Source of the DNA: Rufibacter latericius
Lineage (GTDB): Bacteria; Bacteroidota; Bacteroidia; Cytophagales; Hymenobacteraceae
Length of the DNA stretch: 64,000 nucleotides
Assembly: GCF_003721515.1 (NCBI RefSeq)
Contig: NZ_RJJD01000003.1
Location: forward strand, 248,001 to 312,000
Direction: 5' to 3'
Below are positions 1 to 64,000 of this stretch, piece after piece. The notes under the pieces were generated by a model. The model searched no databases. It was not told the origin of the DNA and saw only the letters and a list, made by a program, of their open reading frames with translations. Both the position numbers and the translations under genes were made by a program. The stretch's first letter is position 1; each line of letters begins with the position of its first letter.

Positions 1-2235
1 ACTCCGGCTACGCTGACCATCAGTGCCCGCCCTATCACTGTGAAAGCAGATGACAAGCAAAAGACCTATGGAGATGTAGATCCTGAGTTGACATATGTCA
101 TTACCTCCGGTTCTCTGGTGAACAAGGATGCCTTTGCAGGCGTACTTTCCAGAGCCGAGGGCGAGAAGGTGGGTTCCTATACCATTGACAAGGGAACTCT
201 TGCTTTGGGCGATAATTACGACCTTACCTTCCAAGGAGCCAAACTGACTATTAATAAGAAAGTCGCATCTGTGGTTGTGGATACCAAGACGAAGGTGTAC
301 GGCGACAATGACCCCAGCCTAACCGGCACAGTTACCGGCTTCCTGGCCGCTGACAAAGTGGTCGCCACCTACAGCCGCGCTACCGGAGAGAATGTGAGCA
401 CCTATGCCATCACAGCAGCCTTGGCACCTCAGAATGTGCTAGATAATTACGAGATCACTAACACTTCTGCTACCTTAAACATTACGAAGAAGGCTGCTTC
501 AGTTACTCCAATTGCTAACAGCAAGACTTACGGTAGCTCTGACCCAACCTTAACCGGTAATTTAGCAGGCTTCTTGACTAGTGACAACGTAACAGCTACT
601 TATAGCCGGGCCAAGGGTGAGACAGTAACGGGAGGTCCATACCAAATCTCTGCTACTCTTGCTCCAGTTGGTGTCCTGGGCAACTATGACATCACCTACA
701 ACACGGCCAGCTTCACCATCGGCAAGAAGGAAGCTTCAGTAGTTGTTGCTGCTAAAACGAAGGAGTACGGCGCTGCAGACCCTGAGTTTACAGGCACGCT
801 AACCGGATTCCTGGCCTCTGACAACGTGCAAGCTGCCTACCGCCGCGTTGCTGGTGAAACTGTTAGCGATGGTCCATATGCCATCTCTGCTACGTTGTCT
901 CCCGCTACCGTGTTGAGCAATTACGAGATCTCCAATACTCCAGCTACCCTTACTATCACCAAAAAGGCCCTTGTGGTAACTGCACAAAACACAAGCAAGT
1001 ATTGCGGACAGGTTAACCCACTCTTTACCGTTACTTATGACGGATTTGTGAATAATGAAAGTTCAAGTGTATTGGGAGGAACATTATCCTACTCTACCAC
1101 AGCAAATGTTAGCAGTGGACAAGCTACCTATGATGTAACTCCTGGTGGATTTACCTCTAGTAATTATGCTATAACATTCAGAAAAGGCACTTTGACTGTG
1201 AATGGGGTAACAATAGATGCTTCAGCGAGTGGAAGCCCTGTTCCTGTAGGTTCTAAAGCAACACTCTCTGCTACAGTTTTACCAAATGTTCCTGGGGTTA
1301 ATGTAATATTCAATCTTGACGGCAAAAAAGTTGGTGAGGCACTTACAGGTTCTAATGGGGTGGCAAATTTTGATGTATTGGGTTTGATTACAAATGTCTA
1401 CCAAGTAGAAGCCTCTACGGCAAGCGGATGTGCTAAATACACTGCCTATCTTCCTGTTTATGATCCTAATGGAGGTTTTGTGACAGGTGGCGGCTGGATT
1501 AACTCTCCGGCAGGTGCTTATGTAAAAGATCCAGCAGCAGTCGGTAAAGCTAACTTTGGCTTTGTGTCCAGATACAAAAAAGGTTCCACTACCTTAGATG
1601 GCGAAACAGAGTTCCAGTTCCAGGCAGGTAACTTAAAATTCAATAGTACCTCCTATGAAGCAGCAACCCTCGTTATCAGCGGTGCGAAAGCAAGTTATAG
1701 AGGTGTTGGAACAATAAATGGTACAGGAACTTATAAGTTCACATTAAATGCTATTGATGGCCAAGTAAGTGGCGGTGGAGGCTCCGATAAGATACGCATG
1801 AAAATTACCGATGCAGCCGGAGGGACTGTTTATGATAACCTGATAGGTACAGCAGATAATGCGGATTTGAGTACGGTTACTAGTACTACTTTAGGTGGAG
1901 GTTCTATTGTAATCCATGAGGTTAAAGCGGCTAACGTGAAACAATCTGTAGCAATTATTGAAACACCAATCACCACAGAGGCCAAACTTACCTCTTACCC
2001 TAACCCACTCACCGATGAGGCTTCTGTTGAGTTCAGTGTGGCGCAAGACGAAGCGTACAGCCTGGACATTTATGACATGAAAGGCGGTTTGGTGAAAAAC
2101 CTGCAGAAAGGAAAAGCTGTAGCGAATGAAACCATCACTGCCAAGTGGGATGCCAGATCTACCAACGTAGGTGTCTACATTATCCGGTTGACCACCAACG
2201 ATAAGGTTAAAACTATCCGGGTAGTACGGCAATAA
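1..2235 (+). CDS. MBG-repeat surface adhesin with T9SS sorting domain (5' partial)
   Basis: The frame is open from base 1, so the gene begins upstream; 744 residues are visible. It opens with five Ig-like MBG-type repeats, each marked by a K-x-YG-x-x-DP-like motif and spaced 77-79 residues apart; the fifth is divergent and reads KYCGQVNP. A linker, a GGGWI-containing beta domain (about residues 485-600) and a C-terminal type IX secretion sorting domain (SYPNPLTDEASVEFSV to the end) follow. Such proteins are exported by T9SS and displayed on the cell surface or released, usually for adhesion or gliding. Partner and ligand cannot be read from the sequence. Two hairpins follow the stop codon. 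Confidence 0.9.
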   Translation, partial: TPATLTISARPITVKADDKQKTYGDVDPELTYVITSGSLVNKDAFAGVLSRAEGEKVGSYTIDKGTLALGDNYDLTFQGAKLTINKKVASVVVDTKTKVYGDNDPSLTGTVTGFLAADKVVATYSRATGENVSTYAITAALAPQNVLDNYEITNTSATLNITKKAASVTPIANSKTYGSSDPTLTGNLAGFLTSDNVTATYSRAKGETVTGGPYQISATLAPVGVLGNYDITYNTASFTIGKKEASVVVAAKTKEYGAADPEFTGTLTGFLASDNVQAAYRRVAGETVSDGPYAISATLSPATVLSNYEISNTPATLTITKKALVVTAQNTSKYCGQVNPLFTVTYDGFVNNESSSVLGGTLSYSTTANVSSGQATYDVTPGGFTSSNYAITFRKGTLTVNGVTIDASASGSPVPVGSKATLSATVLPNVPGVNVIFNLDGKKVGEALTGSNGVANFDVLGLITNVYQVEASTASGCAKYTAYLPVYDPNGGFVTGGGWINSPAGAYVKDPAAVGKANFGFVSRYKKGSTTLDGETEFQFQAGNLKFNSTSYEAATLVISGAKASYRGVGTINGTGTYKFTLNAIDGQVSGGGGSDKIRMKITDAAGGTVYDNLIGTADNADLSTVTSTTLGGGSIVIHEVKAANVKQSVAIIETPITTEAKLTSYPNPLTDEASVEFSVAQDEAYSLDIYDMKGGLVKNLQKGKAVANETITAKWDARSTNVGVYIIRLTTNDKVKTIRVVRQ

Positions 2236-2253
2236 CCTTTCGGTACCTTAACT

Positions 2254-2289
2254 AAAAAGCCCCTTGCTTAAAGAAGCAAGGGGCTTTTT
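2254..2289 (+). terminator. Rho-independent terminator after the MBG adhesin
   Basis: Perfect stem AAAAAGCCCCTTGCTT / AAGCAAGGGGCTTTTT with a 4-nt loop and a T-rich tail, 18 nt after the stop codon. Confidence 0.9.
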
Positions 2290-2303
2290 CTTTTATCATA
2301 TTT

Positions 2304-2334
2304 GCTCTCTTTTTCAAAAATGGTCTTAAAATGG
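2304..2334. repeat. Interspersed palindrome, degenerate copy
   Basis: Core TTTTTCAAAAA followed by TGGTCTTAAAA, which matches the right half of the element family; the left flank is poorly kept. Confidence 0.45.
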
Positions 2335-2337
2335 ATA

Positions 2338-2367
2338 AGCCACTGAAGAAATTCTCCTCAGTGGCTT
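2338..2367. terminator. Bidirectional terminator between convergent genes
   Basis: Stem AAGCCACTGA / TCAGTGGCTT with a 10-nt A/T-rich loop and T-runs on both outer sides. It lies between the plus-strand adhesin and the minus-strand gene ending at 2395, so it can serve both. Confidence 0.8.
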
Positions 2368-2394
2368 TTTCGGTATTCTTTAAGAAAAAGGATT

Positions 2395-2646
2395 TTAAGC
2401 TCCTTCGGGTAGCGGCATCACGGAAAGATAAGGTTCAATGACATCCATATAGGAGACGGCGCTGTGGAAGGTGCCTACTACTTCTACGCCGTGCTTGGCC
2501 CAGACTTCTAAAAACGTGTTTTCATACGGATGAAGGGTAATAGACCATCCTTTGAAATGCCGTAGAGCAAGGGCCTCCCCTTTTTGCGCCAACAGCTCTG
2601 CCTGTACCCATGGAGGAAGCTTCCGGAAAAGCGAATGTTCTAACAT
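2395..2646 (-). CDS. Small hypothetical protein (83 aa)
   Basis: Not recognised. The product is a soluble 83-residue protein with no signal peptide or membrane segment, starting MLEHSLFRKLPPWVQAELL. It contains several Trp and Tyr residues and a central run of strand-like segments (SITLHPYENTFLEVWAKHGV) that suggests a small alpha/beta fold. It stands alone on the minus strand, facing the adhesin across a two-way terminator, with about 125 bp to the start side of the pirin gene's 3' end. The reading frame is clean and codon use resembles the neighbours, so I treat it as real, but no function can be assigned. Confidence 0.6.
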   Translation of the reverse strand: MLEHSLFRKLPPWVQAELLAQKGEALALRHFKGWSITLHPYENTFLEVWAKHGVEVVGTFHSAVSYMDVIEPYLSVMPLPEGA

Positions 2647-2773
2647 GCTACTTCTTCAAACTGAGGTTCCTCCCCATAAGGCTTACTTGCAAGATTTAGT
2701 TTCATCCCAAGAAAGGAGTTACCCGTTTTAAAAGCAAATTCCAAAAGGAAGCAGGAAAGGAGAATCGCTAACT

Positions 2774-3640
2774 TCAATCCGAAAAATTCCCCATGCGGCC
2801 CTGCTCGAAATCTTCAATGGCTTGCAGTAATTCCTGGTTGTTGTTCATCACGAAGGGACCGTAGGTAGCCAAGGGTTCTTCTATCGGCTCGCCGGAAAGC
2901 ACTAGGAAGGTGGTGCCTTCTTCAAAGGAGAGCTCTATACCTTCGGCATCCCACCCCATTACCACCAACTGCTTGGTCTGGGCTACCCGGTTGTCATGTA
3001 ACCGAACCTGGCCTTTGACCACGTAGATTCCCGTGTTATAGAAAGCTGGCAAGGAAAGGCTAAGCTGTGCACCTTTGGGTTGCCAAATGTCCAGGATAGT
3101 GATGGGGGAAAAGGTCAGGGCGGGACTCGAAACACCTTCATAGGTCCCTGAAATTACCCGGATGGTACCTTTATCTTGGGCTGTAGACGGAAGAACCGGT
3201 ATGTGGTCTTTTCTCAGTTCCTGGTAGCGGGGCGGAGCCATCTTGTCCTTTTTGGGCACGTTTACCCATAACTGAATCAATTCCAGGATTCCGCCTTGCC
3301 TGGCAAACTCTTTCTCGTGCCGCTCTTCGTGCAGCAGGCCGGCGCCGGCGGTCATCCACTGCACATCGCCTGGACTTAGTTTGCCGCTGTACCCGGCGGT
3401 GTCGCGGTGAGCCAGGGAACCCTGGTACATGATGGTAACCGTTTCGAAGCCGCGGTGGGGGTGCGAGTCTGCTCCCAGGGGCTGATCTGTAGGCTGCACA
3501 TGCATGGGGCCGGTATGGTCAAGGAGCAGGAACGGGCTCAATTGCCTTATTCTGGAACCCGGCATAGGGCTGGTTACCTCGAACCCCTCTCCCACCTTTT
3601 TCTGAACTCCGTCAATGACCTGGAAAATCCTTCGGTTCAT
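2774..3640 (-). CDS. Pirin family protein
   Basis: A 288-residue bicupin of the pirin/YhhW type. The N-terminal cupin carries the metal-site sequence HPHRGFETVTIMYQG and the later His and Glu pair in LLHEERHEKEF; the C-terminal cupin (INTG/VVKGQVRLHD region) is more divergent, as is usual. Family members are cytoplasmic iron-binding proteins, some with quercetin dioxygenase activity; the substrate here is unknown. I chose the ATG at 3640 (MNRRIFQVIDG) over the longer in-frame start at 3697, because the extra 19 residues are atypical and AAGG lies just upstream of 3640. It follows aspA on the same strand, separated by a copy of the interspersed palindrome. Confidence 0.88.
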   Translation of the reverse strand: MNRRIFQVIDGVQKKVGEGFEVTSPMPGSRIRQLSPFLLLDHTGPMHVQPTDQPLGADSHPHRGFETVTIMYQGSLAHRDTAGYSGKLSPGDVQWMTAGAGLLHEERHEKEFARQGGILELIQLWVNVPKKDKMAPPRYQELRKDHIPVLPSTAQDKGTIRVISGTYEGVSSPALTFSPITILDIWQPKGAQLSLSLPAFYNTGIYVVKGQVRLHDNRVAQTKQLVVMGWDAEGIELSFEEGTTFLVLSGEPIEEPLATYGPFVMNNNQELLQAIEDFEQGRMGNFSD

Positions 3641-3703
3641 AAGTACCTTATGTATTGTTGGCGGCAACAGAAGCCTTGGCACAGACTTCCTTCTCACACC
3701 AAC

Positions 3704-3742
3704 TGTTTATGGCTTGTTTTCGTGAAAATAGCTCTTAAACAG
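3704..3742. repeat. Interspersed palindrome copy after aspA
   Basis: Arms GCTTGTTTT and AAAATAGC around loop CGTG, with right flank TCTTAAAC. It ends 11 nt beyond the aspA stop codon and lies upstream of the pirin gene. Confidence 0.75.
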
Positions 3743-3753
3743 GTTTCTTGACT

Positions 3754-5166
3754 TTACCCATTTATGTACACCGGATGGATCATGTTCTCAAAGGAATAGA
3801 TCTCGTCCCATTTCTGCTGGTTGATCAGCTTTCGTTCCTTCACTACAATCTGGTGGATGGATTTACCCGTAGCCTGTGCTTCTTTGGCAATGGAGGCAGA
3901 AGTTTCATACCCCAGAAGCGGGTTCAAGGCGGTCACAATCCCGATACTGCGCATCACCTCTTCGCGGCAGACATCCACGTTGGCCGTGATGCCGTCCACG
4001 CATTTGGTTCGCAGGGTGGTGATGGCGTTGATCATGTAGTTCATGGAAGTGAACAAGCTGAAGGCAATCACCGGCTCCATGACATTTAACTGCAACTGAC
4101 CGGCCTCGGCGGCCATGGAAATGGTGACATCGGCGCCCATGACGTAGAAGGCGGTTTGGTTCACCACCTCCGGAATCACGGGGTTCACTTTGCCAGGCAT
4201 GATGGAGGAACCAGGTTGCATAGGCGGCAGTTTGATCTCGTTCAACCCCGCACGAGGGCCTGAGGAAAGCAGGCGCAAGTCATTGCAAATTTTGGAAATC
4301 TTCAGAGCACTGCGCTTCAGCATAGCCGATACCAGCACATAGGTACCCATGTCTGAAGAGGCCTCAATCAAGTCAGGGGCCAAGGTGATGGGCAGTTTGG
4401 TTATTTGTGCGAGGTATCGGGTACAAAGTTCGGGGTAGCCTTGCGGGGCGTTGATGCTAGTGCCAATGGCGGTTCCGCCCATGTTACACTCCGTGAGTTT
4501 GTGCTGGGCTTCGCGTAAGTGTTTGATATCGTCGTTGATAGTGGTGGCGAAACTGTGGAACTCCTGGCCCAGCGTCATGGGTACGGCATCCTGCAATTGG
4601 GTGCGACCCATTTTCAGGACATCCTTGAATTCCTCGGCTTTGCGCAAAAAGGCTTTCTTCAGATCCGCTAAGGCTTTGAGGTACACATCCACCTTCAGGT
4701 GCACCGCCATCATAATGGCCGTCGGATACGTGTCGTTGGTGGATTGGGAACAGTTGACGTGGTTGTTGGGGTGCAGGAACTCGTACTGTCCCTTCTTATA
4801 TCCCAGGTATTCCAACCCAATGTTGGCGATGACCTCGTTCGCGTTCATGTTTACCGAGGTGCCTGCCCCACCCTGAATCAGATCGGTGACGAATTGGTCC
4901 CGGTACTTTCCCGCAATGAGTTCATCACAGGCAAAGATAATGGCTTCGGCAAGTTTTTGGTCCAGCACTCCCAGATCACGGTTGGCCATGGCTGCGGCTT
5001 TCTTCACGTAGGCAAACGCCACAATGAAAAGCGGCTCAGAAGCATTGGTGATACCGGTGATGTGGAAGTTTTCCAGGGCCCTGAGCGTCTGCACCCCATA
5101 ATAGGCAGTGTTAGGAATCTCTTTCTCGCCCAGGAAATCGTGTTCTATTCTGAAGTCTGTGTTCAT
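3754..5166 (-). CDS. aspA: Aspartate ammonia-lyase
   Basis: A 470-residue cytoplasmic enzyme of the fumarase/aspartase superfamily, which converts L-aspartate to fumarate and ammonia. The signature GSSIMPGKVNP is at residues 319-329, and the other conserved blocks are present: TSVNMNANEVIAN near 103, SQSTNDTYPTA near 140 and the GRTQLQDAVPMTLGQEF block near 187. The length matches AspA (468-478 aa). Fumarase class II is very similar, but the N-terminus (R-x-E-x-D-x-LGEKEIPNTAYYGVQTLRA) and the GRTQLQDAVP form favour aspartase. It is a single gene on the minus strand with palindrome copies on both sides. Confidence 0.93.
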   Translation of the reverse strand: MNTDFRIEHDFLGEKEIPNTAYYGVQTLRALENFHITGITNASEPLFIVAFAYVKKAAAMANRDLGVLDQKLAEAIIFACDELIAGKYRDQFVTDLIQGGAGTSVNMNANEVIANIGLEYLGYKKGQYEFLHPNNHVNCSQSTNDTYPTAIMMAVHLKVDVYLKALADLKKAFLRKAEEFKDVLKMGRTQLQDAVPMTLGQEFHSFATTINDDIKHLREAQHKLTECNMGGTAIGTSINAPQGYPELCTRYLAQITKLPITLAPDLIEASSDMGTYVLVSAMLKRSALKISKICNDLRLLSSGPRAGLNEIKLPPMQPGSSIMPGKVNPVIPEVVNQTAFYVMGADVTISMAAEAGQLQLNVMEPVIAFSLFTSMNYMINAITTLRTKCVDGITANVDVCREEVMRSIGIVTALNPLLGYETSASIAKEAQATGKSIHQIVVKERKLINQQKWDEIYSFENMIHPVYING

Positions 5167-5277
5167 CTAACGTGCTTTAGTATCAGGTGTGTGGGGACTC
5201 CTGTACTTTACCGGTTTTAAATGAACTTTGTTTTAATTCAGCGTAGATGCGGAAACTACGCAGATCTGATGCCGCTG

Positions 5278-5312
5278 TTTTAGCCTTGTTTTGAGCAAAA
5301 CAGCCTCAAAGC
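5278..5312. repeat. Interspersed palindrome copy
   Basis: TTTTAGCCTTGTTTT, loop GAGC, then AAAACAGCCTCAAA. It ends 5 nt beyond the stop codon of the 86-residue gene at 5318. The inner stem is good, while the outer GCC blocks do not pair. Confidence 0.7.
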
Positions 5313-5317
5313 TGGTC

Positions 5318-5578
5318 TTACACCTTAGCAAACTTCACCTTGATAATGGTGGTGAGGTAATCATAGATCTCAGTGACCTCTTTGTCATATAGAAACATGT
5401 TGTAGAAATCGGCCTCTACCTTGCTCACGCGGCAACCGTTCTCCACCATCTGAAAAACCACCTCCCTGATCCGGAGCGGGTGGCCTGCCAGGTTGAGCAT
5501 ACAGGTGGCATCCTGGGCTTCTACCAACAGAAAGAGATGGTGCAGGGCGTCGTCTTCAAAATGCGGCTGTTCTGTCAT
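5318..5578 (-). CDS. Small hypothetical protein (86 aa)
   Basis: Not recognised. It is an acidic, soluble 86-residue protein beginning MTEQPHFEDDALHHLFLL, with no signal peptide or membrane segment. The order of predicted elements (helix, short strands LAGHPLRIREVVFQMV, helix, strand) would fit a small alpha/beta domain. It sits between the DMT-family transporter gene (78 bp upstream on the same strand) and aspA, so it could be transcribed with the transporter. No functional call is possible. Confidence 0.55.
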   Translation of the reverse strand: MTEQPHFEDDALHHLFLLVEAQDATCMLNLAGHPLRIREVVFQMVENGCRVSKVEADFYNMFLYDKEVTEIYDYLTTIIKVKFAKV

Positions 5579-5656
5579 CTTGTATTTTTTGTATTTGGCC
5601 TGAACGCGGACAAACCCGCTTAGGTGCCATTTATACGTACTATTTGCTAAAACTAC

Positions 5657-6544
5657 TCAGGTAATTTCTTTCTTAGGTTTGCTCACCAGGTACACTCCCC
5701 CGAAAATCATGGCCGCATAAAGCGCTTTCTGCCACGTAAACAGGTCTTTGCCCAAACTCACCGCTATGAGAATGGCGAAGACCGGTTGCAGGTAAATGTA
5801 CACGCCCACCAGCGCCGGACTGGCATATTTCATGGCCCACACGTTCAGGAGGTACGCCAGAATGGTCAACGCAAAGACCACAAACGCGATGGCAACCCAG
5901 ATGGAAGCCGGAAAAGTGGCATACTTAGGTTGCATCACCTGCTCCAATCCAAACGGAATCACCCCGATTGACCCTACCAGAAACACCCTGCTCACAACCG
6001 TGATTGGATTATAGCGTTGCATGAGCGGTTTCACCAGTACAAGAAACGCCCCGAAACACGCCGCATTGACCAGCATGAGCACATCGCCCAGGATGTGGCC
6101 TTGTGCGTTGCCCGCTTTCCCCGATATGAGTAACATGGCACCCAGGCCAGCCAGCAGAATGCCTACCATCCTGAAAACCTGGATCCGTTCCTTAAGCAGG
6201 TAAGCCGACAAAAGTACCACCACCACTGGCGACACCGTCTGAATAAGTGAAGCGTTGATAGGCGAGGTCAGGTTAAGCCCGCTGAAGAAAGACAATTGGT
6301 TAAAGGTAATCCCGAAGATGCCGCTAAGAATGACCCTTACCCAGTCGTTTTTGCCCTGGATTTTCTCTTTCACCACAAAAAGAGACAGAGCCCCGAAAAC
6401 CAGCACCGCACTCACCACCCGGATCACAATCAACCCGAAGGGTAGCACAAAGCCGGGCATGATCTCTTTGGCGATGCTGTAATTTGCCCCGTAGATGAGG
6501 GCCACCAGAAACAAGGCGCAGTGCACCTGTACTTGTCTGTTCAT
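5657..6544 (-). CDS. EamA/DMT-family inner-membrane transporter
   Basis: A 295-residue, strongly hydrophobic protein with about ten predicted membrane helices arranged as two EamA repeats (roughly residues 5-140 and 155-290). The internal repeat is visible in the INASLIQTVSPVVVVLLSAYLLKERI and SPALVGVYIYLQPVFAILIAVSLGKD blocks, both typical of the drug/metabolite transporter superfamily. These proteins usually export small metabolites or amino acids; the substrate cannot be predicted. The start at 6544 places the first membrane helix right at the N-terminus, as in relatives. A TACCTTTG promoter box ends only 5 nt upstream of the ATG, so the message may be almost leaderless. Confidence 0.88.
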   Translation of the reverse strand: MNRQVQVHCALFLVALIYGANYSIAKEIMPGFVLPFGLIVIRVVSAVLVFGALSLFVVKEKIQGKNDWVRVILSGIFGITFNQLSFFSGLNLTSPINASLIQTVSPVVVVLLSAYLLKERIQVFRMVGILLAGLGAMLLISGKAGNAQGHILGDVLMLVNAACFGAFLVLVKPLMQRYNPITVVSRVFLVGSIGVIPFGLEQVMQPKYATFPASIWVAIAFVVFALTILAYLLNVWAMKYASPALVGVYIYLQPVFAILIAVSLGKDLFTWQKALYAAMIFGGVYLVSKPKKEIT

Positions 6545-6549
6545 TGCCG

Positions 6550-6557
6550 CAAAGGTA
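6550..6557 (-). promoter_or_regulatory. -7 promoter box for the DMT transporter
   Basis: TACCTTTG on the minus strand matches the Bacteroidota -7 consensus TAnnTTTG. It ends 5 nt before the ATG at 6544. No clear -33 element was found. Confidence 0.5.
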
Positions 6558-6594
6558 GGCAGCAGGAGTTTGCCCCACCTACCCCCACGTACTG

Positions 6595-6631
6595 TTTTAA
6601 AGTTTCTTTCTGTAAATCGGGCTCAAAACAG
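6595..6631. repeat. Interspersed palindrome copy
   Basis: TTTTAAAG, then TTTCTTTCTGTAAATC, then GGGCTCAAAAC: flanks well kept, stem weak. It lies between divergent genes, so it is not a 3' end here. Confidence 0.6.
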
Positions 6632-6801
6632 ATTTCCTAAAACACTAAGTATCAAGAAGTATATCACTTTAAAAGGCCTAATTATTACATTCTCAATACC
6701 TTTTCCCTCCCAGGACACATGACTCGTTTATTTATCGTAAGCAAGAGAAAGAAGGGCTGTAGAAAATAGATTTTAGCTAGCAGGATACGTATTTTTACTC
6801 T

Positions 6802-6809
6802 TACCTTTG
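6802..6809 (+). promoter_or_regulatory. -7 promoter box for the PurF-like gene
   Basis: TACCTTTG matches TAnnTTTG. Transcription would start near 6815, downstream of the possible ATG at 6811, which supports the start at 6898. Confidence 0.55.
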
Positions 6810-6897
6810 CATGCCTTTTCGGCCGAACTCCTTTGCCAAACCGATGGGGCAACCGGATGCCATTGAACACGCGCCTCCGGCTTTAAAACCAATTACC

Positions 6898-8790
6898 ATG
6901 AGTGATGCGATAAAACATGAGTGCGGGATTGCCTTGGTCCGCCTCCGCAAACCCTTAGAATACTACACAGAAAAATACGGCACTCCCATGTACGGCATCC
7001 AGAAGATGTACCTGCTCATGGAGAAGCAACACAACCGCGGTCAGGACGGCGCCGGTTTTGCCAGCATCAAGATCAACGCCACACCCGGCACCGAGTACAT
7101 TGCCCGGTACCGGTCGGTGAAAACCAAGGCGATTGACGCTATTTTTGGGAAAATAAGCGAGAAATACGGCAAGCTGAAACGCAAGTACCCCGAGGAAGCG
7201 AAGAATGTACAATGGCTCAGAGAGAATCTCCCCTTCATGGGCGATGTGTATCTGGGCCATTTGCGTTACGGCACCCACGGCCTAAACAGCGTGGACAACT
7301 GTCACCCCATGGTGCGGGAAAACAACTGGCGCAACAGAAGCCTGGCCGTGGCCGGTAACTTCAACATGACCAACGTAGACGAGCTCTTCAACGTGCTCAC
7401 TGATCTTGGGCAGCACCCGCGCCAGAAGATTGACACCGTTACCGTACTGGAGAAAATAGGCCACTTCCTGGACGAGGAAAACCAGCGCCTCTTTGACTAC
7501 TTCAAACCCGATCACAACAACGAGGAAATCACCGCTCTTATTGAAGAGAACCTGGACCTGCAGCGTGTTTTGCGTAGGGCTTGCAAGGACTTCGATGGTG
7601 GGTACGCCATGGCGGGACTTACCGGTTACGGAGCGGCTTTCGTGGTGCGTGACCCGTCGGGCATTCGGCCGGCTTATTATTACATGGATGACGAGGTAGT
7701 GGTAGTGGCATCGGAGAAACCGGCCATTAAAACCGCCTTCGGGATTGAGTACAGCCAAATCAAGGAAATTTCTCCCGGGCACGCGTTGATCGTGACGAAG
7801 GATGGAGAGGCCGCAGAAAAGGAAGTGCTGCCTGCCTTAGAGAAGAAATCCTGCAGTTTTGAGCGCATCTACTTCTCCCGCGGAAACGACCCTGAGATTT
7901 ACCAGGAACGCAAGATGCTGGGCAAATTGCTGAGTTCCGATGTGTTGAAAGCGGTGGATTACGACCTGGAGAACACTGTTTTCTCCTACATCCCTAACAC
8001 CGCCGAGTCTTCTTTCCTGGGCATGATGGAAGGCGTGGAAGACTATCTGCGTTCTTACCGCCGCCAAGCCATTGCCGAGGCTAATGGCGATATAGACAAA
8101 ATAGAGAACCTTCTCTCCTTCCGGCCGCGGGTAGAGAAACTAGTGATCAAAGACGCGAAACTCCGCACCTTCATCACCGACAACGACTCCCGCGATGACC
8201 TGGTGGCCCACGTCTATGACACCACCTACGAGGTAGTGAAGAAAGGCATTGACACCGTAGTAGTGATTGACGACTCCATTGTGCGTGGCACCACCCTGGA
8301 GAAAAGCATCATAAAGATGCTTGACCGCCTCGGACCGAAAAAGATCATCATCGTGTCCTGCGCCCCACAGATCCGCTACCCAGATTGCTACGGCATTGAC
8401 ATGTCTAAAATGAAGGAGTTTGTGGCCTTCAGAGCCATGATGGGCTTATTGAAAGACAACAACAAGGAATGCCTGGCCACAGAGACCTACCAGAAGTGCC
8501 AGCAGGCCCTGGCTTCCGGAGCCGCCCGCGAGAAGAACTTTGTACAGGAACTCTACGACCAATTCACGCCAGATGAGATCAGCGGCAAGGTGGCGCAGAT
8601 TGTAAAAGCCGCTAATGTCAAAGCCGAGGTTCAGGTCATCTTCCAGACGGTAGAAAACCTGCACGAAGCGATCCCAAACCACTTGGGCGACTGGTACTTC
8701 ACCGGCAACTTCCCTACCCCCGGCGGCATGAAAGTAGTAAACCGTGCTTTCGTGAACTTCATGGAGAACAAGGAGGGAAGAGCTTATTAA
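6898..8790 (+). CDS. Amidophosphoribosyltransferase-like protein (long Bacteroidota PurF form)
   Basis: A 630-residue class II glutamine amidotransferase fused to a phosphoribosyltransferase domain. The N-terminal nucleophile is Cys9 in MSDAIKHECGIALVRL, so a short propeptide would have to be removed, as in Bacillus-type PurF. The glutaminase motif NRGQDGAGFASI and the PRPP-binding motif VVVIDDSIVRGTT (near residue 455) are intact. Canonical PurF (about 470-505 aa) makes phosphoribosylamine in the first step of purine synthesis. This protein is longer, with extra helices between the domains, and belongs to a second form common in Bacteroidota whose role may differ. I start at 6898 because the 29 residues upstream are not family-like and the promoter box lies at 6802. 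Confidence 0.85.
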   Translation: MSDAIKHECGIALVRLRKPLEYYTEKYGTPMYGIQKMYLLMEKQHNRGQDGAGFASIKINATPGTEYIARYRSVKTKAIDAIFGKISEKYGKLKRKYPEEAKNVQWLRENLPFMGDVYLGHLRYGTHGLNSVDNCHPMVRENNWRNRSLAVAGNFNMTNVDELFNVLTDLGQHPRQKIDTVTVLEKIGHFLDEENQRLFDYFKPDHNNEEITALIEENLDLQRVLRRACKDFDGGYAMAGLTGYGAAFVVRDPSGIRPAYYYMDDEVVVVASEKPAIKTAFGIEYSQIKEISPGHALIVTKDGEAAEKEVLPALEKKSCSFERIYFSRGNDPEIYQERKMLGKLLSSDVLKAVDYDLENTVFSYIPNTAESSFLGMMEGVEDYLRSYRRQAIAEANGDIDKIENLLSFRPRVEKLVIKDAKLRTFITDNDSRDDLVAHVYDTTYEVVKKGIDTVVVIDDSIVRGTTLEKSIIKMLDRLGPKKIIIVSCAPQIRYPDCYGIDMSKMKEFVAFRAMMGLLKDNNKECLATETYQKCQQALASGAAREKNFVQELYDQFTPDEISGKVAQIVKAANVKAEVQVIFQTVENLHEAIPNHLGDWYFTGNFPTPGGMKVVNRAFVNFMENKEGRAY

Positions 8791-8841
8791 TGTGCCAATT
8801 TTTCTAAGGTGCTGATGTGCTAGTTAAGCATGTAAAATGAA

Positions 8842-8874
8842 AAAGCGAGCCGGTTCCATAAACCGGCTCGCTTT
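8842..8874 (+). terminator. Rho-independent terminator after the PurF-like gene
   Basis: Perfect 14-bp stem AAAGCGAGCCGGTT / AACCGGCTCGCTTT with loop CCATA, followed by GTTTTA. Confidence 0.85.
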
Positions 8875-8912
8875 GTTTTAAGACCACTTTTCTGAAATAA
8901 GGCCAAAAACGG
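8875..8912. repeat. Interspersed palindrome copy between convergent genes
   Basis: GTTTTAAGACCACTTTT, loop CTG, AAATAAGGCCAAAAAC. It abuts the stop codon of the T9SS protein gene at 8914. Confidence 0.65.
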
Positions 8913-8913
8913 T

Positions 8914-11900
8914 TTACAGTTTCACGAACCGTTGCTGGACCAGTTGGTGGTTAGTCTTAATGCGAAGGATGTAATTTCCAGCTTGCAGTTGTTGCACAGA
9001 AATCACCGGGGTACCTCCGTCAAGAGTGGGTTTTGCCCTATTAATGGTTTTGCCCTGTACATCCAGAATCTCCACGGTGGCGGAGGCATCCAGGGTAAGG
9101 TTTCCTAAGTAAAGATAGTCTTGGCTGGGATTGGGGTAAAGCGTCACCTGTGCTAAGGCAGCTCGCCCGGACTGAACCGCAACCACCTTGCTGTACTCAA
9201 ACCCACCGTCAAAGTCAATCTGTTTGATGCGGTAATAGCTGGTGGCAGTTGCAGAGGAGGAATGCTGAAACTCGTATTTTTGTTCGATGGTGCTGTTGCC
9301 TGCTCCGGCTACTTTTCCGGCAGAGGTAAAGTTCTTTCCATCCAGGGAAAACTCAACCTCATACCGGTCATTGTTCACCTCAGAAGCCGTGGCCCATTGC
9401 AGGTGCACCTGTTGGTTTTTACGCTCTGCTTTTACATAAAGCCAGGTAACTGGCAGTACGGTTTCCATAGTTGCCAGCGCGAACTGCCCAAAACTCATCA
9501 CAAAATTGCGCTTGGCGTAGCCACCCGTTACCGTCCGACCTTCCTTTCCCGGGGCATCCAGAGAACCTCCCCCGGTAGTCCATTCCTTGGCGCTGGTGGC
9601 ATTTTGCGGCCTTACCAACAAGGCGAATTTGTTATCAGAAACATTGGTGAACCCTTGCAAGGAGGTTTTGATGGTAAAGCTACCTTCTGAAGGCACTGCA
9701 TTTGGGACTACATTCCAAACACCTTCGGTCTCCACATGGGTGTAGCTGTAACTGTTCTCCACCAGAAACATGTCAGCGTTTTGATGGTTTGTGAGTGGCT
9801 TAAAGCTGACGGCAATGCTTTGGAAACCGTTTCCGGTTAAGCCAATAGAAACTAGGTCCACTTTCCGTTTTCCTGAGGCGTTTCCTACCGGGAACGAGTA
9901 GGTGCCACTGCTTCCTACAGCTCTTCTCAGGGTGCCCTGCATGTAGAAAGAATAATCAGTCATCTGCAAAGCCGCAGTATCCTGTCTTAAAAGAGAAAGC
10001 TCATGGACATCGGTTTTGAAGAGACCGCTTTTGTGGGTAAAAACATTAGAGACGTTCACAGTTTTAGACAAGGTCACTCCCCCCGCAAGCTTGGCCACCA
10101 GCAAGTTAGCGACTGTGCCTGGCAAGGCATCTCCAGAAACCATTTCCGAGTTTCCGATGAAGCCATAACTCGCCTGAGGAGAAAAAAACCTGGTTCCACT
10201 CACCCGCACGTTTCCGTCCGAAGTGCCCGTTCCTGTTTGTTTAATTCCCTGCGGAGAACCGTACAGTAAGGTAGCTCCGGCTTCCAGAACGAAATTCCCC
10301 GTCCCGCCCACCGCCCTGTTACTGGCAATCTGCAGAACGGCCGGGGCTTTCACCGTAAGGGTGCCTGCCAAGTCAAAGTTGGCACTGAATAGATGGTTGC
10401 CTACCTCGTTTTGAGTGTTGGCTTCATTGGCGGTGAGAAGGAGATGATGGTAGGTAATTTTCTGGGAGTTGCCGTAGGTTCCCCTGATAGATTGGTTCTG
10501 GCCGTTGATAGAACCATAGAACTCAATGGTACCACCAGTAAGAATATAAGGAGCGTTCTTGCCAGCAAGTTCAGGTAAGGATGAACTGGTCTTGCTTGTT
10601 CTGAATAAACCACCGGTCATAGTCAGGCCACCCTCTCCTTTTAAGGTTTTGTTACTGATGTCCAGGACGGCATTGGGAAGGATGGTGAGATTCTGATTAA
10701 TGGTGGTAGTAGTGGAAATGGTTTTGGCCGTAGAGTTGCTTTCATTTGTACCACTAACGAGCACCTGATGGTACGTGTAATTGGAGCCTCCCCTAAGAGT
10801 CTGGTTTCCGTTCCCGGCTAATTCAAGGGTACCTCCGGTTAGTTCATAGGCTCCCGTCAATTGGGGCACGATGGTGTTCAATACATTCGTCTGGAAGGTT
10901 CCGCCGGTCATCACCAGTTTTCCAGAGCCAGTGACATCCGCCGAGGGCGAAACCATAAAGGTGCCTTGCTTTATTTCCAATCTTCCGCCCTGAGGAGAGA
11001 TAGCCGTATTGTTGGAGATGCCAAGGGTATTTGTCAGTGTCACTGAAGTAGGATTGTCAATGATGATGATTTTCCCGCTTGCCGTAGCTGGGAAAGCGTT
11101 TCCAGTCTGCTGCGGAACTTTACCTGAATAAACAAAAGTGGCCAACTGGTTGAAGGCTCTTCGGCTTTCGGTGACCTGCACGTTCCCCATGGCGCCAGTT
11201 GCGTTAATGCCTTGAGGGCTGGTGATATACAGCGTTCCGCCTTGGTTCAGCGAAAAATACCCCTGGCCTTGTACCTGATACCCGTTATTGGAAGCATCCA
11301 ATCCGAAGTCAAGAATGGCACCGCTCTCCACGGATAAAGTACCCGCATACACCGAGTTGGTAGGATTAAGCCGCAGGTGCTGCCCGAGCTTAACCATGGA
11401 GCCCCCTTTCAAAGCTAAAGACACATGGTTAATTGGTCCGGAGGCCTGAATGGTTTGCCAATTGGTTCCGGTAAATTTGATGCCACTCGCAGAAGTATTG
11501 ACAGTACTACTGTTCTGTATGGTGGAAGCAGCGTCTGTGACAAGGTTCCCTTTCAAATCCAGGGTAGAAATTGCTGCTGATGTTGCTGTTTGGTTTAAGG
11601 TAAGCACTGCATTTTGCAGAACCATCTGACCGGCCACCGTCATGGTACCGGTTCCACTTCCCTGGTTTTGGAGAAAATAAGTTCCTCCTGTGAGCGTAAC
11701 ATCCCGCCCAAACTGCAGAGACAGGTTAGGTGCGGCTAAAAGCAGAAGCGAAGAAGTTGCCGGCAAAGAAGTACTGAAAGCCTGTGCGGCAAGAGGGCCC
11801 GAAGAATCAGTTAATTGCCATTGGCTGTTAGCAAGTGCAGGAGCCACTGTTAAGCGGCCAAACCAGTACCCATGAGTTTGTGCCGAGAGGTAAGCGGTGC

Positions 11901-12465
11901 TAAACAACAGCGTGTTAGCCGATGCCGCCTCAATTCTTACCTCAGACAGAACATCAATTTCTTCTGACCCAGCCCAGATGGGTGAGGAAGCTTTATAGGT
12001 TGGTGTTTTAATGGTCAATTTAGCGGCTGCCTTCAGTTGGAGAACTCCCCGGTTTTCTATCTCTCCCTCCTGCACTACTTCCGCGGCAGAAGAAACAGAG
12101 AACTTGCCGGTAATGATCAAGCTAGTTCCGGCAGGAACAGTAAAGGTCTTCTGAGAGGCAATGTAGAGATTGGCAACTTGAAAGGTTTCCGAGATTTGGG
12201 TGGAATGTTCCAAGTGTAAGGTGGCAGAATTGGGAAGGACGCCCGTTACCGGTACCCAAGTTCCAGAGGAAGTAAGTTGTTCAAGCAAATTATTGCTTCC
12301 CTCCTGACCGATGCTGCCCGCTGAAACTGTCCGGTAATCGCCGGTAGAATACGGGACTGAACTCTCGGCCAAAGCAGGTGCACCCTTGAAAATAGCGAAC
12401 GCCCAAACCAACAACAAAACCTGACATACACTCAACTTCCTCCTGCTAAAGTGTTCCCTAGCCAT
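8914..12465 (-). CDS. Large T9SS-secreted surface protein
   Basis: A 1183-residue protein with an N-terminal signal peptide (hydrophobic stretch VCQVLLLVWAFAIF, cleavage near ALA-ES at about residue 34). A long region (about 60-830) is rich in short strand repeats such as GGTLEL, GSGKLVMTGGTF and LTMTGGLFRTS, the pattern of a beta-helix. Near residues 1020-1110 comes a segment (VTWLYVKAERKNQQVHLQWATASEVNNDRYEVEFSLDG) typical of a fibronectin-like domain, followed by the T9SS sorting domain (VTLYPNPSQDYLYLGNL to the end). It is therefore exported through T9SS and probably sits on the surface or in the matrix. No catalytic motif is seen. It is convergent with the PurF-like gene and stands alone. 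Confidence 0.85.
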   Translation of the reverse strand: MAREHFSRRKLSVCQVLLLVWAFAIFKGAPALAESSVPYSTGDYRTVSAGSIGQEGSNNLLEQLTSSGTWVPVTGVLPNSATLHLEHSTQISETFQVANLYIASQKTFTVPAGTSLIITGKFSVSSAAEVVQEGEIENRGVLQLKAAAKLTIKTPTYKASSPIWAGSEEIDVLSEVRIEAASANTLLFSTAYLSAQTHGYWFGRLTVAPALANSQWQLTDSSGPLAAQAFSTSLPATSSLLLLAAPNLSLQFGRDVTLTGGTYFLQNQGSGTGTMTVAGQMVLQNAVLTLNQTATSAAISTLDLKGNLVTDAASTIQNSSTVNTSASGIKFTGTNWQTIQASGPINHVSLALKGGSMVKLGQHLRLNPTNSVYAGTLSVESGAILDFGLDASNNGYQVQGQGYFSLNQGGTLYITSPQGINATGAMGNVQVTESRRAFNQLATFVYSGKVPQQTGNAFPATASGKIIIIDNPTSVTLTNTLGISNNTAISPQGGRLEIKQGTFMVSPSADVTGSGKLVMTGGTFQTNVLNTIVPQLTGAYELTGGTLELAGNGNQTLRGGSNYTYHQVLVSGTNESNSTAKTISTTTTINQNLTILPNAVLDISNKTLKGEGGLTMTGGLFRTSKTSSSLPELAGKNAPYILTGGTIEFYGSINGQNQSIRGTYGNSQKITYHHLLLTANEANTQNEVGNHLFSANFDLAGTLTVKAPAVLQIASNRAVGGTGNFVLEAGATLLYGSPQGIKQTGTGTSDGNVRVSGTRFFSPQASYGFIGNSEMVSGDALPGTVANLLVAKLAGGVTLSKTVNVSNVFTHKSGLFKTDVHELSLLRQDTAALQMTDYSFYMQGTLRRAVGSSGTYSFPVGNASGKRKVDLVSIGLTGNGFQSIAVSFKPLTNHQNADMFLVENSYSYTHVETEGVWNVVPNAVPSEGSFTIKTSLQGFTNVSDNKFALLVRPQNATSAKEWTTGGGSLDAPGKEGRTVTGGYAKRNFVMSFGQFALATMETVLPVTWLYVKAERKNQQVHLQWATASEVNNDRYEVEFSLDGKNFTSAGKVAGAGNSTIEQKYEFQHSSSATATSYYRIKQIDFDGGFEYSKVVAVQSGRAALAQVTLYPNPSQDYLYLGNLTLDASATVEILDVQGKTINRAKPTLDGGTPVISVQQLQAGNYILRIKTNHQLVQQRFVKL

Positions 12466-13102
12466 ACTGATTCAATTTATGGTTTAATTTTATATTCGAT
12501 TATTCCCATTATTGAAAGAGCAAACCAGAAAGAAATAGTAGAAGTTCAACCAGGATTCACCAAGAAGGAAGCGGGATGGATGTTCTTCTTAGGTAGAGAT
12601 TGAAAATGTATAATGTGCCTTAATCTTAAAGGTAGCCTATCTTATTTAGCGGCCATTTTCAATAAAATTTAGGTAAAAAAGTACAAGTGAAAAGATTTTA
12701 AAAAATTTTATTATTTATAGAAACATATAGAATTATAACAACTAAGTTGCAAGTATTTTCATTTATGTTTCTTCATATAATCCTTCCTTATGGCTGAAGC
12801 CACACAGCCCGTACGTTACTCTTGATTCCTCTGGTTGGCTTCTTTGTTTTAGCAGTAAGATTCAAAAACAAGCCCTAAAACGACTCCTTTTCAAAACAAT
12901 CCATTAGCCTGTTTCGGGTTTCTTGGTCCTTCATTCTTTTTTAATGTTCTGTATTCTGTCGTACATTTAGGGCGGGTTTTTACCTGGCCGGTCCGTCCAT
13001 TTGCACCTTTATTCCGTAGGTCTGGCAATATTATTTAAACAGCGAGGAATAGTCTTTTGCTGTCCCCCTTTACTTAATGATAGCCAAAGACGAAGCTCCA
13101 CT
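12466..13102. other. AT-rich divergent intergenic region
   Basis: No gene is seen in these 637 bases. The stretch 12640-12780 is very A/T rich and is the likely promoter area for the minus-strand T9SS gene. A palindrome copy lies at 12847-12883. In-frame codons extend the phytochrome frame upstream to 13001, but they are not phytochrome-like and are treated as leader. Confidence 0.5.
12847..12883. repeat. Interspersed palindrome, half copy
   Basis: The right half AAAAACAAGCCCTAAAAC is well kept and TTTTAGC is on the left, but the inner left arm is lost. Confidence 0.5.
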
Positions 13103-14659
13103 ATGGAAAACAAGCAAGCGACCATCAGTACCACCATTGAAAAAAATTATGACTCAGAGTTCTGCGGCAGTATTCCGTTACACTTGGTCAACCTGATTCA
13201 GCCCCATGGCGTATTGCTCGTCCTTGATCCAAATGACTTGCGGATAGTTCAGGTGAGTGAGAACGTAGGGCAACTGTTAGGTATTCCTGCGGCAGAGATT
13301 TTAAATGAACCCGTTTCCCGCTTTTTACCCGAACACCAATTCGAAGATATCCGGGCGAAAATGCAGGGCCAGAATAGCTCCGCCAAAATCCCGTTTAGTG
13401 TCACGTTCTTAGTGCATGGCCAGGAGGTTATTTTTACAGCTTTGGTGCACCCCAAAGAAGGCTACGTACTCGTAGAACTAGAGAACAACCAGGAAACCTC
13501 CTCTAAGAACTCCTTCCTGGAATTGTACCAGCAGATCAATTATATTACTTCGCTCTTAAAGCAGGCAGGCAGCATCTCAGAAATCGCGCAGATAAGCGTA
13601 GAGGAGATCAAGAAACTGACGGGTTTTGACCGGGTGCTGGCTTATCAGTTCGATCCGCAGTGGAACGGGATTGTGATTGGCCAAGCCAAAGAAGAGGACA
13701 TGGATGATTTCATGGACCTTCGGTTCCCGGCCTCCGATGTCCCCAAGCAATCGCGCGACCTGTATTTCAGCAATCCGTACCGTTTGATTCCTACCCGGTC
13801 GTACACCCCGGTGAAGTTGATGCCTTTGATCAATCCGCTCACACTTCGGTTCACAGATCTATCTGACTGTAACCTGAGAAGTGTGGCTCCCGTGCACCTG
13901 GAGTACCTGGTGAACCTGAAGGTGATGGCGTCAATGTCGGTGCCGCTTATCATTGACAACAAGCTCTGGGGACTTATTTCCTTTCACCATAAAACCGAAA
14001 AGAACCCTAGCTACGAACTAAGATCAGCGCTGGAGTTATTATCCGGCATCATTTCGGGGCAGTTGGCCGGTAAGGAAAGAGAGGAAACCATTGAACGGCG
14101 CGCGCATTTACGGGGCATCCATGCGCAGTTGGTGGAGCAATTGTATACCAATCCCAGCCTTCCGGACGGACTTCTTTCCGGAGCCACTCACCTGCAACAA
14201 CTTTTAAACCTTTCGGGGGCGGCCGTGTTGTTTGAAGGCGGCATCTGGACCAGTGGCCAGGTTCCTTCAAACCAAGAACTGAAGGAGCTCCTTTACTGGC
14301 TCCGTCGGAACGGAACCGACAAACTCTTTGCCACCACCACTCTGCCCCACCAGTACGTGCGGGCCCGGGATTACCAAGAGCTAGCGAGTGGCCTTATTGT
14401 TTTGCCCATCAATGCAGAGCAGGGGGAATATATTTTAGGGTTCCGGCCCGAGGTGCTGCAGACGATTAGTTGGGGAGGCGATCCAAACCAAGCCATTCAG
14501 ATGGAACCAGATGGTAAGACTTACCATCCGCGCAATTCCTTTGCCACCTACCAGGAGACGGTGAAACAGACCTCTCTTCCGTGGTTGCCAGAGGAAGTTG
14601 AAGCGGCAGAGTCATTACGAAGTGCTGTCCTGGAAAAAATCATCAAGGAAAGGCATTGA
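13103..14659 (+). CDS. Bacteriophytochrome photosensory module (PAS-GAF-PHY) without output domain
   Basis: 518 residues from the ATG at 13103. Order: PAS with IQPHG at about 33-37 and a Cys at residue 21 in the place of the biliverdin-binding Cys of bacteriophytochromes; GAF with PASDVP at 209-214 and the chromophore-contact His in VHLEYLVNLKVMAS; PHY with WGGDPN and the tongue motif PRNSF near residue 476. The protein stops after PHY, so the histidine kinase part usual in bacteriophytochromes is absent. It probably senses red/far-red light through biliverdin and must pass the signal to a separate protein. The kinase hybrid 50 bp downstream is the obvious candidate. Start choice: the in-frame extension to 13001 is not conserved-looking. 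Confidence 0.88.
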   Translation: MENKQATISTTIEKNYDSEFCGSIPLHLVNLIQPHGVLLVLDPNDLRIVQVSENVGQLLGIPAAEILNEPVSRFLPEHQFEDIRAKMQGQNSSAKIPFSVTFLVHGQEVIFTALVHPKEGYVLVELENNQETSSKNSFLELYQQINYITSLLKQAGSISEIAQISVEEIKKLTGFDRVLAYQFDPQWNGIVIGQAKEEDMDDFMDLRFPASDVPKQSRDLYFSNPYRLIPTRSYTPVKLMPLINPLTLRFTDLSDCNLRSVAPVHLEYLVNLKVMASMSVPLIIDNKLWGLISFHHKTEKNPSYELRSALELLSGIISGQLAGKEREETIERRAHLRGIHAQLVEQLYTNPSLPDGLLSGATHLQQLLNLSGAAVLFEGGIWTSGQVPSNQELKELLYWLRRNGTDKLFATTTLPHQYVRARDYQELASGLIVLPINAEQGEYILGFRPEVLQTISWGGDPNQAIQMEPDGKTYHPRNSFATYQETVKQTSLPWLPEEVEAAESLRSAVLEKIIKERH

Positions 14660-14673
14660 GGTACGCCTTTCCT
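14646..14673 (+). terminator. Hairpin at the end of the phytochrome gene
   Basis: AGGAAAGGC / GCCTTTCCT with a 10-nt loop that includes the stop codon, followed by CGTTTTTA. It may end the phytochrome transcript or only reduce read-through into the kinase gene. Confidence 0.55.
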
Positions 14674-14709
14674 CGTTTTTATCTTTAGACAGAATTAATG
14701 TGATTGCCT

Positions 14710-17700
14710 ATGGTAAGTTTAAAACAGTCAAATACCCTTCCTAAGACAGACCATTACCTCATAGGGATTGGAGCATCGGCGGGAGGGTTGGAGGCTATCC
14801 ATAAACTGTTTGACCATTTCCCCAATAACTCCAGCTTTTCGTTTGTCATCATCCAGCACCTTTCGCCAGACCACAAAAGTCTCATGGCAGAGTTGCTGTC
14901 CAAGCACACCCAAATGCGGGTACAGGAAGCCGAGAATGACATGGTTACCCGCCCCAACTGCATCTACGTGCTGCCCAGTGGCAAACAGCTAACGGTGAAA
15001 AGAGGCCGCTTGCGGCTGGTAGACCAGATCAGAACCCGTGAGCCAAACTTCGCCATTGATGTGTTTTTTGATTCGTTGGCTAAAGACCGGGGCAAATACG
15101 CCATAGGCATTGTGTTGTCTGGCACCGGAACAGACGGCACCAAAGGCGTGAAAATGATCAAGGCAGCGGGCGGCATGGTCATGGTACAAGACCCCGCCTC
15201 GGCCAAGTTTGACGGCATGCCCCGCAGTGCCATTGAAACCGGCGCGGTAGATTTTGTTTTTCCCCCAGAGCGGATGCCCCACGAAATTCTGGAGTTTACC
15301 CGTCAGATTCCTCTAGTGCAAACCTTGATTGAAAAGAACAATACCATTGAAGACGATGAGGTGCTGGAAGAAATCCTGGACCTCATCTGCACCCATACCC
15401 AAACCAATTTCAAGAGCTACAAGCAAGGCACCATTTACCGCCGCATTAAAAAGCGGATGGACCTGCTGAAGGTGATCACCCTAGCCGATTACCTGACTTA
15501 CATTCACGAGAACCCTGCCGAGATAAAACAGCTTTGCCAGGAATTCCTCATCGGAGTGACCCGGTTTTTCCGAGACCCCGAGGCCTTTGAGTATCTGGAA
15601 GAGGAAGTCATTCCGCAGATCATCCAGAACACGCCCCAAGGGGAAACCATTAAAGTATGGGTGACTGCCTGCAGCACCGGGGAAGAGGTGTACTCCATTG
15701 CCATGCTGTTTCAGGAGTGTTTTCAGAAAATGGGCCGTGAACCGCTGGTCAAGCTGTTCGCCACCGATGTAGACCAACGCGCCATCCGGCAGGCCTCCAA
15801 AGGGGTGTTCCCAAATTCCATCGCCAAAGATGTAAATGAGAAGCGCCTGCAGGAATTCTTCCACTTTAAAAACAACCGGTACACCGTAAAGGAAGACCTC
15901 CGGAAGCTGGTGGTTTTCGCGCAGCACGACCTGCAGAAAGACCCCCCGTTCAGCCGCATAGACCTGATTACCTGCCGGAATATGCTCATCTATCTTAACC
16001 CAGACCTTCAGAAAAAGGTGATGGCGGTGTTCCCCTATGCTTTGAAGATGAACGGGTACCTGTTTCTGGGACCTAGTGAGCACATCGGGGACCTGAAGAA
16101 TTATTTCTCTGAAAAAAACCGAAAGTGGAAGTTCTTCCAGAAGGTACGGGAAAGCAAAGACCTTCAGCACTCGTACGGCGTGAGCCACCACACCCGGGCG
16201 AACTCAGAAGATGTTCCGTCTACTTACCGCAACACCCAGTCCTTACGCTACAATGAACTGTTCCTGGATGCGGTGGCCGAGGACCTCAAAATGGCGGGCC
16301 TCTTCATTGACGATAATTACCAGTTGCTGCATGGCATAGGGGATTTCAACCGTTTCCTGAAACTACCCGAAAAACGCCTGCAGATGAACCTGCTGAAAAT
16401 GGTGTCTAAAGAATTGGGCGTTACCCTTAGCGTAGACATCCGGAAGGTATTGAAGAACACCAAAATTGTCTCGCGGCAGGTAGTGGTGAAGCAGGGAAAC
16501 AAAAGCCAGCTGGTGAATCTTACGGTGAAACCCATTTCGGGGGAGCCAGACATGCCCAAGGTGTTGCTGGTGCTCATGCAGGAGGTAGGAAAGGCAAGTC
16601 CGGCGCTCAAGCACCTGCAGCCTTCCCTGGTATCGGAGGAAGACACCGAGTACTTCCACCAGCTTTCCGTTTTAGAGGCAGAATTGAAAGAAGCCCGCGA
16701 AAGCCTGCACCTGACCGTACAGGACCTGAGCACTTCCAACGAAGAGCTGCAGTCAACCAACGAAGAGCTCATGTCTTCCAACGAGGAACTGCAAAGCTCC
16801 AACGAAGAGATGCAGTCGCTCAACGAGGAACTGCACACCGTAAACTCAGAACACCAGCTCAAGATAAAGGAACTGCAGGAACTGAACGAAGACCTGGACA
16901 ACTACATGCGTAGCTCCAACATAGGCCAGCTGTTCCTGGACCATCACCTGGTTATCCGGAAGTTCACAGCTCCTGTCATGCAGTTCATCAACATCATCGA
17001 CATTGACCTGGGTCGGCCCATTCACCACTTATCCCATAACCTGAAGTACTCCCGCTGGATGGAGGACATCAAAAAGGTGAACAACACCTCTACTGAGATA
17101 GAGCAGGAAGTGGAGACCACCAATGGAAGATGCTTCTTGATGCGCATCATCCCTTACCTGAAGCACGACGGAAACAAAGACGGCGTGGTGCTCAGCTTCG
17201 TGGACGTGACTACCCTTAAAGCCCTGAGCAACGTGGTGCAAGGCGTTCTCAACAGTTCGCTGAACAACATCATGGCGTTTCAGGCGGTGCGCAACCAGGA
17301 GCAGGAAGTGGTGGATTTTAACTGGAGTCTACTAAACAACCAAGCCGAGCAACTCATTGGTAAATCCCAGGCAGAACTTCTGAATAAAAGCGTTCAGACT
17401 GAGATCACATTCCTGAAAAAGACGGGATTGTTCAAGAAGTTTGTGCAGATCATAGAAACCGGCCAACCCCTGCACATTGAACAGAACCTGGAACTGAACG
17501 GACGCCGAGGCTGGTATGAGATTGCGGCCGCTAAAATGGGCGATGGTCTCACCCTCACCATGGCCGATGTCACCGAAAAACGGGAAAGCGAGGAAAAGAT
17601 TCTGCTGGCCTACGAAGACATCAAACGGGCCGAGGAAGACCTGATCAAGCTCAATGGCCAATTAGAAGTACGCGTGGCAAACCGAACCCAGGAGCTCTCC

Positions 17701-18792
17701 GAAAGCCAGGAACGCTTCAAGCTGGTGTCCAGGGCCACTAACGACGTGGTCTGGGACTGGAACCTAATTTCCAATGAACTCTGGTGGAGCGACACCATGA
17801 AAACCATCCTGGGGTATGACCCCGAGGAGATGGGCAAAGGTATTGACGCCTGGTTCAACAAAATCCACCCAGATGACAAGCAACGGGTGATCAAGGGAGT
17901 CAACGAAGCCATCAACACCGGCCAGGATCAATGGGTAGAGGAATTCAAGCTCATCCGGGCCGACGGTTCTTACGCATCCATCTACAACCGGGCGTACATC
18001 CTGCACAACGAGTACCAGGTGCCGCACCGCGTGCTAGGCTCTTTCATTGACATCTCAGACCTGAAAGACACCCAACTGAAGCTGCAGGACACCAACGCCC
18101 ACCTGTTGCGCGTGATTGATGACCTGGACAATTTCGTGTACACCGCCTCCCACGACCTAAAGGCCCCCATCCACAACATTGAGGCCCTGTTGCGCGAATT
18201 GCAGGTAGAGTTACCCTCTGAGAAGTCAGACCTGGCGGATGTCCAGCAAATCATGGACATGATGCAGGGAGCCATTGAGCGTTTCAAAAAGACCATTGGT
18301 AACCTCACTGAGATCACCAAACTCCAGAACGACCACAGCACCGATGTCAGCTCCATTCACCTGGCCAGCCTGGTGGAGGATGTGACCCTTGATCTGGAAC
18401 CCATGATCAAAGCAGAAAATGCCCAGCTGAACGTAGATGTAAGCAAGTGTCCTGTTCTCTCCTTCTCTGAAAAAAACCTGCGCAGCATTGTCTACAATTT
18501 GGTCTCTAATGCCATAAAATACCGGTCACCCGATCGTGAACCCGTGGTGTCCATAAGTTGCGAGCAAAAAGACCGCTTCGTTGTGCTAACCGTCCAGGAC
18601 AATGGCCTGGGCCTGAGCCCTGACCAACTGGAGAATCTGTTTTCTATGTTCCAGCGGTTCCATGACCACGTAGACGGCTCAGGTATTGGCCTTTACATGG
18701 TGAAAAAGATCATGAACAACGCCGGCGGAAAAATAGAAGTAGAAAGCCAGGTAGGCGAAGGCACCACCTTTAAAGTGTATTTCAGAAAGTAA
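14710..18792 (+). CDS. CheB-CheR-PAS-histidine kinase hybrid
   Basis: A 1360-residue signalling protein. CheB methylesterase domain (about 15-190): Ser23 in GASAGG, His50 in QHLSPDH and Asp142 in GTGTDG form the triad. CheR methyltransferase (about 200-470): SAM motif in VTACSTGEEVYSIAM, plus TCRNMLIYL. Next come a coiled coil of repeated S/T-NEEL-Q heptads (about 660-740), two or three PAS domains (the last contains DVVWDWN) and a histidine kinase with His1148 in TASHDLKAPIHN, an N-box near 1263 (NLVSNAIKY) and DNGLGL. No receiver domain is present, so a separate response regulator is needed. Such hybrids are common in Bacteroidota and are not tied to flagella. It is predicted cytoplasmic and follows the phytochrome gene by 50 bp. 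The ATG at 14710 is preferred to the TTG at 14704. Confidence 0.9.
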   Translation: MVSLKQSNTLPKTDHYLIGIGASAGGLEAIHKLFDHFPNNSSFSFVIIQHLSPDHKSLMAELLSKHTQMRVQEAENDMVTRPNCIYVLPSGKQLTVKRGRLRLVDQIRTREPNFAIDVFFDSLAKDRGKYAIGIVLSGTGTDGTKGVKMIKAAGGMVMVQDPASAKFDGMPRSAIETGAVDFVFPPERMPHEILEFTRQIPLVQTLIEKNNTIEDDEVLEEILDLICTHTQTNFKSYKQGTIYRRIKKRMDLLKVITLADYLTYIHENPAEIKQLCQEFLIGVTRFFRDPEAFEYLEEEVIPQIIQNTPQGETIKVWVTACSTGEEVYSIAMLFQECFQKMGREPLVKLFATDVDQRAIRQASKGVFPNSIAKDVNEKRLQEFFHFKNNRYTVKEDLRKLVVFAQHDLQKDPPFSRIDLITCRNMLIYLNPDLQKKVMAVFPYALKMNGYLFLGPSEHIGDLKNYFSEKNRKWKFFQKVRESKDLQHSYGVSHHTRANSEDVPSTYRNTQSLRYNELFLDAVAEDLKMAGLFIDDNYQLLHGIGDFNRFLKLPEKRLQMNLLKMVSKELGVTLSVDIRKVLKNTKIVSRQVVVKQGNKSQLVNLTVKPISGEPDMPKVLLVLMQEVGKASPALKHLQPSLVSEEDTEYFHQLSVLEAELKEARESLHLTVQDLSTSNEELQSTNEELMSSNEELQSSNEEMQSLNEELHTVNSEHQLKIKELQELNEDLDNYMRSSNIGQLFLDHHLVIRKFTAPVMQFINIIDIDLGRPIHHLSHNLKYSRWMEDIKKVNNTSTEIEQEVETTNGRCFLMRIIPYLKHDGNKDGVVLSFVDVTTLKALSNVVQGVLNSSLNNIMAFQAVRNQEQEVVDFNWSLLNNQAEQLIGKSQAELLNKSVQTEITFLKKTGLFKKFVQIIETGQPLHIEQNLELNGRRGWYEIAAAKMGDGLTLTMADVTEKRESEEKILLAYEDIKRAEEDLIKLNGQLEVRVANRTQELSESQERFKLVSRATNDVVWDWNLISNELWWSDTMKTILGYDPEEMGKGIDAWFNKIHPDDKQRVIKGVNEAINTGQDQWVEEFKLIRADGSYASIYNRAYILHNEYQVPHRVLGSFIDISDLKDTQLKLQDTNAHLLRVIDDLDNFVYTASHDLKAPIHNIEALLRELQVELPSEKSDLADVQQIMDMMQGAIERFKKTIGNLTEITKLQNDHSTDVSSIHLASLVEDVTLDLEPMIKAENAQLNVDVSKCPVLSFSEKNLRSIVYNLVSNAIKYRSPDREPVVSISCEQKDRFVVLTVQDNGLGLSPDQLENLFSMFQRFHDHVDGSGIGLYMVKKIMNNAGGKIEVESQVGEGTTFKVYFRK

Positions 18793-18814
18793 CTGCTTTA
18801 CTACCCTGGGCATA

Positions 18815-18867
18815 AGAATCCTGGTTTAAGGCTTGTTTTGTGAAAACAGGCCTTAAACCAGGATTCT
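18815..18867. repeat. Extended interspersed hairpin (25-bp arms)
   Basis: Arms 18815-18839 and 18843-18867 pair along their full length with one G-T wobble; loop GTG. The core is the family motif (TTGTTTT / AAAACAG), extended by GGTTTAAGGC / GCCTTAAACC and AGAATCCT / AGGATTCT. It begins 22 nt after the kinase stop codon. Confidence 0.9.
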
Positions 18868-18989
18868 CTATTTAACCCCTCTCCTACATTCCTTTGCAAT
18901 TAGAAACTGATGAACATCAGTTTTGGAATAGAAATCCATCAACTTCCCTTTAGGGTGAAGTAAGGAGCTTTGCGTTATTCCTTAAACGC

Positions 18990-20066
18990 ATGAACACTAC
19001 CCCTCCCATCAAAGCCCTTATTATTTGGTTACTTTCCGGAGCCTTCCTTATCCTAACCATGGTGGTGATTGGCGGTATCACTCGGTTAACCGGCTCGGGG
19101 CTTTCCATTGTAGAATGGAACGTAATATCCGGCACCCTGCCGCCCCTATCAGAAGCAGCCTGGCAAATTGCGTTCAACAAATACCAGCAATTCCCGGAGT
19201 TTCAGAAAGTGAACTTCAACATGACGCTGACTGATTTCAAACAGATTTTCTGGTGGGAATACCTGCACCGCTTGTTGGGCCGGCTCATTGGTTTAGTATT
19301 TATTATCCCGTTTCTCTTCTTCCAGATCCGCCGGCAGCTTTCTGGTTGGCTTCTGAAAAGACTCCTGTTTATTTTGCTTTTGGGCATGATGCAGGGAGCC
19401 ATGGGTTGGTTCATGGTGAGGAGCGGTCTGGTAGACAATCCGCACGTGAGCCATTACCGGTTGGCCGCCCACCTCTGCCTTGCCCTGGTCCTGATCAGCA
19501 CCATCCTCTGGACGGTGGCAGACCTGAGACTAAGTGTAGCAAAGAATCATCCTCCCGACACAGGCTTGTTCCGTTTTTCCAAAATGCTGCTCGCCTTTTT
19601 GTTTCTCCAGATTGTCCTGGGCGCTTTCGTGGCCGGTCTAAAAGCCGGGTTCTATTACAACACCTTTCCCCTGATGAACGGAGAACTGTACCCATCTGTG
19701 TTCCACGAGATTCTTACCTGGCGGAACTTCATGGAAAACGGTTCTTTCATGCAATTTGCCCACCGGTGGGTAGCAATCCTCGTTTTAGGGCTCCTTTTCA
19801 GATTTTGGCACAAAAGCCGTCACGCGGATCTTTCCCCCGGAACAAAGCAACTCATCCAAGCCCTTCTTCTTCTTGGGCTCCTGCAGGTGGGCTTAGGGAT
19901 TGCTACCTTGGTTTTGCAGGTTCCGGTGGTATTGGGTGTTTTGCACCAGGTCGTGGCAGTAATTCTGTTCTCCTGTGCCGTGTTGGTGGTACACCAACTG
20001 CAGATTGCATATAGAAACCTGGTTCCTAGGGTGCACCTTCAGGAGAAAGCAAATGTTATTGGATAA
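18990..20066 (+). CDS. ctaA: Heme A synthase (COX15/CtaA family)
   Basis: A 358-residue inner-membrane protein with about eight helices in two four-helix bundles. Heme A synthase oxidises the C8 methyl of heme O to make heme A for cytochrome oxidase. Signature parts are GGITRLTGSGLSIVEW after helix 1, WWEYLHRLLGRLIG (His ligand region), HVSHYRLAAHLCLALVL, FMQFAHRWVAILVLG and VVLGVLHQVVAVILF, which supply the conserved His residues. The length is that of the mitochondrial COX15 type rather than the shorter Bacillus CtaA. It is a single gene with a strong hairpin after it; no heme O synthase or oxidase genes lie in the window. Confidence 0.92.
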   Translation: MNTTPPIKALIIWLLSGAFLILTMVVIGGITRLTGSGLSIVEWNVISGTLPPLSEAAWQIAFNKYQQFPEFQKVNFNMTLTDFKQIFWWEYLHRLLGRLIGLVFIIPFLFFQIRRQLSGWLLKRLLFILLLGMMQGAMGWFMVRSGLVDNPHVSHYRLAAHLCLALVLISTILWTVADLRLSVAKNHPPDTGLFRFSKMLLAFLFLQIVLGAFVAGLKAGFYYNTFPLMNGELYPSVFHEILTWRNFMENGSFMQFAHRWVAILVLGLLFRFWHKSRHADLSPGTKQLIQALLLLGLLQVGLGIATLVLQVPVVLGVLHQVVAVILFSCAVLVVHQLQIAYRNLVPRVHLQEKANVIG

Positions 20067-20080
20067 GTAGCAATCTTGGT

Positions 20081-20120
20081 AAATGGAAAGGGCAACCCTT
20101 AGTGGTTGCCCTTTCCATTT
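20081..20120. terminator. Hairpin terminator between convergent genes
   Basis: Perfect 17-bp stem AAATGGAAAGGGCAACC / GGTTGCCCTTTCCATTT with a 6-nt loop, between ctaA and the TelA operon end. Confidence 0.8.
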
Positions 20121-20168
20121 ACGGATATACGTGGAGACAAGGCATGTCTTGGCTCTATATTTATTACC

Positions 20169-20996
20169 CTATTTGGTGCCGTTCCGGTAAATCCTGACTG
20201 GGAAGAGGCGGTAATCGTTTAGGTTGATGGCGTACAGGAAGCCTTCCCAGTGAATGACGGGGACCACGCCGGTGGGTGTGATGCCGTTGTTGTTGGGGAT
20301 AGTAAGGAGAGCGTTTCCTACATACGAAACATCCTGCAGGCCCAAGCGGGTGACGAGGTGCGACTGGAATGCTTCTTTCTGGTCTTTGGAAGAGGTAAAC
20401 CCGATTTCCCGGGGCACCAGTTCCTCCTTTTTCCCTTCGGTGTAGTAAGTGATCTTTTCCACGGTGTTGATGGAAATCTCGGGTAGGTAAAGGCGGGGCA
20501 CGGCGGCTTTCGCACCTCCGGCTTGGTAAAACTGCACCGAGGTGGAAACCGGGCGCACCAGATCCGGGAGATTAGCCATCTGTTCCAGGCGCTTCAGTTT
20601 CTCGGCTTTGCTTTTCTGCACCGAGACTTCCACCGTGTTTGCGGCTTCAGTAGCTCCTCGGGTGAGCAGGGCATGCTTTTGGTGTACCTCCCAAATGGCG
20701 GTAAAGGTGGTGAGGAAATGGTCTGTGTTCTTGAGATGGAAAACCTCCAGTTCCTGCACCTTTTTCCGGGAGACCAGGTACGTGTGGATGTTCTTGGTTT
20801 TCTCGTAGACGGCTTTCATCTTGCTAGCCTGGGGCGTACCCTTGTAACGGGTGCTCAGTTCCTGTAGAAGGGTAAGCCGGCGGTTAGATTCCTTGATGTA
20901 GCCAATTTCCTGTAAGCCCAAATCTTCGCCCGCCCCTATCACGGCCCTGCGGCCTGCCTCCTTCCTCCCGAAAAGGGAGCGCATGAAATCCATCAT
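20169..20996 (-). CDS. Hypothetical protein of the TelA operon (275 aa)
   Basis: Not recognised by name. It is a soluble protein with a helical, coiled-coil-like N-terminal half (IKESNRRLTLLQELSTRYKGTP to KSKAEKLKRLEQM, about 30-145) and a strand-rich C-terminal half (about 155-275) ending VPVIHWEGFLYAINLNDYRLFPVRIYR. It is the last gene of a tight minus-strand operon. Its ATG overlaps the stop of the 56-residue gene (ATGA), so translation is probably coupled. Position behind TelA suggests that it works with TelA, perhaps in an envelope or toxic-oxyanion stress complex; that is inference from context alone. Confidence 0.7.
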   Translation of the reverse strand: MMDFMRSLFGRKEAGRRAVIGAGEDLGLQEIGYIKESNRRLTLLQELSTRYKGTPQASKMKAVYEKTKNIHTYLVSRKKVQELEVFHLKNTDHFLTTFTAIWEVHQKHALLTRGATEAANTVEVSVQKSKAEKLKRLEQMANLPDLVRPVSTSVQFYQAGGAKAAVPRLYLPEISINTVEKITYYTEGKKEELVPREIGFTSSKDQKEAFQSHLVTRLGLQDVSYVGNALLTIPNNNGITPTGVVPVIHWEGFLYAINLNDYRLFPVRIYRNGTK

Positions 20997-21163
20997 TCAG
21001 TCAATATCTTTTTAAGGTGCAGGGTTTCAATCTCAACCTGTATTTTTTCGGCGTTTTTCTGATTCTCGAAGAAATTGTCCAGGTTGTTTAAATACAGGTC
21101 TAAAAGGGAATCCTGCTCCTGCGTCAGGATCCCGTTTAGCGCTGTGTTGGAATCATCGGCCAT
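20993..21163 (-). CDS. Very small TelA-operon protein (56 aa)
   Basis: A short gene read directly from the sequence: ATG at 21163, 56 codons, TGA at 20993-20995. The product starts MADDSNTALNGILTQEQDSL and ends LHLKKILTE; it is acidic, soluble and predicted to be almost all helical. Two signs support it: the start lies 2 nt after the telA stop, and the stop overlaps the next ATG as ATGA, so it fills the gap between two genes exactly. No family is recognised. A small helical linker or subunit for its two neighbours is a reasonable guess. Confidence 0.75.
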   Translation of the reverse strand: MADDSNTALNGILTQEQDSLLDLYLNNLDNFFENQKNAEKIQVEIETLHLKKILTE

Positions 21164-21165
21164 TC

Positions 21166-22251
21166 TTATTCAATCTCAATTCGTTTTGATTTCCCTAAGG
21201 TACCCAGGATTTTGCTGTTGAGCTCTTCCTGTACCAAGGCGAGCTCTTTTACGGCCTCGGCCCGTTTGCGGCTGCCCTCCTCTGAGATTTTGATCACGGC
21301 ATCAAGGGTCTCTACCATGTCTTTATTTACTTTCTTGAGGGTGTCCACGTCCACAATGCCGCGTTCGTTTTCCTGCGCCGCGGTGACCACGTTGGTTTTG
21401 AGCAGCTGCGAGTTCTTCAGGAGCATCTCATTGGTGGTATCAGTCACTTTCTTCTGGATCTCCAGGGCCTTGCGTTGTTTCTCCAATCCCAACGCAATGG
21501 CTACCTGCTGGCGCCATACCGGAATCACGGTTACAATGGAGTTCTGGATTTTCTGGGCCAATACGTCATTGGTGGTCTGGATCATCCGGATCTGCGGCAT
21601 GGACTGAGTAGCAATGGTATGCGACAAGGTGAAATCATGCACCTTTTTCTCTAAACGGTCTTTAAACGCCACCATATCAGCTAAACGCTGCACCACCAGT
21701 TCATCTTGACCGCTGCTTTCTACCTCAGACTGCAGTTGGGGAATGAGCTGGTTTTCTATTTCCTCAATCTTCAGCCTTCCGGCGGCAATCAGGGAACGCA
21801 CCTCATGGATGTACTCCACCACTTGTTTGAACATGACCTCCAGACCGGTAGAATCTTTCAGGACGCTCTGGCGGGTTTTCTCCAGCTTCACCACCACATC
21901 GTCAACGTTCTCAGACACCGAGTTGTACTGGCTGGCCAGCTGCTTGGTCTTGTCTTTGATCTTGCCCACAAACGGCAGGCGGGAGAAGAAACCGGGTTTC
22001 TCGGTCTCGTCTACCTTGATCATGTTGATCTGGGTCAGCAGCTCATTGATGGCGGCACCGGCATCACCAGAGTCTTTGGCTTTCACCTTGGTCAATAGCT
22101 CGTTGGAATAATAGCCCAGCTTACGCTGCGTTTCCACGCCAAAGGAACTGAGGCTTTCCGGCTTGGTAGGATCTATGGTCTTGGAGATTTCCAGGGCTCT
22201 CTGCTGGATCAGCTCTTTGTTTTCTGACAGGGCAATTTCCTTGTTTTCCAT
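21166..22251 (-). CDS. TelA/KlaA-family toxic anion resistance protein
   Basis: A 361-residue, mostly helical, soluble protein of the TelA family (Pfam TelA, PF05816). The family pattern is clear: LLTKVKAKDSGDAGAAINELL near residue 55, the FFSRLPFVGKIKDKTKQLASQYNSV block near 88, a coiled central region and the C-terminal ITVIPVWRQQVAIALGLEKQRKALEIQKKVTDTTNEMLLKNSQLLK block. Members are linked to resistance to tellurite and other toxic anions and to cell-envelope stress; the mechanism is unclear. It is the second of four genes in a compact minus-strand operon, 5 nt after the 149-residue gene. Confidence 0.9.
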   Translation of the reverse strand: MENKEIALSENKELIQQRALEISKTIDPTKPESLSSFGVETQRKLGYYSNELLTKVKAKDSGDAGAAINELLTQINMIKVDETEKPGFFSRLPFVGKIKDKTKQLASQYNSVSENVDDVVVKLEKTRQSVLKDSTGLEVMFKQVVEYIHEVRSLIAAGRLKIEEIENQLIPQLQSEVESSGQDELVVQRLADMVAFKDRLEKKVHDFTLSHTIATQSMPQIRMIQTTNDVLAQKIQNSIVTVIPVWRQQVAIALGLEKQRKALEIQKKVTDTTNEMLLKNSQLLKTNVVTAAQENERGIVDVDTLKKVNKDMVETLDAVIKISEEGSRKRAEAVKELALVQEELNSKILGTLGKSKRIEIE

Positions 22252-22256
22252 GGTGT

Positions 22257-22706
22257 TTAGCTTCTTGCGGTGTGGGGGTTCTGAACTGAATCTAACTCAA
22301 CGACAAACTCTTTTATCTTTTGGTGGCGGCCGTTGACTTCGTACCACTCAATCTCATTTTTGGGCAGGTATTCCCCTAACAGGCCGTGCACTTCCTGCAA
22401 CAACTCCGGGCCTTTGCGGGTCCTGAACTCCGGGTTCTTATAGAAGGCGCTCAGGTACTGTACTTTTACTTGTCCGCCCTGGGTCACGGCCAGTTCCTTC
22501 ACCTCTACCACTAACTCAGACGACTTCTGTTTATCCGTCACAATGGTCTTGTAAACGCCTTTGTGCTCGTCTTCCAGTACCGCCCTGCACTTCTCCTGAA
22601 GGTCTTGGATGGTTTTCTGTAGTTTCTGGTTTGGCCTGATGCGGCTTCCGTAAATGTAGCCTAAGAATCCGCCTAGTATCAATATGAATGCGATTGTGAA
22701 TGCCAT
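22257..22706 (-). CDS. Membrane-anchored hypothetical protein, first gene of the TelA operon
   Basis: A 149-residue protein with one N-terminal membrane helix (MAFTIAFILILGGFLGYIYG) followed by a charged, partly coiled region (RIRPNQKLQKTIQDLQEKCRAVLEDEHKG) and a soluble C-terminal domain of about 90 residues. The short N-terminus and the positive RIRP sequence after the helix suggest that the soluble part is in the cytoplasm. No family is recognised. It is 5 nt upstream of telA, so it could anchor the TelA system at the membrane (inference). Confidence 0.7.
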   Translation of the reverse strand: MAFTIAFILILGGFLGYIYGSRIRPNQKLQKTIQDLQEKCRAVLEDEHKGVYKTIVTDKQKSSELVVEVKELAVTQGGQVKVQYLSAFYKNPEFRTRKGPELLQEVHGLLGEYLPKNEIEWYEVNGRHQKIKEFVVELDSVQNPHTARS

Positions 22707-22919
22707 AATTTTATCTGTTTAGCTAAAAACGCACTAATTATAAGATTCTATACGCAGGCTCACTCCTAATTGTCATGGTTCTCCGGCCTAAGGGGTTCTT
22801 CTTCTCTCTCTTTTGCCACTTGCCTCCTGGTTAGGCTTTCTCTTAATCCATTGGTTTCCCTCTATTGGTCGATGATCGGAATCAAATATTACTATTTTCC
22901 GGTAATTATTAGTCATCCT

Positions 22920-22955
22920 GTTTTGGTCCTGCATTACAGAAAACAGTCCCAAAAT
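22920..22955. repeat. Interspersed palindrome copy
   Basis: GTTTTGGTCCTG, a longer spacer, then AGAAAACAGTCCCAAAAT. The right half is well kept. Confidence 0.55.
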
Positions 22956-23031
22956 TCCGCGGCAAACGTAAGATACACCCTACAAACGTACCTCGCGTTT
23001 TCGGCCCCGGAAAGCCTGACGGAATAATAGC

Positions 23032-23039
23032 TACCTTTG
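23032..23039 (+). promoter_or_regulatory. -7 promoter box for the DEAD-box helicase
   Basis: TACCTTTG matches TAnnTTTG and ends 19 nt before the ATG at 23059, leaving a short leader. Confidence 0.55.
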
Positions 23040-23058
23040 CTCCCTAAAGAAACACCAA

Positions 23059-24357
23059 ATGCTCCAAAGAATCCTGGATACCCTGAAGATTGACCAGTTA
23101 AATCAAATGCAGGAACAAACCCTAGCCGCCGCCCAGAAAGGTGATGTCGTGCTGCTGTCACCTACCGGCTCCGGGAAAACATTGGGGTACCTTTTGTCAG
23201 TTTTGCCTCGCCTTTCTCCCGAGGTGCAAGAAGTTCAGGCATTGATTCTGGCCCCGTCCCGGGAACTGGCCCAGCAGATTGAGCAGGTATTCAGGAGCAT
23301 GGCCACCGGCTTCAAAGTGGATTCCCTCTACGGGGGGCACGCTACCAACCCCGAGAAACGCAGCCTTGCCAACCCGCCGGCCCTCCTAATCGGGACCCCG
23401 GGCCGGATTGCCTATCACCTGCGGGAGGAGAACTTCGCTACTTCCTCTATTCAGACGCTGGTGCTGGATGAATTTGACAAATCGCTGGAGTATGGTTTTC
23501 AGGAAGACATGGCCTACATCATTGGGCAGTTACCCAAAGTAGACAAACGGCTGCTGGTATCGGCCACGTCCATGGCCAACGTTCCCTCTTTTACCAAGCT
23601 CCGGAATCCTATCACTGTCAATTTCCTGCAGGAAGCCAGTAACACGCCAGATTTACAGGTAAAAACGGTAGAGGTGCAGAAAGGGAACAAGATGCAGGCA
23701 CTTTTGGAGGTGCTTTGCCTGGTAGGTACGGCTTCCAGCATGGTGTTCTGTAATCAACGCGAGACCGTAGAAGCGGTAAGTGAATTCCTGCGCAGCAAAA
23801 ACTTGCCCCACGGCACCTTCCACGGCGGTCTGGAGCAACCTGACCGGGAACGTACCTTGATGAAGTTCCGGAACGGTACCTTCCGTACCTTGGTGAGCAC
23901 CGATCTGGCCGCCCGCGGTCTGGACATCCTCGAGGTGGAGTTTGTCATCCATTTCCAGGTTCCCGACCAGGATAATTTCACCCACCGGAACGGCCGTACT
24001 GCCCGCATGAACGCCAAAGGCACCAGCTACCTGCTCCTCCAACCCGATGAAAAACCCGCGTACCTGACCAGAATTCCGCCTTTGGAGAAACTTCCTGCCA
24101 AAGCCACCCTGCCCCCGCCCTCTCCCTGGGAGACGATCTACATCAGTGCCGGCAAAAAGGACAAGGTAAACAAGGTGGATATTGTGGGTTGGATGCTGCA
24201 AAAAGGCGGCCTGGAGAAGCCTGACCTGGGCCGAATTGAGTTGCTGGACAAAGCAGCCTACGCCGCCGTGGTTAAAACCAAACTAGATAAAGCCGTAAAA
24301 CTTTTGCAGCAAGAGAAACTGAAAGGTAAGAAAGTGAAAGTAGAGAAAGCGATGTAA
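23059..24357 (+). CDS. DEAD/DEAH-box RNA helicase with DEFD motif II
   Basis: A 432-residue superfamily 2 helicase. Walker A is SPTGSGKT at 34-41; motif Ia is APSRELAQQ, Ib TPGR, motif II DEFD at 137-140 (in place of DEAD), motif III SAT at 168-170, then STDLAARGLD (V) and HRNGRTAR (VI). The C-terminal extension is basic (KLKGKKVKVEKAM), which would help RNA binding. Such enzymes act in ribosome assembly or RNA turnover in the cytoplasm. The Phe in motif II and the short N-terminal region (Q motif reduced to LNQMQEQT) set it apart from RhlE or DbpA; a Bacteroidota-specific group is likely. It is a single gene with its own promoter box. Confidence 0.88.
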   Translation: MLQRILDTLKIDQLNQMQEQTLAAAQKGDVVLLSPTGSGKTLGYLLSVLPRLSPEVQEVQALILAPSRELAQQIEQVFRSMATGFKVDSLYGGHATNPEKRSLANPPALLIGTPGRIAYHLREENFATSSIQTLVLDEFDKSLEYGFQEDMAYIIGQLPKVDKRLLVSATSMANVPSFTKLRNPITVNFLQEASNTPDLQVKTVEVQKGNKMQALLEVLCLVGTASSMVFCNQRETVEAVSEFLRSKNLPHGTFHGGLEQPDRERTLMKFRNGTFRTLVSTDLAARGLDILEVEFVIHFQVPDQDNFTHRNGRTARMNAKGTSYLLLQPDEKPAYLTRIPPLEKLPAKATLPPPSPWETIYISAGKKDKVNKVDIVGWMLQKGGLEKPDLGRIELLDKAAYAAVVKTKLDKAVKLLQQEKLKGKKVKVEKAM

Positions 24358-24578
24358 ATGGTAAAGTCCCTGAGCGCATTCTCAGTCATTTCCTTGTTAG
24401 ATTAGGATGTTTGACTTAAGGTGAATGGCAAAAGCTATCTTAGCTCTTCAGGATGGACAGATCCAATCTAAAAACGAAGCTCAGATAAGAGATAATTCCA
24501 ACTAAAGGAATATCCTTTACCTGAGTTTCAGAGGATTTTATAAAATCGATATTCGAAACCTTGTGGGTATTTGGTTCC

Positions 24579-24612
24579 TTTAGGCCTGCTTTCTGGAAAA
24601 CAGGTTATAAAC
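24579..24612. repeat. Interspersed palindrome copy after the Nudix gene
   Basis: TTTAGGCCTGCTTT, loop CTGG, AAAACAGGTTATAAAC. It lies 28 nt beyond the Nudix stop codon. Confidence 0.75.
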
Positions 24613-24640
24613 AGGTTGGAGAAACAAAGGCCGCTGACAA

Positions 24641-25039
24641 TTAGTGGAGCAGTTCTTCTTCCTTCAGCCAGTCGAAAATGATCTGGTCTACCGGCGAAAC
24701 CTTTTCTCTATCAGCGTAGCTTAGCCAAACCACTTCTTCTATCTCACTGGCCGGCTGGATGGTTCCTTTGTAGGCTCCCGTGTAACAGGTCATTTTCACC
24801 TCTACGCCTTCGGCATGGTTATCGGCTTGGGCCTGGAAGGTCCCGAAATAGTTGACGGTTTCCTCTACCAAGTCCACGGTGAGTTCTTCTTTGATCTCGC
24901 GGGAAAGAGCGGTAAAGTCGTTTTCGGAGGGTTCGCGCTTTCCACCCGGAATGTAGTATTTAGTTCGTCCCTTGCTTCGGGAACTCAGGATATGGCCATC
25001 TTTGATTTCAATCCAGGCTAGCTTATCAATCGTTTCCAT
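24641..25039 (-). CDS. Nudix hydrolase
   Basis: A 132-residue single-domain Nudix protein. The Nudix box runs from GGKREPSENDFTALSREI to KEELTVDL and fits G-x5-E-x7-RE-U-x-EE-x-G-U except for Thr in place of the late Gly, a change seen in several subgroups. The catalytic RExxxEE residues are intact. Nudix enzymes cleave nucleoside diphosphates linked to another group, often for housecleaning; the exact substrate cannot be told. The start METIDKLAWIEIKDGHILSSRS is typical. It is a single minus-strand gene, convergent with the helicase. Confidence 0.88.
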   Translation of the reverse strand: METIDKLAWIEIKDGHILSSRSKGRTKYYIPGGKREPSENDFTALSREIKEELTVDLVEETVNYFGTFQAQADNHAEGVEVKMTCYTGAYKGTIQPASEIEEVVWLSYADREKVSPVDQIIFDWLKEEELLH

Positions 25040-25396
25040 GTTTTTTCGGTTACGTAAAGCGTATGGATGAATATACTCAATCCTCCTGTTTTTTAAATCT
25101 AAAAGTGAGAATATTTCACCTGGAAGTCCCCTTAAAAAGAGCTGCTTTTGATTTCTGTTTCAAGGCTGATTTCATAAAACCACGCCTTAAACGAAGGATG
25201 GCTGGAATTCTTCCAACCAGAACTAGGTCTGGCTTTGAAGGAATTTAAAGCAGGATGGCTCCCGCTTATCTGACACCCCCGCAGAATGTTAAACTCCTCT
25301 GAAGGTTTCAGGAAACGAGCACAAGCCTCATTCACCCTTTGCCGAGATACAAAGGGTTGGATGAAAAGGAGGCGTGTGCGGGGAAGTGGTAGAGGA
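25040..25396. other. Intergenic region between the Nudix and lysine-rich genes
   Basis: 357 bases with no convincing gene. Open frames here overlap on both strands and have no family-like sequence. A degenerate palindrome copy lies at 25157-25193. Confidence 0.5.
25157..25193. repeat. Interspersed palindrome, degenerate copy
   Basis: GTTTCAAGGCTGATTTC, ATAAAACCA, CGCCTTAAACG. Outer flanks are good, the inner stem partial. Confidence 0.55.
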
Positions 25397-25594
25397 TTAT
25401 TCCTTCTCTTTCTTCTTTTCAGGAGGAGTAGAGGAGAAATTACCATTCTCGTCTACGTACATGATCATGTCCTCTAACTTACCGCCGTTGGAGTTTTCCT
25501 GGCGTTCCTGCTTGCGTTCTTCCTTGTCTTTTTTCTTCTTCAGTTTTTTCTGTTCTAATTGCTTCTTCATGAAGCTGTTCTGTGATCTTGCCAT
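25397..25594 (-). CDS. Lysine-rich small protein (65 aa)
   Basis: A very basic 65-residue protein beginning MARSQNSFMKKQLEQ, with a run rich in Lys, Glu, Arg and Gln (about 9-33), then GGKLEDMIMYVDENGNFSSTPPEK. This layout, a charged helix and then a short D/E-NGN-x-SSTPP tail, recalls a small conserved Bacteroidota protein that is often found close to cold-shock protein genes. Here the cold-shock gene is 420 bp away on the other strand. A nucleic-acid-binding or ribosome-linked role is plausible but only inferred from charge and context. Confidence 0.7.
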   Translation of the reverse strand: MARSQNSFMKKQLEQKKLKKKKDKEERKQERQENSNGGKLEDMIMYVDENGNFSSTPPEKKKEKE

Positions 25595-26014
25595 AGTAAA
25601 CGATTATATTAAACAAGTTACCGGGAGCTAGGCTCCATAGGTTTGAAAGGCTTTCTGCTGCATTCTCTATCCTTTTGCCTACTCTTTATACGAGAAAGCA
25701 GCCGATTCAACAGTTCCGAAAAGAAATTCTTCCTGAACCTTGAGGCACAATACGGAAATAGTAGAGAAATAGGCAGGAAAAACTTTTGACTAGTCTTTCC
25801 AGGATTATCAGAAAACTTATAACCATCGTTTAGAACGATAGCGCAAGAGAGGAGATAATGATTGCTTTCCGATACAAAGGTACACAAATTGTAGCTCTAG
25901 ACCTATTCCCTTTCAGCTCAAAATTGAACGTTTTTAAAATTTAATTTTACTTTTTCTAGGATATTTTGAACTTATGTCTAACTTTGAGGGTATCAGATGT
26001 ATAATTTCAACAAT
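25595..26014. other. Divergent leader region of the cold-shock gene
   Basis: 420 bases with no gene seen. The last 100 bases are A/T rich and hold the promoter box at 25979-25986. An ATG at 25997 is in frame with the cold-shock gene but too close to the expected transcript start. Confidence 0.5.
25979..25986 (+). promoter_or_regulatory. -7 promoter box for the cold-shock gene
   Basis: TAACTTTG matches TAnnTTTG. The predicted transcript would begin near 25992, giving a leader of about 20 nt to the ATG at 26015. Confidence 0.5.
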
Positions 26015-26206
26015 ATGAATCAAGGAACAGTAAAATTCTTCAACGACTCTAAAGGGTTCGGTTTTATTAAAGACAACAATTCAAATCAGGAGTACTTCGT
26101 ACACGTTTCTGGCTTGGTAGATGAAATCAGAGAAAACGACGAGGTAGTCTATGATCTTCAGGAAGGAAGAAAAGGACTAAACGCCATCAACGTTAAACGC
26201 GCTTAG
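26015..26206 (+). CDS. Cold-shock domain protein
   Basis: A 63-residue single cold-shock domain (OB fold) that binds single-stranded RNA or DNA in the cytoplasm and melts RNA structure. Both RNP motifs are present: KGFGFI near residue 13 and YFVHVSGL near 29. The sequence MNQGTVKFFNDSKGFGFI is the usual start, so I prefer the ATG at 26015 to the one at 25997. A strong terminator follows. The short promoter-to-start distance argues against the long 5' leader known from E. coli cspA. Confidence 0.93.
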   Translation: MNQGTVKFFNDSKGFGFIKDNNSNQEYFVHVSGLVDEIRENDEVVYDLQEGRKGLNAINVKRA

Positions 26207-26232
26207 TCTTTAGTTATAAAGATATAATACAG

Positions 26233-26261
26233 AAAAGCCTCTCCGTTTGGGAGAGGCTTTT
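26233..26261 (+). terminator. Rho-independent terminator after the cold-shock gene
   Basis: Stem AAAAGCCTCTCC / GGAGAGGCTTTT, 5-nt loop, followed by a T-run. Confidence 0.9.
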
Positions 26262-26282
26262 TTTATGGCCGCTTGGGAAGGC

Positions 26283-26316
26283 GTTCTTGCCCTGTTTTCA
26301 GAAAAAGGGCAAAAAC
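26283..26316. repeat. Interspersed palindrome copy after the alditol-oxidase-like gene
   Basis: TTGCCCTGTTTT, loop CAG, AAAAAGGGCAAAAAC. GCCC pairs with GGGC. It lies 17 nt beyond the stop codon of the minus-strand gene at 26334. Confidence 0.8.
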
Positions 26317-26333
26317 ACTAAGTAAGGTCCAGG

Positions 26334-27707
26334 TCAGGAGTTTCCGAATACATACTTCTCCATGAATTCATTCCTGAACTTTCCTTCCGGGTCATGCTGA
26401 AGTAGTAATTGCCTGAAATCCTCCATTCTTTCATATTGCACCTGCAACACTTTGGGCTCCATGGTAAACAGCTTTCCCCAATGTGGACGGGCATTAAAGG
26501 GGGCTAGTTTCTCTTCTATTAATGGAAGCAGTTGCAAGACCACTTCCTCATCCTGTTTCCAGGTGAAGTGAAAGGCTACGGTGGTTTGCTTGAACTGCGG
26601 ACTCAGCCACAACTCATCTGCTTTGATAGTTCTGATTTCTGACACAAAGAGATGAGGCGAAATCTTCTCGTGCAATGACTCTATTGCCATGATGGCATCA
26701 TAGGCATGCTCAATGGCTACGAAGTATTCACTCTGCAATTCCGCCCCGGCGCTAGGTTTGAAGCCCATCTTAAAGTGCGGCAAACGCTCATACCACTCAC
26801 CTATTTCTCCTAACTGGTCGGTGGTGTTCTCGGGGGATTGACTCTCAATTGGGTGCAACTTCTGGGTAGCCACCTTGGCTCCGAACAATTCAGGTTCAAT
26901 ATAGGATAACACTCCCTTCTCGGCTTTGCACTTTATCCAAACCTGGTTGATGTTCTGGTTTTCCCAATGGGTGAACAGACTCACGCTGTACCCTTTTGAT
27001 ATAATCTCCACAAAATGGTCTTTAAGCGCCCCCATGGGTAAATTACGGTACACAAATTGGGTCATTTTAAAGGAGGGTACCAGGTCAAGAGTAATCTTTG
27101 TCACAATACCCAGCCCTCCAAGGGCGACAACTGCCCCGTTGAAAAGCTCCCCATCCTCCTGCCGGGACATAGTTACCAACTCACCCGAGGCATTCACAAA
27201 CTCAATGGCAACGACGGAAGTTGCCAAGTTTCCATTCTGAATTCCAGAGCCATGGGTAGCGGTAGTACAAGCTCCTACGACGGTAATGTGAGGCAGGGAA
27301 GCCAGGTTTGGCAAGGCATATCCATTTGCATCCAGGAAGGGAGCCAGTTCGCCATAGCGCATGCCACTTTCTACTGTAACTGTTTGGGCGGCTTTGTCAA
27401 GAGAAATCAGGGCATCCATGTTCTGGAGCGAGACCAGGTTTTCGCGGTTGTCGGCAATGTAGTTGAAAGAATGACGAGAGCCCAAGGCCCGAAGCTTAGA
27501 ACAGCCTCTTACAATGCCCTGTACTTCCTGCAAGGTAGATGGGTAATGTACTTTATCTGTGCTGTAGGTAAGGTTACCTGCCCAGTTTTTCAAACGAGTA
27601 TGGGGCTTAGTAGAAGCAGAAGCTTTAAACTTGCGGGTAATGGACCGAAGAAGTAAGGCTCCGCCTGATAGCACCAGGGCTGCTTTTAAGAAAGTAATTT
27701 TCCGCAT
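26334..27707 (-). CDS. FAD-linked alditol/sugar-lactone oxidase family protein
   Basis: A 457-residue flavoprotein of the VAO family (FAD-binding domain plus a D-arabinono-1,4-lactone oxidase-type C-terminal domain). ALGSRHSFN at 75-82 holds His79, which aligns by motif with the FAD-linked His of alditol oxidases; LPHITVVGACTTATHGSG is the second FAD contact. Alditol oxidases turn xylitol or sorbitol into sugars with release of H2O2. An N-terminal hydrophobic segment (FLKAALVLSGGALLL) suggests a membrane anchor or export signal. Lactone oxidase is the alternative. It lies downstream of the sigma/anti-sigma pair on the same strand (73 bp gap), so it may belong to that regulon. Confidence 0.8.
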   Translation of the reverse strand: MRKITFLKAALVLSGGALLLRSITRKFKASASTKPHTRLKNWAGNLTYSTDKVHYPSTLQEVQGIVRGCSKLRALGSRHSFNYIADNRENLVSLQNMDALISLDKAAQTVTVESGMRYGELAPFLDANGYALPNLASLPHITVVGACTTATHGSGIQNGNLATSVVAIEFVNASGELVTMSRQEDGELFNGAVVALGGLGIVTKITLDLVPSFKMTQFVYRNLPMGALKDHFVEIISKGYSVSLFTHWENQNINQVWIKCKAEKGVLSYIEPELFGAKVATQKLHPIESQSPENTTDQLGEIGEWYERLPHFKMGFKPSAGAELQSEYFVAIEHAYDAIMAIESLHEKISPHLFVSEIRTIKADELWLSPQFKQTTVAFHFTWKQDEEVVLQLLPLIEEKLAPFNARPHWGKLFTMEPKVLQVQYERMEDFRQLLLQHDPEGKFRNEFMEKYVFGNS

Positions 27708-27780
27708 GTTGTTTTCTTTCGTCAGTAGACGTTTGGCCTTTTACTTAGGATAGCCCCCACATACTTATTTACCAAAATCC

Positions 27781-28392
27781 TTAGGCAGCCAAACGTTGCA
27801 AGATCACTTTGCAAGGAATTTCTGAGGTAACTTTTATGCTATGGGTTTTATGGAGCGGAATGGAGAAAAAATCACCGGGAGTTAAGTAGTGGGGGGTGTC
27901 TTCCACTGAAATAGTGCAGGTGCCCTCCACAATCAGGAATCGCTCATGCTCATCATGGTGAACCTCCTCCCCGGCTTTATCCTGGAGCCAGACAATGGCG
28001 GTAGTAGCACTGGGTGAGTACCCGATGATTTTCACATAAATTTCCTCTTCCTGTGAAGGAACCTTCAAGTCCTCACGGTTTAACCAATCAGCAAAGTCTT
28101 CCACTTTAGAATCTGGGGTAAGGGTAGGCGGGGAGGTCACGGGCTCTCCGTTCTTCATCCTTTCCATGTAATCTATGGTTGCCAATACCAGCGGCTTCAA
28201 TGTGACACTGGGTTCCACGGCATGGGCTATGGCATAGGCTTCAATGCTATGCCGGATGGTTTCAATCTCTTCGCGGATTTCTGGATGAGCAGCGGCCATT
28301 AGTTCAACCTCCTGCGTTTCCTCAGGCGAGGTAACCCCCATGACGAACAGCTCTAAAATCCCGGATTCTATAAAGTCATTGATGGGGTTCAT
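27781..28392 (-). CDS. Cupin-type anti-sigma factor
   Basis: A 203-residue protein with an N-terminal anti-sigma-like segment (ESGILELFVMGVTSPEETQEVELMAAAHPEIREEI, the pattern of the RskA/ChrR N-terminus, but without the His/Cys zinc motif of ZAS domains) and a C-terminal cupin (about 110-200) with HHDEHERFLIVEG and a late His in HKTHSI as likely metal ligands. No membrane segment is seen, so it would act in the cytoplasm, holding the adjacent sigma factor until a signal, perhaps a metal or oxidant, changes the cupin. Its ATG overlaps the sigma gene's stop by 4 nt, which indicates coupled expression. Confidence 0.85.
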   Translation of the reverse strand: MNPINDFIESGILELFVMGVTSPEETQEVELMAAAHPEIREEIETIRHSIEAYAIAHAVEPSVTLKPLVLATIDYMERMKNGEPVTSPPTLTPDSKVEDFADWLNREDLKVPSQEEEIYVKIIGYSPSATTAIVWLQDKAGEEVHHDEHERFLIVEGTCTISVEDTPHYLTPGDFFSIPLHKTHSIKVTSEIPCKVILQRLAA

Positions 28393-28934
28393 GCTGTTTT
28401 CTCTGCTCCTAAATGTTTGAAAGCCAAAACTAACCGGCTTTTAAGTTGTTCTTCTGATATTCCTAAGGCTTCGGCAGCCTGTGCGCACCGGTACCCTTTG
28501 AGGTAGATTAAGTCGATGATGGCTTTTCCTTCGGTTTCAAGGTGCCCCAGGTTAGCAAACACCCGATTTTCATTTGGCAGTGATACCTGAGAAATAGTTT
28601 CACTCTCCTCCTGCCCTTCCTCTGAACCAAGATTCTGGCGACAATATTTACCGGTTTTCAGGGCTTCCAGGGAAACCCCTCTGCCAATTGCCAGGGCCCA
28701 GGTCAGAAACCTGGACTTTGAAGGATCATAAATGTGGATGCGGGACCAGATGGTTAAAAAGGTTTCCTTGAGAACCTCCTCAGCTATGTGAGGTTCCGGT
28801 ACCATCCGGGAGATCAGACCCATTAGCACGGGTGCAAAGGCATCATATAGAAGTCCGAACGCTTCCTGCTTGCCTTCCTGAATGGCCTCAATCAGCCGCT
28901 GTTCCGCCTCTCCCCCAAACCTGCTTTCCGCCAT
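28389..28934 (-). CDS. ECF-type RNA polymerase sigma factor
   Basis: A 181-residue sigma-70 family protein with region 2 (AFGLLYDAFAPVLMGLISRMVPEPHIAEEVLKETFLTIWSRI, about 25-68) and region 4 (GHLETEGKAIIDLIYLKGYRCAQAAEALGISEEQLKSRL, about 130-170), with no sigma 1.1 or region 3. The arrangement resembles the SigK group paired with RskA/ChrR-like anti-sigma factors. It directs RNA polymerase to stress promoters. It is followed, with a 4-nt overlap, by its cupin anti-sigma gene; the flavoprotein at 26334 is a likely target. Confidence 0.9.
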   Translation of the reverse strand: MAESRFGGEAEQRLIEAIQEGKQEAFGLLYDAFAPVLMGLISRMVPEPHIAEEVLKETFLTIWSRIHIYDPSKSRFLTWALAIGRGVSLEALKTGKYCRQNLGSEEGQEESETISQVSLPNENRVFANLGHLETEGKAIIDLIYLKGYRCAQAAEALGISEEQLKSRLVLAFKHLGAEKTA

Positions 28935-29132
28935 AAAGTCATTTAAATTGATCAGGCCTCCAGCTTTTCCTTGAGTTTAGAAGAAGACGCCCCTAAGGTA
29001 CACCAACTACGCTTTTGGAGCAAATTCGCCAAAGTGGCCGGAAAGCAGCCAGCTAAATTCTGGTTTTTATTACCCTGTACTTCAGAACTAGGCTGGCAGT
29101 CCTACTTTCATACTTACTCCAGCAAAAAACTC

Positions 29133-30050
29133 TTATTTGGGGAGCTTCAATACAAACTCTTTCCCAGGAGCAACTGTGAGCTTAAATCCTTTGATCCATG
29201 GATTATATAGCCGCAATGTCTTGTAATTGGTACCCTGGTCTACCGCATATTGGGCCAAATCCGGAATAGAAGAAGTAACTGTCAAAGCACGGGTGGGCAG
29301 TGGCTCATACCCCTGCTCTTTGGGCAGTTCAAAGCCATATTTCTGCGGATTGCCCAACACTTCTTTTAACGCCAGAATGCGGAACATGTACCGGGAGGTT
29401 TCATCGTTCAGGTACAGATCATAATAAGAGTCCACCTTCTGTTGCTCCAGGGCACGATCAATCCCTCCTACTCCTCGGTTATAAGCAGCAGCGGCATTGG
29501 TCCAGGACCCGAACTTCTTCTTGGCTGACTTCAGGTACCGGCAAGCGGCCAGGGTTGATTTCTGCACATGGAAACGCTCGTCTACCTCTGAGTTCACCAG
29601 CAACCCGTATCCACGAGCGGTATCAGGCATTAGCTGCCAGAACCCCGAGGCCCCAGCGGGTGAAGTCACTTGGCTAAACAAACTCTCGGCCAGGGAGAGA
29701 TACACAAAATCAGCGGGAATATCATTTTCTTTGAGCAGGCGCTCAATTTCAGGTTGGTAGCGTTGCATCCGCTTGAGGCCAATCAAGGTGGTAGCCTGCA
29801 AATAGGAATTAACCAATAGCTCTCGGTCTAACCGCTCGGCTACATCGGGCACCTCCAAGGGAACCGGTTCACCAGCAAATGACATGGAGGAAGGCAATGC
29901 CGGGGCTTTGATGACACTTCCGCGGGTAAAAGCCTCAACGCTCCCCCCACCAGAGGCGCTTTCCCCTGAAAACGACTGCTGACTGCACAGATTCAACGTA
30001 ATAGCAATAAGCCCCAAACCGCCCAGGTATTTCCAAATATTATGTGTCAT
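29133..30050 (-). CDS. Lytic transglycosylase (SLT family, MltD-like)
   Basis: A 305-residue envelope enzyme that cleaves peptidoglycan between MurNAc and GlcNAc. An N-terminal hydrophobic segment (YLGGLGLIAITLNLC) gives an export signal, possibly a lipoprotein with Cys22. The SLT domain (about 95-235) has the catalytic Glu in SLAESLFSQVTSPAGASGFWQLMPDTARGYG (written in the order AES, then AGASGFWQLMP) and AAAYNRGVGGI. The C-terminal part (ITNYK-TLRLYNPWI-like) looks like a degenerate LysM. A clear AAGGAG ribosome-binding site lies 8 nt before the ATG, unusual for this window. It is a single gene. Confidence 0.9.
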   Translation of the reverse strand: MTHNIWKYLGGLGLIAITLNLCSQQSFSGESASGGGSVEAFTRGSVIKAPALPSSMSFAGEPVPLEVPDVAERLDRELLVNSYLQATTLIGLKRMQRYQPEIERLLKENDIPADFVYLSLAESLFSQVTSPAGASGFWQLMPDTARGYGLLVNSEVDERFHVQKSTLAACRYLKSAKKKFGSWTNAAAAYNRGVGGIDRALEQQKVDSYYDLYLNDETSRYMFRILALKEVLGNPQKYGFELPKEQGYEPLPTRALTVTSSIPDLAQYAVDQGTNYKTLRLYNPWIKGFKLTVAPGKEFVLKLPK

Positions 30051-30235
30051 GACAAACTCCTTTTTGGCCTATTCAGGTTGATTTATCACCCTCCTAAGCT
30101 TCATTTCATGTAATTAACCAACCATCAATTCTCTATTTTACGTTCATTCTATGTTGTTAAGTACAAGATACGCTCCAAAAAATTAGAACAATAGGGATTG
30201 CCTTCAAGTATCTACTTAATTTTTTCTTCCCTTTT

Positions 30236-30272
30236 GTTTTTAGCCCAGTTTTAAGAAAACACTCATAAAAAT
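30236..30272. repeat. Interspersed palindrome copy
   Basis: GTTTTTAGCCCAGTTTT, loop AAG, AAAACACTCATAAAA. Confidence 0.65.
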
Positions 30273-30411
30273 AAAGTTAACTTTTTGATCCTAAATCAAT
30301 TTCCCTGTTCATACAACACTAAACAGGATAAGCACTTTTAGGGGAAGGGCTATAATTTGCGGGGATTTCTGAAGCTCAATGAATGGCCAAAATTTTTAGG
30401 TAAGCAAATAG

Positions 30412-30448
30412 TGGTTTTTGCCTAATTCCGTAAAACCAGCCTAAAATC
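30412..30448. repeat. Interspersed palindrome copy
   Basis: GGTTTTTGCCTAATT, loop CCG, TAAAACCAGCCTAAAATC. Confidence 0.6.
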
Positions 30449-30519
30449 AGATTGTCCTTCTGGTACTGGTAAGAAGGTCTCACTTTAAGGACGCTGTTGG
30501 TCTTTCCGAAAACCTTTGC

Positions 30520-30584
30520 TGAGGCTATCGCCTCACTGAAGTTGCAAACTTCAGATCATTTTGGGTCCAAGTCGCAGACTTGAA
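30520..30584. repeat. Tandem set of three REP-like palindromes
   Basis: Three different hairpins within 65 nt: TGAGGC-TATC-GCCTCA (30520-30535), CTGAAGTT-GCA-AACTTCAG (30536-30554) and CAAGTC-GCA-GACTTG (30568-30582). The last two share the loop GCA. The arrangement resembles REP/BIME clusters linked with RAYT transposases. Confidence 0.6.
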
Positions 30585-31198
30585 CCATAGAATAAAAGAA
30601 CAGTACACCACCTGCGGCGGACTGGGGCGAAGGCCTACAGTGAGGCCGAGGCACGGCCTGCCGCACGTAAGAACCCTTCAAGTGGTAATGGCCTGCGTCT
30701 ACTATGAAACAGAGGACTTCAGGGGGTGGTACAAAGAGGTGAAGAAAAGACTGTCTGGGCGTCAGCGAGTTTCTTTTCTTCTTGATTCTTTTGGTTAGGT
30801 TGAGCATCAAGGAGAAAAGTGACAAACGCGGGCAGGGTGCAACTCCAGACCAGGAGTTAGTAGGGAAGAGAGTAGGAAGTAAAGGCTTATAGCTAACCGT
30901 AGAGACAGTTGAGGTTGTTTGTGATAAAACCAACAACGGTGATGTGATATTTCAAAGTTGAAAGAAATTGAAGCCTTCACCCCCACCCAAATAAAAATAT
31001 GCAAATCAAAACTTCCTAAAAAGCAACCTCTTACCCCACAAACCAAGAGATAAACTTCACTGAACTTTAAAGCAAAAGAAGCCTCTTAAAGGAAACAGAT
31101 CCCCAAACTTCCCTTCCTAAAATAAAGCCCCTTCCTTAACCCTTCGCTTACCCCAGCGTATAGACGTTGAAATACTAACCAACAGAATAAATAACACT

Positions 31199-31690
31199 AT
31201 GGCAAAGCTAAAAACATTAGAAGACCTGTTTGAGCACCAGCTCAAGGACCTATATAGTGCAGAGAAACAAGGGATTGCGGCGCTTACCAAGATGATCAAA
31301 GCTACCGAAGACCAAAAACTGAAGCAGGCCCTGGAAACGCACCTGGAAGAAACCAGAGCACAGAAAGACCGCCTGGAGCAGGTTTGCGAATTGGTAGGCA
31401 CCAGCCCGGGACGTATGAAATGCAAAGCCATGGAAGGCCTGGTAGAAGAAGGCGAGGAAACCATTGAAGAAGATGCTACCCCAGAGGTAAAAGATGCCGG
31501 CCTGATTGCTTCTGTGCAGCGCATGGAGCATTATGAGATTGCCGGTTACGGTACCGCCGCTCACTTCGCAGAGCGTCTAGGCCATGCAGAGGCAGCTAAA
31601 CTTCTAAGACAAACCCTGGAAGAAGAGCAAAGAACCGATACGTTACTGAACGAGCTGGCTAAAAGCTACATCAACGAGAAAGCCGAATAG
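31199..31690 (+). CDS. Ferritin-like DUF892 (YciF-type) protein
   Basis: A 163-residue four-helix-bundle protein of the DUF892/YciE-YciF family. The start LEDLFEHQLKDLYSAEKQGIAALTKM is typical, and the Glu and His residues in the helices (E-x-x-H pairs, for example RMEHYEIAGYGTAAHFAERLG) would form a di-metal site. Family members are cytoplasmic and are induced by stress; their biochemical role is not settled. The final helix ends TLLNELAKSYINEKAE. It is a single gene with a strong terminator and sits after a long gene-poor region. Confidence 0.9.
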   Translation: MAKLKTLEDLFEHQLKDLYSAEKQGIAALTKMIKATEDQKLKQALETHLEETRAQKDRLEQVCELVGTSPGRMKCKAMEGLVEEGEETIEEDATPEVKDAGLIASVQRMEHYEIAGYGTAAHFAERLGHAEAAKLLRQTLEEEQRTDTLLNELAKSYINEKAE

Positions 31691-31708
31691 CCTTCCGTTA
31701 AAGAAAGA

Positions 31709-31746
31709 CAGGAAAGCCTGCTCCTCTTGGGGAGCAGGCTTTCCTG
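31709..31746 (+). terminator. Rho-independent terminator after the DUF892 gene
   Basis: Perfect 16-bp stem CAGGAAAGCCTGCTCC / GGAGCAGGCTTTCCTG, 6-nt loop, weak T tail. Confidence 0.8.
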
Positions 31747-31781
31747 ATTTAGGGCGATTTCTGTAAAACTGGGTTAAAAAT
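31745..31781. repeat. Interspersed palindrome copy
   Basis: TGATTTAGGGCGATTT, loop CTG, TAAAACTGGGTTAAAA. It directly follows the terminator hairpin. Confidence 0.6.
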
Positions 31782-31833
31782 ATCTTCCCTGCCCAGGCGA
31801 GGTTAAAGCAGGATTCCCGAAATTTGGCAACAC

Positions 31834-34383
31834 ATGTCACCTACTACTTCTCTTTCGTTTTTACCAGAGTTACCGGTCAAGGAAGCGTTACCGCGACTTC
31901 TAACCGCCTTAGAGAATAATTCACGCGCAGTGCTGGAAGCTCCGCCCGGCGCGGGTAAAACCACCTTGGTTCCTTTGGCCCTTCTGGAAGCCGATTGGCG
32001 CGCAGGCGGTAAAATTCTCATGCTGGAACCCCGGCGGTTAGCGGCTCGGGCAGCAGCTCAACGCATGTCTGACCTGCTAGGCGAAGAAGTGGGCCAAACC
32101 GTTGGGTTCTGGGTGCGCATGGAGCACATTGTGTCAGACAAGACCCGGATTGAGGTAGTCACAGAGGGCATTCTCACGCGCTTGCTGCAGAGCGATCCCA
32201 CGCTGGAGGGAGTAGCCGCCATCATTTTCGATGAGTTTCATGAAAGGAGCCTCCAAGCCGATGTGGGGTTAGCCCTGGCCTTGGATGCCCAGGCCGTGCT
32301 TCGGCCCGATCTGCGGCTGTTGGTCATGAGTGCTACCCTGGATGCCGCCTCCGTTGCGAATTGGCTGGAAGCCCCGGTCATCAAAAGCGAGGGACGGCAA
32401 TTTCCGGTGGAGACCCATTACCTCACCCCCGCTGAGCTAGCCTCGGCCGGACAAAGGCCGGCAGAGCGTTTAGTGGCCCTTTTGCCAAAAGCCCTCCGAA
32501 AAGCCCTGGATCAGGAACCCGAAGGTGATCTCCTCGTTTTCCTGCCCGGAATGGGCGAAATGCGGCGGGTGGCCCAGGCGCTGGAGGGAAAACTGACCTC
32601 AACCATCGACCTGCACTTACTGCACGGCGACCTGAACCTCACACAGCAACTAGCCGCCATCCGGCCGGCTCCCGCTAACCGACGTAAGATTGTTTTAGCC
32701 ACCAGCATCGCTGAGACCAGCTTAACCATTGAGGGGGTGAAAGTGGTAATTGACGGAGGATTCGCCCGCGTTCCCAAATTCGTGCCCCGCATTGGGCTGA
32801 CCACACTTGCTACGATTCCGGTTTCCAGAGCCGCCGCGGACCAACGCCGTGGTCGGGCGGGCAGGTTAGGACCCGGTGTTTGTTACCGCATGTGGTCATC
32901 CGCGGACCAACTGCAATTAGCCGACCGCCAAACTCCTGAGATCTGCGAAGCCGATTTAACCGGGCTGGCCTTGGAACTCTCCATCTGGGGAGCCCAGGAG
33001 GCTACCGACCTGAAGTGGCTGGATATACCGCCCGCGGCCGCTCTTTCCCTGGCACATGACCTGCTTATCAGACTTGAGGCTCTGGACAGGAACGGGAAAG
33101 CCACTGCCCATGGCAAGGCTCTGGCAGCTTTGGGGCTATCCCCTAGGTTAGGCCATTTGGTAGTGCGGGGCCATGCCCTTGGATTAGGAACTACCGCCTG
33201 CGAGATAGCCGCGCTGCTCTCAGACCGGGATATCCTCAAACCCCTGCAGATCTCTTGGGCCGATCCGCTTCCGGATCTAACCTTGCGGCTGGAACTACTG
33301 GATGGCCAATCTCCTCCCACCCCGGGCTTTGTAGTGGATGGCAACACCGTCCGGAAGATAAGGGAACAGGCCCAAAACCTGCGGCAGCGCATCAGGGAGA
33401 AAAGAAAACCTCTTGATTTTGGCGCCATCGGCTTATTAACTGCCCTCGCGTACCCAGACCGATTGGCCCAGCGGGAAACTTCGGGCAGGGTCCGGCTTAT
33501 CTCTGGACAGCGGGCTGCTCTGCAAACCGAGGTATTCGGCGAGGCCGAGTTTTACGCCATCGCCCACATGGAATTGTGTACCAGGCCCCGGGTATTATCG
33601 GCGGCAGCGGTGTCTAAAGAAGAATTGCTCACCCATTTCGCGTCGCAGCTTGAACGGGTGGAGGAAGTTCGGTGGGATGCGGCCTCAGAGAAGGTAATCG
33701 CCCGGCAGATCACCCGCATGGGAGCCTTGACTTTGGAAGAAGCAGTGTTGTCGCAACCAAATCAGGAATTGGTGGCCCGGGCACTTCTGAATGCTTTGCA
33801 GGAAAAAGGAATGGAACGGTTGCCTTGGTCAGAGGAAGCCAGGAGAACGCGGCAACGGCTGGCTTTCCTGCACCAGCTCTCACCGGAGCAATGGCCCGAT
33901 GTCTCAGACACGCAACTGGAGGAAACGTTGGAGGAGTGGCTGTTGCCGCATCTTGTAGGCCTCAGAACCCTGGAACAGGTAGCTAGACTCGACTTCCGTG
34001 AGATTCTACTTGCTGACTTTTCCTGGGAACAACGGCAGGAAATGGACCGGTTGGCACCCTCGCACCTGGAGGTTCCCAGCGGTTCCCGCATCGCGGTAGA
34101 CTACGCAGATCCCGCTTCTCCGGTCCTGGCCGTGCGACTACAGGAGGTTTTCGGACTATTGGATACGCCCCGAGTTGGAGGCGGAAAGGTACCTTTGCTC
34201 ATGCATCTGCTCTCCCCTGCCTCACGCCCGGTGCAGGTCACAAGAGACCTCAGAAGTTTTTGGAGTACCGGCTACTTTGACGTCCGGAAAGACCTCAGAG
34301 GCCGCTACCCCAAACACCACTGGCCCGATGACCCTCTCTCAGCTCCGCCCACCAGAGGAACCAAGAAACGGCCTCAGCCTTAG
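31834..34383 (+). CDS. hrpB: ATP-dependent helicase HrpB
   Basis: An 849-residue DExH-box helicase. Walker A is APPGAGKTTLVPL near residue 37, motif II is DEFHERS near 133, motif III SATLD near 168, motif V ATSIAETSLTIEGV near 290 and motif VI QRRGRAGRLGPG near 337. The HA2 region follows, and a family-specific C-terminal HrpB domain (VDYADPASPVLAVRLQEVFG to KHHWPDDPLSAPPTRGTKKR) closes the protein, separating it from HrpA. In E. coli its role is unclear; it probably remodels RNA in the cytoplasm. Length fits the family (about 810-850 aa). It is a single gene. Confidence 0.95.
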   Translation: MSPTTSLSFLPELPVKEALPRLLTALENNSRAVLEAPPGAGKTTLVPLALLEADWRAGGKILMLEPRRLAARAAAQRMSDLLGEEVGQTVGFWVRMEHIVSDKTRIEVVTEGILTRLLQSDPTLEGVAAIIFDEFHERSLQADVGLALALDAQAVLRPDLRLLVMSATLDAASVANWLEAPVIKSEGRQFPVETHYLTPAELASAGQRPAERLVALLPKALRKALDQEPEGDLLVFLPGMGEMRRVAQALEGKLTSTIDLHLLHGDLNLTQQLAAIRPAPANRRKIVLATSIAETSLTIEGVKVVIDGGFARVPKFVPRIGLTTLATIPVSRAAADQRRGRAGRLGPGVCYRMWSSADQLQLADRQTPEICEADLTGLALELSIWGAQEATDLKWLDIPPAAALSLAHDLLIRLEALDRNGKATAHGKALAALGLSPRLGHLVVRGHALGLGTTACEIAALLSDRDILKPLQISWADPLPDLTLRLELLDGQSPPTPGFVVDGNTVRKIREQAQNLRQRIREKRKPLDFGAIGLLTALAYPDRLAQRETSGRVRLISGQRAALQTEVFGEAEFYAIAHMELCTRPRVLSAAAVSKEELLTHFASQLERVEEVRWDAASEKVIARQITRMGALTLEEAVLSQPNQELVARALLNALQEKGMERLPWSEEARRTRQRLAFLHQLSPEQWPDVSDTQLEETLEEWLLPHLVGLRTLEQVARLDFREILLADFSWEQRQEMDRLAPSHLEVPSGSRIAVDYADPASPVLAVRLQEVFGLLDTPRVGGGKVPLLMHLLSPASRPVQVTRDLRSFWSTGYFDVRKDLRGRYPKHHWPDDPLSAPPTRGTKKRPQP

Positions 34384-34480
34384 GACCGCAAGTGGCGGGG
34401 CTCTTATTTGCTCCTGGAATAAAGGAAAGGAACTTGCCCTGCATTCAGGGAGCCGGGTTGTGGTGGCAAGAAGAACTCCT

Positions 34481-34516
34481 GCTTTAAGCTTATTTTACTT
34501 AAAACGGCCCAAAAAC
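34481..34516. repeat. Interspersed palindrome copy after hrpB
   Basis: GCTTTAAGCTTATTTT, loop ACTT, AAAACGGCCCAAAAAC. It runs straight into the terminator at 34515. Confidence 0.65.
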
Positions 34517-34550
34517 AACAAAGGGGAAGCAGAAGCTACCCCTTTGTTGT
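34515..34550. terminator. Terminator between convergent genes
   Basis: Perfect 12-bp stem ACAACAAAGGGG / CCCCTTTGTTGT with a 12-nt loop, between hrpB and the minus-strand gene at 34568. Confidence 0.7.
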
Positions 34551-34567
34551 GAAAGAAACTGGTTGAC

Positions 34568-34894
34568 TTATCTTCCAGCGTTTCTTACTTCGGCGTTGGC
34601 GCCGGCTGGACGCTCTGCTCCATCTTTTTCGCCGTCAGAGCCTTTTACTTTCACTAGTTTGTTGTAAAGGCCTAACAACAAGAAGGGAGCTGGCCACTGT
34701 CCTACGAACAGCGCTTCGTCATCCTTTTTCATGATTTTCAGGGTAGCTGATACTGCCATTGAACCAAGGGCGGCCCATAGGAAAAGGTCAGAAGGTAGCT
34801 TTGCGGTATACTCTTCAATGCTACGGGCTACTGGTCCTTCTTTATGGTCTGGATTGTAGTTATCAGCAGCTTCTTTTATGCTTGATGCATCCAT
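34568..34894 (-). CDS. Small conserved membrane protein (108 aa)
   Basis: A 108-residue protein with two hydrophobic segments: DLFLWAALGSMAVSATLKIM (about 36-55) and FVGQWPAPFLLLGLYNKLV (about 63-81). The N-terminus IKEAADNYNPDHKEGPVARSIEEYTAKLPS and the tail KVKGSDGEKDGAE are charged and soluble. I recognise the layout as a small conserved Bacteroidota membrane protein of unknown function. No catalytic motif is present. It is a single minus-strand gene convergent with hrpB. Confidence 0.75.
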   Translation of the reverse strand: MDASSIKEAADNYNPDHKEGPVARSIEEYTAKLPSDLFLWAALGSMAVSATLKIMKKDDEALFVGQWPAPFLLLGLYNKLVKVKGSDGEKDGAERPAGANAEVRNAGR

Positions 34895-35124
34895 AGTTTT
34901 AGATTATAAGGTGTGGTACATGAGTATCAAAACGTAGGAAGCTTTTATAGGGTTTACTAAAAATAGCAGGAATTGAATAGAAGGAAGGAAACAAGCGCTG
35001 CCAGCAGGGGCGAAATCCTGCTTTCTTCCTGTCTTAAATGTCTTTGGAAAGGAAATTACCGACTTGCAGAAATGACCCTCAAACCCGAAGTTTTTTCTAT
35101 TTTCTTCCTTTTGGAAAGTATCTA

Positions 35125-35176
35125 AAAAAACCGTTTGGGGGCCATTTTCTGGAAAATGGCCCCCAAACGGTTTTTT
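35125..35176. repeat. Extended interspersed hairpin (24-bp perfect arms)
   Basis: Arms 35125-35148 and 35153-35176 are exactly complementary; loop CTGG. The inner core is CCATTTT / AAAATGG rather than the usual CTGTTTT / AAAACAG, so both sides changed together. GGGGG / CCCCC and AAAAAACCG / CGGTTTTTT follow outward. It is 16 nt beyond the stop codon at 35193 and, with its T-run, can act as a terminator. Confidence 0.9.
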
Positions 35177-35192
35177 ATTCAGAACTTCTTCT

Positions 35193-36062
35193 TTAAAACA
35201 AATCAAACGAGAGCTGCGCCGTGGCTTTGGCTGGCTTTTGCTTTGAGACCAAGGCTTTAGGTAACACCACCGGCGGAAAACTGGCCGGTACCGGGGCCCC
35301 TTCGATTTCATACACCGATGTCTCTTCATACCTGGAAGCCACCACTACCTCGGTGCCCTGCGCGTGGGAAGTGAATAGCTCTTGGACCAGTTTGGGACAG
35401 TTATTATCCTTGGAAAGGTGGCCCAGCAGCACGTGGCTCATGAAATCTGGTTTGTAGCCGGTAAACAGCGAAAGCGCCTGCCGGTTAGAAAGGTGCCCAT
35501 GATTTCCCCGAATGCGGACCTTCAGGTGGTACGGGTAACGCCCTTTCTCCAGCAGATCCTCATCATAGTTCGTTTCCAGGAAAGCGGCGTGGCACTGCAT
35601 GAATTGCCGGATCACGTGGTCACAGGGTGCCCCGATGTCGGTGAAAACCCCCACGTTGATGCCCATGTGCGAGACCATGAAACTATGCGGATCAGCGGCA
35701 TCATGGAACTTGGGAAATCCGGTCACCGTCAAACCTCCGATCTGCACCGGCTCGTAGGCCTGGAATGATCTTACCAATTGGGGCTCTATCCCAAAGCGCA
35801 AATGCTGCAAAGTGGCAGGGGTGATGTAAACCGGCAGGCGGTACTTTTTAGCCAAAACTGACAGCCCTTTGATGTGATCGGAATGCTCGTGGGAGATGAA
35901 AATGGCTTTCACCTTTTCCATGGAAAGGCCTAACCGCTGCATCCGTCGCTCAGTTTCCCGGCAGGAAATCCCCGCATCTACCAACACTGCCTCCTGCTCA
36001 TTGCCCAAATAGTAGCAATTGCCGTTACTCCCCGACGCTAACGATGTAATGATCATCCCCAT
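35193..36062 (-). CDS. MBL-fold metallo-hydrolase (WalJ/YycJ-like)
   Basis: A 289-residue metallo-beta-lactamase-fold protein. The zinc motif HEHSDH is at about 57-62, with further ligand His and Asp in FPKFHDAADPHSF, FTDIGA and LLGHLS. The N-terminus MIITSLASGSNGNCYYLG is typical of the YycJ/WalJ group, which is linked to DNA-end or nucleic-acid processing and cell-wall homeostasis. The last 35 residues are a low-complexity tail ending QLSFDLF, a pattern like a beta-clamp binding motif (QLxLF-type), which would suggest contact with DNA polymerase clamp; this is a guess. Two starts are possible: 36062 (as given) or the ATG 6 nt later. A TAATTTTG box at 36070-36077 allows only a very short leader. 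Confidence 0.85.
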   Translation of the reverse strand: MGMIITSLASGSNGNCYYLGNEQEAVLVDAGISCRETERRMQRLGLSMEKVKAIFISHEHSDHIKGLSVLAKKYRLPVYITPATLQHLRFGIEPQLVRSFQAYEPVQIGGLTVTGFPKFHDAADPHSFMVSHMGINVGVFTDIGAPCDHVIRQFMQCHAAFLETNYDEDLLEKGRYPYHLKVRIRGNHGHLSNRQALSLFTGYKPDFMSHVLLGHLSKDNNCPKLVQELFTSHAQGTEVVVASRYEETSVYEIEGAPVPASFPPVVLPKALVSKQKPAKATAQLSFDLF

Positions 36063-36069
36063 AGATATA

Positions 36070-36077
36070 CAAAATTA
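36070..36077 (-). promoter_or_regulatory. -7 promoter box for the MBL-fold gene
   Basis: TAATTTTG on the minus strand matches TAnnTTTG and ends 7 nt before the ATG at 36062. Confidence 0.45.
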
Positions 36078-36250
36078 AAGGAAGTTTAGCGGATTCTCTT
36101 CCTCAAGTTTTTCCGGCTTGCAGTAGTAAGTCAAAGCATTCATTAGTTAACATAATAAATAAACTGAAGCACTTTCTCCATCAAATTATAATAGGTTGTT
36201 AAGGTAATACCTGTGGCCCCACTAAAAAACAACCTAATCCAAGCCGAGGC

Positions 36251-36285
36251 TATTTAAGGTTTGTTTCTGTAAAAGAGTTCATCTG
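36251..36285. repeat. Interspersed palindrome, degenerate copy
   Basis: TATTTAAGGTTTGTTT, loop CTG, TAAAAGAG. The right flank is poor. It lies head to tail with the next copy. Confidence 0.5.
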
Positions 36286-36321
36286 TTTTTAGGCAGTTTT
36301 CAGTAAAACGGGCGTCAAACG
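36284..36321. repeat. Interspersed palindrome copy after the LacI gene
   Basis: TGTTTTTAGGCAGTTTT, loop CAG, TAAAACGGGCGTCAAAC. It lies 17 nt beyond the stop codon at 36339. Confidence 0.7.
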
Positions 36322-36338
36322 AAATTTTCTAAAACAGT

Positions 36339-37358
36339 TTACAAAGGTTGGGAAGAATTGCGGGGAATCAGGATGGGATCTAGGACGATGTGTTCTGGGG
36401 TGGAGCCGTAGAAATCTTTGTTCCCGATGAGTTTCAGGAAGAGGTGGGCGGTCTCCTCCCCCATTTTAATCGTTTGCTGGTCAACCGTGGAAAGCGACGG
36501 TGTCACAAACGCCCCGAAGGCCTCATTCGCAAAACCCATTACACCAATCTCATCGGGTACTTTGATGCCTTTCTCCAGCAGGAATTGCAGAGCACCCATG
36601 GCGGTATAATCCTCTGCGGCAAACACGGCATCAAAAGGAATTTCACTATCCATCAGGCGTTGCACCGATTCCTTCCCGAACTCCAGGGAGAGTTTCCCTT
36701 TGTAGATCATCTTTTCCTCTACCGGCAGGTTATGCCTTTGCAAAGCATCGCGGTAGCCCCTGAAACGCTCCTTGAAAATGGTGAGATTCCGGTCTGAGGT
36801 GAGGTGCACAATCTGTTTGTACCCTTGCGAAATAAGGTGCTCAGTAGCCACTAAACCCGCCCGGTAATCATCAATGGTGACCGAAGGCACAGGCAATTCG
36901 TGAATGGCACGGTCAAAAAACAGCAGCGGCACCTGGCGTTTGCTGATCTGCTCATAGAACTCCTTGCCGTCAACCTCCCCAGACACCGACGAGATAATGC
37001 CATCTACCCTGGACTGCAAAAACGTTTCAATGCCTTTCTGCTCCTGCGCCAGTGATTCGCCCGTCTGAAACAGCAGCATGCTATAGCCATTCTCGTTCAT
37101 CACCCGCTCAATGCCGTGCACCACCGAACTGAAAAAGCTGGTATCCAGACTGGGCACAATAATTCCGATGACGTTGGTGCGCCCGGACCTCAGGGAAGAA
37201 GCCAGTTTATTTTGCTGATAATTCAGGCGTTTGGCAGTCTCCAGCACGGCTGCTTTGGTAGCGGCGCTAATGGCAGGGTGGTCGTTGAGGGCCCGGGCCA
37301 CGGTGGAGAACGTCACGTCCAGTTCACGGGCAATATCATGTATAGTTGTTTTCTTCAA
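36339..37358 (-). CDS. LacI-family regulator of the xylose genes
   Basis: A 339-residue regulator. The N-terminal helix-turn-helix is TIHDIARELDVTFSTVARALNDHPAIS (about 4-30), followed by the hinge SLRSGRTNVIGIIVPSLD and a periplasmic-binding-protein-like sugar domain to the end. It is divergent from xylB-xylA, so it very likely controls them. The shared region holds the perfect palindrome TGCCAACGTTGGCA at 37637. The effector is probably xylose or a xylan-derived sugar (inference). Recognition helix residues differ from the second LacI protein at 55412, which fits the presence of a second, different operator. Confidence 0.9.
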   Translation of the reverse strand: MKKTTIHDIARELDVTFSTVARALNDHPAISAATKAAVLETAKRLNYQQNKLASSLRSGRTNVIGIIVPSLDTSFFSSVVHGIERVMNENGYSMLLFQTGESLAQEQKGIETFLQSRVDGIISSVSGEVDGKEFYEQISKRQVPLLFFDRAIHELPVPSVTIDDYRAGLVATEHLISQGYKQIVHLTSDRNLTIFKERFRGYRDALQRHNLPVEEKMIYKGKLSLEFGKESVQRLMDSEIPFDAVFAAEDYTAMGALQFLLEKGIKVPDEIGVMGFANEAFGAFVTPSLSTVDQQTIKMGEETAHLFLKLIGNKDFYGSTPEHIVLDPILIPRNSSQPL

Positions 37359-37429
37359 GGTATCTGGTGTGAGGGCAAAAAATACGACTCAGCCCGTTTT
37401 TACGTCCTTAAAGCTATCTAAAATCAGCT

Positions 37430-37470
37430 GGTTTTTAACACGATTTTCTTAAAACAGCTTCAAAACAGGC
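37430..37470. repeat. Interspersed palindrome copy
   Basis: GGTTTTTAACACGATTTT, loop CTT, AAAACAGCTTCAAAACAGG. The right half is very well kept. Confidence 0.65.
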
Positions 37471-37636
37471 CTTCAAAGAAACAAAGAAAAGACGGGCTTA
37501 AAGGAAAAAGGCAGTTGAAAGTAGATAGACCGGTATCAAATAAGCTCAGAAATAAGGATGTCCCTGATTTTTTGGCTTCAGAATTCAGGTTTTCACCCGT
37601 TTTTCTTTCTATTCTCGAAAAATTACCTTAAACTTA

Positions 37637-37650
37637 TGCCAACGTTGGCA
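37637..37650. promoter_or_regulatory. Candidate LacI-type operator upstream of xylB
   Basis: TGCCAACGTTGGCA is a perfect 14-bp palindrome with a central CG, the usual LacI-family operator form. It lies 82 nt before xylB and next to the near-promoter box TATATCTG. A one-mismatch copy precedes the GH10 gene at 59597. Confidence 0.7.
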
Positions 37651-37731
37651 CAATTGTATATCTGACAGCATTCTTTTTAAAGATACACCTAAGCCCACCC
37701 TGCAACTGACTTCATCGTAAAAAAGCAACAT

Positions 37732-39213
37732 ATGCTCTTATTAGGAATAGACGTAGGCACCTCCTCCATCAAAGCCTCTGTGGTAGACGCGGCCACCCAG
37801 AAACCCCTGGCTTCGGCCCAGTTTCCAGAAACTGAGTCCAAAATCAATTCACTCCAGCCCGGTTGGGCCGAACAGTCGCCAGAAATGTGGTGGGAACATG
37901 CCCAGAAAGCGATCCAGAAGGTAAATGCCTCCGGGGCTTACAACCCTTCAGACATTGGTGCCATCGGGATTGCCTACCAGATGCACGGGCTGGTGATTGT
38001 GGACCAAAACCAGGAAGTGTTGCGCGAGTCTATCATCTGGTGCGATAGCCGCGCGGTACCCTACGGTCAGAAAGCCCTGGAGCACATCGGGCAGGAAGAA
38101 AGCCTTTCGCGTTTGCTCAACTCGCCGGGTAACTTCACCGCCGCCAAATTGGCTTGGGTAAAGGAAAACGAGCCCGAAACGTTCAGCAAGATCCATAAGA
38201 TCATGTTGCCCGGCGACTACATTGCCATGAAATTGACGGGCGAAATCACCACCAGCGTATCGGCGTTGTCCGAAGGCATTTTCTGGGATTTCCAGAAGGA
38301 CGAGGTTTCGCAGGATGTGATGAACTTCTTCGGCTTCAGCCCGGACATTATCCCGGAGGTGCGGCCTTTGTTTTCTTCGCACGGCGAGGTAAAACCTGAA
38401 GTTGCTTCTGCTTTGTCTTTGAACGCCGGTATTCCGGTGGCCTATAAATCGGGCGACCAGCCCAACAACGCGCTTTCTTTGAACGTGCTCAATCCGGGCG
38501 AAGTGGCGGCCACCGCCGGAACCTCGGGCGTGATTTACGGAGTAAGCGACCAGTTGGTGTATGATCCACAATCGCGCGTGAACACCTTTGCGCACGTGAA
38601 CTACACCCCAGATTCCAAGCGCGTGGGCGTGCTCATGAACATTAACGGCACGGGCATCATGAACAGCTGGGTGAAGGAAAACATGGGGCAAGGCCTCTCC
38701 TATCCGCAGATGAACGAAGAAGCCATGAAAACACCAGTGGGCAGCAACGGCCTGCGCATCTTCCCTTTCGGGAATGGGGCCGAGCGGGTGTTCAATAACC
38801 GCATCATCGGGGCGCAGTTTCACAACCTGGACTTCAACCTACATACCAAGTCCCATATCTTCCGGGCGGTGCAGGAAGGCATTGCTTTCACGTTCCGCTA
38901 CGGACTGGACATCATGCGGGAGAACGGCATGAACCCCAGCGTGATCAGAGCCGGAAACGCCAACATGTTCCTGAGTCCGCTGTTCGCCGAAGCCTTTGTG
39001 AACGCCACCGGCGTGCCGGTAGAGCTGTACCAGAACGACGGTAGCGTGGGTGCGGCCCTTGGAGCCGGTATAGGGGCTCAGGTTTTTGCCTCGGCCCAGG
39101 AAGCCTTTAGCCGTTTTGAACGTTTAAGGGTAATTGAACCCTCCCAGACCCAGGTCTACGAAGCTGCTTACCAAGATTGGAAAGCCTTATTGCTGAAACA
39201 ACTGAGTAACTAA
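37732..39213 (+). CDS. xylB: Xylulokinase
   Basis: A 493-residue FGGY-family sugar kinase that phosphorylates D-xylulose to xylulose 5-phosphate. The N-terminal phosphate loop is [15 protein letters not shown], the substrate region has [11 protein letters not shown] and IIWCDSRA, and the catalytic Asp is in [13 protein letters not shown] (near 240). The C-terminal ATPase part has [25 protein letters not shown] and [15 protein letters not shown]. It is the first gene of xylB-xylA (26 nt gap) and is divergent from the LacI-type regulator, so repression lifted by a sugar is the likely control. Confidence 0.95.
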
Positions 39214-39239
39214 TTTTCCACCCCATACATCCAAACATT

Positions 39240-40571
39240 ATGGCAAATCACACCTTAGTAGAAACAGAATACTTTAAAGGAATTGGACAAATAAAGTTTG
39301 AAGGTCCGGAGTCTGACAACCCCTTAGCGTACCGTTGGTATGACGAGAACCGCGTAGTGGCGGGCAAAACCCTGAAAGAGCATTTCAAGTTTTCGGTGGC
39401 TTATTGGCACTCCTTCAATGCCAACGGTTCTGATCCATTTGGAGGTCCTACGTTGAACTTCGCCTGGGACAGAAGCTCAGACGTGATTGAGCGCGCCAAA
39501 GCCAAAATGGATGCCGCGTTTGAGTTCATCTCCAAATTGGGCATGCCGTATTACTGCTTCCATGATGTAGATGTGGTAGACTATGGCAATGACATCAAAG
39601 AAAACGACCGTCGTCTACAGACCATGGTAGAATATGCAAAGCAGAAACAAGCCGAAACAGGTATAAAGCTTCTTTGGGGAACTGCCAACGTGTTCTCGCA
39701 CGAGCGTTACATGAACGGTGCCTCTACTAACCCAGATTTTCATGTGTTAACTCACGCTGCCGCTCAGGTGAAAGGCGCCTTGGATGCTACCATTGCTTTA
39801 GGCGGTGAAAACTACGTGTTCTGGGGAGGTCGTGAAGGCTATATGACTTTGCTGAACACCAACATGAAACGCGAGCAAGAGCACCTGGCCCGCTTCCTGC
39901 ACTCCGCCAAGGATTATGCCCGTGCGCAAGGTTTCAAGGGTACGTTCTTCATTGAGCCCAAGCCGATGGAGCCAACCAAACACCAGTACGACTACGACTG
40001 CGCTACCGTGATCGGGTTCCTGCGTCAGCACGACTTATTGGGCGATTTCAAAATCAACATCGAGGTAAACCACGCCACGTTGGCGGGCCACACCTTCCAG
40101 CACGAGCTGCAAGTTGCCGCCGATGCCGGGGTATTGGGTTCTGTAGATGCCAACCGCGGTGACTACCAGAACGGCTGGGATACCGACCAGTTCCCGAACA
40201 ACCTGAACGAGCTGACTGAAGCAATGCTGATCTTCTTAGAGGCCGGTGGCTTGCAAGGTGGTGGCGTAAACTTCGACGCTAAAATCAGAAGAAACTCCAC
40301 TGACCCAGCTGACTTGTTCTATGCCCACATTGGTGGTGCCGATTCCTTCGCCCGTGCCCTGATCACCGCTGACAACATCCTGCAGAACTCAGATTACCTT
40401 CAAATACGTGAGCAGCGCTACGCGTCATTTGACAGCGGCAAAGGCCAGGAGTTTGAGCAAGGCAAACTGTCTCTGGAAGATCTTCGCGCCTACGCCATTG
40501 AGCAAGGCGAACCGAAACTGCAAAGCGGCCGTCAAGAGTACTTGGAGAACCTGATCAACCGGTTCATCTAG
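39240..40571 (+). CDS. xylA: Xylose isomerase
   Basis: A 443-residue TIM-barrel enzyme that converts D-xylose to D-xylulose with two divalent metals. Conserved parts are HDVDVVD (catalytic His), [27 protein letters not shown] (metal-binding Glu and the Lys), [18 protein letters not shown] and [20 protein letters not shown]. Length matches the class II isomerases (about 440 aa) found in Bacteroidota. It is the second gene in xylB-xylA and is followed by two terminator hairpins. Confidence 0.97.
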
Positions 40572-40578
40572 TCACTGT

Positions 40579-40616
40579 TTCCCTTCTCCTATTTCAGAGA
40601 AGGGAAGACTTTTTTT
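40579..40616 (+). terminator. Rho-independent terminator after xylA
   Basis: TTCCCTTCTC / GAGAAGGGAA with an 8-nt loop, then a 7-T run. It starts 7 nt after the xylA stop codon. Confidence 0.85.
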
Positions 40617-40637
40617 GATTTTTCATGTAAATACCCC

Positions 40638-40670
40638 AAAAGGGCTGTCTCTTATAGAGACAGCCCTTTT
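40638..40670. terminator. Second hairpin after xylA
   Basis: Perfect 15-bp stem AAAAGGGCTGTCTCT / AGAGACAGCCCTTTT, 3-nt loop, followed by C and five T. Confidence 0.8.
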
Positions 40671-40883
40671 CTTTTTAGAAGCCATTTTGTCAGTTTAGTT
40701 GTAGGGGAATTGCCCAAATCCGTTCATTTACCTTCAGATTTCTTTAAATGAATGATGGAAGAGAGCAACCCCCAAGGATTACCCCTACTTTGAAAATGGT
40801 TGTATCACTGGTGTAAGCCCCCCTTTTTCTCCCCCCTCAAAGGGAGGATCTTCCGGATATTAAGATTGACGAATGCCATAAAA

Positions 40884-40910
40884 AAATCAGGCTCTTTCGG
40901 AGCCTGATTT
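40884..40910 (-). terminator. Rho-independent terminator of the aldolase gene
   Basis: Perfect 11-bp stem AAATCAGGCTC / GAGCCTGATTT. On the minus strand it is followed by a run of T. Confidence 0.85.
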
Positions 40911-40919
40911 AAAAAGTTT

Positions 40920-40957
40920 GTTTTACGCGCCTTTTTCAGAAAACAGGCAGAAAATAG
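40920..40957. repeat. Interspersed palindrome copy between the aldolase stop and its terminator
   Basis: GTTTTACGCGCCTTTTT, loop CAG, AAAACAGGCAGAAAAT. It lies 23 nt beyond the stop codon at 40981 and before the terminator, so it would be part of the transcript. Confidence 0.7.
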
Positions 40958-40980
40958 AAATATGCCGAGTAGTGACCGAA

Positions 40981-41655
40981 TTACTCCTGCTCCTGCATGA
41001 TCTCCTTCATCTTCTCGGCATCTGCTACGAATTTGGCTAAGCCACTGGCAGTAAGCGGATGGTTAAGAAGACCCAGGATCGGCTCTAACGGGCAGGTGCA
41101 AACGTGGGCTCCCGCCTCAGCACACTTCACAATGTGCATAGAACTCCGGATAGAAGCCGCCAGGATTTGAGTCTCGTATCCTTGGATGGCGTAAATGTTA
41201 GCGATCTGGGCAATCAATTCTACCCCGTCCCAACCGATGTCATCCACGCGGCCTAAGAAAGGAGAAACATACGTGGCCCCGGCTTTGGCCGCCAGAATGG
41301 CTTGTCCGGCCGAGAAAACCAGGGTGCAGTTGGTTTTGATGCCGTTATCGGTGAACCATTTGATGGCTTTCAGGCCGTCTTTAATCATGGGAACTTTCAC
41401 CACAATGTTGGGGTGCAGGGCTGCCAAAATCTTTCCTTCCTCAACCATAGAGTCGAAATCGGTGGAAAGCACCTCGGCACTGATATCACCATCCACGATC
41501 TCACAGATGGCTTTGTAATGATCCAGCGTAGCCTGTTCTCCCTTAATGCCTTCTTTGGCCATGAGAGAGGGGTTGGTGGTTACGCCGTCCAGAATACCCA
41601 GGTCGTGGGCTTCTTTGATGTGGGCCAGATTGGCCGTGTCAATGAAAAACTTCAT
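40981..41655 (-). CDS. Transaldolase / fructose-6-phosphate aldolase (small type)
   Basis: A 224-residue TIM-barrel aldolase of the TalC/FSA group. [31 protein letters not shown] is the classic start and the Schiff-base Lys is in VVKVPM. The short length separates it from full-size transaldolase. Enzymes of this size are either transaldolases of the pentose phosphate pathway or fructose 6-phosphate aldolases; the xylose genes nearby favour the transaldolase role. The plasmid of reaction partners cannot be told from sequence. It is a single gene with its own terminator. Confidence 0.9.
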
Positions 41656-41800
41656 AGTATATGCTAGTTAGGTGTCTACTCTCAATACGTTCTACTCTTT
41701 AGAACCATCCTGGTTTATTTCTGAAGAACAATTTAAGAATAAGTTTCTAAATAATTGTAAAATTGACAATTGTTAAAAATAATCTTTATAGTCCCTCTTT

Positions 41801-41839
41801 GTTTTTAGACCTGTTTCTGGGAAAACAGGCTCAAAACCG
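41801..41839. repeat. Interspersed palindrome copy at the end of the GH115 gene
   Basis: TTTTTAGACCTGTTT, loop CTGGG, AAAACAGGCTCAAAACC. It lies 2 nt beyond the GH115 stop codon. This is one of the copies closest to the family consensus. Confidence 0.85.
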
Positions 41840-41841
41840 AA

Positions 41842-44775
41842 TTACTCCGCCTGTTTAACTGAAAGTTTAGCGCTTTCCGGCGGACCCAGGTAACTGGGCT
41901 TTAGCCCACCGGCATCCACCACAATTTTCTGCAGCACCACACCAGAGTCTACCAACCAGAACTTTAACACGTGCTCGCCTGGTTTTGTCAGCTGGTGCTT
42001 GGAGATCGTCAGGTTGATGTTGTTGGCCACGTTCCTGTTCCAGTCTCGCTCAGACTTATTCTCGTGGATGTTGATGATCTGCGGCTGCTCGTCGTCAAAG
42101 GAGATGGCGTAGCGCAAGCCCTGGGTGTTATGGAAATTTAGGGTTGGAGCCAGCATCACCTGTACGTTTACCTCACCACCTTTCTGCAGGTACACTTTGT
42201 ACTGCAGGTGCGGAGTGTTTCCGCCGGGTGTCTGGCTAGGAGCAATAACCGGTTCGGTGGTCATAGCCGATGCGGTACGACCCAGATCCGGGATTAGTTG
42301 CCATTGGATGTTATTGCCGTTCACGGCGCGGGTAAAGTGCTCCGCCTCCATGGAAACGTACCCGTTGCTTTCCACAAAACCTTCGGTAACATTGGTGGCG
42401 GTCAGCGCTGGTTCCACGGTAGCCTGTACGGTCACACTTTTGCCTTTCGGGCCGATGATGGTCAGGGAGGCACGCTGGGCACCGGCTGGTACATTGGCCC
42501 AATCCACGCTTACCCACAGCCGCTGCTCTTTGGCTATGGAGCCTTTATCCTGCGATACTTTCAGCCAAGGAACACTGGATTTAATGGTGTAATCAAACGG
42601 CTGCAGTCCGCGGTTGAAGATCTCCAGGTAATGGCCCTGTTTCTGGTACGGCGAGAAAGCCGGCAGGACCGCAGTTTCTTTCTCCTGAGGCCACCAGGTG
42701 GTGGAGCCTTCAACGGTCACGCCCATGTCCGCGGAGGTAGGCACCGAGAGTTGTTTCACCTCCGGCATCACGTCTTTTTCGGGTTGTTGCCAGTAAGTGT
42801 AGCTGATGTGCGTCTGCGACATCATGTGGTTCCACTTGCCGCCCGCGATGTTCTTGTGGTAATACTGCGTGAGCTCGGCGTCTTTCTCGAACAGGCGCTT
42901 CACTTTGGCCGCGAGGTCGTTGGTGGTGTTGCGGCCCTGCGCGGCATACAGGCGATTAAGGCCGGTGGTCACGTGCAATTCGTTCAGGTTCGCGCAGGCT
43001 TTGATGGGGAACAAAATCAGTTGGTAGTAGGCATCGCGGTACTCAAAGGGCAACAGGCCATTAATGCGCTCCGCTTCCATGGCCAAGCGGTTGTAATCGG
43101 CTACCACTCTTTCGGCTTCCTGGTAATGGGTGAGGCTGTAGGTATCAGGGGCCAATAGCTCGGGTTTGCGGCGGCTGTTGTACTTGGCGTATTTAGAAAG
43201 CATTTGCGCGATGGCAGGGGCGTGTTCAGGCCCAAACTGGCGCTCGGCCCAAAGTCTAGTGTATTCTTCCAAACGCTCGGCAGGCCATTTCTCGGGGTTC
43301 CAGGCGTAGTCCAGGAAGAACTCGGTGGGGAATTCCATGGGTTTGATGTCGCCCACGTTCACAATCCAGATACGGTCGGCTTTGTGTTGGTAGGCCAGGT
43401 GCATCTGCTCCCAGATCCGGGGAATCGGGTTCGTGTTGAGCCATTTGTAGTTCCTCGGGCCGCCCACGTAGTCAAAGTGGTAGTAGATGCCGTAGCCGCC
43501 GGAGTGCTGTTTTTCGCCTGGTTTTGGCAATTTGCGGATATTCCCCCAGTTATCATCGGCTAGCAACAACGTCACGTCATCGGGCACGCGCATGCCTTTG
43601 TCATAGTAGTCCTGCACCTCTTTATACAGGGCCCATAGCTGCGGTGTTTGCGAGGCGTCTTTGCCGGTTACTTCGGAGATGATTTTGCGTTGATCGGTGA
43701 CAATCTTTTCCAGCAACCCGATGTTGCTTTCCTCGCTCATGGGCTCGTCGCCATCGCCGCGCATCCCCACAGTTACGATGTTCTCGAAGCCGTTCATGCG
43801 TTTGATGCCGCCAGTCCAGAACTCACGCAGTTTCTCAGGGTTGGTGTTGTAGTTCCAGGGTCCGCCCCGGTTGCGGCGCCACTCGTCGTGGGCCCGCGCG
43901 AGCGGCTCATGGTGCGAGGTGCCCATCACCACGCCGTACAGATCGGCGGTTTGCGGGTTGATTTTGTCATCGTCGCTGAAGGCGCTGCCCCACATGGCCG
44001 GCCACAGGTAATTGCCTTTCATGCGCAGAATCAGCTCAAACACCTTCTCATAGAACTTGTGGTTGAACCCACCAAACTGCTCCTTCGCCCAGTTGGAGAG
44101 TGCCGGGGCCTCGTCGTTGATGAAGATGCCGCGATATTTCACAGCCGGCGTGCCTTTGGTGTGACGGCCTTCCAGTACGTACAGGTTTTGCTGCTGCTTC
44201 ACCGGAACATCGGCCCACCAGTACCACGGTGACACGCCAATCTGCTGAGACACGTCATAGATGCCGTAGATGGTGCCGCGTTTGTCGCTGCCTACAATCA
44301 CTAAAGCCTCGTCTACGCCTTTCATGGGTTTCTGCACGGTCTGCACCACAAAGGTCTCCCACTTGCCGGTCAGGTCTTTCACGTCCAGCTTTTTGCTTTT
44401 CACCAGTTGGTCAATGAGCGGGCTTTTGCCCAGCGTTCCCACCAGCACCAGCGTCTTGGCTTTGGGAGTTTTCTTCCCAATGATTAATGCGGGCTCAGCT
44501 TTGGTCACACGCTGCACATCGGCCTGCAGGTCTTTCAGGGCTCTGATGACACCCGGAAAATCCGATTCGTGGATGAAAAAGGAAGCGGTTTTTCCCGCCT
44601 CGGCCAAAGGAAAAGCATTGTTCTTTTTCTGCGAGGAGACGTATGAGACATCGTCCAAGGCAAAAGCGGCGGGTGCCCACACCAGGAACAACAGGCAAAG
44701 CACCAAGGTCTTCCAGCGCAATTTCCGGGATAAGGCTGTTTTAGGCTTGTTTTTCAGAAAAGAGGGTGAATTCAT
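41842..44775 (-). CDS. GH115 family alpha-glucuronidase
   Basis: A 977-residue exported glycoside hydrolase that removes (4-O-methyl-)glucuronate from xylan, including internal residues. A signal peptide ends near AFA-LDD (about 39). Family features are PWYWWADVPV, KYRGIFINDEAPALSNWA, MKGNYLWPAMWGSAF, the GMRGDGDEPM block and GGYGIYYHFDYVGGPRNYKWLNTNPIPRIWEQM. A C-terminal beta-sandwich region (about 800-960) follows, as in BoAgu115A-like enzymes. It is third in uxuA-uxaC-GH115 (7 nt after uxaC), tying side-chain removal to glucuronate breakdown. Oddity: the first 16 codons are a copy of the interspersed palindrome (44734-44770). No other ATG lies before the signal peptide. Confidence 0.92.
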   Translation of the reverse strand: MNSPSFLKNKPKTALSRKLRWKTLVLCLLFLVWAPAAFALDDVSYVSSQKKNNAFPLAEAGKTASFFIHESDFPGVIRALKDLQADVQRVTKAEPALIIGKKTPKAKTLVLVGTLGKSPLIDQLVKSKKLDVKDLTGKWETFVVQTVQKPMKGVDEALVIVGSDKRGTIYGIYDVSQQIGVSPWYWWADVPVKQQQNLYVLEGRHTKGTPAVKYRGIFINDEAPALSNWAKEQFGGFNHKFYEKVFELILRMKGNYLWPAMWGSAFSDDDKINPQTADLYGVVMGTSHHEPLARAHDEWRRNRGGPWNYNTNPEKLREFWTGGIKRMNGFENIVTVGMRGDGDEPMSEESNIGLLEKIVTDQRKIISEVTGKDASQTPQLWALYKEVQDYYDKGMRVPDDVTLLLADDNWGNIRKLPKPGEKQHSGGYGIYYHFDYVGGPRNYKWLNTNPIPRIWEQMHLAYQHKADRIWIVNVGDIKPMEFPTEFFLDYAWNPEKWPAERLEEYTRLWAERQFGPEHAPAIAQMLSKYAKYNSRRKPELLAPDTYSLTHYQEAERVVADYNRLAMEAERINGLLPFEYRDAYYQLILFPIKACANLNELHVTTGLNRLYAAQGRNTTNDLAAKVKRLFEKDAELTQYYHKNIAGGKWNHMMSQTHISYTYWQQPEKDVMPEVKQLSVPTSADMGVTVEGSTTWWPQEKETAVLPAFSPYQKQGHYLEIFNRGLQPFDYTIKSSVPWLKVSQDKGSIAKEQRLWVSVDWANVPAGAQRASLTIIGPKGKSVTVQATVEPALTATNVTEGFVESNGYVSMEAEHFTRAVNGNNIQWQLIPDLGRTASAMTTEPVIAPSQTPGGNTPHLQYKVYLQKGGEVNVQVMLAPTLNFHNTQGLRYAISFDDEQPQIINIHENKSERDWNRNVANNINLTISKHQLTKPGEHVLKFWLVDSGVVLQKIVVDAGGLKPSYLGPPESAKLSVKQAE
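44734..44770. repeat. Interspersed palindrome copy inside the GH115 start
   Basis: On the minus strand: CCCTCTTTT, loop CTG, AAAAACAAGCCTAAAAC. The copy encodes residues from about 3 to 14 of GH115 (PSFLKNKPKTA). Confidence 0.75.
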
Positions 44776-44782
44776 GCGGAAA

Positions 44783-46246
44783 TCAATTTAGGGGGAAGTA
44801 GTTCTTTGCGTTGTAGTAGCAGATGTCCTGCACTATTTTCCCAATCCAGGAGAGGTCATTGGGCAGCAGGCCCCGTTCCATTTCCTCGCCCATGATATTG
44901 CACAGCAATCGCCGGAAATACTCATGGCGGGAGTAAGACAGAAAACTGCGCGAATCGGTGAGCATGCCCACAAAACAGCTGATGAGGCCCATCTGCGACA
45001 AAGCGTCCATCTGCTGCTTCATGCCATCCAGGTTATCCAGGAACCACCACGCGGAACCAAATTGCATTTTTCCTCTGATGCCGCCTCCCTGGAAATTCCC
45101 GATCATGGTGGCGAACGCCGCGTTGTCAGAGGGGTTCAGGTTGTAGATGATGGTTTTGGTGAGGCAGTTTCCTTTCTCCAGTTGGTTGAAGAACTCGGCC
45201 ATGGCCTGGACCTGCGGATAGTCCCCGATGGAGTCATAGCCCGTATCGGGCCCGTTGACCTGCAGCATGCGGCTGTTGTTGTTCCGGATGGCGCCTACGT
45301 GAAATTGCTGCACCCAGCCTTTCTGGTAGTACATGCGGCACAATTCCAGCAACAGGAACGCAGTAAAAGCTTCCTGGTGTTGCGCCGCCTCCTGGTCTTT
45401 GCCGGCCAGCACATCCAGGAAAACATCCTCTAAATAGGCACTTGACGAAGGTAAAGCTGGCAGGCAGGACAAGCCATGATCCGAGATGCGGCAGCCGTGC
45501 TCGTGGAAATACTGCACGCGTTTTTCCAGCACCTCCAGTAGGGTGTCCAGATTGAAAATCTCGGTGCCCGTGACGCTGGCTAGTAGCCGGATGTAGTCTC
45601 TAAAAGAATCGCCCCCGGAGAGATGGAACACCTTGTCTGGCCGGAACGAGGGAAGCACTTTCATTTTAAGGCCGTTTTCTGATAATTGGCGGTGAAACGC
45701 CAGATCATCGGTAGGGTCATCAGTGGTGCCCACCATCTCCACGTTGAAATGCGAGAGTAAACCCTGTGGCGTGAACTCCGGCTTCTGTAGCAGCGCATTG
45801 CAGTGCGCGTACACCTCGGCGGCATTCCGCTCAGAAAGCAATTCGTTCACACCAAACGGGTTCTGAAGCTCCATGTGGGTCCAGTGGTACAGGGGATTGC
45901 GCAGCGTGTACGGCACCGCCGAGGCCCACTTCAGGAATTTCTCCTCGTCTGAAGCGTTTCCGGTAATGTATTTTTCCTCAATTCCCAGCGTGCGCAGGGC
46001 GCGCCATTTGTAGTGGTCCCCAGCCAGCCAGATTTGCGTCATGTTGGCGTAATTGGCATTCGCCGCTATGGCTTCCGGCGACAGGTGACAGTGGTAATCA
46101 ATGATGGGCAACCCTTTGGCATACCCATGGTACAGTTGGTTGCTGGTTTCGGTCTGCAAGAGGAAATCTTCATTCAAAAACGTTTTTAATGAAGGCTGCG
46201 GACTACGGGAAGCAACGGAAGACGGAAGAATGAAGCTCTCCTGCAT
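44783..46246 (-). CDS. uxaC: Glucuronate isomerase
   Basis: A 487-residue amidohydrolase-superfamily enzyme that converts D-glucuronate to D-fructuronate. IIDYHCHLSPEAIAAN (His pair for metal), GDHYKWRALRTLGI, NPLYHWTHMELQNPFGV, VEMVGTTDDPTDD and LPSFRPDKVF are the conserved blocks. It is cytoplasmic and the second gene of uxuA-uxaC-GH115 (6 nt after uxuA), so it takes glucuronate released by GH115 and GH67. The N-terminal 20 residues (QESFILPSSVASRSPQPSL) are an extension not usual in the family; a later start is possible but no good ATG precedes FLNEDFLL. Confidence 0.94.
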   Translation of the reverse strand: MQESFILPSSVASRSPQPSLKTFLNEDFLLQTETSNQLYHGYAKGLPIIDYHCHLSPEAIAANANYANMTQIWLAGDHYKWRALRTLGIEEKYITGNASDEEKFLKWASAVPYTLRNPLYHWTHMELQNPFGVNELLSERNAAEVYAHCNALLQKPEFTPQGLLSHFNVEMVGTTDDPTDDLAFHRQLSENGLKMKVLPSFRPDKVFHLSGGDSFRDYIRLLASVTGTEIFNLDTLLEVLEKRVQYFHEHGCRISDHGLSCLPALPSSSAYLEDVFLDVLAGKDQEAAQHQEAFTAFLLLELCRMYYQKGWVQQFHVGAIRNNNSRMLQVNGPDTGYDSIGDYPQVQAMAEFFNQLEKGNCLTKTIIYNLNPSDNAAFATMIGNFQGGGIRGKMQFGSAWWFLDNLDGMKQQMDALSQMGLISCFVGMLTDSRSFLSYSRHEYFRRLLCNIMGEEMERGLLPNDLSWIGKIVQDICYYNAKNYFPLN

Positions 46247-46252
46247 GGGAAA

Positions 46253-47425
46253 TTAGTTATTGCCGTAGATGGTTTTCTCAATGCCCATTTCCAGACCGCG
46301 CAGCTCCGCCAACCCGCGCAGACGACCGATGGCCGAGTACCCCGGATTGGTGACTTTGTGCAGGTCATCCAGCATCTGGTGCCCGTGGTCCGGACGGAAC
46401 GGAATAGGCTCGTCTCGCTCGCGGTTGATGGCGACCAATTCTTTCATGACACCGTACATGTCCACGTCGCCGGCCAGGTGATCAGACTCAAAGAAGTTGC
46501 CTTGGGCGTCTTTCTTCACGTTGCGCAGGTGCGCGAAATACACGCGGTGTCCCACTGATTTCAGAATCTCCACCGGATTGTTGTGCGGCCCGGCTCCCAG
46601 AGAACCCGTGCAGAAGCAGATACCGTTTGGTGCCCGGTCTACCCGCCTCAGGATAAATTCCAGGTCTTCTTTGTTGGAGGCGATGCGCGGCAAGCCCAGA
46701 ATCGGGTAAGGCGGATCATCGGGGTGGATGGTCATTTTGAGGCCGTTTTCCTCACAAACGTCCATAATCGATTCCAGGAAGTAAGCCAGGTTCTCGCGCA
46801 AACCAGCGTGCCCGATGTTCTTGTAAATCCCGATGCTTTCCGTGAGGTGCTCCAGCGTGATGTAGCCTTCCATGGGAACGCCCATCCGGATGATCTCGCT
46901 CAGTTCTTCCAGTTGCTGCTGAGAATACGAGCTGAACCTTTCCTTGGCCTGCTGCACCACTTCGGGTTTGTAGTCGTTTTCAGCGCCTTCGCGTTTTAAG
47001 ATAAACAGGTCAAAAACGGCCAGGTCAGACCAGTCAAAGTAGAGGGCTTTGGCCCCGTTCCACATTTCCAGCGCCAGATTGGTTCTGGTCCAGTCCAGCA
47101 CGGGCATAAAGTTGTAGCAGATGGTCTTCAGACCGCAGGCAGCCAGGTTGCGTAGGGATTGGCGGTAATTTTCCAAAAACTGCTCATAATCGCCGGTGCG
47201 GGTTTTGATGGATTCATGCACCGGCACGCTTTCCACAACGGCCCAGGTCAGGCCGCTTTCTTCAATGATGCGTTTCCGTTCCTGAATTTCCTCTAAGGGC
47301 CAAACTGCTCCGTGCGGAACATGGTGTAAGGCACTCACAATACCGGTGGCTCCGGCTTGTTTCACATCCTGTAGGGTTACCGGATCATTGGGTCCGTACC
47401 ATCTCCAGCTTTGTAATAGTGACAT
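46253..47425 (-). CDS. uxuA: Mannonate dehydratase
   Basis: A 390-residue TIM-barrel enzyme that dehydrates D-mannonate to 2-keto-3-deoxygluconate. Conserved features are the N-terminal WRWYGPNDPVTLQDVKQAGATGIVSALHHVP, the HPDDPPYPILGLPRI metal-site block and FCTGSLGAGPHNNPVEIL, HLRNVK and FRPDHGHQ. It leads the minus-strand operon uxuA-uxaC-GH115. The reductase linking fructuronate to mannonate (UxuB) is not in this operon; the SDR gene at 58735 may fill that step. Confidence 0.95.
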   Translation of the reverse strand: MSLLQSWRWYGPNDPVTLQDVKQAGATGIVSALHHVPHGAVWPLEEIQERKRIIEESGLTWAVVESVPVHESIKTRTGDYEQFLENYRQSLRNLAACGLKTICYNFMPVLDWTRTNLALEMWNGAKALYFDWSDLAVFDLFILKREGAENDYKPEVVQQAKERFSSYSQQQLEELSEIIRMGVPMEGYITLEHLTESIGIYKNIGHAGLRENLAYFLESIMDVCEENGLKMTIHPDDPPYPILGLPRIASNKEDLEFILRRVDRAPNGICFCTGSLGAGPHNNPVEILKSVGHRVYFAHLRNVKKDAQGNFFESDHLAGDVDMYGVMKELVAINRERDEPIPFRPDHGHQMLDDLHKVTNPGYSAIGRLRGLAELRGLEMGIEKTIYGNN

Positions 47426-47454
47426 AAAAGTGATTCTTTAATTATGATTTATGC

Positions 47455-47472
47455 TTACCTGTTTGTGGTAAG
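47455..47472. promoter_or_regulatory. Inverted repeat upstream of uxuA
   Basis: CTTACC-TGTTTGT-GGTAAG lies 29 nt before the uxuA start. It could be an operator or a leader hairpin. It differs from both LacI candidate motifs. Confidence 0.35.
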
Positions 47473-47495
47473 TCTATGGTGATGTAGCAAATATT

Positions 47496-47535
47496 ATTTT
47501 GCCTGTGTTTTTAAAAAAAACAGCTCCTAAACACG
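47496..47535. repeat. Interspersed palindrome copy after the GH43 gene
   Basis: ATTTTGCCTGTGTTTTT, AAAAAAAACAGCTCCTAAAC. It lies 17 nt beyond the GH43 stop codon. Confidence 0.65.
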
Positions 47536-47552
47536 CTAAAGCACGTTTTCAA

Positions 47553-49298
47553 CTACTTGGCCTTTACCGAGGCAGAAGTATCGTATATCGGGTCCTTGCC
47601 TTCGTAATGGAACCAATCAAAGGTGGCCTTGCCGGTGGAGGGCTTCCCTTGCGAGGTGGCGTACATGCCCAAAGTCACGCCCACAAAACCACCCGCCGTG
47701 CGCGTGCTCAGGAAGGTTCCATCCACATTGTCTTGCAAGAGGGTCCACTCTCCTTCTTTAGTGCCATAGTAAAAAGCGTATTTCCCCGCTTTGAAATCCA
47801 CCTTTAAAAAGAGCGGCTTTTTCGGGTCCTTGGGGTTCAAAGGAGCCTCGGCGAGCACGGTTGTTTCCGGGGTGCCCGGCTTGGTTGTGTCCTGCGACTT
47901 GCGCAGCTGCACTACTTCTTTGCCGTTGGCGATGGTTTTGCCCAAAGCGTAATAATGCTTCTCACTCTGTAGAGCCACCAGCCCGGCGAACTCTTCTGAG
48001 GAAGCAGGCTTGAACTCCATTTTGGTGCTAGCATTGCCGTAGATGTGCTGCTGTCTTCTGGCGATGAACGAAGGATTATCAGTTCCTGAAACAGTCTCCG
48101 GTCTGACATCCAGCGTCAGGCTTCCGGCTGGTTTGCTCAGGCTATACCATTGGGTACCCGGCGCCCGAAGCGTCAGCCAATATAAGGGCAGTTTACTTTC
48201 CTTAAAATCTTCTCTGTAGGTAAAGTTGCCGTTCACCGGAAGCTTGGGGGCTTTCCCAAAAGGCAGTTTGGGCCGTTGATAAGCGTATTGCACTTCCTCA
48301 TGGCCGGGATTGATGATGGGCCAGCCGTCTTTCCATTCCACGGGAGCCAGGAAGGTTTCGCGGCCTATGTTGTAGTGGTCTTCCGTATCGTAAGGGCGGG
48401 TAGCCAGGAAAACAGCCCACCACTCCCCGTTCTGCGTCTGCACCAGGTCGGCATGGCCGGTGGCCGATACAGGGTTCTTCCGGTTGGCTGGTAAGTGGCG
48501 CTGCGTCAGGATGGGATTATTGGGGTTAGGGACGTAATCACCGTTTACTTTTTTGCTTCTCAGGATTACCTCTGAGTGGTTCACGCTAGTACCGCCTTCG
48601 GCTGCCATAAGGTAGTAGTAGCCGTCTTTTTTGTAGATGTGCGGACCTTCAATCCAGACCGGCTTTTTGGAGAAATCCACGCCCCCGTTCACCAAAATAA
48701 TGGGTGCGCTGGTGGTTTTCAGGTTTTTGTAGTCAAACTCCTGCATCCTGATGGTGCGGTGCCCATCATAGAGGGGCTTGTTGTCCGGCGCATCGCCGTT
48801 GTAGATGATGTAGGCTTTGCCGTCATCGTCAAAAAACAAAGAGGGATCAATACCCTGGACATCCGGCAACCAGGCCGGGTTTGACCACGGGCCTGCCGGG
48901 TTCTTGGCTGTCACCACAAAATTCCCGCCCCGGTCAATCAGGGTGGTTACCATGTAATAGACACCGTCATGGTAGGAGATAGTAGGGGCAAAAATGCCTC
49001 GGGTGATCCGGTGCTTTTCCAGGTTCAGCTGTTCCGGACGGTCCAGGATATTCCCGATCTGGTTCCAGTTCACCAGGTCCTTGCTGTGGAAAATGGGCAC
49101 ACCGGGGAAATAGGCAAATGTAGAGAGAATGAGGTAGTAGTCCTCCCCTACCCGGCAGATAGCAGGGTCTGGGTAAAAACCCGCCAAAATGGGGTTCTGA
49201 AACTTCTGGTTGTCCTGCGCAAAGCTAGCCTGCTGGGAAAGCCCGAAGCAACAGGTAAGTACTAAGAACGCTCTTTTAAGACGACTTCTCTGTTTCAT
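47553..49298 (-). CDS. GH43 family beta-xylosidase / arabinofuranosidase
   Basis: A 581-residue exported glycoside hydrolase. A signal peptide ends near SFA-QDN (about 27). The five-bladed propeller domain has the catalytic trio Asp44 (FYPDPAICR), Asp151 (QGIDPSLFFDD) and Glu217 (WIEGPHIY). A C-terminal concanavalin-like domain (about 370-575) follows, usual in xylan-active GH43 enzymes. It removes xylose or arabinose from xylan oligosaccharides, probably in the periplasm. It follows susC-susD on the same strand, with a decayed second GH43 tail in the gap. Xylosidase and arabinofuranosidase cannot be told apart from the sequence. Confidence 0.9.
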   Translation of the reverse strand: MKQRSRLKRAFLVLTCCFGLSQQASFAQDNQKFQNPILAGFYPDPAICRVGEDYYLILSTFAYFPGVPIFHSKDLVNWNQIGNILDRPEQLNLEKHRITRGIFAPTISYHDGVYYMVTTLIDRGGNFVVTAKNPAGPWSNPAWLPDVQGIDPSLFFDDDGKAYIIYNGDAPDNKPLYDGHRTIRMQEFDYKNLKTTSAPIILVNGGVDFSKKPVWIEGPHIYKKDGYYYLMAAEGGTSVNHSEVILRSKKVNGDYVPNPNNPILTQRHLPANRKNPVSATGHADLVQTQNGEWWAVFLATRPYDTEDHYNIGRETFLAPVEWKDGWPIINPGHEEVQYAYQRPKLPFGKAPKLPVNGNFTYREDFKESKLPLYWLTLRAPGTQWYSLSKPAGSLTLDVRPETVSGTDNPSFIARRQQHIYGNASTKMEFKPASSEEFAGLVALQSEKHYYALGKTIANGKEVVQLRKSQDTTKPGTPETTVLAEAPLNPKDPKKPLFLKVDFKAGKYAFYYGTKEGEWTLLQDNVDGTFLSTRTAGGFVGVTLGMYATSQGKPSTGKATFDWFHYEGKDPIYDTSASVKAK

Positions 49299-49330
49299 GT
49301 GTGTTTTTATAAAATTGGGTCTAAAATAGC
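49298..49330. repeat. Interspersed palindrome copy at the GH43 start
   Basis: GTGTTTTTATAAAATTGGGTCTAAAAT in two parts: GTGTTTTTAT and AAAATTGGGTCTAAAAT. It overlaps the region just upstream of the GH43 start codon. Confidence 0.5.
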
Positions 49331-49485
49331 CTATTGCTTTTGCTTTGCTGAAGGCACTTTACTTTGTTTACTGATCTGATATGTGATTTGGGAAGAATCA
49401 AAGTCCGCGTAGCCGCCAGATGCTTTGGTGACATAGTTGAACAACTCAAATTGGTATCCCTAAGGTTGGGAATGGTGTAGGCCAT
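49331..49485 (-). pseudogene. Decayed C-terminal end of a second GH43 enzyme
   Basis: Minus-strand translation gives MAYTIPNLR, then after a one-base frameshift (a G is missing near 49462) GYQFELFNYVTKASGGYADFD, then SSQITYQISKQ to a stop at 49331. This matches the last part of GH43 enzymes that end in a phrase like AYTIPN-x-x-G-x-F-x-LFNYAT-x-x-x-GGYADFD. The tail of the intact GH43 neighbour is different (KATFDWFHYEG), so this is the remnant of another gene, not a duplication of its neighbour. Nothing of the upstream catalytic part remains. Confidence 0.7.
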
Positions 49486-49544
49486 CTACCAGGTAGGTAA
49501 ATATTAACAAGCCATAATAGCAGTGATTTCACCTATTAACGACT

Positions 49545-49581
49545 CTTTTTACTTCAGTTTTGTAAAAACACCTGTGAAACG
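49545..49581. repeat. Interspersed palindrome copy
   Basis: CTTTTTACTTCAGTTTT, loop GT, AAAAACACCTGTGAAAC. Confidence 0.6.
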
Positions 49582-49599
49582 TGTTTCGGGAACCGCAAT

Positions 49600-49638
49600 A
49601 AAAAGATTGGCTGCTCCTAATGGGCAGCCAATCTTTTT
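49600..49638. terminator. Terminator after susD
   Basis: Perfect 15-bp stem AAAAAGATTGGCTGC / GCAGCCAATCTTTTT with a 9-nt loop; A-run and T-run on the outer sides. It would separate susCD from the GH43 gene at least in part. Confidence 0.85.
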
Positions 49639-49655
49639 AGAATGATGAAATAAGA

Positions 49656-51617
49656 TTATCTATACCCTGGGTTTTGATAATTTGCTCTTTCTTCAGCCGT
49701 CATTTGCATGGCATCTAATTGGCCTTGCGGAATAGGGCGTAAATAATGTTCTGGTTGAATCGTGCGGGTAATGGTCATAGGAGTATGTTCTCCGTAGTTA
49801 CTTCCGCCAATTCTGTACGTGGAAGCGAGCTCATTCCATTTTTGCGTACGTACCAGGTCAAACCAACGGTATCCTTCACCATAAAACTCACGGGAACGCT
49901 CTGCCAGGATATAGTTGATGTCAATGGTGGTTGGGGTAGCTGCAATCATGGCAGCGCTGTTGTCTTCCACTTTGGCAGTATTCCCGTTGTTATCAAAACG
50001 CCACTTACCAGCACGAGCCCGGATTACGTTGATCAAATCATAAGCGCTTTTACCAGGTTGGGTAGTAGCCCCTTTGACTGCGGCCTCGGCGGCCACGAAG
50101 TACAGTTCTGAGAATTTCGCAATGTTGAACGGACGGGTGCTACCGGCGTTAGGTTGCCCTAATCCTGCGCCATTGTCTGTCCGATAGGTACCCAGTTTCC
50201 AAAGTTTAGGATAAACGATCCGGCTTATCCCGCTAGGCGCTATTACATAATCGGCTCTTCCTGGCAGTTCGCCTGCCCCCACATTACTTCTACCCGTCCC
50301 AGATGGGTAAGAAATAGGAGTAGCTGGTTCTTCATTCAGGAAAGTCAGGACTGGATCACCCGGGCGAATTGGAAGAAGGTTGGCATTATACACCGTCTGA
50401 GGAATGTTAGCACCTCCCGCCTTTGGCCAGTTAGCACGATAAACAGTGGTAAAGGTACCGTCATAACGAGAATCCAGGGTTTTATCCGCAAAGGTTTTCT
50501 CAACTACGTCAATGGTAGGCGCCATACGAGTCCAGGGACGTCCCTTGTCTTGTGAAGCTTCCCGTTGAACAGAGTTTATAGAACCCGTTCCATTTGCATT
50601 GGTGAAACTTGTGATGTTGGGATAGTTCCAGGTCATCATCCAGCCAGCAAAGTTATCTGGAGCACCGCCACTACCGAATGTAAGGCTACCCCCATTATAA
50701 AACTCGCTTTTCTCCGTGTGGTCGGCGTACAACAGAATTTCAGAGTTGCGGTCGTTAGACCCCACGTTCACATCATAGAAGGTAGGTTGTAACTGAAATG
50801 GACCCGGATTGTCAATAGCCATGGCTGCTACATCATACGCCTGCTGGAAATACCACTGGGCATTATGTCCGTCTGGATCGGTCCGTTGAGTCGCAGGATA
50901 GGTAGGAATATTGTTCGGGTTTTCAAGCCACCAGCCGTATGTCAGGTAGGCTTTCGCCAAATAAAGACGGGCCAGGGTTTTAGTGGCCCCTCCAGTAACT
51001 CGGCCCCTTTCAGGCAAATCGTTTATGGCGGTCAGTAGATCAGGGAAAATAGCTTTTGTATACACCTCAGGTACCGTGTTACGCGCTGAAGTCCTTACTG
51101 GATTAGTGTTAAACTTCAGTTCTCCTGCCCCTAAATCCAAAGGCACTCCTCCAAACGTTTGCACCAGTTTAAAGTAATCAAAGGCACGGAAGAATCTGGC
51201 TTCGGCAATCAGGGCTGGAGAAATTGTTCCAACGGCAGCGGCATTTTCTATGATACCGCTTGCGGTGTTGATGTTAGGGAAGGCAGCTCCCCACAGCACA
51301 TCGGCTCGGCTGTTGACAGCAGTAAGAACCCCTTGGTTGGAAAGGTCCATTACCCTGAAGTTCTCGTCTGCATCCCGGGCATAGGTCACTTCATCAGTAC
51401 CGGTCAGAGTGGCATTATAATAGTAGGCTTGCCCGTAGATGTAGCGTAAGTGGGCGTACATGGAGGTTAACCCCCCTTGAACACCTCTCTCCGTTTGGAA
51501 GAAATCGGGGGTATAGGAGCTGCGTGGCTCCTCATCCAGGATATCAGAGCACCCCACGGTAAACATGGAGATCACAGCTGCCCCAACAAATGCTTTTAGA
51601 TTAATATATCGTTTCAT
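49656..51617 (-). CDS. SusD-like xylan-binding lipoprotein
   Basis: A 653-residue RagB/SusD family surface lipoprotein that binds oligosaccharide and acts as the lid on SusC. A signal peptide ends in the lipobox VGC with Cys23, followed by acidic residues (SDILDEEP), the usual surface-export mark. The helical TPR-like part and the C-terminal blocks (IDINYILAERSREFYGEGYRWFDLVRT and the end PIPQGQLDAM to NPGYR) are typical. I use the ATG at 51617 (MKRYINLKAF) rather than 51641, because the longer form overlaps the susC stop and lacks signal-peptide form. It lies 10 nt after susC; the xylan-acting neighbours indicate the ligand. Confidence 0.93.
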   Translation of the reverse strand: MKRYINLKAFVGAAVISMFTVGCSDILDEEPRSSYTPDFFQTERGVQGGLTSMYAHLRYIYGQAYYYNATLTGTDEVTYARDADENFRVMDLSNQGVLTAVNSRADVLWGAAFPNINTASGIIENAAAVGTISPALIAEARFFRAFDYFKLVQTFGGVPLDLGAGELKFNTNPVRTSARNTVPEVYTKAIFPDLLTAINDLPERGRVTGGATKTLARLYLAKAYLTYGWWLENPNNIPTYPATQRTDPDGHNAQWYFQQAYDVAAMAIDNPGPFQLQPTFYDVNVGSNDRNSEILLYADHTEKSEFYNGGSLTFGSGGAPDNFAGWMMTWNYPNITSFTNANGTGSINSVQREASQDKGRPWTRMAPTIDVVEKTFADKTLDSRYDGTFTTVYRANWPKAGGANIPQTVYNANLLPIRPGDPVLTFLNEEPATPISYPSGTGRSNVGAGELPGRADYVIAPSGISRIVYPKLWKLGTYRTDNGAGLGQPNAGSTRPFNIAKFSELYFVAAEAAVKGATTQPGKSAYDLINVIRARAGKWRFDNNGNTAKVEDNSAAMIAATPTTIDINYILAERSREFYGEGYRWFDLVRTQKWNELASTYRIGGSNYGEHTPMTITRTIQPEHYLRPIPQGQLDAMQMTAEERANYQNPGYR

Positions 51618-51627
51618 CGAATTCTTT

Positions 51628-54600
51628 TTAGAAAGTAACATTTAAACCAACCAGGTAACCGCGAGTGGCAGGTGAGTTAGTACCTAAAGTAAGCAAACGT
51701 CTCAAGTTGTCTGATAAGGGTACTGCCGCATTTTCGTTACCGAAAGAGTTTGTTTCTGGGTCCATGCCTGATTCCTTGTTGTAAGGCGAGAAGAACACAA
51801 ATGGATTCTGTGCCGTCGCGTAAACCCGTAGTCTGTCAAAACCAGCGGCCTTCAACCAAGTGTTATTATCAAAGTTATACCCTAGAGAAATGGTGCGTAT
51901 TTTCAGGTATGAGGCATCAAAGTAACCCAGGGTACTACCATAGTTTGGATTATCGCCGCTTCTTTTTCCTGCAGGGTTTGGATACTGGGCATCCGTATTC
52001 TCTGGGGTCCAGTAGTCAACCTTTACGTTACCACGACGGCCACTCATCATATTGAGGTAACCTGAGGATCCGTAAAGCGTGCTATTCAAAAGACCGCCAC
52101 CCTGGAAGGCACCCACTGCGCTTAAATCAAACCCTTTATAAGCTACGCGGGTATTGAAGCCACCTTGGAAATCTGGATTCACATCCATGATCTGGCGGTC
52201 TTCAGGCCCGATCCGTCTTACAGGGGTTCCATCAGGATTGTACCCGCCGGTGTATTTCACCTTGATTGAACCAACTATCTGTTCATCTGTTCCTGGTTCA
52301 AGAATATTTCTATAAGGATCTTCAGCTTGCCAGAGACCAACTTTTTCGTAGTCGTAAATCACGTTGATAGGATGACCTACAAACCACCAGTTACCTTCAT
52401 CCCGCTGTTGTCCACCTGCAAGCGCTACAAGTTTGTTACGGTTGGCATACATGTTGACACCGGCTTCCCAGGTCCATCCGTTAAGGTTATCCAGGATCAC
52501 ACCATTCAGGGAAAGCTCCACCCCTTTATTTTGGGTTTCTCCAATGTTGGCAACGTAGCTACCCACACCTGTTGAAGCAGGCAGGCCTACTCTCAATAAG
52601 ATATCGTTGGTTTTGGTGACATAGTACTCTACCGTACCGGACAGGCGGTTGTTCAATATGGCGAAGTCTAACCCGTAGTTAAAGGTTTCAGAGAACTCCC
52701 AGCCTAGGTTAGCGTTAGGCACTTCTGTAACATACAAACCTGTTTGGTAATTGTCAGGACCAAAGTTGTACGGTCTGCTGCTCAGGCGGCCAAGGGTAGC
52801 ATAAGGATCAATAGACTGGTTAGAGGTTTTTCCGTAACCCGCACGAATTTTCAGCATGTTCACCAGTTTCACATTCTCCATGAATGTTTCTCTGGCAATA
52901 TTCCAACCCACCGAAACGGCCGGGTAGGTATGCCATTTGCGTCCGGGAGCCAGTCTTGAGGAGCCGTCTGAACGTACGGTAGCCGTCAACATATAGCGGT
53001 CATCATAGGAGTACATCACGCGACCCATCCAGGACATCAAACCACTTTTCCAATATTGCTGGTCACCAGGGGCTACAGTGATTTCCCCGGCAGCCAAACC
53101 CAGGTTATAGAATTGGAAAGCATCAGAAGGAATGTCTCTTGCCGCCACACGAGATCTGTTGAATTTGCTATCTGAAGCAGAGTATAACCCCACCACGTTA
53201 ATCATGTGCTTCTCAGCAATGGTGCGGTCATAGGTCACCAGGTTTTCAATGGTCCAGTCTGTAGTATGGGAGTTACTAACCGATGCCGTAGAAGGAGTAG
53301 TGGCAGTGGCACTGCCGATTCCTTGGGCAGTATAGGCCCCACCATTGCTCTGACGGTAGTTTACGCCAAGGTTGGCACGATACTTCAAGCCTTCCACTCC
53401 TGGAATCTGAATTTCACCGTACATGGTGTTGTACGTACCGAACGCTCTGGTTTCACTTAACCATCTGTCACTCAATTCCTCTACAATGTCTTTTGAATAT
53501 ACCCACTGCTCATCTAGGGGCATCTTAACCGTTCTTTTCCAGGTGCCATCCGCGTTGTAAGGGTTGGCAATGGGTGACATGCTCAGGATTCCGTAAAGCC
53601 CCACGTTGTTACCTTCCGTTACGTTATAGTTATTGTAGGTGGTGAACCCTAAACGGATGTATTTACCTACCCCTTGGTCAAGAGAACCACGCACAGAGTA
53701 ACGGGTGTATTGTTGGGTTGGGATTACCCCTTTTTCATTGTAGTAACCTGCATTGAAGTTGTAGCTACCCTTTTCGGTTCCACCAGCTACGCCTAAGTCG
53801 TGGCTATTAACCATGCCTTTTTTATACAGCAGGTCTTGCCAGTCGGTGTTCACATCATCTGCCTCGTCTACGGCATTGTTATAGGTGCGAGCAGCTTTGC
53901 GCAAGGCCACAAACTCAGGACCGCTCATCATGGGGTATTTAGCAAAAACATCTTTCACGCCAACAAAGCTGTTGTAGCTTAGTTTCGCTTCCTGCCCTTG
54001 TCTTCCACGGTTGGTGGTTACCAAGATAACCCCGTTTGCACCCCTTGAACCGTAAATTGCAGTAGCAGAGGCATCTTTCAAGATGTCAACACTGGTAATA
54101 TCATTAGGGTTGATGTCCCCGATTGAGCCTGCAAATGGAATACCATCCAGAACCACCAATGGATCGTTGCTGGCATTCAGCGAGCGGGCTCCACGAATCC
54201 TGATCTGCATGGCGGCACCAGGCTGGGACGAAGATTGGGAGAACTCCACACCAGGCAAACGACCTTGAAGCGCTTGAGAAATGTTGGCGGCTGGCACCTC
54301 ACGTAACGCCTCTCCCTTAATGGAAGCAACTGAACCAGTTACTGCTTCTGCACTCTGAGTACCGTAGCCCACTACCACTACTTCATCAATGGTCTGCTGG
54401 TCAGCGGCAAGAGTCACGTTGATGGTGGTTCTTCCGTTGATTGCCACTTCCTGCGAAACATACCCTATAAAGGAATACACCAAAGTACCCGTAGCACTTG
54501 GTATGGCAATAGAGTAGTTTCCTTCCACATCGGTGGGGGCGGCCGTGGTAGTTCCTTTAAATAGAACCGTCACGCCTGGCATCCCTCCCCCTGAGGCATC

Positions 54601-54753
54601 GGTCACACGGCCCTTAACCGTGACACTGCCTTGGGCAAAGGTCTGCAGACTAGTCATGAGTGTGACAACCAGCAGAAAAGCCACTTTAAGAATTTCCCGC
54701 TTCCTGAGCGGCAAAATCGTTGATCTGGGGTTTTGGGTAATATTACCTTCCAT
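51628..54753 (-). CDS. SusC-like TonB-dependent outer-membrane transporter
   Basis: A 1041-residue outer-membrane importer. Order: signal peptide ending near TFA-QGS (about 41), carboxypeptidase-D-like regulatory domain (VKGRVTDASGGGMPGVTVLFKGT, about 45-120), TonB box/plug start (TIDEVVVVGYGTQ near 135), plug with LVVLDGIPF and GANGVILVTT, then a 22-strand barrel ending in aromatic Phe (VGLNVTF). It takes up xylan oligosaccharides with SusD and energy from TonB. Its leader is long, with candidate LacI operators on both sides of a TATCTTTG promoter box near 55130. It heads the operon susC-susD. Confidence 0.95.
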   Translation of the reverse strand: MEGNITQNPRSTILPLRKREILKVAFLLVVTLMTSLQTFAQGSVTVKGRVTDASGGGMPGVTVLFKGTTTAAPTDVEGNYSIAIPSATGTLVYSFIGYVSQEVAINGRTTINVTLAADQQTIDEVVVVGYGTQSAEAVTGSVASIKGEALREVPAANISQALQGRLPGVEFSQSSSQPGAAMQIRIRGARSLNASNDPLVVLDGIPFAGSIGDINPNDITSVDILKDASATAIYGSRGANGVILVTTNRGRQGQEAKLSYNSFVGVKDVFAKYPMMSGPEFVALRKAARTYNNAVDEADDVNTDWQDLLYKKGMVNSHDLGVAGGTEKGSYNFNAGYYNEKGVIPTQQYTRYSVRGSLDQGVGKYIRLGFTTYNNYNVTEGNNVGLYGILSMSPIANPYNADGTWKRTVKMPLDEQWVYSKDIVEELSDRWLSETRAFGTYNTMYGEIQIPGVEGLKYRANLGVNYRQSNGGAYTAQGIGSATATTPSTASVSNSHTTDWTIENLVTYDRTIAEKHMINVVGLYSASDSKFNRSRVAARDIPSDAFQFYNLGLAAGEITVAPGDQQYWKSGLMSWMGRVMYSYDDRYMLTATVRSDGSSRLAPGRKWHTYPAVSVGWNIARETFMENVKLVNMLKIRAGYGKTSNQSIDPYATLGRLSSRPYNFGPDNYQTGLYVTEVPNANLGWEFSETFNYGLDFAILNNRLSGTVEYYVTKTNDILLRVGLPASTGVGSYVANIGETQNKGVELSLNGVILDNLNGWTWEAGVNMYANRNKLVALAGGQQRDEGNWWFVGHPINVIYDYEKVGLWQAEDPYRNILEPGTDEQIVGSIKVKYTGGYNPDGTPVRRIGPEDRQIMDVNPDFQGGFNTRVAYKGFDLSAVGAFQGGGLLNSTLYGSSGYLNMMSGRRGNVKVDYWTPENTDAQYPNPAGKRSGDNPNYGSTLGYFDASYLKIRTISLGYNFDNNTWLKAAGFDRLRVYATAQNPFVFFSPYNKESGMDPETNSFGNENAAVPLSDNLRRLLTLGTNSPATRGYLVGLNVTF

Positions 54754-54868
54754 ACATAAGTTTTTTTGAAGTGTAGTGCTAGTTTTTGTTAGGGTATTAA
54801 TCAGGCATTAAAAAACTTTAGACTCACCTGCACTTCCTAAAAAGGAATAAAGGCAGGGACAGTAGCGC

Positions 54869-54906
54869 GTTTACAAACCGATTTCAGAAAACAAGGGCTG
54901 TAACAG
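54869..54906. repeat. Interspersed palindrome copy overlapping an operator-like site
   Basis: GTTTACAAACCGATTT, loop CAG, AAAACAAGGGCTGTAAC. The left half also contains AACCGATTTCA, part of the candidate operator at 54873. Confidence 0.5.
54873..54886. promoter_or_regulatory. Candidate LacI operator copy in the susC leader
   Basis: ACAAACCGATTTCA differs from TGAAACCGATTTCA at two positions. It lies in the likely susC leader. Confidence 0.4.
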
Positions 54907-54971
54907 TAATCTCTCTTGCTGTGCACGCTTAGCAATTGCCAAAATCATAATGGTTCAAGTAGTGAGATGAT

Positions 54972-55017
54972 GCTTGTTTTGCTCAAAAACCTCCATTTCA
55001 AGCTGTTTTTAAACCTT
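54972..55017. repeat. Interspersed palindrome copies (one and a half)
   Basis: GCTTGTTTTGCTCAAAAAC is followed by CTCCATTTC and AGCTGTTTTTAAACC, the remains of a second unit. Confidence 0.45.
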
Positions 55018-55104
55018 TAAGCCTAAATTAATTCAATGACCTGAACCTTTACTTCCCCCGCACAACCTGCCGGCTGTACAAACTTGAATATTATTTTCAA
55101 ATAT

Positions 55105-55118
55105 TACAACCGATTTCA
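55105..55118. promoter_or_regulatory. Candidate LacI operator near the susC transcript start
   Basis: TACAACCGATTTCA differs from TGAAACCGATTTCA at two positions and lies about 12 nt downstream of the minus-strand promoter box, a position that would block transcription. Confidence 0.5.
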
Positions 55119-55129
55119 TAAAGTTTTTT

Positions 55130-55137
55130 CAAAGATA
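55130..55137 (-). promoter_or_regulatory. -7 promoter box for susC
   Basis: TATCTTTG on the minus strand matches TAnnTTTG. It predicts a leader of about 370 nt before the susC ATG. Confidence 0.45.
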
Positions 55138-55170
55138 TTTCATTTACGACCACATAATTTTGAGACTTTG

Positions 55171-55185
55171 TGAAAGCTGGTTTCA
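55171..55185. promoter_or_regulatory. Candidate LacI operator variant
   Basis: TGAAAGCTGGTTTCA keeps both TGAAA/TTTCA arms but has a 5-nt centre instead of 4. It lies upstream of the susC promoter box. Confidence 0.45.
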
Positions 55186-55256
55186 TCCCCAACAGGTTTT
55201 TGACAGAATTTTGTTGTCCAACTCCATTTTACTCGGCCTACATTTGCATCAAACAG

Positions 55257-55301
55257 GGCTTATTTTCTAAATAATGGCCATTTTTTGAAAAAGTGTTAAA
55301 A
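55257..55301. repeat. Interspersed palindrome, degenerate copy
   Basis: GGGCTTATTTT, CTAAATAAT, GGCCATTTTTT, GAAAAAGTGTTAAAA: mixed remains of the motif. Confidence 0.45.
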
Positions 55302-55369
55302 AAGAGGAACCTTGAGGATACTATTTGCCTTGAAAAATGGCATAACTTATGTAGGCTTAGGTGAATTTC

Positions 55370-55383
55370 TGAAACCGATTTCA
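55370..55383. promoter_or_regulatory. Best candidate operator of the second LacI regulator
   Basis: TGAAACCGATTTCA, a palindrome with central CG and one non-matching pair, ends directly before the TATATTTG box at 55384. Binding there would stop transcription of lacI itself and the GH67 genes. Confidence 0.65.
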
Positions 55384-55391
55384 TATATTTG
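55384..55391 (+). promoter_or_regulatory. -7 promoter box for lacI-GH67
   Basis: TATATTTG matches TAnnTTTG. It ends 20 nt before the ATG at 55412 and makes a TTG start at 55394 unlikely. Confidence 0.55.
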
Positions 55392-55411
55392 CTTTGTATG
55401 ACACCAGCAGC

Positions 55412-56464
55412 ATGGAAAAGGATATAACTATTTATGATATAGCGCGGGAACTGAACTTGTCTCCTACTACGATCAGCCGGGCCCTAAATGACCACCCTGC
55501 GGTGAACCAGAAGACAAAGCAGCGTATTTCAGATGCGGCAACTCAAATGGGGTATCGCTCAAATATGTTTGCCAGCAACCTCAGGAAACAACGCACCAAT
55601 ACCATCGGGTTGATTGTGCCTCGGCTGGATAGTCCTTTTCACTCTGCCGTAATCGCGGGTATTGAGAAAATAGCCAACGAAGAAGGCTATAACCTGATTA
55701 TTAGCCAGTCTTTGGAAACCGCCCAGAAAGAGGTAGCCAATGCCAATACTATGTTTGATAGCCGGGTTGACGGCCTGCTGGTTTCCCTTTCCTTTGAGAC
55801 CGAGAACCTGGACCACTTTGAGCGGTTCATCAACAAAGGCATTCCGGTTATCTTCTATGACCGGGTAACCGAACATAAAAACTGCACCAGCATTGTCATA
55901 GACAACCTGCAGGCTGCCTACAAAGCCACCTCTCACCTTATTGAACAGGGCTGCACCAACATTGTCCATATCACGGGTAACATGAAACGGAATGTGTACT
56001 CAGACCGGCTAAAGGGGTACAAGTACGCCCTCATAGACCACAACCTTCCGTTCACGGAGAGCAATGTGATCACGGGGCAAATGACCGAGGAAGCAGGCAA
56101 ACTTGCCGCCGAGCAGATTTTGCAGATGGACCCTTTGCCAGACGGAGTCTTTGTTTCAAATGACACCTGCGCCGTGAGTTGCCTCAAAACCCTTAAACAA
56201 GCCGGCATTTCGGTACCTAAGGACATCGCCATAGTTGGGTTCAACAATGACACCATTTCCCGGGTGATAGAACCCAACCTGACCACCATCAACTACCCCG
56301 GCCAGGAAATGGGCGAAGTGGCGGTAAGGGTATTGCTCCTCCAGATGAACGGAACTGAGGAACGAATCCCCAGCAATACCATCAACCTCAGATCAGAATT
56401 AATCATCCGGGACTCTTCCCTGAAAAAGAAGGTGGGCCCCAAACAGAAAGTGGTGGTCATCTGA
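55412..56464 (+). CDS. LacI-family regulator of the xylan genes
   Basis: A 350-residue regulator. The helix-turn-helix is TIYDIARELNLSPTTISRALNDHPAVN (about 6-32), the hinge is SNLRKQRTNTIGLIVPRLD, and a sugar-binding domain fills the rest, ending in a basic tail (KKKVGPKQKVVVI). It lies between divergent susC and GH67, next to four copies of TGAAACCGATTTCA-like sites, so control of both directions including itself is likely. Its recognition residues (SPTTISRA) differ from the first LacI (TFSTVARA). Start: the ATG at 55412 fits the promoter box; the open frame continues to a TTG at 55394. A palindrome copy lies 16 nt after the stop codon. Confidence 0.9.
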   Translation: MEKDITIYDIARELNLSPTTISRALNDHPAVNQKTKQRISDAATQMGYRSNMFASNLRKQRTNTIGLIVPRLDSPFHSAVIAGIEKIANEEGYNLIISQSLETAQKEVANANTMFDSRVDGLLVSLSFETENLDHFERFINKGIPVIFYDRVTEHKNCTSIVIDNLQAAYKATSHLIEQGCTNIVHITGNMKRNVYSDRLKGYKYALIDHNLPFTESNVITGQMTEEAGKLAAEQILQMDPLPDGVFVSNDTCAVSCLKTLKQAGISVPKDIAIVGFNNDTISRVIEPNLTTINYPGQEMGEVAVRVLLLQMNGTEERIPSNTINLRSELIIRDSSLKKKVGPKQKVVVI

Positions 56465-56480
56465 CCTGAGAATCCTATTT

Positions 56481-56518
56481 CTATTTAGGGCCTGTTTTCA
56501 ATAAAAGGGCCCTAAAAC
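56481..56518. repeat. Interspersed palindrome copy after lacI
   Basis: ATTTAGGGCCTGTTTT, loop CAAT, AAAAGGGCCCTAAAAC. It begins 16 nt after the stop codon and lies upstream of the GH67 gene. Confidence 0.8.
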
Positions 56519-56551
56519 ATCATTGCCATTGCTAACCATTTGCCTTTCATT

Positions 56552-58717
56552 ATGAGCAAGAAAATAGTTACGCGTTTCGCCTTCCTGGTTCTTTTATTTT
56601 TCTGCCAGATTTCGGCCCAGGCCGAGGATGGCTACCGGTTATGGCAACGCTATGACCTGATTCAGAATAAAGACTTGTTAAAGCAATACCAGAAAACCCT
56701 GAAGGAAGTGACCGTTCAAGGCTCCTCCCCTACCTTGACCGTGGTGAAAGATGAATTGGAGATGGCCTTGGGTGGACTGCTGGGAGCCAAAGTGACTATT
56801 GCCGAAAAACCATCTCCGAAAGGAGGACTGGTGGTGGGCACTCCAGAAACTTCACTCCTCATCAAAGAACTGGGACTAGACCAGAAATTAAAGGGAGTGG
56901 GTCAGGAGGGTTTTCTGCTTCTTTCCCAAAAACACAAAGGAAAAGCCTTCACCATTATTGCTGCCAACTCTGAGAAAGGGACTTTATATGGCACGTTCCA
57001 TTTCCTGCGCCTGCTGCAAACCCAGCAGGGCATCCAAGACCTGAACGTCAGCAACAGCCCTAAAACCAAGCTCCGGATCCTGAACCATTGGGACAACCTG
57101 GACCGCACCGTGGAGCGCGGCTACGCCGGATTCTCCATCTGGGACTGGCACAAACTCCCCGACTTCATTGACCAACGGTACATTGATTACGCTCGCGCAA
57201 ACGCCTCCATCGGGATTAACGGCACCGTTTTGACAAACGTGAACGCCAATTCACTGGTACTTACCCCGGAATACCTGAAAAAAGTAAAAGCCCTGGCAGA
57301 TGTGTTCCGGCCGTACGGTATTAAAGTATATTTGACGGCCCGTTTCAGTTCGCCTATTGAACTTGGGAAATTGAAGACCGCTGATCCCCTGAACCCTGAG
57401 GTGAAAGCCTGGTGGAAAAACAAGGTAGACGAAATCTACACCTACATCCCTGATTTCGGGGGCTTTACGGTGAAGGCAAACTCCGAAGGGCAGCCGGGCC
57501 CGCAGAATTACAAGCGCTCCCACGCCGATGGCGCCAATATGCTGGCCGAAGTTTTGGCTCCGAAGGGCGGAATTGTGATGTGGCGCGCTTTTGTGTATGA
57601 CAACAACGTACCCGATGACCGCCACAAGCAGGCCTACACCGAGTTCAAACCCCTGGACGGAACCTTCAAAGGGAACGTGATGGTGCAGGTGAAGAACGGC
57701 GCCATTGATTTCCAGCCTCGGGAACCTTTCCATCCGCTGTTTGGCGCGATGCCTAAAACTCCGTTGATGATGGAGTTCCAGATCACGCAGGAATACCTGG
57801 GCCAAGGAACGCACCTGGCCTACCTGGCCCCTATGTTCAAGGAAACCCTGGCTTCTGACACCTACGCCAAGGGAAAAGGCTCTACTGTAGCCAAAGTGGT
57901 GGACGGCAGCCTTGACAATCACCCCATCTCGGGCATGGCCGGCGTCGCGAACATCGGGAACGATATAAACTGGACAAGCCATCCGTTTGGGCAAGCCAAT
58001 TGGTATGCCTTCGGGCGGTTGGCCTGGGATCATGACCTGACCTCCGAAGCCATTGCCGACGAATGGATCAAGATGACCTTCTCTCCTTCCTCGGGGCTGG
58101 TAACCACTGTAAGGCAAATGATGATGGGCTCCCGCGAAGCGGTTGTGAATTACATGACGCCTATGGGCTTGCACCACCTCATGGGCTGGAGCCACCACTA
58201 CGGACCCGGGCCCTGGATCAAAGACAAACCACGCGCCGACTGGACCTCGGTGTACTACCATCGCGCCAATGAAAAAGGAATAGGCTTTGACCGCACCAAA
58301 ACCGGCAGCAACGCTTTATCTCAGTATGCATCCGAGGTACAGGCCCAGTGGCAAAATCCGGCTACCTGCCCTGAGGAAGTGCTGCTGTGGTTCCACCACG
58401 TGGCCTGGGATGCGAAAACCAAATCTGGGAGAACCCTGTGGGATGAACTCTGCTACCGGTACTCGGGCGGGGTAGACTCGGTAAGAGCCATGCAGAAAAC
58501 CTGGAACGCCCTGGAGGCACAGGTAGACAAGGAACGGCACCAGCAGGTGAAACAATACCTGGCCATCCAGGAGAAAGACGCCCGCTGGTGGCGCGATGCC
58601 TGTCTGCTTTACTTCCAGACCTTTTCCAAGAGACCTATTCCGCAAGAACTTGAAAAACCCCAGGGCACTTTAGAGGAGTATATGAAAATAGAGCCCAAAT
58701 TCGCCCCGGGCATTTAA
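56552..58717 (+). CDS. aguA: GH67 alpha-glucuronidase
   Basis: A 721-residue exported enzyme that removes (4-O-methyl-)glucuronate from the non-reducing ends of xylan oligosaccharides. A signal peptide ends near AQA-EDG (about 25). A small N-terminal domain is followed by the catalytic barrel: KANSEGQPGP (the acid Glu region), then NGAIDFQPREPFHPLFG and MEFQITQEYLGQ, which carry the Asp and Glu acting on water, and a helical C-terminal domain (HHYGPGPW to the end). Its length fits GH67 (about 690-730). It follows lacI and precedes SDR and GH10. Together with GH115, the locus has two unrelated alpha-glucuronidase families. The ATG at 56552 is preferred over a TTG at 56540. Confidence 0.95.
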   Translation: MSKKIVTRFAFLVLLFFCQISAQAEDGYRLWQRYDLIQNKDLLKQYQKTLKEVTVQGSSPTLTVVKDELEMALGGLLGAKVTIAEKPSPKGGLVVGTPETSLLIKELGLDQKLKGVGQEGFLLLSQKHKGKAFTIIAANSEKGTLYGTFHFLRLLQTQQGIQDLNVSNSPKTKLRILNHWDNLDRTVERGYAGFSIWDWHKLPDFIDQRYIDYARANASIGINGTVLTNVNANSLVLTPEYLKKVKALADVFRPYGIKVYLTARFSSPIELGKLKTADPLNPEVKAWWKNKVDEIYTYIPDFGGFTVKANSEGQPGPQNYKRSHADGANMLAEVLAPKGGIVMWRAFVYDNNVPDDRHKQAYTEFKPLDGTFKGNVMVQVKNGAIDFQPREPFHPLFGAMPKTPLMMEFQITQEYLGQGTHLAYLAPMFKETLASDTYAKGKGSTVAKVVDGSLDNHPISGMAGVANIGNDINWTSHPFGQANWYAFGRLAWDHDLTSEAIADEWIKMTFSPSSGLVTTVRQMMMGSREAVVNYMTPMGLHHLMGWSHHYGPGPWIKDKPRADWTSVYYHRANEKGIGFDRTKTGSNALSQYASEVQAQWQNPATCPEEVLLWFHHVAWDAKTKSGRTLWDELCYRYSGGVDSVRAMQKTWNALEAQVDKERHQQVKQYLAIQEKDARWWRDACLLYFQTFSKRPIPQELEKPQGTLEEYMKIEPKFAPGI

Positions 58718-58734
58718 CCTTGATCACAAATCAA

Positions 58735-59487
58735 ATGACGCAATCCACAGAAATGAAAACCGCCATTGTTACGGGCGGTGCCTCGGGCATAGGCCTGGCC
58801 ATCGTAGAGAAATTTGTTCAGGAAAATATCAGAACTATCGTAATCGGGAGAGACGAGCAGAAACTCCAGGCGGTGAGAGAGCAGTTTGGGGAGTTGTGCC
58901 TCACCATTTCCCATGACCTAAGCGACCTGGCGGGCATTCCTGCGCTGGTGGAAAGAATCACCCGGGAACACGGCCGCATAGATATCCTGGTGAACAACGC
59001 CGGCATCAACCTGAAGAAGAACTTTGAAGAGGTAACCGACGAGGAATTCCAACGCATTCTGCTCACCAACGTGACGGCTGTTTTCGCTTTGAGCCGCGAA
59101 GTGGTGAAAACCATGCTTCCTCACGGCAATGGCGCCATTGTGAACATCAGTTCCATGGCTTCGCAATATGGCCTCCCCAAGGTGATTGCCTATACCGCCT
59201 CTAAATCAGCGATTGAAGGCATGACCCGCGCCATGGCTACCGAGCTTTCTCCCCAAGGCATACGGGTGAACTGCGTGGCTCCGGGCTTTATCGCCACCGC
59301 CATGTCAGCGAAGGCACTGGACAGCGATCCTGAGCGGAAAAACAAGGTGATGGGCCGTACTCCCATGGGTCGGTTAGGGATTCCTGCCGATGTAGCCGAT
59401 GCGGTTTACTTCTATGCCACCGAAGGTGCCCGCTACGTAACCGGAACCGTTTTGCCGGTAGACGGTGGAAACTCCATCGGGTTCTAA
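58735..59487 (+). CDS. SDR-family oxidoreductase, candidate fructuronate reductase
   Basis: A 250-residue classical short-chain dehydrogenase. The NAD(P)-binding motif is TGGASGIG near residue 13, the structural NNAG is near 88, the catalytic Ser is in ISSMASQYG, and YTASK gives Tyr and Lys. It lies 17 nt after the GH67 stop codon. The pathway glucuronate to fructuronate (UxaC), then mannonate, then KDG (UxuA) lacks its middle step here, so this enzyme may be the fructuronate reductase. A KduD-like or xylose/uronate dehydrogenase role is equally possible. Start is unsure: ATG at 58735 or 58753 (MKTAIVTGG). Confidence 0.85.
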   Translation: MTQSTEMKTAIVTGGASGIGLAIVEKFVQENIRTIVIGRDEQKLQAVREQFGELCLTISHDLSDLAGIPALVERITREHGRIDILVNNAGINLKKNFEEVTDEEFQRILLTNVTAVFALSREVVKTMLPHGNGAIVNISSMASQYGLPKVIAYTASKSAIEGMTRAMATELSPQGIRVNCVAPGFIATAMSAKALDSDPERKNKVMGRTPMGRLGIPADVADAVYFYATEGARYVTGTVLPVDGGNSIGF

Positions 59488-59500
59488 TAAGCACAAACTT

Positions 59501-59552
59501 CCTCCTCTGTTTCGGGGCTGTTTTCTTGTAAACAGCCCCGAAACAGAGGAGG
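59501..59552. repeat. Extended interspersed hairpin (23-bp perfect arms)
   Basis: Arms 59501-59523 and 59530-59552 are exactly complementary. Core GGGGCTGTTT / AAACAGCCCC, extended by CCTCCTCTGTTTC / GAAACAGAGGAGG. It begins 13 nt after the SDR stop codon. No T-run follows. Confidence 0.9.
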
Positions 59553-59596
59553 AAAACTCCTGCAATGGAAAGTTTCAGATCAAATCTCTTCCTTAA

Positions 59597-59610
59597 TGCC
59601 AACGTTTGCA
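59597..59610. promoter_or_regulatory. Candidate operator upstream of the GH10 xylanase
   Basis: TGCCAACGTTTGCA differs by one base from the perfect palindrome before xylB. The change creates AACGTTTG, close to the -7 consensus, so operator and promoter may overlap. Confidence 0.6.
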
Positions 59611-59652
59611 TAGATTATCGCAGCCTTTATAAGTTGATTATATCCTAAGTCC

Positions 59653-60780
59653 ATGAGAAAGAAAAGAATCATGTTTGCGGCGGGCGTTGCCTTTGTAGCC
59701 TTGGGCTGTGTCTCCAGCACCCTGAACCAGGGAGAGCCTTCGCTGAAAGACGTTTTCAAGGATGACTTCCACGTGGGAGCAGCCCTGAACTATCAGCAGG
59801 CCAGCGGCAAAGACCCCAAGGCGGAAGCCATCATCGCGAAGCATTTCAGCACTATTTCCCCGGAGAATCTCCTGAAGTGGGGAAGCGTGCACCCCAAACC
59901 AGATGCCTACAACTTCAAGCCCGCCGATGACTATGTGGCCCTGGGCAAGAAGTACAAGCAGTTCATCATAGGCCACGCCCTTACCTGGCATCAGCAAACC
60001 CCTGACTGGGTGTTTGAATCGGAGCCGGGCAAGCCTGCTTCCAAAGAGCAGCTTCTGAAACGCCAGACCGAACACATCATGGCAGTGGCCGGTCGGTACA
60101 AAGGCCAGATCAACGGCTGGGATGTGGTGAACGAAGCCCTGAACGATGACGGCACCATGCGGCAAAGCAAATGGTACAAGATCGCCGGGGAGGAGTTTTT
60201 GACCAACGCCTTCACCACCGCTCAGAAAGCTGATCCCAAAGCCGAGCTGTATTACAATGACTACAACCTCTGGAAGCCTGCAAAAGCTGACGGAGCCCTT
60301 AAACTGGTGAAAAGCCTGCAAGCCAAAGGCCTGAAAGTAACCGGCATAGGCATGCAAGGCCACTATGGCTTAGAACACCCTTCCATCCAACAGATAGAGG
60401 AGAGCATTATCAAGTTCTCTAAAGTAGGCAAAGTGATGTTCACCGAGCTGGACATTGACGTGCTGCCTAACCCTTCTAACCGCCAGGGCGCCGACATTGA
60501 CGCCACTTTTGAGTTTGACCAGAAGTACAACGTGTACACTACCGGCTTACCCGAGGAAGTGCAACAGAAACTGACCAAGCGCTACGCTGAACTCTTCGCA
60601 CTGTTCCACAAGCACCGCGACAAAATCACCCGCGTCACCTTCTGGGGCGTCACCGACAACGACTCCTGGCTGAACGACTGGCCCATCAAAGGCCGCACCA
60701 GCTATCCCATGATCTTCGACCGCAACTACCAACCGAAACCTGCTTTGCAAGCCATCCTGCAAGCGGTGAAAAAGCCATAA
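59653..60780 (+). CDS. GH10 endo-beta-1,4-xylanase (lipoprotein)
   Basis: A 375-residue enzyme that cuts the xylan backbone. A lipobox (VALGC) places the lipid-bearing Cys at 19; residues after it (VSSTLNQ) do not show the acidic surface-export mark seen in SusD, so the side of the outer membrane is open. The GH10 barrel has the acid/base Glu161 in WDVVNEAL, the nucleophile Glu265 in FTELDIDV, and HALTWHQQTPDWV and WGVTDNDSWL. No carbohydrate-binding module is attached. It has its own operator-like site (59597), matching the one at xylB, so it may be controlled with the xylose genes rather than with GH67. Confidence 0.95.
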   Translation: MRKKRIMFAAGVAFVALGCVSSTLNQGEPSLKDVFKDDFHVGAALNYQQASGKDPKAEAIIAKHFSTISPENLLKWGSVHPKPDAYNFKPADDYVALGKKYKQFIIGHALTWHQQTPDWVFESEPGKPASKEQLLKRQTEHIMAVAGRYKGQINGWDVVNEALNDDGTMRQSKWYKIAGEEFLTNAFTTAQKADPKAELYYNDYNLWKPAKADGALKLVKSLQAKGLKVTGIGMQGHYGLEHPSIQQIEESIIKFSKVGKVMFTELDIDVLPNPSNRQGADIDATFEFDQKYNVYTTGLPEEVQQKLTKRYAELFALFHKHRDKITRVTFWGVTDNDSWLNDWPIKGRTSYPMIFDRNYQPKPALQAILQAVKKP

Positions 60781-60824
60781 GCGAAGAATCCCGAGCATTC
60801 GCTTAGGCTACTGATAGAATTCTG

Positions 60825-60878
60825 AACCCTTCCGTTTAGGGGCTGTTTTTACAAAAACAGCCCCTAAACGGAAGGGTT
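60825..60878. repeat. Extended interspersed hairpin (26-bp arms)
   Basis: Arms 60825-60850 and 60853-60878 are exactly complementary apart from the small loop. Core GGGGCTGTTTTT / AAAAACAGCCCC, extended by AACCCTTCCGTTTA / TAAACGGAAGGGTT, then TTTTC. It lies 44 nt after the GH10 stop codon and can also act as a terminator. Confidence 0.9.
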
Positions 60879-60969
60879 TTTCTTTGGTCATGGAAGGTAG
60901 GGAACAGCCTCCAGAACCTGTTCTTATTTGGTGTTCTCACCCACCCGTTCGGCTAAGAAAGAATGCGAA

Positions 60970-60990
60970 CGACGTTACAGGGTAACGTCG
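60970..60990. repeat. Short perfect palindrome of a different type
   Basis: CGACGTTAC-AGG-GTAACGTCG, 9-bp arms, flanked by GCGAA and CTACAG. It resembles the ACGTTAC/GTAACGT intergenic palindromes seen in other Bacteroidota, from memory. Confidence 0.55.
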
Positions 60991-61016
60991 CTACAGAAAA
61001 GATAACTCCTACTGCT

Positions 61017-61865
61017 CTACGGTTTCATTTGCGCTTCCTCCAATTCAATGAGGTCCTGAAGCAGGTCCAGAGACACCTCGCCCGGTTTTCCGGTTCCTAC
61101 AGGTTTTCCGTCTACGGACACAATGGGCAGGATGCGTTTGGTGGTGCTGGTCATGAAGGCTTCTTTGGCCCGGGCGATGTCGTCTAAGGTCACCGTCCCT
61201 TCTTCCACCTTGTACTTCCTGGCGGCGAGTTCCAGCACGTTTTTGCGGGTAACGCCTCTCAGGATTTCATGGGCCGGGGTCACCAGCGTGTTGTCTTCCC
61301 GCACGATAAAGAAGTTGCTTCGCGGAAACTCGGAGACTACGCCGTGCTGGTGATAAAGCACGTCATCGGCTTCTTTTGCTTTCACCTGCTGGATCAACCT
61401 GATGCCCATGCTGTAGTTGATGGTCTTGGCCGCGGCCAGCTCGCGCACATATTCATGGGTGATGATCTTGATGCCAGTAGCCAGTTGCGCTTCGGTGGGC
61501 AAAGTTAGCGGCTGCTCGGTGATGATGAGGTTGGGTGGCCCGGGGTTGTAGCCGTTCTCAGAGTAGCCACCCGTTAGAATCATCTTCACGCCAGAGGCGG
61601 ATAGGCCGTTCATCTGGATCAGGCGGGTGATAGTTTCCCGCAACTCTTCCTCTGAGATAGGTACCTCCAGATCCATAAATAAAGCCGAGGCATAGAACCG
61701 GTTCAGGTAATCATCCAGGAAAAGCGGCAGTCCCCGGTGGGTTTTGAAGAAATCGAAGATGCCGTAGCCCCGCTGGATGGCCAGGTCACTGATGTGCAGA
61801 TAAGCACTATCCAGCGGAAGGAATTCCTCGTGCAGGTACGCGTAAAGTCTATGGTCTGATGACAT
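61017..61865 (-). CDS. Class IV (PLP) aminotransferase
   Basis: A 282-residue fold-type IV PLP enzyme related to D-amino-acid and branched-chain aminotransferases and to aminodeoxychorismate lyase. Visible blocks are the N-terminal AYLHISDLAIQRGYGIFDFF, the PLP Lys region AAAKTINYSMGIRLIQQVKAKEADDVLYH (Lys in KTINY), EFPRSNFFIV and the phosphate-binding ILRGVTRKNVLELA. The length and the RGYGIFDFF phrase fit the D-alanine aminotransferase-like group, but substrate cannot be fixed. Its start overlaps the end of the upstream P1 peptidase gene by 17 nt, so they form one operon on the minus strand; a role in amino-acid or peptide use is likely. Confidence 0.88.
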   Translation of the reverse strand: MSSDHRLYAYLHEEFLPLDSAYLHISDLAIQRGYGIFDFFKTHRGLPLFLDDYLNRFYASALFMDLEVPISEEELRETITRLIQMNGLSASGVKMILTGGYSENGYNPGPPNLIITEQPLTLPTEAQLATGIKIITHEYVRELAAAKTINYSMGIRLIQQVKAKEADDVLYHQHGVVSEFPRSNFFIVREDNTLVTPAHEILRGVTRKNVLELAARKYKVEEGTVTLDDIARAKEAFMTSTTKRILPIVSVDGKPVGTGKPGEVSLDLLQDLIELEEAQMKP

Positions 61866-62988
61866 GGTGTTTCTTTAGGATGTCTAAGGTTTTGTTTAGC
61901 GGCAGGGCTTCTACTTTGTTTCCATCCCGGCCCACGGTGGTTTCGGCTTTGAACAGGGAGTTGAGAATGGCTTCTTCGGTGGCTTCAATGGTGGCCATGA
62001 ACAGGGGCGATAGCTCATCGTTGTGCAGCAGGGTCACCGTCTGGGTTTTCTCTTTTGCCTCATGCGGAATGCGAAGACCCGGGTTCGCCGAAAAAGCAAT
62101 GACGTAATCGCCGCTGCCGTTGGAGGCGATGCCGCCGGTTTTCCCCAGGCCCAGCATGGCGCGTTGGGCCATCCGCTCCAGGTTACGGGCATCCACGGGT
62201 GCATCGGTGGCCACGATGATCATGCAGGAACCATCGGCTTTCTCCAGGATTTGCTGCCGGAAAGAGAATTTTTCCAGTTCCTCTCCTACCGGTGCACCGG
62301 CCACCTGCAACACGCCCCCGAAATTGGTTTGCACCAGCACCCCCACGGTGTAGCCGCCCAAACTGGCCGGCAGTTTCCGCGAAGATGTTCCTATGCCGCC
62401 TTTGAACCCGAAACAGATGGTGCCGGTGCCCGCGCCTACGTTTCCTTCCTCCACCGCCCCGCCCCTGGCTTTCTGGATAGCCTCCAGCACGTGTTTCTCC
62501 GTGACATGGCGTGACCGGATGTCGTTCAGGCCGCCGTCGTTGGTTTCTCCCACTACCGCGTTCACCGACTGCACCTTTTCATTGCCGGGCTGCTGCAGGG
62601 TGTGCGTGATGACACCGTTCATGCCGGCAGCCACGCTCAGGGTATTGGTCAGGATGATAGGGCTTTCCAGGTTGCCCAATTCCTGCACCTGCGTGGTACC
62701 TGCCAGCTTCCCGAAACCGTTCCCAACGAACACCGCCGCCGGCACTTTCTCCTGGAACAGGTTCCCAGTGTGCGGCAGAATAGCAGTGACGCCTGTCCGG
62801 ATATCTTTGCCTTTGTTTAGCGTCACCTGGCCCACCTGCACGCCCGGCACATCGGTAATGGCGTTGAGTTGGCCGGTGGGCAGCACGCCAATCTTAATCC
62901 CGTATTCCCTTACCCGTTTCCTTTCCTGGGCCTGGGTTTGATTAGTTAAAACCATCATCAGAAGAAATAGCAGCAGGAACTGTTTCAT
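61849..62988 (-). CDS. P1 family peptidase (DmpA/BapA-like)
   Basis: A 379-residue enzyme of the DmpA (L-aminopeptidase D-Ala-esterase) family. It makes itself active by cutting before a Ser; here the site is in GGIGTSSR (near residue 230). Other conserved parts are ITDVPGVQVGQVTLN at the start, AAVFVGNGFGKLAG, NDGGLNDIRSRHV and VATDAPVDARNLERMAQRAMLGLGKTGG. An N-terminal signal peptide (FLLLFLLMMVLTNQTQAQ) predicts export to the periplasm. Family members cleave beta-amino or D-amino peptides or simple amides. It overlaps the class IV aminotransferase gene, which supports a joint role in unusual amino-acid use. Confidence 0.9.
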   Translation of the reverse strand: MKQFLLLFLLMMVLTNQTQAQERKRVREYGIKIGVLPTGQLNAITDVPGVQVGQVTLNKGKDIRTGVTAILPHTGNLFQEKVPAAVFVGNGFGKLAGTTQVQELGNLESPIILTNTLSVAAGMNGVITHTLQQPGNEKVQSVNAVVGETNDGGLNDIRSRHVTEKHVLEAIQKARGGAVEEGNVGAGTGTICFGFKGGIGTSSRKLPASLGGYTVGVLVQTNFGGVLQVAGAPVGEELEKFSFRQQILEKADGSCMIIVATDAPVDARNLERMAQRAMLGLGKTGGIASNGSGDYVIAFSANPGLRIPHEAKEKTQTVTLLHNDELSPLFMATIEATEEAILNSLFKAETTVGRDGNKVEALPLNKTLDILKKHHVIRP

Positions 62989-63063
62989 GCCTTGGGGTTG
63001 GTTACGGAAGTAAATCTATCGGTTCTGCCGGATATTCCCTTTTAACGCCTGAAATCAACGGCT

Positions 63064-63102
63064 GTTTAAAGGCCGTTTTCCCGAAAATAGCCTCAAAACA
63101 GC
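63064..63102. repeat. Interspersed palindrome copy upstream of the amidase
   Basis: GTTTAAAGGCCGTTTT, loop CCCG, AAAATAGCCTCAAAAC. It lies between divergent genes. Confidence 0.75.
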
Positions 63103-63150
63103 TTTTCATATTTACTCTGGATGAAGTATCTTTCTACAAAATCCAAACGA

Positions 63151-64000
63151 ATGAACAGACGAAATTTCCTAAGAACCGGTTCTTTGGCCGGGATCACCTT
63201 ATCAGCTTTCGGGTTGGGCGCCTGCGCAACCACCCCAACGGCTACTGCCGCTCCTGAAACTGCCACCAAAGAAACCACAGGCGAGGCCACTCCTGCGACA
63301 ACTGCGACTACAGACCCAACCGATTTCCAACTGAACGAAGTAACCATCCAGGAACTGCAACGCAAGATGCAGTCCGGTGAGTTGACATCTAAAGCCATTA
63401 CCCAGCTTTATTTAGACCGTATTCAGGCGGTGGACAAAAGCGGACCCAAGATCAACTCGGTGATTGAGGTGAACCCAGACGCCTTGCAGTTTGCCGAGGA
63501 AATGGACCAAGAGCGCAAATCGGGCAAGATACGTGGGCCTTTACACGGCATTCCGGTGATGGTGAAAGACAACGTGGATACCCATGATAAAATGTCTACC
63601 TCGGCCGGTGCCCTGGCGCTCGCCGACAACAAAGCCAACAAAGACGCTTTTATTGTGAGCCAGTTAAGAGCCGCGGGCGCGGTGATCATTGGCAAAACCA
63701 ACCTGAGTGAGTGGGCCAACTTCCGGTCTACTAACTCTTCCAGCGGCTGGAGCGGACGCGGTGGGCAAACTAAAAACGCCTACGTGCTGGACCGTACTCC
63801 CTGTGGCTCCAGCTCCGGATCAGGGGTGGCTGTGGCGGCCAACCTATGCGCCGTAGCTGTGGGTACTGAGACCAACGGTTCCATTGTCTGCCCTGCTGCG
63901 GTGAGCGGTGTGGTAGGCTTTAAACCCACCGTGGGCTTGGTGAGCCGCTCGGGCATCATTCCAATTTCCCACACCCAGGACACTGCCGGCCCCATTGCCA
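63151..64000 (+). CDS. Amidase signature family enzyme (3' partial)
   Basis: An open frame of 283 residues runs off the window end. The start [20 protein letters not shown] is a twin-arginine type export signal, with a Cys at the end of the hydrophobic part (GLGAC), so a lipoprotein is possible. A Thr/Ala-rich linker (about 25-55) leads to the amidase domain. The catalytic triad parts are Lys139 in VMVKDN, the cis-Ser in GSSSGSG (near 221) and Ser244 in TETNGSI. The family hydrolyses amides; exported members include peptide amidases. An upstream in-frame ATG at 63121 exists, but the RR motif favours 63151. It is divergent from the P1 peptidase gene. Confidence 0.9.

Follow-up and report, generated by a model that had tools for sequence, protein, structure and literature searches.

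A conserved four-gene TelA operon in Rufibacter latericius, probably with a naturally split TelA partner

TelA proteins are widespread, and we know of no settled mechanism for them. They are encoded beside partner genes in several settings. In the kla region of IncP plasmids (R702, locus L080) the TelA homologue is KlaB, 30% identical, and its partners are the product of an upstream gene annotated as "toxic anion resistance protein", which we take to be KlaA, and that of the downstream klaC. In the Bacillota telA follows xpaC (L077), and the same pair is found in a viral contig (L138). These xpaC-yaaN operons, present in Bacillota and in some phage records (L077, L138, L149, and L150), place TelA beside a helical, membrane-linked partner. 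XpaC is encoded by one gene upstream of telA and consists of hydrophobic N-terminal segments of its own, a helical body, and a C-terminal tail. One report lists xpaC-yaaN in the core sigma-W regulon (PMC3498285), and a CesSR transcriptome table for L. lactis gives ratios of 10.3 for an XpaC-like gene and 3.44 for telA1 (PMC3139573). For lmo1966-1967 of Listeria, PMC12791056 relates from Collins et al. 2010 that an lmo1967 mutant had a 4-fold higher susceptibility to nisin and a 2-fold higher one to tellurite.

A third setting is provided by the ter operons of other Bacteroidia (L063–L066 and L154–L157), the viral contig L136, and the huge phage L081 (LR756504.1), in all of which a partner gene directly follows telA. 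This ter-type partner is a single polypeptide, of 315–328 residues in L063–L066, with a tail fused at its C terminus. Apart from L081, the loci read have TerD-type genes on its flanks. TerD and PRTase were confirmed by Pfam at L063 and L066. A class-wide search recovered the ter-type partner in 8 of 395 genomes, the weak match of R. latericius itself included.

The locus described here was found in a stretch of 64,000 nucleotides from R. latericius (contig NZ_RJJD01000003.1, positions 248,001 to 312,000), referred to as the window. It contains the single telA of the genome. The genes run on the minus strand in the order A149, TelA, S56, C275, and the features are as follows.

22257..22706, minus strand: A149, 149 aa, a single hydrophobic helix at the N terminus, and a conserved domain rich in beta structure (ORF listing)
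21166..22251, minus strand: TelA, 361 aa (PF05816)
20993..21163, minus strand: S56, 56 aa, conserved; proposed detached C-terminal tail of a TelA partner (ORF and homologues)
20169..20996, minus strand: C275, 275 aa, a three-helix N-domain, a linker, and a beta-rich C-domain (ORF and AF2 model)
20080..20121, no strand assigned: 18-bp hairpin, possibly a terminator (RNA fold)

An earlier sequence-only reading had described a four-gene layout with short gaps and one overlap, and the ORF coordinates bear it out: a gap of 5 nt separates A149 from TelA and one of 2 nt TelA from S56, whereas S56 and C275 overlap by 4 nt in an ATGA. The hairpin 3' of the operon, between it and a convergent COX15/CtaA gene, has a folding energy of -30.1 kcal/mol (z -7.3) that none of 200 shuffles equals. 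It may be a terminator; a simple terminator scan did not pick it up. Upstream lies a divergent DEAD-box helicase gene. A Bacteroidota-type promoter motif has no exact match anywhere in the window. Sigma-70-like sites number 7 against 2.5 (sd 1.5) in shuffles; four lie on the minus strand, but A149 has none of these upstream of it.

As in the xpaC-yaaN operons, TelA stands here beside a helical, membrane-linked partner; in contrast to those operons, none of the four proteins matches PF10112 (XpaC). The ter-type loci differ in that their tail is part of one polypeptide, whereas in the window it would be a separate upstream gene, S56. The order of tail gene and then body gene is thus the reverse of the fused order, which counts against a detached tail, and A149 is extra. 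No description of such a TelA operon was found in the titles and abstract openings of open-licence papers.

The smallest gene had been judged unlikely to be a chance reading frame, and this view is upheld. Each of 110 related loci has an S56 homologue placed between telA and the C275 gene, with 58 distinct sequences; these loci come from the family-draw genomes and a named collection, and the own genome and duplicate loci are counted. It is also present in L166 and L167. Among nine close sequences pN/pS is 0.21 for S56, compared with 0.26 for C275 and 0.28 for A149. The first 15 alignment columns of S56 are variable (pN 0.364, pS 0.551), the remaining columns are constrained (pN 0.050, pS 0.599), and 11 residues are invariant across 28 sequences. 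Judged by its conservation and these substitution patterns, S56 is a real gene under strong protein-level selection.

The junctions are tight throughout the relatives. Of the 50 named loci, 39 have a junction of -1 nt between telA and S56, and 44 have one of -4 nt between S56 and C275; most of the collection is thus translationally coupled by such -1 and ATGA junctions. S56 might accordingly be a mere translational coupler or leader for C275, with an irrelevant product. This is extremely improbable, however, given the selection on the protein itself and its retention in three Pontibacter loci where 128, 403, or 490 nt lie between S56 and the C275 gene. The coupling hints at a possible complex with fixed ratios, and it would favour a co-translational assembly of S56 with TelA and C275. 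Counted against fixed ratios is the Rufibacter roseus locus L090, which has no A149 between the helicase gene and telA and keeps the other three genes.

TelA matches PF05816 over residues 21–349 of 361 (E 4.8e-97, 325.4 bits, cut-off 30), and it is 42% identical to the TelA of phage L081. Its comparison by sequence with solved structures gave nothing significant (best E 0.48). No Pfam or NCBIfam model scored above cut-off for A149, S56, or C275, and PHROGs returned nothing strong for the operon proteins. TelA is present in 64 of 150 family genomes and C275 in the identical 64, the own genome included. C275 homologues occur in 110 of the 110 related loci and A149 homologues in 104 (short C275 and A149 pieces, omitted from the alignments, were kept in these counts). 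The six loci without A149 comprise the R. roseus operon, which is counted three times (L013, L041, and L090, one contig judging by its length), and loci that are short or at a contig edge. Two genomes of a second family of the order (L166 and L167) carry the complete four genes in the same order. The partners therefore do stay adjacent to telA in relatives, a point on which the idea of a four-gene operon had been made to depend, and gene order, coupling, conservation, and co-occurrence are those of one operon, conserved by sequence in Rufibacter, Pontibacter, Adhaeribacter, and relatives. Beyond them it thins out quickly. TelA exceeds its cut-off in 11 of 241 genomes of the order and in 6 of 198 genomes across the phylum, the own included. 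The C275 profile matches 4 of these 198, namely the own genome and three weak matches directly 3' of telA, and the A149 and S56 profiles match the own genome alone. On these counts the full operon is a lineage-specific form.

A149 has one hydrophobic stretch, at its N terminus, with a Kyte-Doolittle 19-window (KD19) maximum of 2.04 at residue 1. In an AF2 model (mean pLDDT 73.8) residues 2–23 form a helix and strands lie within residues 49–89, the blocks from 51 to 90 having pLDDT values of 88–91; the structure alignment used 39 of 48 named relatives. The hydrophobic N terminus and the modelled helix make the membrane anchor proposed by the sequence-only reading plausible, and the basic residues that come after the stretch suggest that the C-terminal domain is cytosolic. 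A149 gave nothing significant against solved structures by sequence and no Foldseek match at E ≤ 0.001, and its best VIA Z score was 4.9.

The AF2 model of C275, built from 44 sequences (the alignment took 43 of 50 named relatives), contains three helices within residues 25–120 (blocks 31–100 at pLDDT 91–96), a low-confidence, unstructured linker (residues 118–169), and a beta domain at about residues 171–272, in which the blocks have pLDDT values of 83–93 and one of 65. The arrangement of the domains is undefined because the overall pTM is 0.39. C275 yielded nothing significant against solved structures by sequence and no Foldseek match at E ≤ 0.001. Its best VIA hit had a Z of 10.3 over 87 residues, and the hits are mostly helical bundles, for which a Z of about 13 is advised. 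Neither the A149 nor the C275 fold search shows a new fold. A Pfam match of C275 to Colicin M was below threshold (E 2.9e-4, 20.5 bits against a cut-off of 27); it was found in 1 of 44 relatives, namely the window protein, over a stretch (97–189) mostly in the low-confidence linker, and was rejected as chance.

Profile comparison, on the other hand, shows the N-domain of C275 (residues 29–108) to be homologous to the N-terminal helical domain of the protein after telA in ter operons. With four ter-type sequences hhalign gave a probability of 96.7 and an E-value of 3.4e-10; the E-value was 9.6e-10 with ten sequences and 6.3e-9 when phage L081 was left out. This homology is a new result. C275 ends after its beta domain, and the fused C-terminal tail of the ter-type partners, about their final 50 residues, has no counterpart there.

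The likeness of S56 is to this tail. (Earlier comparisons and the search of 590 entries used eight ter-type proteins, without L154 and L157; later ones used ten.) An HMM of S56 searched against the 590 entries, in which two proteins are present in duplicate, placed L081 first (E 0.0079) and L066 second, both near their C termini. The L081 tail has the pattern LTQEQ..LL...EKI..EI..LK.IL, close to S56. When the S56 profile was run against 480 C-terminal tails of 65 residues, L081 ranked first, L066 second, and L065 fourth; 0, 0, and 1 of 470 background tails, respectively, scored at least as high. When each of six ter-type groups was represented by its best member, a rank test gave p 9e-5, or 4e-4 without L081. 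The L081 tail outscores 3000 of 3000 of its own shuffles, and in a separate series with the S56 profile the L081, L066, and L065 tails each outscore 200 of 200. The L063 tail outscores 96% of its shuffles and those of L064 and L136 88–90%. The tails of L154–L157, four of the ten ter-type proteins and one group, show no likeness to S56.

When S56 was aligned by hhalign with the ter-type partners, L081 included, none of 150 column shuffles and none of 63 other real windows reached its score. Without L081 (nine sequences) the result is not clearly significant, 11 of 150 shuffles and 5 of 63 real windows reaching the score; for an earlier set of seven sequences without L081 the figure was 3 of 100 shuffles. 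Against L136 alone, 19 of 100 shuffles equalled the score, and joining S56 to the C275 N-domain did not raise the score against the ter-type partners. Even without L081, the aligned stretch is still almost full-length and sits in the tail, a place hit by 1 of 100 shuffles.

Two explanations of this likeness have to be weighed. S56 may be a small TelA subunit or adaptor that arose independently of the partner, its likeness to the tails reflecting convergent helix composition. That most of the likeness comes from three tails (L081, L066, and L065), and that the XpaC scores discussed below are within noise, would fit such an origin. It is nevertheless the less probable of the two, since the best matches fall, over almost their full length, in the tail of the one family in which they were to be expected beforehand, a placement rarely reproduced by shuffles. 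A homology of S56 to the tail of the ter-type partner, which is supported, not proved, is likely.

A relation to XpaC was examined in the same way. A virtual body-plus-tail profile, the C275 N-domain followed by S56, is co-linear with soluble XpaC over 120 columns with a score of 19.1. The reversed order scored 15.0 and the body alone 11.7, and 1 of 60 tail shuffles reached 19.1. As a group the 17 XpaC tails, which are non-independent, exceed background with the S56 HMM (p 2e-6), but only 3 of the 17 outscore 95% of their own shuffles, as against 8% in a sample of 60 background tails. Taken singly, neither S56 (equalled by 15 of 200 shuffles and 8 of 63 windows) nor C275 (42 of 60 shuffles) scores significantly with XpaC. 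The score of S56 against the whole XpaC alignment was reached by 27 of 150 shuffles and in another draw by 6 of 100, and that against the soluble part by 0 of 60 and then by 15 of 200. XpaC is not claimed as the direct parent because the shuffle results depend on how XpaC is trimmed and on the draw; its profile score is not significant by itself. The comparisons hint weakly at a relation of the C275 N-domain and S56 to XpaC. Compared by sequence with solved structures, the XpaC from L138 matched a designed repeat protein (E 2.4e-5); none of the matching stretches passed by itself, and the matches were taken as helix artefacts. A PF10112 search found no XpaC in the own genome and none above cut-off in 198 phylum genomes; its absence from either is not firm because the search also missed the control, B. 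subtilis, in which xpaC is reported (PMC3498285).

The setting of the ter-type partners raises the question of whether the operon serves in phage defence or a ter-like conflict and not in envelope stress. Other Bacteroidia place C275 relatives between telA and a TerD-type gene, with further TerD genes upstream. Jumbo phages carry TelA, which one account places among Ter-system components forming sub-membrane structures and discusses within Ter conflict systems (PMC7824862). The own genome, however, has no PF02342 (TerD) match, although the controls were positive in B. subtilis and Deinobacterium chartae. PADLOC gave no match at E ≤ 0.1 for TelA, S56, or C275 and one weak match for A149 (E 0.0038). 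The neighbours tested code for COX15/CtaA, a DEAD-box helicase, a NUDIX protein, a CheB-CheR-kinase fusion, and an FAD-binding oxidase. A conflict module is therefore unlikely here. Less likely by some distance is tellurite detoxification, which the family name TelA and the PF05816 annotation "toxic anion resistance" would suggest: Pfam and NCBIfam scans of the operon gave no metal-binding or redox domain above cut-off, and what the cited accounts relate of xpaC-telA regulation concerns envelope stress (PMC3498285, PMC3139573, and PMC12791056).

Taken as a whole, the operon is probably a TelA-partner module with a natural split of the partner. The explanations weighed here are not mutually exclusive, some concerning the origin of S56 and others the function of the operon. 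We incline slightly towards a membrane-associated TelA complex in which C275 and S56 jointly are the TelA partner and A149 is the anchor. It is about an even call whether the tail of an XpaC or ter-type protein has become a separate, coupled subunit of 56 residues ahead of the body gene, with an anchor added to give a three-piece partner. C275 would then be the three-helix body of the partner, and S56 its C-terminal tail, a segment that ter-type partners, and probably XpaC, carry on one chain with the body. A149 would be a membrane anchor with a cytosolic beta domain that replaces the membrane segments of XpaC itself. S56 may pack on C275, on TelA, or on both, and TelA with the split partner would form an assembly under the inner membrane, anchored by A149. 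We infer the complex, the location, and the function of the products from these comparisons; by analogy with the apparent role of xpaC-telA operons in Bacillota, the assembly may protect the envelope during stress.

If this holds, the tail would be a functional unit in its own right, and probably the one that touches TelA, and if S56 is the detached tail, the domain border has already been mapped by nature. With a fixed set of partners and a piece of 56 residues that can be deleted, tagged, or added back on its own, the interaction between TelA and its partner becomes directly testable.

Two telA loci on large viral contigs (L137 and L139) carry a 404-aa XpaC-type protein before telA:

L137, 2601-3812: XpaC-type protein, 404 aa, large viral contig
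L139, 2597-3808: XpaC-type protein, 404 aa, large viral contig

The L137 protein matches PF10112 at residues 32-167. In contrast to the usual XpaC, the layout of both proteins is reversed, with the hydrophobic segments situated towards the C-terminal end. When whole genomes were searched with PF10112, the B. subtilis control gave no match, although the model matches a B. subtilis XpaC protein at 7.7e-67; negatives obtained with this model are weak.

In another family of the same order (L168, 439-1290), a 283-aa protein with hydrophobic segments precedes a divergent telA and appears by eye to be unrelated to A149, S56 and C275. Outside the operon, the window encodes at 14704-18792 a 1362-aa protein in which CheB and CheR are fused to several PAS domains and to the ATPase domain of a histidine kinase.

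The overlap between S56, the 56-residue gene, and C275 is replaced by a spacer of 128-490 nt in three Pontibacter loci, all with S56 intact:

L124, 3511-4000: S56-C275 spacer, Pontibacter
L126, 3873-4000: S56-C275 spacer, Pontibacter
L131: S56-C275 spacer, Pontibacter

In Rufibacter roseus (L090), the putative membrane anchor A149 was not found at 1800-2800, in the stretch that separates telA from the divergent helicase gene; reading of the locus revealed that telA, S56 and C275 are all kept. Beside telA, S56 is more constant than the anchor A149.
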